NCBI GenBank assembly: GCA_020055645.1
Contig: CM034550.1
Span: forward strand, 21,546,880 to 21,610,879
Length of the DNA stretch: 64,000 bases
Origin: Tomocerus qinae
Lineage: Eukaryota; Arthropoda; Collembola; Entomobryomorpha; Tomoceridae
Direction of reading: 5' to 3'
Numbering within the stretch: the first letter of the stretch is position 1; each line of letters begins with the position of its first letter. Positions 1 to 64,000 of this stretch are shown piece by piece. A program made the position numbers and the translations under genes. The notes under the pieces are model-generated. The model made no database searches. It was not told the origin of the DNA and saw only the letters and a list, made by a program, of their open reading frames with translations.

Positions 1-121
1 CTACCATTCTGTTTTGAGTCAATATTGACACAATTATCATTGGAGACATGTTACTTGTTTGCTATTATTATATGTAAATCTACATATTACAGTTACTGGA
101 TTTTATTTAATCTGAATATAG

Positions 122-211
122 TTTTCCCTGATGATGGCTGAGGATGGAAGCGGAAAGGGTGCTGGGCTGACAGCTGCTATTGCAAAGAGATTGAACGCTC
201 AGACAAATTAA
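122..211 (+). CDS. Hexokinase, last coding exon (3' partial gene)
   Basis: Only the final coding exon is in the window. It follows a splice acceptor ending at base 121 (AATATAG) and reads 29 codons in phase 0 to TAA at 209-211. The peptide contains the motif AEDGSGKGAGLTAAIAKRL, which matches the extreme C terminus of animal and yeast hexokinases (SEDGSGKGAA followed by a short tail). In that family this segment belongs to the ATP-binding side of the large domain, and the enzyme phosphorylates glucose to glucose 6-phosphate in the cytosol. The rest of the gene lies left of the window. The gene is convergent with the CLPB gene on the other strand. The exon is too short for the six-frame approach alone; the call rests on motif, splice site and stop agreeing. 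It could also belong to a hexokinase-like pseudogene, since the catalytic core is not visible. Confidence 0.8.
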   Translation, partial: FSLMMAEDGSGKGAGLTAAIAKRLNAQTN

Positions 212-1234
212 AATTTCAACAATGTAACTATTATTCATATAGCACAATGTCTACACACAGAAAAGACAAACATCGTGTGTGTAGGAAGTGTGTGTATACA
301 AAGGATAAGCACTTAGAACTGTTTGCACTTCATCAAAAACTATAAAATCATTAATTCGAATTTTTAACAACATATTTTAGAAAACGAAGACGTACAACTA
401 AATTGTTAAAGTACAACTGCTACTACATATTACATTTATATCTGCAAATCAATCATTTGTATGCAAGTATAGAACTATACATATTGTTATAATCATACTT
501 TCGAGCATAACGTATAGTGTACCTATATAATAGGTATTATGCAGATGGAGACTTACAATTTACATTGATATCTATATACTATTAATTGGCATTTTTTGAC
601 AAACAGAAACAGATTATACATATTTAATATCGATGGACAAAACTTACTACATTAACGATGAAGAAATTATGCATTTTAGAGAATTATATATTTTTATCTC
701 CACATACAAATAAAAGAAAAATAAATAAAAGAACAAATATTGGAAAAAAGTTCCAAAGATCTGCTGTTATTAAATTGCATACCTGGATTGGACACATATT
801 TAGCATTAAAACTTAAATAAGTAAGCCGATACCACATTTTAAACGCGTATTGCTTTGATATGCAAACATATGTATTGGCTATATACTGAAAAGTAAAATA
901 TGAGTAAAATATGATAAAGCAAAATCTAAGAAGTTCTTGGATATTGGCAAGAACTACAGATATGTGCCTACCAAAATACTAAACAGATTAAATGTACATA
1001 AAATATAAATAAACATATTATATACTAAAAACATGACAAAGCATTGTCATTATTGTTTTTAAATATTGCCAACTGTTGGATTTGAGTGATTCCTTACTGT
1101 AGTATAAAAGGAACTTTGAATACTTAAACAAAAATACTAAAATCACAATCTAGTTTAAAATATTTTGTCCAAAAAACTACGCGCAATTTATTGTATTTAA
1201 TAATTTATACAATCTTTTTTACCAGAAAATCCTA
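212..1234. other. Convergent 3' flanks of hexokinase and CLPB
   Basis: About 1 kb of AT-rich sequence without a credible coding frame. It should hold the 3' UTRs of the two convergent genes. Possible poly(A) signals on the + strand for hexokinase are AATAAA at 724-729 and 1008-1013. I cannot tell which is used. Confidence 0.6.
1187..1192 (-). terminator. Poly(A) signal of CLPB
   Basis: The plus strand reads TTTATT, that is AATAAA on the minus strand, 43 nt after the CLPB stop codon. Position and sequence fit a short 3' UTR. Confidence 0.55.
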
Positions 1235-3652
1235 TTACATTTGACACAGAGGTGATGTGATAGGATTATCCAAGTCTACTAATTTATCACCTTTTTCCTT
1301 TATCTTAAGCTTGATAAGAAACTCTTCTTTACCCGGATCTCCAATTTCCTCAGCTGTGATGTGAATTGTCGAATTGGGAATTAATTGTTGATTTTCATGG
1401 GCTGCCGCAAGCTGGTTTACCACACGTCGTTCCACTTCATGTTTTATAGACCGAGCTCCGTAATGAACATTATAGCCTTCTGATAAGGCAACTAACACCT
1501 GTGTGTCCCACTTTAGCTCTATTTTGTGCTTTTCTTTAGCTTTCCGCGACCAAAACTGTAACTCTTTGGTGACAAGTTCAAATAGTTCAGATTTGGAGAA
1601 CGGAAGAAAGTAAACTATTTCATTTATTCTCCCTAAAAACTCATCCCGTTTAAAATGCCACTTCAGTATTCTTCTAACTACATCTTCTTTAAATTTTGAC
1701 GATATGGTAATTCTTTCTTGAACTTCTCTATCATCAATTTTACCTTCATAACGCTCTTTTGATACCATTCTTGCATCTTCCCGCAGTTGAAGGGCGTGAG
1801 CAGCAATTTCTTCACTAGCCAAGTTTGATGTCATCACAAAAATGGCTTCTTTACACTGAATTGTTTCCCCACGGCCGTCTGTCATGCGACCTTCATCAAA
1901 AAGTTGCAGTAACACAGTTAAGACATCAGGATGCGCCTTTTCAACTTCATCGAACAGAACGACCGCTTTAGGAAATTTTTTTAACTGCTTGGTCAATTGA
2001 CCCCCTTCTTCGTGACCAATGTACCCAGGGGGAGACCCAATAAATCTTGACACGGAATGTTTATCATGGTATTCAGACATATCCACACGAATAAATGCAT
2101 CCTTATTATTTTTGAATAGATAACTTGCTATTTGCTTTGCCAATTCTGTCTTTCCGATTCCTGAGCTGCCTAAAAATAAGAAAACCAACGGATGCTCGTC
2201 GTCACACCATCCATTCTCCTTACGGCGAATAGCTACAAATAAAATCCAAATATTAATATTTTGGTTACTAATGATTATAATATGTCTTATGAAATAAATT
2301 GAGAGAAATCTGTGAATACCCACTTATCATAATTTTTGTATGTATTACATATCCCTATTGAGTTATATTAACTTACTAGAGGCAACAGTCGTTATCGCAC
2401 CTTCTTGGCCCACAATGACTTCCTTAATGCGCTTTTCTAAAGGAAATCGTCGCCTTTCTTCAGCCTCTTTCTCCATTACAAATTTTTGGTACTGAATATA
2501 TAAACAATGTGTGTTAAAATAAAATATAATTAACTGAAAAATAAAAGTAAATATATTGAGAAAAAAATAAAATATAAGAATAGATATATTGAGCTTGCGC
2601 TTGAAGTCACCTGTGTAGTATACGTCTCAAGCATTTGAACAATTTGTGGATCCTTAGCATATTGCTTTGGTATATGTCCCGAGATATTTTCAGCGACTGG
2701 GTTCGCACCCTTATCCAATAAAACTTTTACTGTGTCTATGTCATCAGCTAAGCATCCATAATGCAAAGCAGTGCATCCTTTAAAGTTAGTCCTGCTATTC
2801 AATCTATCACTGAACTCGTCCTCTCGAATTATATGAACTAATAAAAAGTGACATTTACTAAATACTCATACTTATTATTAAGGTTAGTGAAGTCTAAGAA
2901 AAACAAATCCATCAAAAATACTTATTTCTGGTAAGTACCTTCAATCGAGTGCATTTGAAGTTTGTTAGCCATGTTTGCAACATTTGTGAATTCGTCACCT
3001 AAATTGACATCCGCTCCATTATCTAGTAAAAGTTTTACAGTAGCAGCCTCTCCTGCCATACTACTTGCATGTAGAGCCGTCCATCCTAATGGATGTCTGG
3101 AATTTACATCTACGTCAGTAAAACGCAGAATTCTTCTAACTTCGTCTACAAGGCCATTTTTGGCAGCTGTCAGAAGTCGCTTCACTGGAAATGTCAGAAA
3201 TAAAAAAGTAACACAGGGTCAAATATATAATGTGGATATAATATTTTTTAAAAGGCTTAATAATTTAATATTATACAATAGAGTTATGTTATGTTACCAT
3301 TATTCTCATACGCGATTCCTTCGGCACTAACTACAGAAATTCCTCCGGTCAGTCCTAGCACCACAGACGCTAATAGAACAAACATATTCCGTCTGTTTCT
3401 ACTCTTAAAAAACTTGTGAAAAATTGGGACAACGAAAGCCCGCATTTGCATAGCACTAAACCCATTGTTTTGTTGTAGCTGGAGACATCCTCCGTGGCTA
3501 ATTTTAGTGCTGGTAATAAAGTGATGAGTGGAAAATTTCGATTCTGTCACATTTTTGTTTCCTATTCGAAACCCCTTAACTTCCTTGTTTTGTATAGGAT
3601 TAAAGAAACGAAAGTTCCTTTTGTGTAATTTCAGCAAAAATGTGGTGAACAT
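1235..3652 (-). CDS. CLPB: Mitochondrial AAA+ disaggregase CLPB (SKD3), ankyrin-repeat type
   Basis: Five exons on the minus strand, 3652-3298, 3184-2939, 2837-2611, 2491-2377 and 2232-1235, give an uninterrupted 646-residue protein (human CLPB is about 700). All junctions are GT-AG and keep frame. Residues 1-89 are basic and free of acidic clusters, like a mitochondrial presequence, followed by a hydrophobic segment at 90-110. Ankyrin repeats occupy about 120-275 (motifs [10 protein letters not shown] and [10 protein letters not shown]). The AAA+ domain has Walker A GSSGIGKT (336-343), pore loop GYIG (384-387) and Walker B VVLFDE (405-410), then the ClpB D2 small domain with [20 protein letters not shown]. 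In animals this protein works in the intermembrane space as an ATP-driven disaggregase, released from its hydrophobic segment by PARL; cleavage here is inferred. It lies head to head with intersectin. Family assignment is secure. Confidence 0.95.
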
Positions 3653-4609
3653 GGTTAATAAAATCTATCATTATCATTCACAATAATAATTTTAAAATAT
3701 CTAGAAAAGTGGATTAGGGAACAATCCTCCTATTACTTAAAATTTTACAATGATACTCTCAAATCTTGTTCTTGTTACTGCCCTTATCTTCGTGTTTACA
3801 TTTTGAACAAAATTGCATCAGCAGCAGTAATCATCGCACTATTTCTACCAAATCACATGTAGACTTTGTGGAAGAACATTCCGGATATTTTTCCCGCAGA
3901 AATTCGCATCGTTTAGGGTTTGTTATTGTTTCAATTCAACTGAAAAATGCAAGCAAAAACTTTTACCTTATTTATTTATTTTTTCCACTTCTAAATTGTA
4001 GCTTTGGTTTCGCAAAAATTCAAATTGATTTTATAATGGCAAATTAATTTTTTTTATTATTCATTTGCAGGAAAATATTTTGCGTAAGTAGAGTGTTGCA
4101 TTGATTTTGCAGGGATTTTGAATGCCCTCTATTCCTAGCGGCTTTCATTGAGTGTATTGATTTCTGGGCGGTTTCAAAAGAACCTCTCAGGAGCCACGTG
4201 GACTCTGTGCAAAGAAACTGTCAATTTTATTCTGGAATCCGTCGCCGTCGTCCGCCCTCCTCGCCCTCGCCCCTATTTCGATTTCCAAAATTTCACAGCA
4301 AATGAATTTGAAAATTTCCAGTTGCGGGAGGAGCACGAAAATGAAAATTTCAAAAATCTCAAGCTAAGGTAGATAAAAATTCACAGTAGAAATATTTGTT
4401 GGTGGAGGAGGATCCGCCGACGATTTCGCTTGCCCTCATGACATTATAGTCATCTTATAATTTGCAAATACAAGAATTTGCTTCAACAAGTGCAGTGGTG
4501 TACTCAGCAGAATAAGGTTTGTGAGTTTAGATCGACATAAAAAAGTTGGCCTAACCGTTGCAAGCTGAAGAAGTTTTCCTAAAAAATTAAGAAAAAATAT
4601 ACTTAAAAA
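3653..4609. promoter_or_regulatory. Shared upstream region of CLPB and intersectin
   Basis: The start codons of the two divergent genes are 957 bp apart. A perfect palindromic E-box CACGTG lies at 4195-4200, and 4230-4280 is clearly richer in C and CpG (GTCGCCGTCGTCCGCC) than the surrounding DNA. This suggests a bidirectional promoter or 5' UTR near 4150-4400. A possible 5' UTR splice donor (AAG|GTAGAT) is at about 4368. No coding exon is supported. Confidence 0.45.
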
Positions 4610-7600
4610 ATGGATCCTTGGCAAGTTACCCCACCTGAAAGGGCGCGGCACATAGAACAATTTCGGGGTCTCAACCCTATCGGAGGTTATGTCACCGGTG
4701 ACCAAGCGAAAGGATTTCTTCTTCAATCTGGACTTCCCCCGCCTGTTTTAGGACAGATATGGTAAGGCGTAATTTTTTTCCTACAATTCTAAATTCTAAA
4801 CAAAATTCTGCCCGTGTTTCCAGAATACATTTCAGTAAATTTGAATTTAGTATATAACTATGTCATGTTTCATTTGAAGTGTGAAGTGTGAAAATTGATT
4901 TTAATTTCCATATTTTACAGGAGCTTAGCTGACGTAAATTGCGACGGCAAAATGGACATCAACGAGTTCAGTGTGGCCTGTAAATTGATTACAATGAAAC
5001 TGCGTGGGAGTGAAGTCCCGCCTGTTTTACCTCCGTCTTTAAAAGCGGCTTTGGCTGGGACTGGAACGACTACTCCCCAACCAATTTCTCCAGCAGGATC
5101 CCTTACTGGAGGAGTAATGTCGCCTCCACTTCGACCTATAGCTCCAGTGGCAGCTCAGCCTTTAGTCATGGGAATGGGATTAGCTCAACAACCCTTGATG
5201 GGTGGTGGTATTCCTCCACAAATCCCGCCTCCCGCTATGATGATGCATGGTGCTGGCGTTGTACCTTCGCCCCTGCCGGCGGTTCCTCCAGCTTCTCTTT
5301 CTTTTAACTCTCCTGTACCCCCTGGTAAGCAAAATGTTTTTTTAATCGCAGGTTATTTGGTTATGTTGTTTAGGAATTTTTTACATCTGATTATATTCTT
5401 TCATTCATTGCAGTTGTTCGACCCGCAGCACCATTACAGGAATCCATGTCTATGCCTCGCTCCGTTTCTGTTACTAGTCAGGATTCAATGTAAGAAATTG
5501 ATCATTCTATAGCTGTATACCATTGTATTGATTTGCTTTTATCTTTTATGTGATTGAGTGACTTCCGTTGAATCGTACATTATATTGGTGTGTTATTACA
5601 ATATAAGTCTATCTTGTTTGATGTTTATATACTGCTTTCTAAGTTTCTACTACTACTACGAAGAAATTCTAATGTTGGTCCGTTGTCAACTAAGTTTATT
5701 TGCATTAGTCGATCAGTCCATATATATTAATTCTGTAATTAATTTCAGTGCTTCGCCTTTAATGGAATGGGCAGTACCAAATCCATCGCGATTAAAATAT
5801 ACTCAACTCTTTAATCAAAATGACCGCTCCAAATCGGGGTTTCTTACGGGTGTTCAGGCAAGAAATATTTTACTGGGAACTGGTCTTCCGCAACCCATCT
5901 TAGCGCAAGTTTGGGGTCTCTCTGATCTCGATGCAGATGGTCGTCTCTCCAGTGAAGAATTCGTATTGGCCATGCATCTTTGTGACGTAGCCAAGCAGGT
6001 TTGTATGGGATAAATTATTTATAACTATTTACAACTCATTATTTTTTATTTTATTAACACAACTTGCATTGTACAGATGGGTCGTCTGCCCCCGAAATTA
6101 GCTCCAGATTTAATTCCCCCATCGTTTCGTGTCGGAAGTAGAAAACAGTCAATTAAAAGCGTGCCCGGCTCGGCAGTTGTTAGTGGCCAAAATACGGGTG
6201 CAAATACACCAGTCATTGATGATCCTCTTTTGTCACCAGGAGGTACTAGTTTTGAAGATAAAAGAAAAGAAAACTTCGACAAGGGACAGGCTGAACTAGA
6301 TCGACGGAGAAAGGTATTACTAGATATGCAAAATAGAGAACGAGAAGAAAGAGAGCGAAAAGAACGGGAAGAATTCGAGCGGAAAGAAAAACAGAGGTTA
6401 GTAAGACGATAATATATTGTGCATATTTGTTTTGATAGTTCCGCTATCATCTGTTTTAAATGCCAACACTTGACATTTATGTTCTATATGGTCGTATAAT
6501 TATGTAGTCTAAATAGATTCAAAAGGATGCTAAAATTTCTGCCTATACTACTTTCATATAAATTGTCTGCTTATATGCTTGTTATATTATGTGCTTATAA
6601 GTATATCAATTTCCCATCCATTTTGACTATGGAAGCTAAAATCTTTGAAATGTCTTGTACTTTTTAGATTGGAGTTAGAAAGGCGACAACAAGAAGAGAG
6701 AGAAAGGCAATTATCAATACAACGTGAAATGGAAGAAAGGAGGATGGAAGAATTAAGAAAGAATGAAGAACAGAAAGAAGCAGCAAGAAGAGAAATGGAA
6801 CGGCAGCGGAAGGCGGAAATGGAGGAGAACAAAAGACATGATCTGCTTGCTCGTCGTCAAAAGGAACAAGATGACGTGCTCCGTTTGAAAGGAGTAAATC
6901 ATGGACAAGGCCTTGAACTGTCTCAATTAGTAATTTAAAAAAATAACATTCAACTTCCTGCAAAACAGGAAATAAGGTATACTTATGGTTTTAGTCTCTT
7001 CCTGATTTAATTTAATGTCTTGTGCTCAGGCGGAAAAGGTGAAAGAACTTTCGGGTAAAATAACGGAAACTCGAGTCGGTGTTTCAACAGTCAAGTCAGA
7101 AATTGATGGCATGCGCTCAAAGAGAGATGGCTATATGAATGAAATGGGAATGCTCAAAGCTCAATTAAAAGATCAAAATAACCGAATGCTTCTCGCAGCT
7201 CAAGAAAAAGTTCGTGTGGAAAAACTCGTTACAGAGAGTGAAGTGAAGCAAATTAATTTGAAACAATTAAGAGAGAAGATTCAAAATTTGAAGGACGAGG
7301 TGTGTATTTAAAAAGACATGTATATATATATATATACACTTTTGGATAGTGTATAATATAGTCTTCAAGGAGGTTAGTTGGAATTTATTAAACAAAAATA
7401 TTTCCCGGACTTGATTACAGTTGGCGAAAAAGCAATCCGATTCGGATATTGGCAGTGAGGAGCTAAATGAATTAAAATCTACCTTATCATCTCTTATTGA
7501 AAGTTGCAAGACAATATATGACGAATATAAGGATAAGCGTGAGAAGGTCATTGCCTTACGAAAGAAGCATCATCAAGAATTCGACTATAATGCTGCTTGG

Positions 7601-10600
7601 GGAGACCATTCGTCTGCCTCTGCAGCTCCTGCTGCCGCTGCTGCTGTAGATGGGATACAAGAGGCTGTGTACTATCGGGCCATTTACGATTTTGACTCCA
7701 GAAATCCAGATGAACTGTCTTTTGCTACTGGTGCCATTATTCGAGTGAGTCAAAATATTTAGTTGGCTATTGGCTAAACTCGTACTGTAACAATTGAGAA
7801 TTTTTGTATCTGAAATGTGATAAAACCAACAAAAATGGTATGCTAAGACTAAGAATGTTATGTTTCCATACAGAGAAACGACGATGTTGTTCCAGATCCT
7901 GGCTGGCTTTCAGGAACTCTGGATGGCAAGTCAGGGTGGTTTCCCGAATCCTTTGTGGAGACTGTATCTGGAGAAGGGTTATCCACTTCGTAAGTTTTTT
8001 TCATATCTGCAACGATATAAAATTATGATAATGATTATTATCTCTACAACAATGTAGTAATGTATGTATTATATATTTCTTCAAATAATATTTGATTTTC
8101 TGAGATGAGATGTGTATTAAATTTTATTTTTGTAGTACTGCAAATGTCGAAGTTGCAGCCCAACCTACTGCCGAAGTCACTGGATTTCCCGAAGCTCAGT
8201 TCAGTTTTGATGCAGGAAGTGGAAGTGGTGGAGGTAATATATATTTATTTTATTTACCGAAGTACCGAGAATTATAGTGCATGCTAAAATAACGCATGTA
8301 TGATTGATAAGCATTGACAGTGGAAAATAGAAAAAGAAGGTAATAACAGTTTCCTTTTTCATGGTTGTAGGGTTTTATGTGGCTCTGTACCCTTACGAAT
8401 CGAATGAACCTGGTGACTTGCCTTTCGACGCTGGTGAAGTTATTTTCGTAACGCAAAATGAAGGAGAATGGTGGACTGGTCAAATAGGATCTGATCGAGT
8501 AGGTTTATTTCCAGCTAATTATGTCGCTAAACAAGACGAAGTAACTACTAACTCGGGAGGTGACCAAGAAACGGTTCAGGACGCATTTACTATGAATAAC
8601 AATAGTACAGCTGCTGAGGATGCTGCCAATTCAAATGTTATAACAAGTTCTTCCAACTTTGCGCCTTCAATGATAAATGATGTTTGTGAAACGAGTAAAA
8701 CGGAACTAGAGCCGTACGAGGAGGCTGAAATCAAAAGAGAAATTAGTGAAATAGCAAAGGCTCCTCCAAAATCTCCTAAAACGATAAAAACTAAGAGATA
8801 TGAAATTGCGACTGTCCTTTCAAACTATCAAGGTACTTCTGAAGGACAACTGCATTTAACTCGGGGCCAGCTGATCACCGTCAGGAAAAAGTCTGCTTCA
8901 GGATGGTGGGAAGGAGAACTACAGGTAAGCACCTCTTATTATTAGTTTATTAGTGAAGGTTCAAACTTCAAACCAAACCCCGTAAATTGAATTACGGTTT
9001 CTATTAAGCTACGGCTGGAATGCGAAATACAAACCTTTCCATTTACAGGAGATAAGTATGCGTTCCAGCGTTACGATGACTTGTGTAAATAATAATATTG
9101 CAAATAAGATGTTTAAGAAGAATATGGAATTGTAATTTTTTTACAGGCCAAAGGTAAAAAACGACAATTGGGCTGGTTTCCTGGATCATACGTAAAAGTA
9201 TTGGGTCCTGGAGGCGGTTCTCGTCAATCTTCCTCCCGTACTACACCAATTCCTTTTGATGAGATTGATATGCCTGTAACTGATGCACCAATTTATAATG
9301 ACACCAAAGGTAGTGATAATTAAATTAATTTTGTATTTCAAATTGGTATTTTATATTATGTGAAAGTGAATTAATTTTAGTATGACGAACATAAGTAATA
9401 TATAAATTAAATATTTGAATTTTTAGAACAAGTCATAGCTCTGTACCCTTATACTGCCCAAAACAATGATGAGTTGACGTTTATAAAAGACGACGTAATT
9501 TCAATAATATCCAAAGATGAACCAGACTGGTGGCGAGGTCAATTGGGGACTTCTGTCGGCCTTTTTCCTACAAATTATGTCCAACCCATGTCGAATCCTC
9601 AATCTCAAGATATTCAGTGTAAGTATCTTTTAATATGATCTCTGTATTTGATAGTTAGCTTACAATAATGGTAAAATTACAACCATATAGTTAATTAGCT
9701 CTTTTTAATGGCACTCTGGTTCAGCTAACGCCTTGGTCTGTATTCTCTATAGGTTTCGCTCACTAAAAATACGCATATATTATAAATTTATTTAACAAAT
9801 TATTACTGATGACAAAATACACTACACCAATACTTCAAATAATATGTGGAAATCTTATCTTCCATGTCTTTCTCGCTATTTTCATATTAATTTTGGTTAT
9901 TTATTACCTATTAAGGTTACACTTTGGCCCTGCATAGCAACCACAGGGGACTATCAAAATGCATGTTAAAAAATCTTTTACATCGACTATTATAACTTCC
10001 GGAGGATCAGTCTGATTTTTATGGGACCTACATTTTTGGAACCGTGGACTATCAAGGAACAAAAGTTAGCATTCGGAATTTTGATATAGTTGCTTTAAAT
10101 GGACCAAAAACATCAACGTTTTATAAAAAACTAAAAATGACTCATTTTTTTGGGAATTTGATTTTTTTAAATGCATTTAAAACAACTATATCAAAATTCC
10201 GAATGGTAACTTTTGTTCCTTGATAGTCCACTGTTCCAAAAATGTAGGTCCCATAAAAATCAGACTGATCCTCCGGAAGTTATAACAGTCGATGTAAAGA
10301 TATTATGATGAATTTTAAATGCATGGAGGTTGACCCGAATTGCTGATGATGGAATACCGAGGGCATAAGTCAATGCAATTCCAAAAAATTAGTTTCTAGG
10401 AAACGGGGAAGTGTATTATATTATAAAGATTTCTATACTGACTTGTATAGTAGCATTTCCACCTGTCGTCATTGGCAATGTTATTACTTTAGTACAAAAA
10501 TCTTTTTTGTTTGCATCTTGCTTCAATGCATTCATACTTGTAAGTTTAAGTTATAACCATGGTTGTTATAACTACTATCAAGGATGTCTATTGTCCATGT

Positions 10601-13600
10601 GACATAAACGGCCATCAAGTACAAGCATTGACGCCGTAGTCATAGTGATATAGTACTAACCAAAGTACTAACCAATAGATTTACAAATATTATACCATAA
10701 GACGGCCGTTTATGTCGCATGGAATTCATTTTGTTATTGACTTGATAGCATCTTGTTTATCAATATTGCACTGCCAAAACTTCCCCTTGAGGTAGTGGAA
10801 TGGCCGGGTAGGTTAACTATGGGGTTTCGGATGTGACAATTGACGGGTTAAATTTTGGAAATTATATTTTTTTCGTTAGCAACCAACGTAAACAGCGTCC
10901 TTAAATAGGTAATATTTTATTATACTTGCTACCTGTCAGCTTATTCCCCTTGTTCTCTTAATTTAAACGTAAGCTTTTTATACACAAAGTGTACAATATT
11001 AGTTTTCATTTACGTTTGAATTTGTCATTTAAAACCAAAACTATTTTTTGACATTATTTGACCTAATAAACTTAATTTTCATATTTGCACAGTGAATCCT
11101 TCATGCAGTTTTTTAATTTGCAATTATTTTGACGTCTTTTTAGAGTCATTGCTTTATAAGCTATAGCTGACATTACGTTTTACTTTACTTTTCTGCTTAT
11201 GTAACTCTAAAACCTACTTGACTGATTATTCTATCTTCAGTATTTCATCGTGCCTCTGTAATGTATGTATTACCTCACCCTCAAATCAAAAGTAGTTTGC
11301 GTTAATAATTTAGTTAAATGGAATTACATGAGTTAGGTACATTATTGTCAAAACTTTATTTGCCAATTTTCGAAACATGCCAAACCGTTTATATTTTCAT
11401 GCCGACAAATATGCAGACATGCAGAACGTATTGCTATATTTAGTTTGTTCGCTTCACAATTATTGTGATAGGTATCTATAAAATAGTAATTTTTGTTGAA
11501 TTTTAACTGGTGTATGAAAAAATCAGCAAAATTTACGTAAAGTGTATGTTATTGTTATTGAATTTGTACCTTAAATATTAAATTGTATTGCAAATTTTAT
11601 AATAATAAGAAAGAAATTCAAATTGTTTAATTTGCAAATATTTATAGCATGTCTTTTGTGTATTGTTTGCCAACTTTCATTAGTTTTGTAAAAAATAGTA
11701 TTTGGTACTTGTAGGGTATTGCGTGAAAAAAAGGTATTTGTGAATTTCTCTACATTTCTTCCCCACTCACAAGTTCTGGAGAATGTAGTGTTTATTTGTG
11801 CGTAACACTTAGTTCACTTCTTTGTTAATTTTGTGATGTGTTCTGTTAATGTTTTGTTTTAAGTTTTTAAGTTGTGAGTAGTTTATTGTAGATATTAAAG
11901 ATAAGAGTATCAGTCAAGTTTGTTTGGGGTGACGGTGTGAGACAGAGTGTTTCATATAGAATTTTGTTTGTATTTAATTGTACGATATTATTGTTTGTTA
12001 TCACTGGTATTATGTATATTTGTGTAGTTCAATTGCGAGAATGTTAATTTGTCAAATGTGCGTAATACCAACGATATCATATGTATGATCAATGTTAAAT
12101 GTTAAGTGTCTGCTTATGGAAGAGTTGAAGCTGACTGTTATTCTGTGTGTCTGTTTTATGTATAGGAGGATGAGGCAAAAAGAATGTATTGGGGATGGAA
12201 ATGGAAGAGACTCACAAACACCCTCCATGTTACAAACGAAAGGTTAAGGCCAAAAACTTTGACAAAACAAAAGGGACTCCATCACTTTGAATTCTATCCT
12301 ATCGTAAATGGCATGTGGTTGGTTTAACCTCCTTCGAACGAAATCCTAACCGAATGTTCGTAACTTAAAGCAGAAATCAATCAATTAGGCCTTTTCTAGT
12401 CCATCTACCAACTATCTACTCCTCGGGCTCATCTGACACTAATAAGCTAACGATAAGTATAAATCAACTTACTAAACCAAAGTAAAATAAATGAACAAAA
12501 CGAATACAAATAAAAAATTAAGCAAATAATACAATTATCCTATACCAACCGTACTAAATACCATAAAAGTATATAGTATACAATAATAATTATGGGACAA
12601 AGAGAGATGTAATACTAATTATTAAACTAACCAATGAAAATCGATAGCAATTCTTCTACGAATAACAATAACATCTGTAAGTAGTGGTGCAAAGCCCTAA
12701 TTTGTACTAATAATGTCCTAGTTCTCCATCGAGTAGCCTTCATGGGTGTTCATTTTGTAAATTCTCATGTAATCTTGTCTTTGCCTTGTCTGTGTTTAAG
12801 TTAGCTTTAATGATTAATGATGAATCCAAATACGAAACAGTAACGCAATCATGATAGTTGCATGCATGATTACAAAATGTTATTGATTAGGAAAACATCT
12901 CAGAAATGACAGCGGCATGCCCGGCGATAATGCCAAGTTATATTTAAAATATCGTGTAAATTAGCTACGAATATGTACATATATGAATATATAATCATTT
13001 GTTATCACAATAATACAGAAACTACGTACACATATACCTTAAACCTATATCAATTTAGTTAAATTGTAAATAATCAAATCATGATAGTAATTTATTTCCT
13101 AGTTAAGTAGACAAATACGCAAAACCGTAGCAAAATATAATATGTAATAAATAACGTTTGATGAGAAAAGACAACGGATATCTTTTCCCATCCAATATGC
13201 AATCGTGAAGAATGAATAAACCAACCGCAATGAAAAGAATTGTAAAAAAGCGAACAAACCAAATGAATGCAATACAGAAACATTGCAATGCAATGGTGCT
13301 TAAGTTAATTTAATGGTAATAGGATGGTGTATATCATTATAATGGCATTAGATACAGTTTTACATTTATAAAGTTAATGTCAATAATTGTTATGTACATT
13401 TTTAAGTCCTCCTATTCGAAGAATGCATAATACTTTTCCAATGTAGTTGTATTGTAAGTTATCGGATCATTTTTATTTTTGATCATTGCGTATAATATCA
13501 GATAACTTGATTTTCACTGTGACGAATAGCGTCTTATTGTTAGATTTTGAATATCAACCAGTATTAATCTCATTCTGATCAGACTTACATTACCATCAAT

Positions 13601-16600
13601 TTGTTCTAAAACAAAAAAACAATGCTGAATTAATATATAGCCATTATTTCTATGAAAATGACCAATAACAAACTAGTATTCCAATGAATCATTGTAAAAG
13701 TATATCAACACCGTAATACATGCATACCCACCAACACTGTGTACAATGTAGTACTTACTACTTATTACGGGGTAATAAATGATAACATGGTAGGTAAAAG
13801 GGAGCCTCAATTATTTCACTAATTTCCGGAGGAATGGCCAACTTTGTACAAGTACTTAAATATAGGTAGAATCTACCTATACAATTGTTTTTCGTAATTG
13901 ACAAATATAACAACGAATATATCGTAACTGAATATTAACTTTGAGATAATTTTATGCATTGTTGCCTTAAAAGTAATAAAACAATAAGATTTGGCATTTT
14001 GCTGTTAATGTTTTGGCTGGTTTGTGTTGAAAGAGCTTACCTTACCTAACCAAGTTGCTGTACACTTTAAAGTTGTTGACCCTTGAATTGTTATGACGTA
14101 ATTGTTTGATGGTTGGATCTGGTCCTGGTCTGATATTATTGCACCTATACCTACCTATACTATAATCATAAGTACCTAGACACAATAATATTGTTTTTCT
14201 ATATTTGATATTTGTACTTAAAATAATTGTATTTAAATGTACATAGAAGTTATTTATTGTGTGTTAGAGTGAGCTATTTGTTCGTATTTGGTCAGTAAGC
14301 TAATCAGCTAATGTGTTTCGTAGTTTTAATGTAAATACACAAACATGTACATAAGTCAAAATGGAATAGTGAACGTGTATTTAAAGTATTTATTGGGATG
14401 GTTGCTAGAATGGAAGGGAAAGAAGATGTACAGATTGACAGGTTGATCCTAAATGGATAAATCCGTAGTGCTGTTATGTATAGAATTCAAAATGAAGACA
14501 AGAATAAATTACATTTAGTCAGAGAAAGATACTACATAAGAATCCACTGAAGCTGCGCTGCTAAAGTGAAACAAACGGACAGAACCTACGAAAAGAAAGT
14601 AATAAGTCACAAATGCACACTTAGGTTTAATTTAGTAAGTGTAGATATTATAAGTTAAGTGTAGGCAATGAGATAACAGTAGAGATCATTAGCAAATGTG
14701 TATCGTGAATTGTATTATGATGAAGTATATATTATTATGTATGATAGCGTAAATGTTAAATCTGTCACCTATACATAAAAATGCCTTGTTTACGATTTTG
14801 TCGCTACTACGATAGAGCTATAGCTAAAATTCAAAGTCTCTGTTCTATGTACCGAAGACTGATTTAAATTTTAAAATCTTACCGATTGATCTGTTTCTCA
14901 GTAATGTAGATTCACTATATAAAATAATGCAACCGAACTATGAATCCCATTTCATACTTCAAAATAACTCTCTCAGTAAAAGGAAGAATACAAAATAGAT
15001 TATTCAGAAATTACCCTAATATTATACTAATTCATGATAGTGACATGTCAGGAAGAAATATCCTTATAACAATTGAACTGGCGATAAATATTTGACAGCT
15101 AATATATAACTTTCTAAATAAGGACTGGAACAGGTGAAATATAAAAATAATTTGTTTCTCAAGAGTAAATGTATTTTCTTCTGATTTTCCTATGCCATAA
15201 TATTTGAATTTTTCCTTCTATAAAAATGCCGGCAATAATACTGCAGTTTTTTTAAAGGCTAAAATTTTAAACTGAACAAAATAATAAAGTATTGCATTAT
15301 TATGGGTAATTCAAATCTAATATAACTATCTTAACTAACTAGTTAAACAGAGAATTCACACGGTACGGTAGGCTATATAGAGGCTGTTAATGTGTTAACT
15401 TTTATTATACTGAAGGTCCATTCCTCTTTACTGAAGATAATAATTTTTAGCATATCTGGAACACTCACATACGTATTAAATACGTGACTTTTAACAAACT
15501 ACACAGAGAAACATTATTTAGCAGGTAGACAATTGACGAGGAACATCTTAAATTAGCAATAACCCTATTTACCAGTAAAAACCATGAAAATTAAGCTATT
15601 AATATATTACTGTTTGCTGTCAGTCAAATGAACATCAAAAATTAATTTGCTGTCGTTGTCTGACATTTAGGAAATCAAATTGTTTAAAATTCTCAAGTAT
15701 TATTACAAAATTATAAAGATGTAAGGAAATGCTGTTCTTAATGATATTTAAAACCAAGTCCTACATGATGTGTATTAAGAAGGCAATAGAGAAATTCATA
15801 GAGAGGTATAGGGAGAGAATGCGTAGAAAAATAATGTCTTGTGTATATTGATAAAGGAGTCCAGAGTGTGACTTACTAGCTAAAGCTAACGATATAATAA
15901 GGTGCGCTAATTATTACAAAAATACAAGCCTTTTGATGTAACTGTAAGGAAATCTCCCAGGATAAGGACAAAGTCAATGAAGTAGGGATTTATATAAAAG
16001 GAATAGAAAAATTCCCACTGATTATCTAGGCTAAAGGCATTCCATGAAAACAAATCCTCGTAGTCAAATGTAAACTGATAGAATACAGAGAGTAGTAAAT
16101 TATCATAGGAGAATAATCAATAGCTAAAATTATATTACCTATACCTACGTAAATATAACGGAAAGATACATAAGTTAGATTATTTTATTTGTAGATGAGC
16201 TATATGAGATGGCAGGAATACCTAATTAAGATTTATTACTACCGTGCTGTTAATTACTGATTATATTCGACCTAATTTATTTATAATGAGATGAAATGAC
16301 GTAATCAAATTTAATAATCCAATGACTCTGCGTGCAATCCAACCAAATATACCTACAATACAATTGAGAATGGACCGAGATCAAAGTGTCGTGTCTTTTT
16401 GAAACAGTTTGACTTGCATTAAATTAAACTTCTTCTCAAATCTGTCTCTCGTTTGTTTTTGTATGTAATTTCACAAAATGGAATGTAAACGTATTCAAAT
16501 GTAAGTTATTTAGTGTACAATAATTGTATCCGTATATGTGTATTAAAAATACAGTTGCGTTTGTGTATATAGAAAAGTAGACTCGATTCAAATTCCTATT

Positions 16601-19600
16601 TCGTATTCATGTATTTGTTCGTAATTGTATATGAGGTTGCATAGTTAAATTATTAATGTCGAGCCCATATCCATTGCCTAATAGTTTCTTATTTCCGTGT
16701 AATTCCTTAATTAGAATGAAACTAGGAAAATTATGAATATATGTATCAAAGTATATATTCGTGTGTAATTGTATTCTGTATAGTTAAACAAGCTATAATG
16801 ATGATGTAATTGTCAACCTATTCAATAACAATACATATACGTAAAGAACTATACACACTAATAATCAATGAAAATGAATACATACATACATTATACATAG
16901 AGGTACATATTAAATATACTATTGACAATTAACGATGACCTAATTGATTAATATCGTTCGTATATAGCATAACAAGACGTTCAGCGTTTTACATTACATA
17001 AATAACAATAACCATTGCCTGATAATGCAATAAAATGGCAAACAAGTAATAATTAAGTAGTACTACCAAACTGCATCTTTATTACTTACTTCCATTCTCG
17101 TACTAGCTGCATTGACAGTGCCACTGCATCATGACTTTCTTTTGGGCAGTTCTTTTGCTTTGTTCTTTCTATAATATTTTCTTTTCAAATTAATAAGTAC
17201 CTACCTATTATAGTAGTGGGCAATTAAAATCATTTATTACTAATAAGGAATTATAAGCTTCACCATTAACATTTATTAAGTTTTTTAAAATTCACAATTG
17301 AATAAATAGCTTGGGATTCGTCTTCATTTTCGTATCAAGAAGAAGAACAAAGCAGAATGAATATAATGAACAATGGCAATGGAAAACTTTCACACTCTCC
17401 CTGGCCAGACAATAATGTTTTTGGAGATGATCCCTTTGTCAACTCTATGTCGAAGAATACCAGCGGAAATGGACATTCAAATGGGTCCAACGCCTTTAAA
17501 GCTGGAGAAGATGAAACAAAACGACAAGAGTCTATTCGGGAACTCATCGAAACGGAAAAGAACTATATGGCCGACATGGTGGTTGTTAAAGATGTAAGTT
17601 CATAGTCCTTAAATGTATTTCCATTTTCATATTGATGTCTTAATTTATAATTTGCTGTTTTGGATTTTAGTGTTTCATAGTTCCTTTATGCAACTCAAGA
17701 CTATTAACTCATGATGAACTATTGTCTATTTTCATTAATTGGGAAGATTTAATGGACTGCAGTAATAAACTTCTCAAAGCTTTCTCTGTCCGAAAACGTA
17801 CATGTGAAAGTGTTATGCTTATGGTCGGAGATATTTTATGTCAACATGTAAGTACATAATATGAATACAAAAGATATAAAACATTTTATTGGTGAGTTTA
17901 ATTGAGAAATATGTTTTGTATCAATAGATGCCTGGAATGAATGCTTACATCCGTTTCTGCAGTGCTCAGCTTCGATCTGCAGCTATTATTCAGCAGAAAT
18001 CTGAGCAAAGTCAAGAATTTAGAGACTTTTGTAAAATGTGTCAACAAAATCCAGAAACAAAAAGCTTGCCGCTGAGTTCCTTTTTAATTAAGCCAATGCA
18101 AAGGATAACAAAGTATCCTTTAATTATTAAGAAGGTATTCTAAAATATAACCACAGCCTGAGATAAAGCAATAAATTTACCAACCTATCTATGTATCTAT
18201 GTATGTCTGGTAGGGAAAGCCTAAATGCGAAAGCACGAGGCAAATATTACAAAAAATAATGAACTACATTTGGGATAATGTTTCGAAATTAAACCAATGT
18301 TGACCCACAAATCTTTTGAAATTTAATAGGAGTGCTAAGGGCCTAGTTGTGTATAATGATAAAAATTCTTGCCTATTTCCTTGATAATTTGTATATGATG
18401 TAAATGTAATGTGTATCATATGTATATAATATAATGTGTTGCGTAAAATATTCTGAAATTTAGATATTGGAATATACCCCTGACCATCATCCAGACAGAC
18501 AAAATCTGGAGGAAGCGTTGGCTAAGGCTGAAGAGCTTTGTGCTCAAGTCAATGAAGGTGTCAGAGAAAAAGAAAATTCAGATAGATTGGAATGGATGCA
18601 GACGCATGTGGTTTGCGATGGGCTGGATGAAAGACTTATTTTTAATTCATTGACAAATGCCTTGGGTCCACGAAAATTTTTGCATCACGGTGTTTTGAAA
18701 AAGGTATGTACAATTCCAAAAATGTGTACTCAAAGCGGCTTATACATAGTCAATGGTCTAATTTATTCTTATTTACATTGTAGACAAAGAGTGGGAAAGA
18801 GCTGATTGGATTTCTCTTTAATGATTTCCTTTTGCTGGCTACACCGAACAAACCCCTTAATATGACTCAGTTTTCCTTCGACAGGAATAGGAATCTTAAG
18901 TTCAAAATTTATCGCAAAGTAAGAGCAACGTAAATTGTAAAGAAAAACATACAAATAATAATTAAGAAATTGATTGTACTGATTCTAATCAAACTTGCTA
19001 TGATTATTTAGCCTATATTTTTAAACGAGATAACAGTAGACGAAGATGGAGTTGCAAATGAAGCAGAATTTATTATCGGGACTGAAAACAAAGCTACTCT
19101 AATGTTCGTCTGCGCTCCTGGAGGCTCAGAAAAGCGTCTTTGGATAAAGAACATTAAGGAAGCCAAAAAGCGCTACCATCAAGTAGAACAACAGTATCTG
19201 CAACGACAGCGTTCAAGTAATTTAGTATTTTATGTGAACTTCAAAGCATTATTATGCAGCGATACTTACAATGAGATTTTTACAATTTTTCTTATAATAG
19301 TATAATGATGATGGTCATGTATTCAGGTATTTAAAATATGTCAGGGATTTGTTACGTAAAGACTAGGGAAGTTAAAATAGATAACCTTTTAGAAACCCTG
19401 TGTTTGTATGAAATTGTACTTTGTCTAAATGTTTGTTGATATATTTATGGCGCAAATCTTACAGAAAAAGTAAACGCAGTCGGCAGATTGCTAGTCGTGG
19501 TCATGGAAGGGGAGAATCTTGCCGATAAATCTAAAAGTGGTAAGACAATTGATAAACCGTGTGCGGTTGTTGAAAAAAGTCAGAACAACCTCAAACCTCT

Positions 19601-20833
19601 CTTCCGTCACTTTAATTTTGCATGAGCTGCGTTTCTCTGTAGAAATAAGGTAGTAATTTTTGGTGGCAGACGACCTTGACCTAACTAGACTGCCTTTTTG
19701 CATGGCTATGGCTTATCACAATAATTGACCATATAAAGGCTGTTGAAATAATGCTTTTCGCAAAATGTTTTATTGAAACATTTTTGCGTAGTAGTACCAA
19801 TACCAATTACGTCAGTCTTGGCATTATTAAAGCATTGCAATACATTGTAATAAGGATTACTATATGATAATTAACTAGTTTAAAGTGTTTTGCTAATAAG
19901 TAATTAGTTTTTGGTTGGTAAAAGTGGGCTACGCTCACTTGCTACGTAATTTATATTCTGTTCCAAACAAAGATGCGTCTTCATCTCATGCTTATACACT
20001 TTCATATGCAATTGTTTGTAGTTCGCCGACGGCCTATAAAGGGTAAACTAAAGGTCCAAGTTGTCGCGGGCCGCTCCTTAGCTAATCGTGATCCAAACGG
20101 TACTAGACACCATCGCTTTTTTGCACTAAAAAACTATTCTGGTATATTTACACATTATTCTTACAAGCATGCCGATATTGTAAATATTATGAGCTTTAAA
20201 GCTGTCAAGTAAGCTTTGCATTGCTCGTTTTGGAAACATGAGAATTTTAAATACTCATTTAGTGCATGCTATGTAAGTTTTAAAAATGACGGAATTATAA
20301 ACCCTATGCTTGATGTTTGATAATGTAGTGCTATTTAATTAATGGAGTTTGTAATCATAGGAAAAAGTGATCCGTACTGCGAAGTAAGTCTGGGATCTGA
20401 AATAAGGAAGACGAGAGTGATTAGGGGGACACTGAATCCGAAATGGAATGACTCGATGCAGTTTTCAGTTAAAGATTTATACGAGGATATTCTGTGCCTT
20501 ACTGTATATGACAAGGATTATTTCTCTCCTGACCGTAAGTTTTGATTAATGTATATAATGTTATATATAAATGTATATATAAATATAATGTGAAGTGTAC
20601 AAAATATTCTGAATAATTTGAAATGTATGTATATAATCTTTCAATGCTTTAAGAAATTAAGTGTTTCTGATTCTGTTTTTATCTTAGAATTTTTGGGGAG
20701 GACGGAGATTGGGATATCTACTATACACGAGGAAACTCTAAACAGAAAAACTCCATGGACAAAAAAATTCCACTTACATGAGATTGAAACTGGAGACATT
20801 GTCATAAAATTGCATCTACAGATATTTGAGTAA
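4610..20833 (+). CDS. Intersectin, long form (EH-EH-coil-SH3x4-DH-PH-C2)
   Basis: Twenty-two coding exons: 4610-4761, 4921-5324, 5414-5489, 5749-5998, 6077-6396, 6668-6929, 7030-7299, 7421-7744, 7874-7989, 8136-8233, 8371-8924, 9147-9309, 9427-9618, 17310-17593, 17671-17847, 17928-18134, 18464-18703, 18784-18918, 19012-19216, then 19465-19539 or 20022-20099, then 20361-20534 and 20688-20833. The sum is 1607 or 1608 residues, in frame throughout. EH1 is at about 10-105 (EF loop [13 protein letters not shown]) and EH2 at 216-310 ([13 protein letters not shown]). A Glu/Arg-rich coiled coil spans 350-620. SH3 domains lie near 659-717, 758-815, 901-961 and 998-1052. The DH domain starts near 1130 ([15 protein letters not shown]), followed by PH and a C2 at about 1477-1605. 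Known role: endocytic scaffold binding dynamin and synaptojanin through SH3 domains, with Cdc42 exchange by DH-PH. A DPF motif (GDDPF) between SH3-D and DH could bind AP-2. Exon 14 starts at a weak-tract acceptor (AATAAATAG) chosen because it alone keeps frame. Confidence 0.94.
7319..7336. repeat. (TA)n microsatellite
   Basis: Short TA dinucleotide tract inside intersectin intron 7. Confidence 0.8.
9974..10300. repeat. Foldback element with about 127-bp inverted arms
   Basis: Bases 9974-10101 are nearly identical to the reverse complement of 10174-10300, with a few substitutions and one indel, around a 72-bp loop. Shared blocks include ATCAGTCTGATTTTTATGGG and TCCGGAGGATCAGTCTGATT. No coding frame and no clear target-site duplication is seen. 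The high arm identity implies recent insertion or ongoing arm conversion. Confidence 0.85.
10594..10723. repeat. Small MITE-like palindrome, 20-bp terminal inverted repeats
   Basis: TCCATGTGACATAAACGGCC at 10594-10613 is inverted at 10704-10723 with a single mismatch. The 130-bp unit has no coding capacity. I could not define a target-site duplication, so its family is open; it may belong together with the adjoining foldback element. Confidence 0.6.
19465..19539 (+). CDS. Intersectin exon 20a, first version of the C2 start
   Basis: 75 nt between an acceptor (TCTTACAG) and a donor (AGTG|GTAAGA), entering and leaving in phase 1. It encodes the first strands of the C2 domain, with [20 protein letters not shown] at the core. 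Joined to exon 21 it runs straight into [13 protein letters not shown], the expected C2 sequence. It has the same phases and nearly the same length as the 78-nt exon at 20022-20099, so the two look mutually exclusive. Confidence 0.8.
20022..20099 (+). CDS. Intersectin exon 20b, second version of the C2 start
   Basis: 78 nt between an acceptor (GTTTGTAG) and a donor (AACG|GTACTA), entering and leaving in phase 1. It encodes [20 protein letters not shown], aligning position by position with exon 20a ([20 protein letters not shown]). The GRxL/GKLxVxVxxGxxL pattern is the ordinary first strand of a C2 domain. Splicing to exon 21 gives a complete C2. Including both exons would also keep frame but would duplicate the first two strands. 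Confidence 0.75.
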
Positions 20834-21452
20834 CTTCATAGTCTATTTAGTATAGATACCTTAGCTGATAATCATAATCATGAATAATGTGAAATATCAA
20901 TATGTTACAAAGTAGATCAATTTACAATCTCAATTAGCTTTCCTATAATTGCCGACTATTTTAGTTGTACTCTCTGGAGCTCCTTAGTTTTAAGATGTAT
21001 ATTTAATTAGTCCAGATATCAAGTTTGTAACATCAAACCGTTTTGGTCTGATATACCTGAATTAGAGATTTTCATACCTTATTGTGATATTTTGTCTGCA
21101 TATAACAATTAAAACAATACCTGTATTTGTAGGTATGTTAAGTTATTATTTATTTTCAATAGCCTGTGTAATCCATTTTCCGTGTTTAGTTTTTATAGTG
21201 TGATAGAAGTGATATCTGATATAAAATGATGATGTAAATTGGCTGCTCTGTGCTCTCTAATGATTTCGTATCGAAAAGTTTCGTTTACATTTTGATAGTT
21301 AGTCTAGATGTTCTATGATCGATGGGATCGATGATACGTAAATCACGTAATTAATAATATGTGCTATATTGTATTTATTTACACCCGTTAACCTTCTTAC
21401 ATGGTTTTGTGTTCGTAATAGTGTTTTTCAACGAATTTAGCGAATCAGGCTC
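20834..21452. other. Intersectin 3' flank
   Basis: AT-rich sequence after the intersectin stop codon, with no ORF or repeat that I can support. It should include the intersectin 3' UTR; I see no unambiguous AATAAA before the repeat field begins. Confidence 0.5.
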
Positions 21453-21642
21453 ATTTTTAATTATTATTCATTGAAATAATTACGTGCTGTCAGTAGTAAT
21501 AAATATTTACTCATTCTCAAAATCATAAAATAAATATTATCAAAATCATAAAATAAATATGTCTATTTTTATTTATTTCTGCCCCACGAAGCTTACAATA
21601 ATATTTTTAGGAATTGATAGCCTTTGCAATCGTACATACAAA

Positions 21643-22697
21643 ATTACAGGTTAAAAACCTGGAGAAATATACGGGGAGAAGGCCAGAAAAACTCGAAAAC
21701 AATGTACAATTTTGATGCCAAAATAATTAAAGCTCGTAATTTTAAAATTTTCTTCAAAAAAATCTCCCCGTGCGTTTACCGCTAATTTACTTGCAACTCT
21801 CTTCGAAAAAAAAGGCATTTTAAAGAACAAAAATACAATAGTGATTCAATTAATTTCTGAAGCGGGGATGGAAAATATGTTCGACAATGGGAACATACTG
21901 TACCCTCAGTAATTGTAACGACTCAAAGTTATTTTCTGAAAATCAAAATCCAGATTAAATTGTCGTATCCATAGTCATTAAGAAACAATTAAGAGTATAA
22001 ATTTAACAGTAAAATATATTTAAATCTGACTGCGCTATAATTGTCAACTAAATGTCCAAAGTGCAATAAAAATGTTGCAGTGTTAAGAAATTGCCACAAT
22101 GTATAAAGTAACTTTTATAAAATAACTTAACTAAATTTTCTGCTTTTTATACGGTATTTTTTTGCCTTGAAATACAGTGTCATCTTATTTCAATATTTAC
22201 ATTTCCATGAAATTTATATTTGCAGTTGTTAGCACTTAAAGTCTAGTTGATAATACAGTATGTCAAGAAAGTATGCATCCATATGAAATCAGTTTCCACA
22301 GCATAGCAGTTTGTACTTCATTATTCTATTGTTATAATCTTAACTCTCAAATGAGGACTAAGTTTGTTATTGTTATTAATTTATTACAAGTTGTTTATCC
22401 TTATTATAAATTTGATACTGCCCGATACTGACTGTTACTGACTACCTGTTAGTTGGATATGGACTTCGCTTACTATGGCTGGGTACTATGGATACTTACT
22501 TTCTTACCATACTGTAGTGTGGATCTAAAGTTTTAAGGTTGTCGCAACAAAATTAACTGTAAACGCACGGGGAGATTTTTTTGAAGAAAATTTTAAAATT
22601 ACGAGCTTTAATTATTTTGGCATCAAAATTGTACCTTGTTTTCGAGTTTTTCTGGCCTTCTCCCCGTATATTTTTCCAGGTTTTTAACCTGTAATTT
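21643..22697. repeat. Inner inverted repeat pair, about 137-bp arms
   Basis: Bases 21643-21779 match the reverse complement of 22559-22697 with few differences; both carry ACGGGGAGAAGGCCAGAAAA and an end AAACGCACGGGGAGATTTTT. The 780 bp between the arms include one copy of the outer-arm block (21836-22107). The arms therefore behave like terminal inverted repeats of a 1.05-kb element that sits in, or was assembled with, the left side of the palindrome. Confidence 0.8.
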
Positions 22698-22770
22698 TTA
22701 TTTTATTGTTTTTCTTGATATATCTGGTTATAATTATAACTATCATATAACCACGAACACAAAATTTTTT

Positions 22771-23054
22771 AACTGTCAAAAATGAATTTATCCACTACCG
22801 AAGCAAGTTACCTTATATAAATTTTGTTTTTATGCTTGCATTTCACCAACTTTCTTTTTCTCTCCTTGAATTTCACCAACAATATACTCCTTTAATATTG
22901 CAAAATAATGTTGATTAGTAAAAGAAAGAGTACCTATATCAATCATAATCAAATTTGTTCAATGCATGTGTATTCTAACCAACGGGCTAGAAAATTAGAC
23001 GCATTGTTGTGGAATCCTTACTTGGTGTTGGTGTATGCAATAAAAACCGATGAG
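22771..23054 (+). pseudogene. Acylphosphatase fragment block A
   Basis: Order on the + strand: start codon and first ten codons of acylphosphatase exon 1 (ATG at 22782), an inverted exon 3 end plus intron start (22820-22880), a unit-specific tail, an intron 2 piece (22927-22973), and the acylphosphatase 5' flank piece from 22979. It ends in a CCGATGAG junction. The exon 1 frame stops after MNLSTTEASYLI, so nothing functional is encoded. Confidence 0.8.
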
Positions 23055-23112
23055 AAATAAAATAATAAATAAAAACCGATGAGATATGAGATGATTTATT
23101 TATTTCTTTCTT

Positions 23113-23415
23113 TCTTTTACTAATCAACATTATTTTGCAATATTAAAGGAGTATATTGTTGGTGAAATTCAAGGAGAGAAAAAGAAAGTTGGTGAAATGT
23201 AAGCATAAAAACAAAATTTATATAAAGTTACTTGCTTCGGTAGTGGATAAATTCATTTTTGACAATTAAAATTATTTTATGTTCTTGTTATCTTGCACCA
23301 CATGCATACACCAACACCAAGTAAGGATTCCACAACAATGCGTCTAATTTTCTAGCCCGTTGGTTAGAATACACATGCATTGAACAAATTTGATTATGAT
23401 TGATATAGGTACTCT
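23113..23415 (-). pseudogene. Acylphosphatase fragment block B
   Basis: Inverted relative to block A. Reading on the minus strand: intron 2 piece, 5' flank (23363-23340), continuous 5' flank into exon 1 (ATG at 23256-23254), then the inverted exon 3 end (23158-23219 on the + strand). Here the 5' flank runs directly into exon 1 as in the intact gene, which shows the source order. Confidence 0.8.
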
Positions 23416-23702
23416 TTCTTTTACTAATCAACATTATTTTGCAATATTAAAGGAGTATATTGTTGGTGAAATTCAAGGAGAGAAAAAGAAAGTTGGTGAA
23501 ATGTAAGCATAAAAATAAAATTTATATAAGGTTGCTTGCTTCGGTAGTGGATAAATTCATTTTTGACAATTAAAATTATTTTATGTTCTTGTTATCTTGC
23601 ACCACATGCATACACCAACACCAAGTAAGGATTCCACAACAATGCGTCTAATTTTCTAGCCCGTTGGTTAGAGTCACCGAAAACCGATGAGATATGAGAT
23701 GA
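23416..23702 (-). pseudogene. Acylphosphatase fragment block C
   Basis: Direct repeat of block B, almost identical through exon 1 (ATG at 23560-23558), exon 3 end (23462-23523) and 5' flank (23644-23667). It continues further into the 5' flank (GAGTCACCGAAAACCGATGA), a stretch matching 25690-25707 upstream of the intact gene, instead of the intron 2 piece. Confidence 0.8.
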
Positions 23703-23783
23703 TTTATTTATTTATTTTAATTTCCTTACATTTTTAACCTTATATAAATAAATAAATTATTTTATTTCTCATCGGTTTTTATT

Positions 23784-23886
23784 GCATACACCAACACCAA
23801 GTAAGGATTCCACAACAATGCGTCTAATTTTCTAGCCCGTTGGTTAGAATACACATGCATTGAACAAATTTGATTATGATTGATAT
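23784..23886 (-). pseudogene. Acylphosphatase fragment block D
   Basis: Partial block holding only the 5' flank piece (23820-23843) and the intron 2 piece, on the minus strand; it lacks exon sequence. It is bounded on both sides by ATCGGTTTTTAT junctions. Confidence 0.7.
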
Positions 23887-23935
23887 CGGTTTTTATTTAT
23901 TATTTTATTTCTCATCGGTTTTGATGAGAAAACAA

Positions 23936-24092
23936 TAGTGGATAAATTCATTTTTGACAATTAAAATTATTTTATGTTCTTGTTATCTTGCACCACATGC
24001 ATACACCAACACCAAGTAAGGATTCCACAACAATGCGTCTAATTTTCTAGCCCGTTGGTTAGAGTCACCGAAAACTGATGAGATATGAGATG
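23936..24092 (-). pseudogene. Acylphosphatase fragment block E
   Basis: Partial block with a truncated exon 1 start (ATG at 23951-23949) and 5' flank (24035-24058) on the minus strand, ending in the same CACCGAAAA stretch as block C. The exon 3 part is missing. Confidence 0.7.
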
Positions 24093-24205
24093 ATTTATTT
24101 ATTTATTTATTTTAATTTCCTTACATTTTTAACCTTATATAAATAAATAAATTATTTTATTTCTCATCGGTTTTTATTGCATACACCAACACCATGCAAC
24201 ACATA

Positions 24206-24461
24206 TTCGTGGGGCAGAAATAAATAAAAATAGACATATTTATTTTATGATTTTGAGAATATTTATTTTATGATTTTGAGAATGAGTAAATATTTATTAC
24301 TACTCACAGCACGTAATTATTTCAATGAATAATAATTAAAAATACTTACTTTTGCATACACAATCTTAAGGAATCTTCGTTTCCCTTTATTGCATTCTGC
24401 ATTTTTGTTTTTGTTGTTGTTGCTTTTGTTGGATATTGCATTGCATATTGCATCTGTTTCC
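24206..24461 (+). repeat. Direct repeat copy 1 of the acylphosphatase upstream segment
   Basis: Repeats 25363-25604 in the same orientation, from TTCGTGGGGCAGAAATAAAT to GCATATTGCATCTGTTTCC, with a short extra TTTTTGTTGTTG tract. Its first part is also the left outer arm in inverted form. Confidence 0.85.
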
Positions 24462-24469
24462 AATATTTA

Positions 24470-24790
24470 TTTTAATTGTCAAAAATGAATTTATCCACTA
24501 CCGAAGCAAGTAACCTTATATAAATTTTGTTTTTATGCTTGCATTTCACCAACTTTCTTTTTCTCTCCTTGAATTTCACCAACAATATACTCCTTTAATA
24601 TTGCAAAATAATGTTGATTAGTAAAAGAAAGAGTACCTATATCAATCATAATCAAATTTGTTCAATGCATGTGTATTCTAACCAACGGGCTAGAAAATTA
24701 GACGCATTGTTGTGGAATCCTTACTTGGTGTTGGTGTATGCAATAAAAACCGATGAGAAATAAAATAATAAATAAAAACCGATGAGATAT
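24470..24790 (+). pseudogene. Acylphosphatase fragment block F
   Basis: Same orientation and order as block A and nearly identical to it: exon 1 start (ATG at 24485), inverted exon 3 end (24523-24583), tail, intron 2 piece (from 24629) and 5' flank (from 24682). Confidence 0.8.
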
Positions 24791-24815
24791 GAGATGATTT
24801 ATTTATTTATTTATT

Positions 24816-24941
24816 TCTTTTACTAATCAACATTATTTTGCAATATTAAAGGAGTATATTGTTGGTGAAATTCAAGGAGAGAAAAAGAAAGTTGGTGAAA
24901 TGTAAGCATAAAAACAAAATTTTCATAGCTTCATTTGTTTA
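24816..24941 (+). pseudogene. Acylphosphatase fragment block G
   Basis: Contains the tail and the exon 3 end (24861-24923) in sense orientation, and continues into acylphosphatase intron 3 (TTCATTTGTTTA, compare 26336-26347). It then joins the right-hand outer arm. Confidence 0.75.
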
Positions 24942-25109
24942 TTGTGGCAAATTCTTTACACTGCAATATTTTTATTGCACTTTGGACATTATTTAGTTGA
25001 CAGTTATAGCGCAGTCATAACTAAATATATTTTACTGTTAAATGTTGTTAATACGGAAAAATTTATACTCATAAATGGTGATTAATTACTATGGATACGA
25101 CAATTTAAC

Positions 25110-25286
25110 ATGGATTTTGGAACCTGGAATGCAACAATTACTGAGGAAACATGTTGTATGTACAATTGCAAAGTGTTCCCACAGAACACTAAAGGCAGCT
25201 TTGACTGGCGTTCCCATTGTGGAAAATATTTTCCATCCCCGCTTCAGAAGTTAATTGAATACCTATTGTATAAACGGAAATTATAA
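25110..25286 (+). CDS. 58-codon ORF of unknown meaning
   Basis: ATG to TAA, 58 codons, inside the right outer arm. The peptide has four Cys (two adjacent, CC, then NC and HC), but I recognise no domain. The inverted copy in the left arm (around 21840-21960) carries an internal deletion that removes the middle of this frame. It could be a fragment of an exon captured with the repeat, or chance. Confidence 0.15.
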   Translation: MDFGTWNATITEETCCMYNCKVFPQNTKGSFDWRSHCGKYFPSPLQKLIEYLLYKRKL

Positions 25287-25362
25287 ATACTCGTATACGT
25301 ACTACAATATTTTGTATGTACGATTGCAAAGGCTATCAATTCCTAAAAATATTATTGTAAGC

Positions 25363-25604
25363 TTCGTGGGGCAGAAATAAATAAAAATAGACATATTTAT
25401 TTTATGATTTTGAGAATATTTATTTTAATATTTTGAGAATGAGTAAATATTTATTACTACTCACAGCACGTAATTATTTCAATGAATAATAATTAAAAAT
25501 ACTTACTTTTGCATACACAATCTTAAGGAATCTTCGTTTCCCTTTATTGCATTCTGCATGAACTGCTTTTGTTGGATATTGCATTGCATATTGCATCTGT
25601 TTCC
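25363..25604 (+). repeat. Direct repeat copy 2, next to the intact acylphosphatase gene
   Basis: Second copy of the segment at 24206-24461. It is continuous with the acylphosphatase 5' flank, so it is the likely source copy. Confidence 0.8.
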
Positions 25605-25815
25605 CAGAAAATATTGACGCATATCAATAAATTCTCCTAGCTGTACATAAAATAATACGTACTACATAGTCGTCATCATCATCTCCTATCTCGGTTTTCG
25701 GTGACGCTAACCAACGGGCTAGAAAATTAGACGCTTTGTTGTGAAGTCCTTCCTTACTTGGTGTTTGCATGTGGTGCAAGATAACAAGAAAATTAAATAG
25801 TTTTAATTGTCAAAA

Positions 25816-26545
25816 ATGAATTTATCTACTACCGAAGCAAGTAACCTTAATAGGGAGAACATCTCTGTTCGATTTGAAATCTTTGGAAAAGTGCAAGGTA
25901 TGAATCGTAATCAATTTGATATTTTAAATCAAAGAAATGTTTATATTGCCAATAATTGGTATCAATAATGATTTTCCATTTGAATCTGACAGTTTAAATG
26001 ATGTCCTATTTGTATATATTTCAGGTGTCTACTTCAGAAAGGTAATTAGCTGTTATTCTAGAAAGAGTACCTATATCAATCATGTTCAATGCATGTGTAT
26101 ATCTTGTTATATGCATGGAACTATTATAATTTAATAATATTAGTGTCTTAGTGTTGTAGTAATTCCATTTAATTAAATGACCATTGTATGTACATAGCAT
26201 ACTCAAGAGAAAGGTGAAAGTCTGGGACTGAGAGGTTATTGCGAAAATACGGTTCGTAATACCGTTGTTGGTGAAATTCAAGGAGAGAAAAAGAAAGTTG
26301 GTGAAATGTAAGCATAAAAACAAAATTTTATAGTTTCATTTGTTTACAGATCGAAATACTAGAAAACAATAATTATAAATGTTCAAAATGTGCATAATAT
26401 TATATTAAGAACCTTAATTTTTTAACTTAGGAAAGAATGGCTTCAAAAGGTTGGAAGCCCTAAATCCAGAATTGATAAGGCAGAATTTGCAGATGAAAAG
26501 CCGATTGCTAACTTTAATTATGATGGATTCACCATTAGACGTTGA
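25816..26545 (+). CDS. Acylphosphatase
   Basis: Four exons, 25816-25897, 26025-26041, 26198-26307 and 26431-26545, give 107 residues (family about 98-100) ending in TGA. The signature FGKVQGVYFRKHTQEKGESL spans three exons. The catalytic pair is Arg32 (in YFRKHT) and Asn50 (in YCENT), 18 residues apart as Arg23 and Asn41 are in the vertebrate enzymes. The C terminus FNYDGFTIRR is typical. The enzyme is a small cytosolic hydrolase of carboxyl-phosphate bonds such as acetyl phosphate. Exon 2 is only 17 nt and supplies GVYFRK, so its skipping would destroy the active site. The gene is convergent with the F-box gene. It appears intact and is the evident source of the fragments at 22771-24941. No codon of the gene is broken. 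Confidence 0.93.
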
Positions 26546-26877
26546 CATCCTAAAAGACCATGTTAGAATTTAAAGCACAGAAATAGATAAGTAATTATAA
26601 GTAAAGTAATTATAGTAATTAATGGTGCATAAATAATTGTGATGTATTTTCATTTGTACGAATAATTATAATTGAAACAAATTTTGTAATTTTCCAAATT
26701 ATTGTTTAATTAACATTTGCTTGTGTAATGTAAAATACAGAGGGCGAGGAATTGAAAATTTAAAAGGTACAGTTACTAAAAGGTTATTTTAACGATTAAA
26801 TAGATATTATAATTAAATAGATAAAAGAGATAAAATCTAAAATTTTGCTAATCGTCTGTGACAGAATGGAATTCACT

Positions 26878-26883
26878 TTTATT
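26878..26883 (-). terminator. Poly(A) signal fused with the F-box stop codon
   Basis: The minus strand reads CAATAAAAG across the end of the F-box gene. The TAA stop codon (26881-26879) lies inside the AATAAA hexamer (26883-26878), implying a 3' UTR of only 10-30 nt. Confidence 0.6.
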
Positions 26884-28104
26884 GCATCACTTTGCGTTTG
26901 CACAATGGACTTAACATGACTCCATTACAAATAATTTGTACAATTTCTAAAGTTGTTTGGCTCGTTAAGAAAGAGGAAATGATATTTGGAATTTTTAAGG
27001 AATCATTTTTGGTTTCATAATGCAAAGCGAAATGATTCAACTGCAGTTTCATTTGTAATAGCCCTTTTAGTATCTCTGATTCGCTGCGGTGTCGGAAGTG
27101 AAAGCAAGGTCCAATGATAATCAATTTACGCAAAGTAGTATAACAACATTTAGGAATTGCTCCAAAAATTTCACTAATAGAAAACATGTACTTTTCTTGT
27201 AAATCACTGCATTCTACTGAAAATTCTAATTTGGTAAGAAATGGAACGGATAGGTGGTGAATGGTGTTTAAATTTTTTATAATGTTATTACAAAAGCCTT
27301 TGTTTGCTGAACATGGAATGTAAGCAAAATTAAGGCACAAGTCATGAATTGGCAACTGATGATTGATTTTTGATGGTTTGAGTAGCCGTTTCAGTTTTGC
27401 CGTTCTCGTTTTCCCATTTCTGTACTCCAAAGCGGTAGACAGGAATTTATCTGAGAATAAATCTTCTGTGCCTATTCAATAAAATAAATCACAATTTACA
27501 TGAATATATGCCTCAACTTCTACCATTATGTCCAAAAGTACTGAATTGCTATGATTGGAATACCTCCAAGCACCATGCATCCCAATTTTAAAGTTTTAAG
27601 ATTGACAGCACATAGTAAAAGCTTGGAGAAATTATTTTGCGAAATACTTCCAAGAATAACTAACTCGGATATGAACTGAAAGTTTAGACGAAGAATGGCT
27701 TCTGAAATTTCCGTTTTCAAAACTGTTACAGTTATTGCTTTAGTAGGAGAAAATGACAATGGCATCTGCAGCAATTTCTTATACCATTTTTCATGTAACT
27801 GAAATTTACGGTTAGCTAGATAGCATTGATTAATTTTCATGCAAACAGCCCAGCAAGTTAATCTGCAATTAAGGAGGTCTTTTCTTGACACTTGGTCGAA
27901 TATTTTGATAATCAGCTGCAATATTTAAAATATTTTCTCAAATATTGATCTCGTAATTAATTTTTGCTGATAATATACTTTATACATGTAAGTAGTTATT
28001 TTTTACCTCACCTCATTCGGTAGAAATACAAAACAATTTTGGGCTTCTATTTTGTTTTTGAGTTTTGATTGCTCTTTTCTCCTTGAAACAAATACTTGGC
28101 CCAT
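26879..28104 (-). CDS. F-box protein, leucine-rich C-terminal part
   Basis: Three exons on the minus strand, 28104-28012, 27915-27564 and 27471-26879, encode 345 residues; junction phases agree. The F-box is at about residues 28-70: CFVFLPNE at the end of exon 1 joined to LIIKIFDQVSRKDLLNCRLT in exon 2, with the LP.E....IF..L...DLL.CR..C pattern that binds SKP1. The rest is Leu/Ile-rich with motifs such as LKTLKLGCM and LRKLIIIGPCF that look like degenerate leucine-rich repeats, presumably for substrate binding. By family, it would be a substrate adaptor of an SCF ubiquitin ligase. No specific ortholog is recognised; such genes are often lineage-expanded. The upstream start (ATG at 28104) was chosen because it completes the F-box. 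It is convergent with acylphosphatase. Confidence 0.8.
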
Positions 28105-31100
28105 TATTGTAAAAATTTCGGCACAACAAAAAGAAAACCTCACCTATCTACAGATATCTACATTTGAAATAAAAATATTTTCCAATTATTAAAACAAATG
28201 GCAAAATAGGTATTATTGGCATTTGCTGAATGCGAACTATGAATATAACTGACTTGATTCATGCTAAGTCAATTAGATCATAAAAGTCAGGAAGCCATAT
28301 AATTTCAGAGGGTTTTCGGACAGAGCTTATGTAATGTTGTTAGTGAAATAATATCTCCTAGCTCCCAAACATAATCTCATGTTAGTAAAAGCATTAGTAA
28401 GTCATAATTTTTTTGGTGAAACGCATAGAATTATATGTAAGTTGTAAGTAATATAGATTTTGTCGAAATAAGCCTATATCTTGATTATGTCAATACAATA
28501 GCATTCAAAAAAGTAAAATCATGAAATCTTACAATCTAATCCCCATCACGGTCAGTCAGCGAGCATAATAATCCCTTTACATTCAGTAATTGTGTATACG
28601 GTAATAAATTCAATATCTACACATATGAGAAAAGTACGCAATTATAATTACTTTATATAGGGAATAGGGAAACCAATCAAAAACGAACATAGTTTTGGTT
28701 GTAGAAGTCATTCCAATCATTGTTATACGAAACAGTTTGGGAATGGAAGTAACTTAGGGTTCTGTTTATGCTTTGACTAGTAGATTTAAGTGAGAATATT
28801 TATTTATTCAATTATGTACGTAGGGCGTGAGTGTGTTGAGTAATCTTCATGTCATGAATATGAAAATGAAACAAAAAACCATGAAAAATGCTTTATACAG
28901 TCATACTATATTATACAACTATATTATATAGAATAGCCGAACATCACTACTAAATCTATATAATACCTATAAGTATTAAGTATTAGATGTAGAAATTGTA
29001 ATATAATATACCATTCATATATTATGTATTTGTATGTCATTTTGCGGCTACTTGACTAGTGTATACGATGTAGTAGTACTTAAAGTGGAACATTTATAGA
29101 GAGTTGACTTATTGAACCTAGATGATCTAACTTGGTAAAATCTTTGTAGAAACTGTATATTTATATGTATATATCGTAATAGTAAACTTAGTAATTCATG
29201 TATATTATAACCTAAAACCTACATTCTCAATGTACTATTGTCTTCCATCAATATAGTACTATGTGTCCGAGTCCTTATGCATAAGTAATTAAGTAAGTAT
29301 ACATGCTAGGACGGAAAGGGTATCCTGATGATGTGAGAAGGCAATGGTGCAATGAAATTAAATGCATTTGTATTTACTAAATGCATGATGTGTCTGCATG
29401 CAGTCGGGGAAGTCCATGTACGGCATGCACATGTACTCTTTTCTCTTCACGTTATATTTTAGGAAGGTTACTACTTGCTTTTACTTATAGTACACAATTG
29501 AACTTAGTTTAAGCAAAGGCAAGAGGCAAACAATGATGATTTACAATGCTCGTAAACTCCTTTTATTTCTCCATCTGATTTGTTCCTGAGGTCTTGAAGT
29601 CAAACTCTCGCCTCAGAAGAATCTTAAGTGTCTACTTATTCTATCACTCTTTTCGTATTATGACTTTTCTTCTAAGTTCGAAAGAATAAACTGCATTCAG
29701 AGCATTTGTTACTATTATAGCCACGCCAAGGCAGTCCAATCCTATAAGCCTGAGTAATAAGCAAATAAATTACTTATGAAAACTCCTAAGTCCAGCTTCT
29801 ACCACAAGAATCTCAATAGTTCTTATAGGAAAAAGTAGTCTTAAAACAAAGGCTTCGTAACCATACTCAACTCACCTTACAGTCACAGACAAATAAGTAC
29901 GTATAGAGATACGACAAGGGCCAATGCTTTTTACTTGTGTTTATGTAGTTTACATAATATACTTATGTACTCCTATTTAAAAATCCCCATTGAATTAAAA
30001 AGTCAAATTAAGTTAGTCGACTGCAGTGAGAATACCTATGTAAATGAGTAGGGACGTTCTGTAGGGTTATGGTTTATCTTGCCCTGGTAGTTTTGCTGCT
30101 TTACAAATAATAAACTTCGTTTACCTATGAATTGTACCTGTAGCCTCCCTTTCTTATGACAATTCCTTAATTTTCTACGTGTCAAATATAGATTCTCTTT
30201 ATTGAGATTCACAGGAATTGAGTTAGTTACCTTCCAAGACTAACCACATACATAGTCCAGTCCATAGACTGGAATGAGTAACATGAGAATAGACTGAAGA
30301 CTCCTTGGAGAGTTATATCCCGTGCAGGCAACCAAATGAAAAAAGTCAGACGCTCAATAAAGAACCCTTACCTAAGCATGGTGTAAAGTGTAAGCCTGTA
30401 TAGTAACTAACCAAATGATAAATATTCCAGTTAATATGAAGTTACCCTTCCCTGTACTACTAAATAGTCTTACTGATCTTGAAAATAAATTCGATTCTGA
30501 AGTGAAGTATTATTCTGAACAAACGTACTCACCAAGCTAAAAGTTAAACCAGAGTCCTATTATATCATCGTTTTTAAAGTGTACATACGTAGTGCTTACT
30601 TCTCTTCGACAAATGAATTTTCATAAGGCAAGGAAGGGTATCTTTAAATTCCATAATGTAGTTGGGTTGGGATGCCTTGGCAAACAAGGGTGAGAGTGGG
30701 GGGTCATAATCATTCCTTTTCTTGTCTCGACTTCTCTATTCTGTTACTGTCCAACTCACTCAGAATTCCAAAAGGGAATCGAAAGAAATTCAGAACCCCA
30801 TGCTGACTGTCTAGTTTCGTGGTGCTCGCAACCACCGTACTTTCGTCAAGAGCAATAACTTTAATGCTTATTTAATGTAATTTTATTTAATTTCATCTAA
30901 TCTATTCACATCGTTCTTAATATTACAACTACATTGATATAAGTATGAAATGTGTGCAAAAAATGCCATTGGTTTATTATTAGTTAGAAAGTAAAAAAAC
31001 AATTACAACAATTAGATAGATAATATATTTAGTCGCTGCGCATAATGTTAAGATTTTTGGTAGTTGAAATTAAAATGTATAATTAGTTGTTATCAATTGT

Positions 31101-32689
31101 TTACAATTTTGAGAATATGTTTGTTGAGCTAAAAAGTCTAAGAGTCTAAGAGCTGAAGAGAATTGGATAAAAATTATGAAATCCCTCTAGGAGGTTTTAT
31201 AAAATGCTAATTGTAAGTGCATTGATCTGGAAAGGTAATTTTTATGCTTTCCTTACCGTGAACAAGTCAGTATTAATATTTTGTATGGCTGCCTTAATTA
31301 TGTAGTGGAAAATGGCATGTAGGTAGAGTATCATGAGGTAAATCATACATTAATCGGGGGAATTAGATAAGGTTTGGTATAAATCGCATGATGCATCTGT
31401 AAGGTAGGGCACATGAAATTCTAATCGATCAAATCAAACTGGTAGTTAGTAATGAAAAGGCGAAGAAAATGCCAAGAGTAGATAAAGCATTTGCTTATAA
31501 CGAGCATATTGTTTATAGGTATATAAATGTATATTACGATGATACATGGCAAGAAACTGTAGGCGAAACGACTTGAATTAAATTCAAGTCGTAGAGCGAT
31601 ACATATGAAGGAAACTGCATAGCTGACAATGAGAAGGGAAAAGTGTTTAGGTAGTTTAGTTTGCAGTGCACGTGTAGTCTTTATTTGTGAGTTAGGTTGT
31701 TACAATATCTGCAAAATATTATGTATCATTTCATGTTCGCGTATGTATATGAATTAGCGTTAACGAGGTAGATGCGAGTCAGTTGTAGGCAGTTACCAAA
31801 AAAACAACATTTACCACTGCTCCTAATGCCCACTAGGATTGTATTTATTTCCAGTTAGTTACCTTAACTAAACTATCAAGAATGAAGTAACGATAAGCTA
31901 AAGGGAAAGGTAGAAATTATTTTTGCTTACTCTGTGTTTGTATTTAGTATTAGTATTTACTAATAAAATACGTAGAGGTACCTACTTAGTCTGAAGGTAA
32001 TAAAAGTTGATATATGGTTACAGAACAGATAGTAAATATTAAGAGCAATTCCTTATAAGCCATTATATTATATTACTATATATATAGTAAGTATAATATG
32101 GACAAGGACTCCAGAAGAGGTCCACTCTAATCCAGTCCATTTCTTCACAGGTAAAGAGATATTGGAAATTATAAGTATGTTGAAGGGGGAATGTAATATT
32201 ATATAGGTATAGGTAAAGGTAAAATAAAGCAAGACAAGTTGAGTAAACTGGACTGGATGAGTTAGTAGAATTGTTGGTTCGTTCAATTCTCTATCGCTGC
32301 ATGTCTTGTCTACTTTGTAATGTCAGCGAGTGGTGAGTCTTTCTAGTTAGTTAGCATTAGCAAGTACATAAGTGTATGCCTTGGCACTGTATATTACCAT
32401 CTCGTTATACATACTATATTATGTAGTTTAACTTTTACACAACAAGGCAAGGGAGGAAAAAGCCAGCCCAACTAATCTTTTGCTGCATCTCGAATTCAGC
32501 CCCAGTCTCTATTTTGTTATGTGAGCGTGTATGTTTATTTCACTTGCCGGGTTAGACATTCGTTTCAAGCAACTGCAATTGCTTTCAATGCGTTTAGTTT
32601 ATACACATAGTTTGTAAAGGAAAGCAACCCATGCCAGGCTAGTTCAAGCCACAGATTCAATTGAATGTCGAGTCGAGAGTTCAGCTCAG
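28105..32689. other. Intergenic region without a recognised gene
   Basis: 4.6 kb of AT-rich DNA with no ORF showing coding character, no recognised RNA gene and no large repeat. A perfect short palindrome lies at 31568-31592. The right part probably holds the promoter of the Frizzled gene. Confidence 0.5.
31568..31592. repeat. Perfect 12-bp-arm palindrome
   Basis: ACGACTTGAATT is followed after one base by its exact reverse complement. No adjoining feature explains it. Confidence 0.7.
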
Positions 32690-32884
32690 TCAGTCTTCGC
32701 TTGGCATTCTAACCGGATACATTATGTGCTCCTATACGTAACAAACTCCACATATACGTGTATGTGGACTGGACGTGAACCGAGATTATTATTATTGTTA
32801 TTAGTTGAGCTGGTTATGTTACGTTTTCTTACCTTCACAGCTTTTCATTCTCACTGACAACAGTCTGACTAACTAACTAACAAG
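32690..32884 (+). promoter_or_regulatory. Candidate first non-coding exon and core promoter of the Frizzled gene
   Basis: The sequence CTCAGTCAGTCTTCG near 32690 contains TCAGT, the arthropod initiator consensus. A strong donor AACAAG|GTGAGC ends the exon at 32884. A good acceptor (TTATTGTCTTTAG) at 33177 would join it to the exon that carries the start codon at 33660. Splicing is inferred from sites only. Confidence 0.4.
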
Positions 32885-33659
32885 GTGAGCTTTGCATTTG
32901 CCAAGCCTTTGCATGTGCACCTTGTTAACGAAACAAGACGAGTGTTTTCATTCTTGAATATTAATTGCCACTTTCTGGCATTGTTAACAGTTTGTGGAAA
33001 ATTTTTTAGCTACTGGATTGCCTTTTATAGTTACGTTTCATGTGAACATACCAAATTCTTAAACATCTGTGAAAATTCTCTGGAAAATAGTATACACATA
33101 ATACATACATAATAAGTGTAGTGGTTTAACAAAGCTTGGAATACGAAATGTGACGCTTACCATTTTATTGTCTTTAGAAAGTTTAAATCCGTTACTGAAA
33201 ACGAAGAATTTAGCGCCAAAAGGCTAATATTCTATTTTCACCAGTGATTGGTCGTTGCATAGAGAATGAAAAAAGTACTGTTCGGCAAGTGTTTGGAAAA
33301 TGTTACATATAATCATTTCTGTCCTAAGCATCCCGGCTTTTTTGGTTCATACTTACTACTTCGGTAATACATTATTGTAACCAATTTTCAAGAAAACCCA
33401 TAAAGAAAAAGTGGTGCATTTGGAGTTTCTTTTTTCTCTTCGTTCAGTGTAATTTATTTTTCTGGGAAAGAAACAGTGTTGAAGGTGATGAAGTGTCGTG
33501 TTTTGTTATTATCTCCAGATTGGTTCTATTTAACCAAATAGTAAAATGAAGTAAAGCAGAAGGAAAATCTCAGAGCTAAGCTCGTATTGTTTGTCGTTGC
33601 AAGAATTTTTTTGTTTTCATGTTCACGGAGAGATTTGTTAACTTTTAAAGAGGAAAACA

Positions 33660-36600
33660 ATGAGGATCTTGTTAACGCGTGTTCTTGTGACGGCGGTGAT
33701 AATCGCTGGCGCCTTCGTCAGCTCAACTCACTCTAATCCGGAACGGGAACGTGATCGTGATCGGAAAGCGTCTGCCAATTTAGATATGATGGATCATCTT
33801 CACGATCATGATGATGAGAGCTATCTCGGTCACTCCGGGATGATTGGAATTGATTCGGACCATCATTTACCTTCTCAAGGAGGTTGCGAACCAATCAAGA
33901 TAGGTAAAAATCCATTTTTGTTTATATTTTCTAGATAAGTACATTTAATCCTAATTATTTACAGTGCATTACGACATAGTACGAGCAAAAATTATTACAG
34001 TTATTTACATATCTACAGGTTCCTTTTAAACTAGTGGTTTTGAATACTAATTAAATAGTAGGCATTGGTAAACATATATAAACATTAACATAAACATTAT
34101 TACATAGCTACATAACCCCTTTTTAAGATCATTGATAAGTTATAATATTCGCTTACCATGTTAGTAATAGTCTAGTTGTCTCCGCTTTTGGAAAACTCAT
34201 TCCGAGTAAATATTTACGATTGCTTTTTATTTGCTGCTTTCCTTAAATTGAACTTAAGTAGACTATTGTAGCTGATTTAATGCGTGTAAACTAGCTTCTA
34301 GTACTCCTTTTATGCTGCATTTTTTATTTCGTATGTTCTGATTACCAGAGATATTTCTATTAAATCTGTACCTCTATATGCAACAGTAAGAAAACTAGGC
34401 TTTCCAATGTAGTTACCTTGCCGTATCCAATTTAATGCTATCCAGGAAAGGAGAAGACATTTTTTGTATAGTTCTAATGTAAATCTATGATCATCTGCCC
34501 TTGAGATCTTGTAGGACTCAAAACGGATTTATTGCGATCGTTAGTAAAAATACTTTAAATTTAAAATGCAGAACATTGTTGTATTAATATTTTGTACCTT
34601 ATCTTTCTTATATTAAGTGAGTAAGCTCTCTTAAGCAAATATTGACTACCTGTAGGTACGTTTTATAGGTTTTGCTCATGTGGCGGGTATAAATTGCCAT
34701 GTATCATTATGACCATAACGCTATTCTATATGGACTGTACATATTATTATTACAACTTGTGTTATTAACTTGATATACAAAGAAAGTATTTTGTAAATTG
34801 TAATGGACATCAAAAATGCACGGAAAAACTTGTTGCTTTTATCATTTCCATTTTAGAAACCGCAATCTAATTAAATATAAAGCAGGAGTTTCAGTCAGTA
34901 GTAGTATAGGAACATAGATCATGATATGATTGGTAAAAAATCAAATTGATAAGCTCCGTATAAGGATTTTCTACCTCTTACTTGATCTTGAGATAGCATT
35001 TAATTGACATGATTACCCAAATGTCTTAAAATGCTAATCGAATTATATTATGGACTCCATCAATATACAATATACATAATCTATATTGTTTGTCTGTTTA
35101 AGTTTGATCAATAACGTTTTACGTTTACTTTAACTATCTTTCGTTTATAACTTGATACGATGACAAAGCGCAATTGAATGTATGTTTAGAAGTAAAATTG
35201 GAGTGCCTGAATCAGAGACACTGTTTTGTATTTAATATGTTATATATGGTCGTATGGTATACCGAGATCTATTTTGATCATTTTAATTTGAGATGTTAAG
35301 TATTTATGCTGGTATACATTGTTATAAATATATTTACATTAGATACATGTAAATATTTTCATACATTTAGTACATTTGTAGTTTCTTGGAATTAATTATG
35401 GTTGCATGCCATTTTGGCAAAACGATCCATTTATCTCTGCCCACACTGAAGCATAATAATAACATGTACTCTTCAATAAATAACTCAGCACGAATAACTA
35501 CCAAATTTTAATGCGTTCCAGCTGTTAAAATCCGAAATATCTCGCCCATTCCATCATTCATTGAGAAAAAATCGGACTTCTTTCTGTTTTGCTCCGCGTT
35601 TTATCTTTATCTTTAAACGCGTCGTTAGTTTTCGCTCGAGCAGTTAATCACTTGTGAGCAATTCAAATGTTGCTGCAAATGTAAACGAATAACATGGATT
35701 TCAACCAACGCAAATTGCACATCATTTGCATTTTATGTCGTGTTGTGACCAATGCTGCTAAATATAATATCAATAGAACGAATTTCACCAGCATTTCTTT
35801 CAGATTAATGTGATGTTTGTTCTCGTGGCTGTCACTACTCTATGGTTTATTAAGATCATTATTATCAAAAACAAACACATGTGCCGAATTCAACGTTAAA
35901 ATTCAATCACTACGGGTTTATACTTGCTATCATTCTGTAATTTTTTTAGTATTGTCAAATCACCTTGATTAGTCCTCACTCGGCAGAAGTTCACTTACAC
36001 TCTAGAACGTGAATAACCTTTCTGTAGTAAAACGAAATGCGTTTTAACTCTGTGTAGCCGGAATTTAGAAGTATAAATAGTTAGCCAGTAATAGATAACC
36101 TCTGCCAACTTTGTCTATGATCCAGGAAATTGCTGTCACTCATATTCCAACATGAGATGCAAAGTGACACACCTCATTCAAATTCCACAGAAAATGCTGT
36201 AGCTGCACGAATAAAGTTTTTGCTGAGTATTTGCGTACATTCTCTAATAAAAATTCCAATTGTGAGTCTAGCTCTGGAAAATTCAACTACGTATGTCGTG
36301 TATCACGTTATGAATTTCTAACACATCTCAATGTGTAAATAGAAGACCCATGGATAAATAGTATGAAATCCTTTTGAAATTCTTCTTCCTCTAGCTCTGC
36401 ATATAGACCATAGACTGTCTATATAGTAAAGTAAAGTAGTAAAGGGATTCTGCGAGTGATACAGATCTGAAAAATGCGTTAGTTGATGTTTTATGTGTTG
36501 CGGTGAGGCGTGTGGCTTGTTCTTGTCTCTATTTCCTTGTTTTTCTCCCTCCTATGGGTTGGTTCAACTTAGTTAGTAGAGATTATTCGGGGAAATGAAA

Positions 36601-39600
36601 ACGTTCGACTACTGGCACATTCCGGTTTGTCAGATATTATAACTGACAGATGTAGTAGTAGGCGGAAGTTAGTTAATTCGGATCTGACTTGACTTCATTT
36701 GGTATGGCTTGGTTTGGCAGCTGAGTTACATCACATCATATCACCCAGACCAGAGAACTTCATCTCATCTCCGTATAATAGTAGAACCGTCTTAAGTCGG
36801 AATGCACTCTACTCCTGACGATCATACCGAAGAAGAAACGTATTTCTTAGCATGGTGCATACTACTTAAAGTCTTGCTAGTTAAGTTCATAAGCAAGAGA
36901 TATTTCCTTCTGGAAAGTTAGTTAAGTCTGAGATGACGTCTGTTTTGCAGCTTAGACTATGGCTAAGAGTTCAGTTCACATCCCATACATTACACAACGA
37001 ATTACAACATTACACATGGAAATGACAGACGAACTGATTTTTACTCACTAAGTTGCATTAGCAGTCAGCTCTGATTTTACAGCAAAGGGATAGAGCTAGA
37101 AGAAAGAAAATAAAAGCAGCTGACAAAACATCGGTTTGTTCTTGTCTCGTCTGTTTCGCTGTTCTACAACCTTTTCTCATCTTGTTTGTGTACATTGTCG
37201 GTCTTTTACATTACATTCTTGTATGCTTTGTATTCAAATATATACTATTCAATTGCAAATGACAATAGCATTTTATGGAGAATTGCAGATGACTTATTAT
37301 TTCATGGCTATAGAACTTTTAGAATATAATTTGCATGGACAAATCGGATTTGTCTAGATTTATTTTTGTAAAAATCATTCAAACAAGCTATTTGTTAAAC
37401 AGAAGTCCAAGTTTAATGCTGATTTTGCAATCGTAGTAGTATTTAAGATTTTTAAGACGATATAACAAGTACAAGTACTTAACCTTTCTTATAAGTGCTT
37501 GTTTTTCAAATCATTGATCATATTCAATAGCAAAACAAAACATAAACACATAGCTTAGAAAATAGCTCAGCAATGCATAGGGAGCCAAATAGCAGAATTA
37601 TTATTCATTCGTCTTTCGCAACAAACGTAGTAGCAATGGCATCTCTAATAATAGACAAGACGCAATTGAACACTTGGAAATGCAGATAGAATGAATAAAT
37701 AAATAATTCCAACTAGGTATGGCTTGGTTTTGGTTCGACTTGTCAAGACAGAGCAATAAGCTTATAATATAGTAGCAATGGTTTATTTTATGCCATGTAC
37801 TATTGTAAGGTTGACGATCTTATCTCCTCTTGTTGCTAACAATGCTTAAGCGCTTGACTTGAGTTTTATTAGCAATCTAAAGCTACATTCACATTACGAG
37901 GAATGAACTTGGTTCCGTCTGCACATAAACTCATCCATCAGAATACTCATCTGCCCACCAGCTCTGATATTTAGTTTAGATTGAGTGATTGCCTTTTCAC
38001 TCAATCCTCTTTTGCCATGTACAATATTAATATCTGTGTTTATAGTCTGTATAGTTTCTTGTTTATTGCTACCTTGCCATTATCTCTTCTTATCAAAGGA
38101 TGATTGTATTTACAGCGACTCTGTTGTCGAAACATATAACTGTTCACTTGGGTTGCTACTACTTCTGTGGTATTTTGTATTTCCATGTAGGTGTGTAAAA
38201 TGTTAAGTATCTTATCATAATATTATGTTTACTTGCTTTTTTACTTCACTCCTATGATTAGGACAATTCTGTTGTAAATCAAAAGGCAAATCAAGTTTCC
38301 TATCATAAGCGGGTATGTGGAATGCTTAACGTAACTTATTATTTTAGTCCTTACCCAGTAATTAATTCAGATAATAGTTTAGTAGATGATATGGTTTCCA
38401 GTCAGAACTCAATTATTAATTTTTCGATGAGAGACTTGGTAAATAGATTCCATAGACGTATTTTTAGAAATCAAAAGTAATTTTAATGATTTTTTACACA
38501 ATCTGAGGAAAATCCTTTCAAATTCAAATGTGCTAAATGTCAGAGTGGTGAAGAAAGGGCAGAATGATTTAATATCGAAGTGTCTATGCCTATTTTATTT
38601 TTCTTGTAGTGTAAGGTTGACTTTGAGAACTGTGAAATGAAATTGCCATCGTTAACTGACAGTTTTCTGCTTTTACGGTATGTAGTAGGCGAGAAATGGG
38701 AGCTATAAAGATTTTTACAGCTTGCTTTGCTACTATTGCGACTACTCTTCCCTTGCTCACGTTACCTGTTGTAGATGTGGTACTTTATGGGATATTATGT
38801 ATCTGTTCTGCAATTACGTTAGCTTTGTCTTGTCTTGATGTAGATTATGAGAATTAAATTACTTTAAACTCAATTGTAAAGATAGGAAAGGTTAATATAC
38901 TCTTATTTTAACCTGTGGTGTATATAGCAGCCACTTAGGAAGACACCTTAAGTAGGGAGCCAGTTCACAATTGCAATTTATTACATAATTGAATTTTAGA
39001 GCTTGTAAATATGGCATTATTTACTTATATACTTTTTCACACAACTAGTCGTTAACAATAGATGTGTAGGCGCATTACTTAGCGTAGCTCGTGGGCACGG
39101 TATATATTAAAGTAGTTAGGTATTAACTATCTCTTCAGTTTCAGATGTTATTTTTATAATATTATGATACGTGCCCTACCCACATGAGTTTATAGTCTAG
39201 AAGGCTTGTTAAACATTGTAAACCATACAGAAGGCAACGATAATCATTTACACAGGATTTATTTCGCTCGAGAAGAAAAATAGAATTCCACTTCCACCCT
39301 TTTATTCAATGCATCTGTCAGTCACTAAAAAATAGTCTGTTTAAATTGATTCAGAATGGGAGCACTTACAATGGTAGTTGATGAAAGATATTTCAGCATT
39401 TGGATTTTGTAAAGGCAGTGCAGCGTAGTGTGTCGGATGGAAATTCCAGAAGTTCTTTTCTTAACGATAGACGTGGGTGAATTGAAGATTCATCTCAGCT
39501 CTACTTAAATGATGAACAAGTAGCTGAAAACCAGCCCAAGCCAAACCAAAGCAAACCACAAATGATTTTCGTTATTTAAATGAAGCCATCACATAGCTTA

Positions 39601-42600
39601 CTATATACAGCTCAATTGAGTTCTATTATCCTTCTATGCCTGCTCGTAAGACTTCCATTGCTCTCTTTATATTTTATATCTAGTTTTACTACTATATAAA
39701 TATTTGGGATATATCTGATATACTTTGAGTACACAGTTGATAATTGTAAATGTTTGGATTGAAGCTAGTCTGTTTTATTTTCTGTTTCCTCCATCATTAA
39801 CCATTAACTTTACTTGGTTTCATTTGATATGGCATTGACCATAATTGGGCGGCTTGAATTGACAAGCCTTTACTTACTCGAATTGCCATCGTACTTATAG
39901 CTAAAGCTCTTTTCGGCGTTCCTATGTAGAAAAAAGTAACGACGACATGAGAATCGCATTAGATTTCCTGCACAGAGATCTATTGTGTATATAGAGACTG
40001 ACAAACAGATGAGATCATTTAGCTTTTCATGTTTCTTTGGTGGAAAACTTCAGGTTTTCAGGATTTGGTAACATTAATCCGAACATAGCTAAAACATACC
40101 CTACTCTGTATCATATTAAATGATATTTGTTATAGTATATGCTATTAAAAAGGATACACTCATGCATGCGGACATTATATCATAGTTTTTATTGTTCCTA
40201 TAATATCTCAAGTAGATTGATAGATGCCTCGGCTAACTTGTATTTTACATATAAGGCACGACTCTCCTCTTTTAGCCCTCATCTTGATCTAATGTGATGT
40301 GATGATTTTTGTTTCTTTTGTGGTTTTCTTTCGCTGATGTAGCTTAACTTGGCTTCTCTACGAATCTATTCCTTTTCAGTCTCAGCTTTATGTACTGAGT
40401 TTACATGGCCGACACTCTCTTGTCTCGTTTCAACTGCCATGGCGTAATTTTCCCTTGAGTGCACACAAAACATTCAAATCATGAAATCAGATAGACAGAT
40501 AAACTCCAACTCTAACTTTAATGCAATTCGGCTCCACTCCAAGCAACCACGAAATTCTTACAGCTAACAATTCACTTCTCAGCACTAAACTCGACGGACG
40601 AATTTGCCTTTCTTTAACTATAAGCACCGATATAAAATGTACATAAAATAAAGTCGGCTTGAACATTGTCTTTCCATCATTACTTTGCTTATATTTCTCT
40701 TTCAACTTGCCGGATGGATGGATGAGACGCATGCAATATCCTTTAAGGCAAGGCAGAGATTTCGTAAAATTAGCTTCTCGTGTCGTCTTGTCTTGGCAGT
40801 CTCCTCTGATGAAAAAATAAGAAGGCTTATTATCCATCGTTAATATTAACTAAGTTTTTGCAGTTTTTACTGTTCGCTTTAGGCGAATATTCTTTCTTAA
40901 GTGTGTACATTGATGGGTAGCAGACTGTTTTCAATAACGTTGGAATTGCTTATCAGAATCTGAATATGATATTTATTAGTGTTGTAATTATGTTTTGTCA
41001 AAATAAAATAAATCCGCCTTGGAAGTAACCAATGATGGCATTGATCGTAGCAATGTCCAAAATAAACATCTGATTTTAATATACAATTATCATCCGCGAT
41101 AATTGTCACGTAAAAATCTCAAGTAAATATGAAGTGTAAAACAATAAATACAGCCCAATATTTTTAAAATTGGTATCCTCTATAGATTGGCCACACAGCT
41201 ATGTTCATAGTAATGTACTGCAAAGATTATAATGCTATTATGTTGTTAACCTATTTGTGTATTGTAAATCACATCATTTGTATTTTAAGTGAACCTTTGT
41301 ACTTACAATGTGTTTATTTACTATCAACATGAAAATATTAGCATAGAAAATTAGAAACAAATGAATTCATGCATTATTATGACAAAACTCGTACTTAGTT
41401 GCATGCAAAGCAGCACAAAAGGGCAATATGGAGGGATGGCAGAGTAAATTAAAGAGTGTATAGAAGCAGAGTTTCTAGTGAACGTCATAGAGCAAATGTA
41501 CCTAACGGTGTGATCTGGTTGGACTGCTCTTTTCTTATAAGATTGTAGAAATGATTGCTCTGCTCACGTATTCTATCCCTTGCTTAATGTTGTGCAAACT
41601 GTGAACGAATGTAAAATAATTGTGCAATACACAGGTAGGCAAATAAGGCAATAAGTAAGGCAATGCAATGTAAATGTAAAAGCACTTGTTGGTAATTGCC
41701 TTTCTTCGGCTTGGTTTGTTCTCTTCTGTTGGTTTCTCTTTGAATTGCTTCACTTTGCTTGGAATTTATTTCATTGCACTGCATCTAATTGAATTGAATT
41801 TCATTGCTGTAAGTAGTCTAGTAGTATTACAAGTAGAAGAATGCGGGTGAAGAGTTCTCGTATCGTAGTAAGTCGCAAAGGGATGCTAATCACAAAGCTT
41901 AGAGCGAATACTCTCTCGACTTGACATGACAAGTGCTTCTATATGGAGGTATGTGGTATTTACATATTACCATGTGTGCACACAACCCAATTTTAATAGT
42001 ACTTGCGTACAAATATGCACTAATATTATGTAGTTAACTATTTCTTGTAGTTAAGCACCTATAACTAGTAAATAGGGGAAATAGAGTGAAATACCTATGT
42101 GTGCAATTCAGTTTAAAAAATAAATAGGATGAAAATATGGGAAGGAAGCGGAAAAAGTTTTGTATCTCTACTTACTAACTACTGGTGCTGGCTTAGTCTG
42201 TAATAAATTTCAAGCTGTAAAAAATGAATGGTTTCGTTCGTGACTTTTTGCCAGACGGTAGTAGATAGAATACTACTGAAGACGAGAGTGTATACTTTGA
42301 AGAGTTGAATAGATAATGGAAAGAACGTGGTAGGACGCTAAGCTAATGTAAATGCAAATGCACTCGACTCGAGATTTCTTTCAACACAACTGAAATGAAG
42401 AGCCAAACACTCAATTGAATTCATTTCATTGCAATTCCGTGGAATGTCAATGGAAATCGCAGTTGTTTAGCGTTTGCTCAGTCGACGGAGACAAATATCA
42501 ACGGAGACAGAGCGATAGCACTTGCACATTACACACGGGCAAATCTCATCCAATCCACATCAAAACAACAAAAGTCTTTAATGCTCTGCCGTCCTGTTAT

Positions 42601-45600
42601 TGCTTCTTCTGTCCTCTGATTATTTCTCTTCCCTTCTGTCATTTTCACGTCCGCACTCCCATTCCTCAACTATTTATTCCACTCCTACCGATTTAAATAT
42701 GGATACGCACAGATGCTATTCTTTCCATTTATACGTAAATTGTGAGGAATATAATTTTCCTATATTTTATGCATATCCGGTTTTATGTAAATGGCCAGGG
42801 TACTAGAAGCATGGAGTAGACAGAAACACCTACGTAAATACAACCCTTAAAGTATAGCATTCTGTGCTATTGTCAATTCAAGAGTCATTCTGCTAATCGC
42901 AACCCAGCGGCTCCTTTGACAGCAGGAGGATGTCATTGTTGTGTTATTTTATTTGAAAAATAAAAATCCTGCCTATACCATCATCGTAATGATGGTCGTG
43001 GGCGATTATGTGATGCGAGTAGCAAGGAAACTAGCGTAATGCCATTATAATAAGTGCTATAGGTAATAATATCTGTCTTATTACGCATGGTTTAGCCATA
43101 ATACAGCCGCTACCACGCTTTACATTGAGTAATTCACATAACTACAGGTAGCTACTATTAAATATACTGCTTATTAACCACCGCAAATATGTAAACCATG
43201 AGAATTCGGAATTCTTCACGTTTTTCTTTTAAAATGTGACTCCAGACCAAACTTTTTTAGTCTCATATTTGTCATAGTGTGTACTTAGTATTTGTTATTA
43301 CTTGTCTTGTCACATTATTCTTCAATACAATGAATTGCAAAAAATCGGGTGAATAAAACAAACTTTTCTTGTATAAATTCCAGGTCTTTGTATGGGAGTC
43401 GGCTACAATCACACAACCATGCCCAATTTGGTTGGTCATGATGGCCAAGCCGATGCCGACGCCTTGCTGCAAACATTCACTCCTCTTATTCAGTAAGTTT
43501 TTTGGGTTATTATATTTTATTCCCGAAATGTAATGTATGTGATTGTCATGTAAGGTAAACTATAACTTAAAATGGGCACTACTACAGAGTTTTATAATGG
43601 CAAAATGTTTATCTTAAAATGTGTCTTTTGTCAATAGTAATACTTGTAAATCAGTCGCAGTTGCTCCTGTCTTAAAATTTTGCTTTCCACGTGTTAAAAG
43701 AATGCAGATATTTAAGAAATTCTAGAAGATAATTGTAACTTTCCCATAAATCATGACACGAGGAGCTCTGTGGAGACAAGGGTGATAATAGTCCCTTAGG
43801 AACTCATTAGATTACGAAAAGTGAAGAAATAACGAGTAAAGGAAATGGTGATAATGAACACATTAGCACATTGCCCATGGACAGATCTAAATTTGGAAGT
43901 TATGTAGAAAAGAGAAGAAATTCCAAAGCTAACAATCAGCCGTAGAGCCATTTAGCTTAGTCAGATTAGAATGTGAGCCGTGTCAGGTCAAAATTGAAGT
44001 TTTAGTTTTCCAGATAATGTAAATCCTTTAAATCCTTTTGACATGTCTCTTACTGTAGTTAATAGGAGAGGAGTAAGCGTAAGTATAAGTAATGCAGGAG
44101 AAATGAACGGGCAAGTTAAATAACTGGGAACAGAGCAGAGTTTAGCTTATTTGATTGTTTGTATATGCTAAAGTAAAGTTAACACAGACATTAACACTAT
44201 AAAGGGGACTTATCTGCTCATTGTCAGTTTCCTTGCTTTCTTTTCTTTAAAAAAGCATATGAAAAGTGGATAGAAGGGAAGGAAAACCAATGCTAAGACA
44301 ATGGTAGACAAACGAAAAGCGAAGAGAATTAAAAGTGGCTAGGAATGTCATGTTCTGTTCCCATTCTGACGTCTATATTCTAGAACATAAAATGACTGAC
44401 TGATTTGAGTGAGTAAACCGGATGAATAAATCTCACTCAGCGGAAAGTTAACGATTGGATTTGCCTGTAGAATAATTTTTTATTTTCGACATTTGTACTT
44501 GCCTTTCTGGCAGACCTAGTGTGAGCACATAAATACACATGTAAGCAGTTCCCCTCTCCCCTAGCTAAACCATTTTTATTTAGTTATCTTCACTTCAGTC
44601 AGCGTTCACCGAAAAATACATTAAGCTTAATGTTTTTCTCCTAAATAGATACAAGCTAGACTATACGCAGGCAGTAATTTTATATTGGATTTTTATCTCT
44701 GGATTCTATCTCGACACTTCATAACAACATAACATAAGTGAGTGAAGATGGATTATTGAAAAATGCTATCTATAGGAATGCTTGCTTTAGTAAGTAGCAA
44801 CTGAAATGATAAAGCCAATCTTCATCTCTCTGAGAACGTTTCTATACAAATATTTAATAGTCAAGTGACTCTAAGCGTTAAATTGAGGTAGAGTTATAGT
44901 CTAATGTGTAAAAATGAAATATCTACAGTACAATCAAATTATAGTTGCTAGTGCTATAACTATAGGCATAAGTCCTATCGCATGGTTTGCATTCTCATGT
45001 ATGTTATCGTTTATTTTATCACAAGTGCAGAGTAAAAGTGTTGTGTACTCAAATGCAAAGTAGGCGTTGGTATTTATTTACATATTTATGTGTTAAGTTG
45101 ACTTGACTTGGACTGAATTGAATTGGGTATGCATATTATTATTATAAATATGTATACGTGTATTTGAGGACAAGAAAGCACAGAGGGCAAGGCAAAGGAT
45201 TCACTCTACGAATATTATTAAAAGGCTTGTCTGTGTGTGTCTGTTGTGCTCTCTAGTGGAGTGATTAGCCCCCTGATGTTTGACATGAACTTGACATTTT
45301 TGACAGGGACTTTACACGGTCGTCGAGAATCTGCCTACGAGAAACAATCACTTCACTGTACTGCATTTACTTGAGTTTATCCGGCTACTCTGCAATATAC
45401 AAATGCAACAGCAGAGTCGCTCACTCTCAGTCATTTCCATTCACTCTGTCCAAAAGGTTTTCTAATTCTATAATGCGACTGTCTTGTCTTGGCCGGGCTT
45501 GTCTGTCAAATCTTTCTACCTCTAATGAGTTGAATGCACTTACACTTACCTACTCCAAGTCTACTTACCTTTATGGAAATTCAGGTCTAAAATGTTTTAC

Positions 45601-48600
45601 ACTACAATTTTCAATTCCACTGCACATTACAGTGCAGTCATGTTTATTATGGAGTTACCGAAATATTTTGTAGTTTCACTGAGCCATGACATAAGTAGAC
45701 TATTAGAGAGCTGAGAATCAGTAAAACAGACTAGTGATCATTATTTTATTTACCACTAGACGAATACTATTGGAATTGGGACTTGAGGACTTGGGTATCT
45801 GTACAACATTGGAAATACTAAGTATGGATTAACAGTACTTCAGAATCAGATAGACTGGTGACTGAGAGACGAATTATAGTAAATGACATGAGACAAGCGT
45901 TTACAATCAATTACTAAAGTGCATTCTTCTGTTCTTCGGAAAATTCCTAAGAATGAAGTATTAAGTTGTAAGCTCTAGCTGTCTAGCTCAGGCAATGAGT
46001 TAAGTAACCCACTTTAGCATATTGATCAATACTCAACACTATAAGCATTGGTAGACTATTGAACTAAATAAACTTGTTGCGTATAATGTATTCATATTCT
46101 GGAAAATCAGTTCAAAATATGACATAATACTGCTTTGCTTGCATTCGGCCAAAGATTAGATAACCCAAGGAATTGCAAACTGCAATATAATTATATGCGT
46201 ACTGATTTGAAGTATTTATTTTTATGTCTAAACCGATGAAATATCTTTTTGCCGCGGCCGACATATTAAACCCCGATTGTTGAACAAATGTTGACGAATT
46301 CTTTTTCTTTTCAGATATGGCTGCTCTCCACATTTAAAACTTTTTCTGTGCTCTGCATATGTTCCTATGTGTACTGACAAGGTCCCACAACCTATCGGTA
46401 AGCATTGTATTTTATTAGTCAACAATTAATATAATCTTTTTAGCAGCTTTATGTCACTGATAATAGTTTTGTATTGATGCAAGATGCAAGAGATTCTCAT
46501 TGAAAACAAATTATGTAAATATTTCTGTGCTTTCAGGTCCATGTCGTTCTCTGTGTAATTCGGTACGTCGTAAATGCGAGCCTGTGCTGACTGAATTTGG
46601 ATTCCAATGGCCACCCTCACTAGAATGTTCTAAATTCTACCCTGAAAACAATCATCAACACATGTGTATTCCAGGTCCATATGAAAATACTTACCAAAGT
46701 TCTAGTAACTCTCACTCTAGAGGATCTGATCAGAGCCAGCCCCATCACACATTTCCTTTCAACAACGCAAACAAAGACTTTAAATCAACGATGAGCATTC
46801 CATCTCCGAACGGAAGAGATCCCCCTACATCAATTTCTACTGGTTTACGCAAACCTCCATTTGACCCTCACGAATCTCCCCATTTTCCGCAAACTCCAAA
46901 TTTGAATACAAATCCACACATCGCATCTTCGCCAATAGACATTCTACATGCATCTAACGGTCCTGTGAATAAAGGTGACGTGGGGAAATCCACGGCCTTA
47001 GGAAACGACGACATTTTCTTGCAAAGCAGCAGAAACCAGTGTATTGGCTCAAGAAGGATCTGGTCTAAAGGATCTTGTTGGATTAAGTGTCCAAATAGTG
47101 TTGGAAGTGGTTCTCCGACTTCAGTTTCAGATCCTTCATCTGTCTCGTTGACAGACTCTTCGTCATCATCGGACATGTTCTCATTTCTATTCCATCCAAC
47201 GGAGCGAGACTTTGCACGAAGATATGCATTGCTGTGGGCGATTCTATCTCTATCGGCGGCAATGATCGCTCTGACACTTTCCGCCTGCTCACCGGTAATC
47301 AACCTTTAATTGATCTATTATCGATCAATATCGTCTACTCTGAGATTTAGACAAGTAGACAAGACATGTTTTCATTTCACCACACTATCGGCTTCCTTTA
47401 TAAAAGGAAAATAGAAAAAGTGCTACAGATTCGAATTGCGATGGCGAAATGTATATTCTAGTACAGTCTAGTTACACCTGAAAGATAATTTGCAAGACAA
47501 ATGGAATAGCAATCTGTAGCATTGCCCATTATATAGTGTATACATTAGTTTAGCGATAGGTAGGTACTAACTCTGTATCACGTTATAATATAATGCATAT
47601 AAATATTAGTCAGTTTTTCTGAACTTTTATCAAGTATACTTCACTTTGGCATATTATTTTTCACATTAGAGATAATAGAAGACAATACAATAGAATTGTG
47701 TATAGTAGTTAGTGTGTGTGTGTGTGTAGCACAGCATAAGGATTTTTGCAAGAGCTTGTTTTCCTTTCATGTCGGTTCGGATGCCGACATAACACCTACA
47801 GAGATAGAAAAACAGATTCGTTGGACGATAGGTTACCTTCCTTACCTTTGTAGGCACCACATCGGTCTCAGCCTACTATTCTGCGTTAGTTATTCACTAT
47901 TACCTCCACTATAGATTGTTTGTTCCATTTGTTTCTCTGGTTTGCGGTGTGCCGCAAAATTATAGAACAAAGCTGTAGATAAAACTATAAAGACAATCTC
48001 TATAGGTTGTATACTAAATAGCTACTCGTACTCACCATCAGAAGAAACAACAGATTATCATGTGAAACATCCAACAAGAAAGAGCAGTCGCTCTGTCTGC
48101 AGGTTAACTTACCTTGCCTTAGCTTTTTGCTATAGATCAGATTCAGGTGATACTCTAACAACAGACATAAAACAGTTGCAGGGGATCGCAAATCGCAACG
48201 GATTCGATTTGCATTCACCATTCGCAATAGAGAAAATCTTGCACACTCGAACTTAGCACAGCGAGCTGACAAGACAAGAAAATAGAATATTTACAGGCGG
48301 CAGGCCCTTTGAAAGCCTTTAGTTTAGTTTAGTTCAGTTTACGTTCTGAGATAAATCTTTTGAGGACATGCAAAGCAAAAGCAAACCAAATCAAGTCAGG
48401 TGGAGCAGCTACACACTCACATGCACTAACTAAAGGCACCAAACAAGAAATCCCATTCCATGTTCGTTCGTATTGAGAATTTTAAGTGTTCTCGCAGTTA
48501 TTGCTATTATTTATTACTGCCGATGTGATGAGATAAAGAAAACAGAACATTTGGCCATTCGCAAAAGATCAATTATCTTATTTACAAAGAAAAGTGTATG

Positions 48601-51600
48601 CCATCTACCTATGCATCTGCTTTACGCTTTATAGTCTCCAAAACAGTAATGTGACGATGAACCATAATATATTATAGATTCACGTTTCAAGGCAAATAAT
48701 CTTAATGTTTGGTTTAATAATCTTAATTCCAAGCATTTGCATAATTTGTAGTATCTGCATTTTTAGAATTAGTGAAATTAGAAAAATTTAAAGAAAATAA
48801 TAAATGTAATTGCAGAGATTCAGTATCGCTGAGCGTCCCATTCTGTACTTGGCCTTGTGTCAAGTAATGTTCAGTATTGGGGTCATTGTGGGATCAACAG
48901 TTGCCGTGTCATGTTTTGTGGACAAATCGACAGGGATGGAACTATTGGCAGGAGGAGGGATGGTTCCTTCTTCCTGTGCTGTCGTATTTCTACTGACGTA
49001 CTTTTTCGGAACTGCTGCTACGTTATGGTGAGTAGAATTTATTCCTACCTTACCTTTATTTCATTGTTGGGATGTCCAACTTGCTTATTGTGTCTCGCTT
49101 ATAGCATTCTCTGCATCTGTTAAGAAAATAAGTTAACACTTGGTTCAATAGGGAACACAATGCAATCCGAGATAATCCTATCACTCCCGTTTCACAATTT
49201 GAAAAGCAGAAGGAAATGTTGTAGCGATGAAAGGGCTAGTAACAAACGCTGTAACTGTAACCACACCATTTGCGTTCCTCTTCTGTATTACTAGTAAATT
49301 GTTCGTTTGTGTTAAACTATGAATACATTTACACCTGATGTGAGCATTTACAAAGATAATTCTTCATCACATAATCGCAGTGCCCAAATTCTTATTTCAA
49401 GTCTCACACCTTTTTCCGCTCAGCATCCTTTCTACTCATGTATTTACACTGGCATTTCTCTTTGCTTATGTAGTTAGTACATTAAAAGCAAAGTCTGAAC
49501 CATAAATAAACAAGGATAAGTAGACTCAGATGAAATACGGATTAGAGATAAATACTTAACTGTGGAATATGCATATGAAGCTACCTTTTCAAATCTATTT
49601 TCTTCAGTTCTGTACGGCAAGTTATATTTAGGCGTAAGAAAATACTCAAATTTCTGTGGACTTCAGTGCATTTAGCTGTCACGGATTGGGTTGCATTGCA
49701 TTTCCATCCTATGACAAGATCTGACAGGACATTCTTCCAGTTGAGAAATGTCTTCTTCCCTAATATCCTCCGGAGTTCAGATAAATTCTCGTCTGGACTG
49801 CACTGGTCTCCAAATACTTAACATTTGTTCAAAGATAGTTATAATAGTTGTGCGTATGTTGAGCTTGTTAGTAACTCTATACAGGCAGGACTACAGATAA
49901 CTGTGATGAATGTTGTGTAAAGCTTATGAGAATCTGGTGTGGTGTAATATAATACAAGCGTAACCCTCGAAATGTCTTTTTCTTTTAGATGAACACCTTC
50001 TCTGTGTCTCCTTTTCTTCCTTTCCTTCCCCCTCTTCTCTTTCTTCTCCATCTCAAGATCAAATTATATTTTATATACGTGACTCTAGTTTAGCTTTACA
50101 ATCTTGGTGTAGTTACCACATGAAGGGACTGAAAATAGAAATAAAAATATTTTACTCCAATACTATTTCTACTATGTATACCAAGTTTAGGTTGCATTTG
50201 CATCTAGTTGTACTTTTAAGGGTTAGTTATGTTCGTTCTAGGGTTTACAAAATAATAAAGAATGCTGTATTAGGGTATACTATACAGACCTAGTAACTAA
50301 TGTCTCAAAGCGACTGATAGAAGATAAGAATAGCCATCAGAAAAAACCTGAGTCATACAATTGCTAAGTAAAAGATAAATCTGGATTTTTCTCTTGTAGC
50401 TAATAAAACATCACATTTTAAAGGTTCCGTCTGTAGAGAGTACCAATGCACGTACTTTCAGCTCAGTGTAATACATATAAAATGGACATGCAACCAAGTC
50501 CTTATACATAAATTCACCTTTTTAAGAGAAGGAAAAGCATTTACAAAAATCTCTTGTGACTGAATTTGTCACACCTTCGTTTGAATCCTGAATTCCAATT
50601 CCCAACCCCCATCATTTTGGAGTCATACAAGTGAGATGACACTTTGACACAGCCCGACGTGTTATCTCTTGCACTATATTCTGGACGAGGCTGAAATGGA
50701 ATTTAAACAATATTTTTGTTTGCCACATTATTTGAATGAACATGGTCCCCCGTGTAGATATTATTTAGAGTAAGAAATATTTGAATATAATATATGTGCA
50801 GGTTGACAGGGTGTACATTACTTTAATTGTTCTATTCTCCGGGTTTGCTCTTGTAATTGTACATCAATGTTAGCATACGGATTTACGGATGGCTAAAATG
50901 CATATCTGTTGGCTTATGGACCACAAGGAAATTTTTACAAAGCTATCTGGAACATAATAGACAAAGATCGGCGATAAAGACCCGAGTTAACAGTCCTTAA
51001 GAGTTTGATTTGCTATGCCAGGTCGTTCTGCAGTACTCTATTAAATTAAAAATGAAGTGGAGGCAATAAATTGATTCGGACATGTTTCGAGTTTTAGTTT
51101 AGGCTCATTGATATTCAATTAGAGTAGTCGAGTGTTTTTATGCTGGTCACAAGTATGGTTATAGTGTGAAGGATTTTGAAGGAATCCATGTGAAATCTTG
51201 ACACGATTTGAAAAGCACCCTGGAGCGTGTCCAATAATTCTCTGTTACACATAATGGCTTATAAGTAATATTCCCTTACCATTTAAGTTCTGTCCTGGCT
51301 GACTGTGAGTGGTTCACAAAAGAACATCTAAAAATGCCTGGCAAAGTAGCATCTCGCGTATCTTTGTCTCTAGCCATCTTTAGCTATGGTAAATGGGAAC
51401 AGATGGAAAAAGTTGCCTTTAAGTATTATGTAGCAGTTAGGTTTGGTTTCCTTTGGTTTGGCTCCTGTCTTACCTTCGCTAAGCTGACAATGACTGACAT
51501 TAGACTTTAACTTCACTTGGCTTGCCTCATTTAAAATGGTCTATTTAGGAGCGGACTTATTATGAGACAAGACAACTTACCTTTTTCATTCGTATATCCT

Positions 51601-54600
51601 CCAGTCACCTTTTCCTCCTTCAGAAAATCAACATAGAAATTGAAGAAGAGGATCCCACTGATAATCAGTAGTCTATTACGGCACGTATATTTTCTTTGTA
51701 TGAACTACCCTTTTGAAAAGATGAGAAGCCAAAGCAAACGAGGGCTTCTATCCAGTGTACAAAATACCATTTATCACTTACCAGTGGTAAGTGGTTTTTA
51801 ATGGTATTTAACGTTAAATACCACTACTTAAAAAGTAGTGGTAAGTGGTATAAATGGTAAAAAATAGTTTCATTTAAATTTCGTGTTTGAATTTTGAATT
51901 AAATTCGGTGCCAAAGTATGAAATAGCTTAGCAGATGATCATTGTTGTCACAAATTGATAAGTGTTCATCAATCAGAGTAGGATTCAACCAATGGGGGCG
52001 CTAATAACCCTTGCCGATTGAGAAATTAATTGCAATTAAATTAGCATCAATTTTAAATGGGCGATACCAAATACAATCTTTTTTCCTTCATTTTTTTTAT
52101 AAATTTTGGTGTAAAATCAAATAAATATGATTTAATTGATTAAGGGGCTAATTGGAAATATTTCATAGAAAATAAAGTTTTAAAACTTATATTTTAGGAA
52201 GTCTAGTGTATCTGTACTCAGCTGTCTAATCAATCGCTAAAATTTACCATTTTTACCATTAAATGCATTTTTACCATTAAGTGCATTATTACCACTGTGA
52301 TGGTAAAAAAGGCTAAAAAGTGGTAAATTTTGTACACTGCTTCTATCCCTATCAAGACAAAACAACAAACAGGAGGACCAGAGAATATTAAGGCATTAGG
52401 AAATAATCATATAAATACTAAAGCACACCATAAAGTTTACCTGTTTCTCTGTCCTGTATTTTGTAACTTGGGGTAGCTGTACTCTCAAGGAAGGAACCTC
52501 CTGTCTTATTTCGTAAGAAGATCTTATTACAAGCTCAGGTCAGCTTGGGTCTGGTTATCAACTTCCCCTCGTCCATTCTTTCCATTTCTTGACTATTTCA
52601 GTTCCATATCAATAAGTAGTTAGCGATATAGAAGATTACACAGTAGTAGTTATAAGTACAGACTGTTCCCCTACATAAACGTATTGTGTTTGTATTTTTG
52701 TTTTCTATTTGTATTCTGTGAGCCTACCTATGCAGTTTCCTAATGTAATAATATAAATGGTAGGCTTTTTCCGTTTCAATTGCCCAACTGTCTCAAGTGC
52801 CCTTGCTGTTCCTTCTTGTGACTTGACAGCATGGCAGGGCAGCAGAAGGGAATAGAAAGATGAGCTTAAAGGGAAGATGAAGGGATTGTGTTTTGTAACT
52901 TTGAGTTTGACGTCCCTTTCCCCTCGCTGCTCCTAAGAAAAATGAGACTCGTTTAAAATAAACTGAGGTTTTCCTCAAACTAAAGCAAAGGTTTTGTATG
53001 TGCATGATGTAATGTAAAGCAGAAATGTAAAGCGAAGCTGCGTTTATTGTTGGTTCAGCTTTTTTCCTTTTTCCTATAATCATATCGTAACCTTATCTTA
53101 TGAAATTGCCTACAAACACAAAGTATTAGGACATGCATGCTTGCTTTACTTTGTTATGTTTCACTTGGTTCACCTGGACTGGGTAGAATTCTGTTGTGTG
53201 TTTAAAAGTGAAAAGTTTCGTGTTTGATGGTTTTAAAAGTTTTCTTTTTCTTGGTCTGTGCAGGTGGGTCATCCTTTGTTTGTCTTGGCTGCTCTCCCTC
53301 AACAGAACCATGGCACTTAATCTTCAGCAGAGAGAATGGTCCATGTTCCATTTGACCTGTTGGGGACTGGCCTCCATCCTGACGTCCACAGCTCTCGTAC
53401 ATAAAAAAGTCGATGCGGATGAGCTCACTGGGATTTGCGGTGTTGGCTTTCAGGTTGGTTCTCTTACACAAATGTTACACAACCTTGTTATGCAATTGAA
53501 ACAAAATATTCAATAAGACTCCTTTGCTATGAGATTTACTGTATTTATGCTATGGTGTCCTACCAACATCTACAGCATAATTTATGAAATAAAAATTGTC
53601 CCGTGTAAATGAAAATTGAGTATGGAATGATATTGTGACTACAGTAAGGATAAAAATAATATTTCCCAGCCAGGTTAAGGCTAAACATGTTCTGCTCATC
53701 CAAAGGATCATAACTACAAGAAGCCTGTGACTCTAAGTTGTTTAAGTAGCTAGTACGTTTCTATTGAACTTGTTTTCTTTAGACAATAGAATATTAAATG
53801 CTAGTAATATCTATCTAATTTGCAAGACTAAATTAGGCATTTCCTTTTCTTGTTAACGAAAGTCAAAACGAGATCGTTTAATATAATTATACTGATTGAG
53901 ACTAAGGTTGAATAGGCCGACCGGATGTCATTTACATATCAAAGGGTTAAATGCTAACTAGAAACGTGGCATGGAATAATAATCATGCATGCCTATGTAT
54001 GTGGATTAAATGTTCATAATGCACTAATGTGTTGCCTCCTCTGATGCTACCCCATTGTGATTCAAGTTCATATTCCAGTAAAATACGCTAGGAATAGCTG
54101 ACAGAGAAACTGAGTAATAGTAACAAAATCTAAAACAGACAGTGATTACTTTAGTGTGTAGGATTTATAGAATGACTGCGATTGGAAAATAACGTTAGAA
54201 ACTATTATCCGACTTATGACAAAAAAGGTATATTTAATGATAGAATATTGTAGTAACTAAAAATGCTGTAAAACAGGATATGGATGCCCTGAAGTACTAC
54301 AGTCTGATCCCGGTGAATATCTGTTTGACAATTGGAATAATCTTCCTCCTCATCGGTCTGATCTGTCGATTATTTCCGAATTGGAACGCTTCCCTCATCC
54401 GAATGGAATTCCTGAAGCCAAAATCTTGTCAGAATCGTTTGACAGGCTGTGAATTGTCTTCAGGGAGTTCTTCAGCGCCGCAACATCCTCTGGCTCTTGG
54501 TGGAGGAGCACACTCTCATTTACAAAGTAGTTTCCGTGCTCATCACGGCTACAGCCCGGTTTTGGTTCTTCCGACGAGCCACAGTCACAATCACGTCGTC

Positions 54601-57506
54601 CACGGCCACTCCCAGTGCAATTCTCATTCTCACTCGCATTCTCACGGGCATTTCACGAATAACTGCGGGAGCGGGAGTTGCAGCGGGAGCTTCCACAGCA
54701 ATAACAATGCGGGGAATCTGACGAATTCGACGCCAGTGACGAATGTGCCGGTAACGCATGGACAGCAGCAGCAGCTGTTCGGCGGAAATAGTCCCGCCAG
54801 TGTGGTTGGCGTTGGTGGACTGCATCGCCTAAGAGCGTCGGAGAATTCCAAGGCGGTTTGGATGCGTGTGGGCATTTTCGCTTTGGTTCACAGCCTGCCC
54901 ATCGCTTGTCAGGTTAGTAGTCTTGCACTTGTTCTAATAGTGGCATCCGCGATAATTCTTACATAAAGCTGATGTTATGTGATGTAGGCAGCGTAATATT
55001 TCATGTCAGCTACTCTGCTCTTGTTTGTCTGTTTATTTTTGTGTCTTGTCTTATCTTTAGAATTCGTTATGCATTAATTATGTTATTCACCAAGTATCAC
55101 AGCCACAGCATAACAACAGCCAAGCATGTTTCTAACTCGTCCAATCCTTTTGCTTGCGTGTAAATTAAATTACCAGAAAAATTCTCGAGACCTGTTTTCC
55201 TCATTTCTTTTGCATACTGGAGTAGCGTACAACGTTCAATTCACTTGCTCTAAACTTTTAATTAGACAAAAATGCGTTTAGCTATTTCTATGAACAAACA
55301 AAGCTACTTTTTTCTAGTCAATGACTGAGTCGAGTCATCCACTCACTCACTCACTCACTCACTTGGCTGCTACTACATATTTACTACTACTTGCCATGAA
55401 ATAAACTAAACTCCTTTACGTAGGTGGTCAGAATTACTTGTGTAAATATGCATTAGCTCAGAATTACTTATCTAACACGACCAATAAAACCATTTTTGTC
55501 TTTGTTTCGAGACCAAGCTTAATCCAGCCACCACTTCTTTGCTGCGAATGTAGAAATAAATAAACGCTTAATTTTCTACGGAGTGATGCCCACATAATCT
55601 GTGTAAAAGGACAAATTAAATATTATTCTGAATTAAATGATTTTACAGGTTGGCACTATGGCTTACGAATTGTCAGGCAGAGAAGAATGGGAACTTGGAA
55701 CTGAGCGTCCCAATCTGCAAATATTTCTGCTGCGCCTGAACATGAATCTCATTGCTGGACTGACCACAGGTAATTAAATTGATCAATCAACAAACCTGTA
55801 CTGCCTCGCCCATTTTCTTTATTCTTAAAAATTGAATTGAACTAATTAACATATACATAGACCAGCGTCTGTTGGATTGGTTAGGTCTGACCTGTCATGT
55901 CAATACTATTTGTACAAACACACTTACATCCCTGCTCAGTTACTTATTACATTCCTACTGCAGTTCCCTATTCAACTGAGGAGTAATGACCGTCATACTT
56001 TCAGATTGAATCGTATTATTCCTACCTCGAGTAGATTCTGTAGTTATTTCCTGACAGAGACTCATGCCTGAACGTGAGTCGTTTTGAATTAAAAATTAGC
56101 TCTACAAAAAATAAGTACGTAGCAGACTACAAACTAGAATTGCTATTAATTAACTTAATTTGTATCTTCGTAATCCATCTTTTTAAAAATAAATTGCCAT
56201 CCCTCCCAACGAGATACATGTGTTAAGTTTCTCTGCACAGAATGAATAATAAGAGGTATAATATTGTAGTTCTGTTGTGATAAGAGTGACAGAGGCATAA
56301 GGTTGTTGTAGGTAAGTTATAAAAACAGACAGGGAGACATGCGATGCCATGCGATGTGCACTTACAATAGGGCAAGAAGAGAAATAATAGAAAAGTCAAA
56401 AGTTAGAAAAAAGCTATTGTATGTCCTTCCCTTGTTGTGAGTGGAGATCCCTTTAAGAATTTTAATTCCTCGTTTCTCACGACACGACATGACAAAATGA
56501 CAATGAATGTACTAGTCACAATGCAACACGACTGTAGAGACTTGGACTTGAATTTCAATTGTGCTCCGATAGCCCAGCTAAGTTGACTACGAAGCAAAAG
56601 TCAAGAGGGAAGCTGAAGAAAGACTTTAAGGATGTCTACCTAACGTGACTTGGCTATCCTGGAGTGCATAATCGTTGACTGTGTAATACCAGACACTTAT
56701 AAAATAAATAAGTGAGCAAACGTGCTATACACAGAATAAAAACAGCCAAGTCAGATCTCACTATTGAATTCTCTTAACCCTTAAGGTCGCATTGTAAGCT
56801 ATTGAAATGCTGATGAAAATACATTTTCCTAGTAAAGTACCTACTTATTTATAAGTACCTCCAATCCTCTAGTGCTAGGTAGATATTTATGAGTACATTT
56901 GTTCCATAAATACTTCTTTTCTTAAGATCAACATCAGAAGATCTAAAATGCCGAGTCATTTGAGTTTTCCACTGTAGTCTGAAAATGTGGGATGACTTTG
57001 TATATTTATTTACATTTGCTTGTGTAGTGAGAACGAATGTGACCTTTGTTTTTGTTGTTGGTCTGACAGGTGTGTGGGTGTTGTCGACATATTCGTGGAA
57101 ATCCTTGTCAAATCTCATTCAGCGGTTTTGTCATTGTGTCCACCTGCCATCAAGTAAGGCGCATGAAGAGCAGAAGGTTCCAGTAGCCAACTCTGCGGCA
57201 GCTCCGCTTCTCTCGGCTCCGACGACGACAAACACAAATCTTCCCATTGCCAGTTCGACGACGAATTCCTCGTCATTGCCTCCGTCCTCCAACACTCTCC
57301 CTGTACTCAGTTCCAATAACACATTTACAACCCGCGGAGCTTTAGCAGCCAATACCCAAGCGGGTATTCTTCCCCGCTCACATAACCCCAACCATCATCA
57401 TCACCCATTACCGCCCTTGCCGGCAAGAAACCCGCCAGAGCTTAGCCAACAGTCATTACAGCAGCAAAGAACAGATGCATGGCGACGTGGGGAAACGATC
57501 GTTTAG
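33660..57506 (+). CDS. fz4: Frizzled-4-type Wnt receptor
   Basis: Nine exons, 33660-33903, 43384-43492, 46315-46397, 46537-47294, 48816-49027, 53264-53453, 54277-54912, 55649-55769 and 57070-57506, encode 929 residues; all phases agree. A signal peptide covers about 1-25. The cysteine-rich Wnt-binding domain runs 76-189 with all ten Cys and FZD4-like stretches ([36 protein letters not shown]). A long Ser/Pro linker (190-345) precedes the conserved [17 protein letters not shown] segment. TM1 is near 374-394, then [10 protein letters not shown] (TM2), WWVILCLSW and [15 protein letters not shown]5 (543-566) and TM6 (from about 727) flank an intracellular loop of about 160 residues with a His-rich tract. 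The post-TM7 segment has KSLSNL where Frizzleds carry KTxxxW. The protein ends in ETIV, a class I PDZ ligand like ETVV of FZD4. Plasma-membrane receptor for Wnt. FZD4 assignment rests on CRD and C terminus. Confidence 0.93.
33904..43383 (+). other. Frizzled intron 1 (9.5 kb)
   Basis: Long AT-rich intron splitting the cysteine-rich domain after its first Cys. I see no nested gene, no RNA gene and no large repeat. The many short ORFs are spread over frames and strands without codon bias. Confidence 0.6.
43493..46314 (+). other. Frizzled intron 2
   Basis: 2.8 kb of non-coding sequence within the cysteine-rich domain coding region. Nothing further is recognised. Confidence 0.6.
47295..48815 (+). 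other. Frizzled intron 4
   Basis: 1.5 kb intron between TM1 and the first intracellular loop, holding a (GT)n tract at 47712-47727. Retention would end the protein four codons after the junction (VINL and stop). Confidence 0.65.
47712..47727. repeat. (GT)n microsatellite
   Basis: Eight GT units in Frizzled intron 4. Confidence 0.8.
49028..53263 (+). other. Frizzled intron 5
   Basis: 4.2 kb intron splitting the Trp codon of the WW pair before TM4. It holds the hAT-type MITE at 51753-52339; otherwise no feature is recognised. Confidence 0.65.
51753..52339. mobile_element. Non-autonomous hAT-type MITE
   Basis: The ends are inverted repeats CAGTGTACAAAAT...: left at 51753-51765, right at 52327-52339, with the similarity continuing imperfectly inward (TACCA..., GTGGTAA...). 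The element is bounded by a perfect 8-bp direct repeat CTTCTATC at 51745-51752 and 52340-52347. CAGTG ends plus an 8-bp duplication are hallmarks of hAT elements. The 587-bp body has no transposase frame; it contains internal palindromes of TACCATTT/AAATGGTA type near both ends. It must have been mobilised by a transposase elsewhere. Confidence 0.88.
54577..54651 (+). other. His-rich tract in the Frizzled third intracellular loop
   Basis: Codons for alternating Ser/His and Gly/His, eleven His in 25 residues (e.g. HSHSHSHGH), within exon 7. It lies between TM5 and TM6, hence cytoplasmic. The codons for His and Ser vary (CAC/CAT, AGC/TCT/TCG), so it is not a simple recent triplet expansion. Confidence 0.8.
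55341..55364. repeat. (ACTC)n microsatellite
   Basis: About six tandem ACTC units in Frizzled intron 7. Confidence 0.85.
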
Positions 57507-60500
57507 CAAACAAAAGACTTTTTGTTATAAAAATACTACCCTGTAATTTTAAATTGTATATAATTACTGTTTGTTGTATGTAACATTTTTTCAATGCATA
57601 TTATGTGTCTCATTAGATCCAATTAAGCTTCGTATGTAATTCACCAATGAAAACCCTCCTCTCTAACTTTGAGCTAAATGGTAACTCTTATCGCACTTTC
57701 TCATTATAGGGCATAGTCATACCAAAGAAAACTTGTTGAATTTATATACATTACTCTATAACACTAACTACTTAATATGTATGTACTTATTATATATACA
57801 AATATTTATATAATCCATGTAATTATGAATTTGTCAATGTTGTGTTGGTTGAGTTGGTTTCACTCGCTTCCTATGAGTATGGAGTATCTTTAAAAAAGAA
57901 AAACTGGGAATATATTATGGTGTGGCAAATGTAATAATAATCTCTGCATGGAGCAAAGAACTGAAAGGAAGGAGTTAAGCCAGCTACAGAAACCAAACAA
58001 CGAACCAGTCGCAGTCTTGTCGTGTCGTTTTATTTTATACCGTGAAATAAATTATAAGTTTTCGTTTGTGTTGTGCTGAATCCACTAGTTATGTTATGCA
58101 AATGTCGTGTTTTCCTCGTGTCCTATTCATTGCTCTAAGAAAACAAGCTTTTTTGCCAACAAGTCAGGTAGGCACTGAAAATGGCATTAAATTAAGAATC
58201 ACTCATTCGTATAAATAAACTCGGTACCTATGCAATGCCATTGTGAAGATACTTAAACATAACTCGAAGTGCCTACTGTAAAAAAGGAATGCAAATCTCA
58301 ATTTACATAATATTCAAAGGCATAGTTTGGTATAGACAAAGCCGAGTCTTTAAAATCTCTCTAATTTACATCATCTTTTTCATATTGGCTTAGAGAATAA
58401 TTGTCTACTTATAAATCACTGTCGGTGGCCTGATCTCCCTCCTTTGGTTCGATGGGAGTCTGAAAGTCAAGTTGCATTCAATCATATCACCTGCTGTCTC
58501 ATCCTGTCTTGCCCATGATTTGTTTTTCCAGTTTATTTTATGGCGTGGTTTCCATTTAACTTTATATTCCATTGTATCTTAAGCTATGACATTTCACCTC
58601 TCAGCTAACGATACTCACGACAAATAAATACTTAGGTACTAGTCTTATACGCTTGCTGAAATTACAATAAATACGCTATATGCATAAAAGGTTTCTTTTC
58701 TTAAGTGTTTGTGTTGATCGTGAAAATGAATTAGTTAGGTAGTCCGTTGGAGTTTCTAGGTGATGTCACACTTGCTATATGTGTTTAGGCATTAACACCA
58801 TAAAATAAATACAAACATAGCTCCATACACAATAACTACATAATATATACGTAACAACACTGCCAGTACTACTATACAGTATGAATTCACTGTTAATGAT
58901 GTGCAGAGGATGCAAGCTATCACCATTCAACGAGCAAAATGAAATTCTAATAGAATCGTGACCTAACCTTTAGAATAAAATGATTTAATTCTCTCCGAGT
59001 GTTCATCGCTCCAGGGCCTATTCCTTTATGACACTGACATTGCTCTGTCTATACACATAACAACTCTTCTCTGAGCTGATTATATCTCTACGTTTAACAA
59101 TCAGGCAACTATAATAAAGTTTCATGCAATTTAAGAAAGGGAACTTGACTTCGTTCCAGTGGATGTGGAAAATACAGTCAACATCCCAACCGTTTATAAC
59201 TTAGCTATTACTACAGTGTTTACTACTATGGCCTACTATAGTAGTATGGCCTGCGTTTCATATATTTACCTTTAACATATAGTAATAACACTTTTAATGC
59301 ATATGGCAAATTATATTGCATAATAGCATACATATAGTCTATGGGCATGCACATCTTGTTTTGGTTATCTTTGATATCATTATTCGTGCTGACAGTAATG
59401 CATGATGTGTAGTTAAACTATATCATTATTGCAAAGAATAAACAATCAGAAGTTACTTTCTTAACACACCAAAATTGCATGATGATTAATTTCCGTAGCT
59501 TTAGATAAAGGCATGTGTTTGCATTTTTTAAAATAGCTATTTTCACCTGCGCTTGTTCACAGAATGAATCATACAGTATACACTCTGTGTTTAATATGTA
59601 ATTAATGCAAAGGTGTTTTTGGTAGGAATAGGAGATGACAGGTGAATAGGCAACGTTTGATCAGGCAGTTATCGAGTAATTAACACAATACCTAATTACA
59701 CAGTCAAAAATCCAGTCAAAAGTTTTGAGGAAATAAGTGCATTAATTTAGCTCACTCAGCCTTTTTTTTACTTTAAGTACATCTGCGTTGATTTTTTGTC
59801 AAAAGGATCTCAAGGAAATAATACCAGCATACTATTACAGACACGCTATATACCTACTTTGTTCAACTGGTAAAGCTTTCATCTGTAATCCTATAACTGG
59901 TCTATGGCCTGTTGGCCTAGTCTTATTTCTCGTAATAAGTATAATAATGGTTTGTCTAAGTAATTCTATCGCCACAAAAGAAGGGAGAAAATTAAAGTTT
60001 TTGCTCGGTTAGGGGCAGCCAGCCTTCTTGAGATTAAAAATACACAAAAGTGATATATAGTGACGCTTGGGATTTTCATTAACCTCTAAATCAGCTCCGA
60101 GTCATTCTAGTCAACAGGACTTATCCTAACTTATCTTATTTTCTCCGAATATTCTGTACTAACATAAATTACTCGGAGGAACTAAGACAGACGGAGTGAA
60201 TGATGACGAAAATTTTGTTGGTTTACTTCCAAACGCATTACTTAGACGGAAATCTAATGTTCCTCTTTTACAATACAACAAACAACAGAGCAAGGCAAGG
60301 CCCCTAAATTTTCTGTCACGTCAATAATTCAATTCCCTTTAGAGATGGCACGTCCCTTGAAAGGAAAACACTTGCACTATTGTGTCCCTTAACTTGACTG
60401 CTTCGAGATATAAATTCACCTCGACTGAACCGTACAGAGTGAGGTAGGTACTTGCAATAACTGACATGATAATATATTGCTTTCGAAATGATTTCTCTTT

Positions 60501-63500
60501 GAGCTCTCTACCTCCCACTTCTAACTAAACAATAAATGAGGACAAATGACAATTGTCCATGGAAAATCTACTTTGCACCGTATTCTACCACTTCTATATA
60601 CACCAATACAGACACAACGGATTTTGACACAAATCAATTCCTCATTTTGTCCCTGAATCTTGATTGATGACCACTAAAAATTCCAAGGAGAAACAAACAA
60701 ACCAACTCAACCGTTTTGGCAAGCCATAATCCATCGTGGAGATAACGGGTCTCGAAACGGTCTAAATAATATTCAAGAATCTTAGAAATTGGGTATCCTA
60801 CGTAAAAGGACAATAAACAAAGTAGGTGGGAAGAAAGATGCTCCTTAATTAGGTCATTAATCAAATTGTTAAGTGAACACAATATTTTCTGATGCAAAAA
60901 TGTAAATAGCTGTAAAATTCAATAATTTCATGAAAAAAAATTCTGCTGCAAGATAAATGTGTAAATGTAAATGGAAAGTTGATTGCAAGCTGCCTAAAAG
61001 TGTCCGATTGCCTAATTTATAGAGTAAGCTAACCAAAATGGAAACATGAGATTGATAATGATTAAATGTATCGAGTAGAACAAATAAATAGACAGATGTG
61101 AATCGAAATGGTAATTTGTGATAGATTTTCGTATGGTAGATACTGGATATATTTACATAGGAATTAGAGTTCGTTAGTAGAGCGAGGAACTGGAAAATGG
61201 AAGGCAGCTGCCGAAGTCTAAATAGATTTGCCCGCCCAGTCAACAGAAACCTCATAATTAAACAAAAGCATATGCCTTTAAAAGCGAACTGTTTTCCTGT
61301 ATCTTGTCCATGATAAAGATTGTTTATAAAGTACATAATGGATAGACGTATAATAAAATATAATTACATAGGTAGTGTACACTTGAACGGATTGATAGAT
61401 AGGAGTCTAGTTCTAGTTAACAAAATTATCTCCTGATATTGATATTACGGCCCAGATTTTTATATTTGCTTAGCTGTCTTGTTAGCTCATGCAACAAATC
61501 CCATTGGAAAAGAAACTAAAAGTAGGCATCGATAGAAATTAAATACATAGTAACCACATAGTAGATACACACGAACTCTCAGACAGACTGGTCCAGTTCA
61601 GGTTAGGTCATGCACCATGATATCTTATTAGAACCAGTTGAAAATTACTCCAACCTAACCACTGCTCCTCCAACTAAGTGAATAAGAAAATAAAAATCCT
61701 TTCCCTACTATTTCCAATTCTATCCAATCTTCTATTATTTCGACCAGAAGCAATAGAGAGGGGATTATACCCATATGGAGTTAGTTGCAGGCAAAAGTTA
61801 AATTCAGGTCATGAAATGAAATTCATGAAAATGTTGCGTGTCCTGTCTTCTCACTGCTTGTCTACTTTGACTCCACTCGTCATTTTCCTAACGATGTTGG
61901 ATTTAATTTAAAAATTTCAAATCAAAAGAGTGAGAATTAAAGGAAAGGGAACGTCAGGTCATATCAGATTCTAAGAGCGTCGGACGGCCACTCCGCCCAG
62001 CATGACATGATGGAAGAGTCGAAGACAGGCCTGCACAAAACATCCCCACGCAACAAACAAACCAATAAGCTAAAAAAGTGCACTGCAACCCTGCTTCACA
62101 AAAAAGAACTTATTTACTCGCATGTCTCTATGTGTAATATAATAGAGTAATGCATAACCACAACCTAACCACAAAGATGCAACTTTTAGTACCCAGCCCT
62201 TACTATACAGTTACAGCGCCTTGATTTATTCTTCTCGGAAATAAGTACTCACTCCTAAATTCTTTCCTCTCAATATCTATGCATACCATCAACATTACTA
62301 ATATATGGACACTCCTTCACCTTCAAAGTATCGAGCCTTGTTTTCAATACATACGTTATTTTTATTCTACTTTGCATAACACTTTCATAATCTGAACAGG
62401 TGTATTAATTGAAAAGTTTTCATCCTTTAGTTAATTCGTATATAAGTGTGCAGATACATATTTTGATGCAATTGAATCTACTTCGGAAATTAAAAGTATT
62501 TTGCATCGCAGCCAGTAATTTCTAGTTGATGGTTAATCTATTAATTGAATCCATATTATATCGCCCTCAGTGTATTCTACCCTATTCTACAAATACATTA
62601 AATACAATGACATTTTAATGGCGCTCGCATAAAACAGTAGCAAGTGAATGTACCATATTTGTACCTATAGTTTAGATTTTTGAGAAATGTCATTTTTATT
62701 GTACCATTTTAATGCGTTAATAAAAAGTAATGTAACTCTGGATCTAAAGTGGTCATCTTCTGAAGTGTATTGTGCGGGAGAGTAAAAAAGGCTGTAACAA
62801 TCAAGTGAAATCAATTGAATAGGATTGAAAAGGAAGAGAGTTGGAGAGGAGTCTCACTGAATACATACCTAAGTATGTAGTACGACTTGAAGTGTTGGCC
62901 TGGATGTCTATGGAAGATATATAGAGATGGTATGAAATGGTGTGGTAAGGGATATAGAATGAGTTATGTGTAAGGCTGTGAAGGAATGAAGAGTGAGTGA
63001 GTGTAGGATCTCCAAGGAGGCTTGCACATGAGTCTGAGTTGAATTGTAATAGGAATTAGGATGCATTACTCATTGCAAGTCTCCGTCCATTTGGATAGTT
63101 GAGTCAAAGAGTCAAACTGGGAGAGATGATGAAAAAAGTGTAAAAGAGGAAAGGTGGGTGAGTGGAGAGAATACAGCCTATAAGAGTACCAACACTTTTT
63201 GCTTCCATAAATCATCTGGCAAACGAGATAAGTCGGCCTTCCCTAAGGCAGACTGAAGCCAAGCTATACACAATTCTCCAGCAGAGCCAAAACCAGCTCT
63301 CTCTCCACCATCTAATGCACTCTGTCCAATTCTCTAATACTACTCTGACATTTCTTCTCCTCTACTCTCTGCCTTCCTCTGCTTTTACACTACGCACAAT
63401 AGCAATTCTTAAGACTTGAATCTTGTGTATGAAATCCATGATCTGGTGCTCCATTACTTACACTTGTATACAAAAATACTTATTCTTACACGTAGGAATG

Positions 63501-64000
63501 TACATTTGCTTACTCAGATTGGTGCTAACTATCTCTTAAAACACAATCGGGTGTCCATACTGTATACATTGTTCATCTGCCTATATAGTAGTAGTAGTAG
63601 CTTCTGGATGTTCATACCAGCTTACTTTACATGTTAACATACACCGGACTAGACTACCTCATAGCAAACAAGCATATAGCATGGACATCAACAGGTTTCC
63701 CAATGTTACTCCTTTTTGTACATAAACATTCTGGAACGTAGCACATTAAATGAATTATTGTTACTTGTGTATAGCTAAGGAATGACTAACCTACTAGTAT
63801 AATACTATTAAATATATACATATATAAAAAGTACCTGTCTAAATTAAAATATACCATTTCCTACATGTCATAGAGATGCACATACCTTTACAATCGTAAG
63901 AGTAGTTACAGGTAAGTGTAAATTCCAGAGTTGTTACGCGTAAGTAAGTGAGAGATGTGCAACTAAGTTGATACATGGAGGAGGGAAGTAAATTGGAAGA
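57507..64000. other. Frizzled 3' UTR and intergenic region
   Basis: No ORF here shows coding character or acceptable splice context, and no RNA gene or large repeat is recognised. The first half kilobase is probably Frizzled 3' UTR. A short GTA repeat lies at about 63587-63600. Confidence 0.5.
58046..58051 (+). terminator. Possible poly(A) signal of the Frizzled gene
   Basis: AATAAA about 540 nt after the Frizzled stop codon. It is the first clear canonical hexamer on the + strand that I found downstream. Confidence 0.35.

Follow-up and report, generated by a model that had tools for sequence, protein, structure and literature searches.

The window, the 64,000-nucleotide stretch of DNA analysed here, corresponds to C5:21546880-21610879 of an assembly of 334.4 Mb in 115 contigs. 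On its plus strand, a rearranged field of about 4 kb separates an acylphosphatase gene from an upstream gene, also on the plus strand, which we take to be intersectin-like (named by eye from ORF fragments; its last frame ends at 20833). Within the field, an array of about 2 kb lies just upstream of the acylphosphatase gene. The predicted four-exon acylphosphatase frame is 107 aa long, terminates in a stop codon and matches PF00708 over profile positions 2-85 of 85 (E 3.2e-22). Judged from this predicted splicing, the gene reads as intact with a full domain, in agreement with an earlier sequence-only reading of this DNA. The features of the locus are collected in Table 1.

Table 1. Features of the rearranged field and of the neighbouring acylphosphatase gene
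Feature	Position	Strand	Details
Inverted copy of gene-upstream 25309-25500	21453..21644	-	98% over 192 bp; 5-bp overlap AAAAT at TE-A junction
TE-A, long copy of a dispersed element, 3′ tail cut at array junction	21640..22774	+	95.5% and 96.4% to two copies, on C1 and C5
TE-A inverted arms, two of 158 bp	21640-21797, 22541-22698		Within TE-A
Foldback unit, copy 1	22767..23219	+	99.1% over 453 bp to 24470-24922, direct orientation; painting
304-bp scrambled monomer, 1.9 tandem copies	23109..23672	-	TRF, 98% matches; painting
Longest contiguous copy of gene 5′ region (25678-25849)	23527..23703	-	89% over 177 columns
Q, imperfect palindromic filler	23672..23800	.	Second copy at 24063-24194; 10/10 genome matches at acylphosphatase locus
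Additional inverted copy of 5′ flank and exon 1 start (25678-25831)	23936..24094	-	88%; self-BLAST
Direct copy of gene-upstream 25363-25615, small indels	24206..24467	+	Self-BLAST, pairwise alignment, painting
Foldback unit, copy 2	24470..24941	+	Last piece retains more intron 3 (to 26346) than other copies; self-BLAST, painting
TE-B, fragment of TE-A's element family, inverted relative to TE-A	24934..25269	-	99% to C2:41319374-41319710
Acylphosphatase exon 1	25816..25897	+	Intact gene; frame assembly
Acylphosphatase exon 2	26025..26041	+	Frame assembly
Acylphosphatase exon 3	26198..26307	+	26265-26307 recurs 5 times in array
Acylphosphatase exon 4, includes stop	26431..26545	+	Frame assembly

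Composition of the array

The field consists of pieces of the acylphosphatase gene, one direct and one inverted piece of its upstream region, pieces of a dispersed element, and filler. The sequence-only reading had counted in the array six copies of a 24-base marker from the 5′ flank (two plus, four minus), five exon 1 starts and five exon 3 ends matching the acylphosphatase gene, and each of these counts was recovered. The 24-mer used here is shifted by 2 bases relative to the original and the positions agree; a seventh copy lies in the flank of the gene itself. In addition to the source, exon 1 starts are present with ATGs at 22782 (+), 23256 (-), 23560 (-), 23951 (-) and 24485 (+), exon 3 ends are identical at 43/43 bases in every copy, and a piece of intron 2 occurs three times in the array. 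The same reading described the pieces as scrambled in order and orientation, with exon 1 fused to inverted exon 3/intron 3 and intron 2 placed before the 5′ flank; self-BLAST, alignment and painting bear this out, and self-BLAST and painting also support its view that the neighbouring gene is the source of the pieces and that the composite was multiplied in both orientations.

The foldback unit opens with an exon 1 start and exon 3/intron 3 in inverted form, continues through a filler that we call X, the intron 2 piece, 5′ flank and a Q-like filler, and closes with inverted X followed by exon 3/intron 3 running as in the gene. Painting of 22700-24960, for which the gene locus and the element were the only donors offered, returned a recurring series: 25801-25849, inverted 26328-26265, X (39 bp), 26060-26100, which has 10 bases more in the array than in the gene, and 25707-25765 or slightly longer. 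The minus-strand monomer is built from 5′ flank with exon 1 start, the inverted end of exon 3 and start of intron 3, X and the intron 2 piece, and on this strand the 5′ flank runs directly into the exon 1 start, over as much as 25678-25849. Self-BLAST puts the internal similarity beyond chance, with a direct pair of 453 bp at 99%, which is the repeated foldback unit, and an inverted pair of 274 bp at 99%. The direct upstream copy is fused to an exon 1 start copy, with 25616-25800 absent between them.

Both fillers were matched at the acylphosphatase locus only, and no donor for them was found in the searches. Within X and Q, painting also marked short stretches (11-42 bp, at 82-100%) as element-like; in A+T-rich DNA we attribute such matches to chance, and we assign neither filler to a donor. 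Nor do we regard as genes the four ATG frames of at least 40 aa in 22700-24960, which are 47-50 aa long.

Genome-wide searches and the elements at the edges

An abundant dispersed repeat, to which the intact gene would be only incidentally similar, was one outcome that the sequence-only reading had named as speaking against its view. The genome queries bearing on it were 22700-23400, Q, part of X, and the gene with its flank. The composite query (22700-23400) gave at least 64 matches, 26 at the acylphosphatase locus and 38 elsewhere (40 of 300 candidates), and all 38 outside matches listed fall in query bases 1-75, which are the element tail. The other queries stayed at home: 10/10 matches for Q, 5/5 for X (26/39 bases as query, with at most 3 mismatches; reversed control, 0) and 17/17 for the gene with its flank. 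On these searches, a dispersed composite repeat is therefore ruled against, since gene pieces and fillers were found at a single locus, and the mosaic appears to be private to the acylphosphatase locus as far as it was searched. A second acylphosphatase gene was likewise considered as donor and rejected, as the gene DNA has no match outside its own locus (3/3 candidates scored). A family search returned two other exon-level acylphosphatase matches, on C3 and C4; it was not exhaustive, and the window's own gene, with its coding sequence spread over four exons, was missed.

Both edges of the array are formed by pieces of a high-copy element that the sequence-only reading had overlooked, TE-A on the left and TE-B on the right. 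The first 161 bases of TE-A have at least 41 matches, 2 of them at the acylphosphatase locus (40 of 647 candidates). For query 24930-25700, which includes TE-B, at least 43 matches were obtained, 38 of them elsewhere and the best at 99% (40 of 324 candidates), and the outside matches listed all lie within query bases 5-342. TE-A and TE-B both end at array junctions, where other copies of the element continue; three of these (L012, L013 and L014) extend past the point at which TE-A joins exon 1. The start of TE-A appears to be the element's own 5′ end, and TE-A may therefore be a true insertion.

Junctions and proposed origin

Six junctions were inspected, one of them by eye. Three have an exact overlap of 2-6 bp: 5 bp between the outer arm and the element start, 6 bp between the element tail and exon 1, and 2 bp between intron 3 and the element fragment, where the first bases of TE-B overlap the intron 3 piece. 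The remaining three lack overlap and carry unassigned bases, 3 between exon 1 and inverted intron 3, 1 between intron 2 and 5′ flank, and 8 between the upstream piece and exon 1. The assigned donors lie within about 4 kb and are used in both orientations. Identity within the array is mostly 94-100%, with one gapped pair at 75%, and identity between array and gene is approximately 80-99%, gaps counted.

With a probability of roughly 0.7, we interpret the field as a gene-private mosaic, most likely functionless, that arose 5′ of the acylphosphatase gene through a series of short-range template switches (repair of the MMBIR/FoSTeS type, or recurrent microhomology joining). Template-switching repair is favoured because junction homology is short or absent, the donors are near and in both orientations, and a foldback unit was recopied. 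Since three of the six junctions are without microhomology, end joining is equally allowed at those three. The lack of a donor for X and Q in the searches, and the chance that TE-A is a true insertion, also count against this reading. The sequence-only reading had named both template switching and the capture of gene pieces by foldback or Pack-type elements; serial local template switching fits better, and capture is unsupported for reasons given below.

We infer the following order of events. A segment of 5′ flank would first have been duplicated, and exon 1, exon 3/intron 3 and intron 2 pieces joined in mixed order and orientation. The joined pieces would then have formed a foldback (palindromic) unit, and this unstable unit may have been recopied directly, inverted, and as the 304-bp tandem. 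Finally, pieces of the resident high-copy element would have ended up at both edges. The higher identity inside the array than between array and gene suggests that the scrambling is older and the multiplication younger. The right-hand foldback copy is probably the older of the two, as it keeps more of intron 3 and adjoins the direct copy of the gene-upstream region.

In the literature consulted, the closest rearrangement systems are short-range template switching (PMC7954356) and ODIRA (PMC10766186). Template-switch/MMBIR rearrangements share with the array donors that lie close by and in mixed orientation, junctions whose homology is short or absent, and palindromic products that rearrange again; the array differs in its several composite copies, in the shuffled order of its exon and intron pieces, and in the mobile-element pieces that bound it. 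Among the papers listed in the literature searches, we found neither an acylphosphatase hairpin nor a similar shuffled array.

Hairpin potential and competing explanations

The array is probably a neutral rearrangement generated by repair, with hpRNA potential. It contains a long inverted repeat that is predicted to fold into dsRNA, and its arms are homologous to a protein-coding target. RNA of 22767-23672 has a predicted MFE of -505.9 kcal/mol, compared with -172.3 +/- 6.9 in 20 shuffles (0/20 as low), and the predicted fold of 23430-24925 reaches -501 (native sequence only). At 201 bp, 22839-23039 and 23303-23503 form the longest exact inverted pair, separated by 263 nt, and 21-mers of the array match the gene perfectly at 25801-25826, 25828-25849 and 26265-26329. 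The last of these matches extends beyond the end of exon 3 at 26307. A stem of this kind could feed Dicer, and dsRNA against acylphosphatase is structurally possible.

These observations raise the alternative that the array is a young hpRNA locus, in which read-through from the upstream gene, or a transcript from a 5′-flank copy, would yield long dsRNA and siRNAs matching acylphosphatase exons 1 and 3. Precedents are found in Drosophila, where hp58 of D. simulans neighbours its target and a partial 5′ duplication gave rise to another hpRNA at ballchen (PMC10317233). We nonetheless consider this alternative unlikely. Good folding is expected from any long inverted repeat, and just 77 coding bases (34 + 43) of the gene are represented. 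Fixed differences to the gene number 1/77 at exon-derived sites and 8/218 at other sites (Fisher p = 0.45), a comparison of low power, in which the gene's own constraint acts in the same direction and some 5′-flank sites variable among copies reflect gap placement; it provides no support for selection for exon complementarity.

A stronger version would have the locus transcribe itself. The 5′-flank copies, which point in both directions, could serve as promoters from which the shuffled exon 1/exon 3 pieces would be transcribed convergently, such that one repair accident would have made both a promoter and a silencing hairpin against the neighbouring gene. We regard such a nascent hpRNA locus as quite improbable. 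The same paper calls the origin of hpRNA loci and their promoters an ongoing conundrum (PMC10317233). A mosaic found at one locus, next to the intact gene it derives from and with 5′-flank copies inside it, is the type of raw material that could give rise to an hpRNA locus. If silent, the array is still a well resolved case of local gene shuffling by repair. The Drosophila hpRNA loci with which we compared it (Dsim-hp58, the hp-tHMG cluster and hp-CG4068; PMC10317233) resemble it in their long inverted repeats with gene-derived arms and in local multiplication; Dsim-hp58 was also born beside its gene, and hp-ODox has element sequence mixed in. The array differs from them in that its arms are scrambled mosaics with few coding bases and that it is known here from DNA sequence alone.

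Mobile elements offer another route to such a structure. In gene capture by foldback, Pack-type or Helitron elements, gene pieces come to lie beside element sequence and inverted arms are present; Helitrons are further recognized by 5′ TC and 3′ hairpin-CTRR ends and by insertion at AT. Here, element pieces bound the array, and the 192-bp inverted pair at 98% identity brackets the field. We judge it very unlikely, however, that the gene pieces were captured and multiplied by such an element. The composite was not found at several sites among the matches listed (40 of 300 candidates), and gene-derived pieces and fillers were found at one locus with no second site. The outer arm on the gene side continues into native flank, of which a further, direct copy lies at 24206-24461, and a target-site duplication was not seen by eye at 21453/25500. 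Both element pieces are truncated at the array junctions, at points where other copies run on.

An assembly artefact is similarly far from probable: inverted repeats are known to cause misassembly, and one random control region (L017) also carries a near-perfect palindrome, but the copies in the array have private substitutions and indels, their identity to the gene is well below 100%, and a field of about 4 kb is small relative to long reads, the assembly having 115 contigs for 334 Mb. With minima of 40 bp and 85% identity for inverted pairs, the 10-kb tile containing the array has 26, compared with 0 in six other tiles of the window. Of 20 regions of 10 kb drawn at random from this genome, 15 had none and the maximum was 5. 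In inverted bases, L017 exceeds the array tile (3781 vs 2830 bp); its palindrome is nested, and large inverted structures thus occur elsewhere in the assembly.

Splice donor of intron 3 in the array copies

Among the five array copies of the exon 3 end and intron 3 start, two, at 22819-22882 and 24522-24585, have GC where intron 3 has its GT splice donor; one lies in each of the foldback unit's two forward copies. The other three retain GT.

Sequences flanking the array and the gene

The element copy that borders the array on its left carries 158-bp inverted arms, the first at its 5′ end and the second set back from the 3′ end by 75 bp or more. On the far side of the acylphosphatase gene, open frames look, as judged by eye, like those of an F-box/leucine-rich-repeat protein.

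Neighbouring features in the window
Feature	Position	Strand	Remarks
High-copy dispersed element	21640-22774		~1.14 kb up to array junction
Open frames	26879-27924	minus	downstream of acylphosphatase gene

Repeats in random control regions

One 10-kb control region, L017 (C1:80986534-80996533), contains a near-perfect nested palindrome at 5622-9980, with inverted arms of ~1.5 kb (99.8%) and an additional 1.04-kb tandem copy (99.9%); it is either of very recent origin or an assembly artefact. Overlapping inverted pairs of 53-114 bp (91-94%) form a small cluster at L024:1786-2469, possibly a minor mosaic. Two tandem arrays, with periods of ~64 and ~138 bp, occupy 1120-1976 and 9115-10000 of L031.
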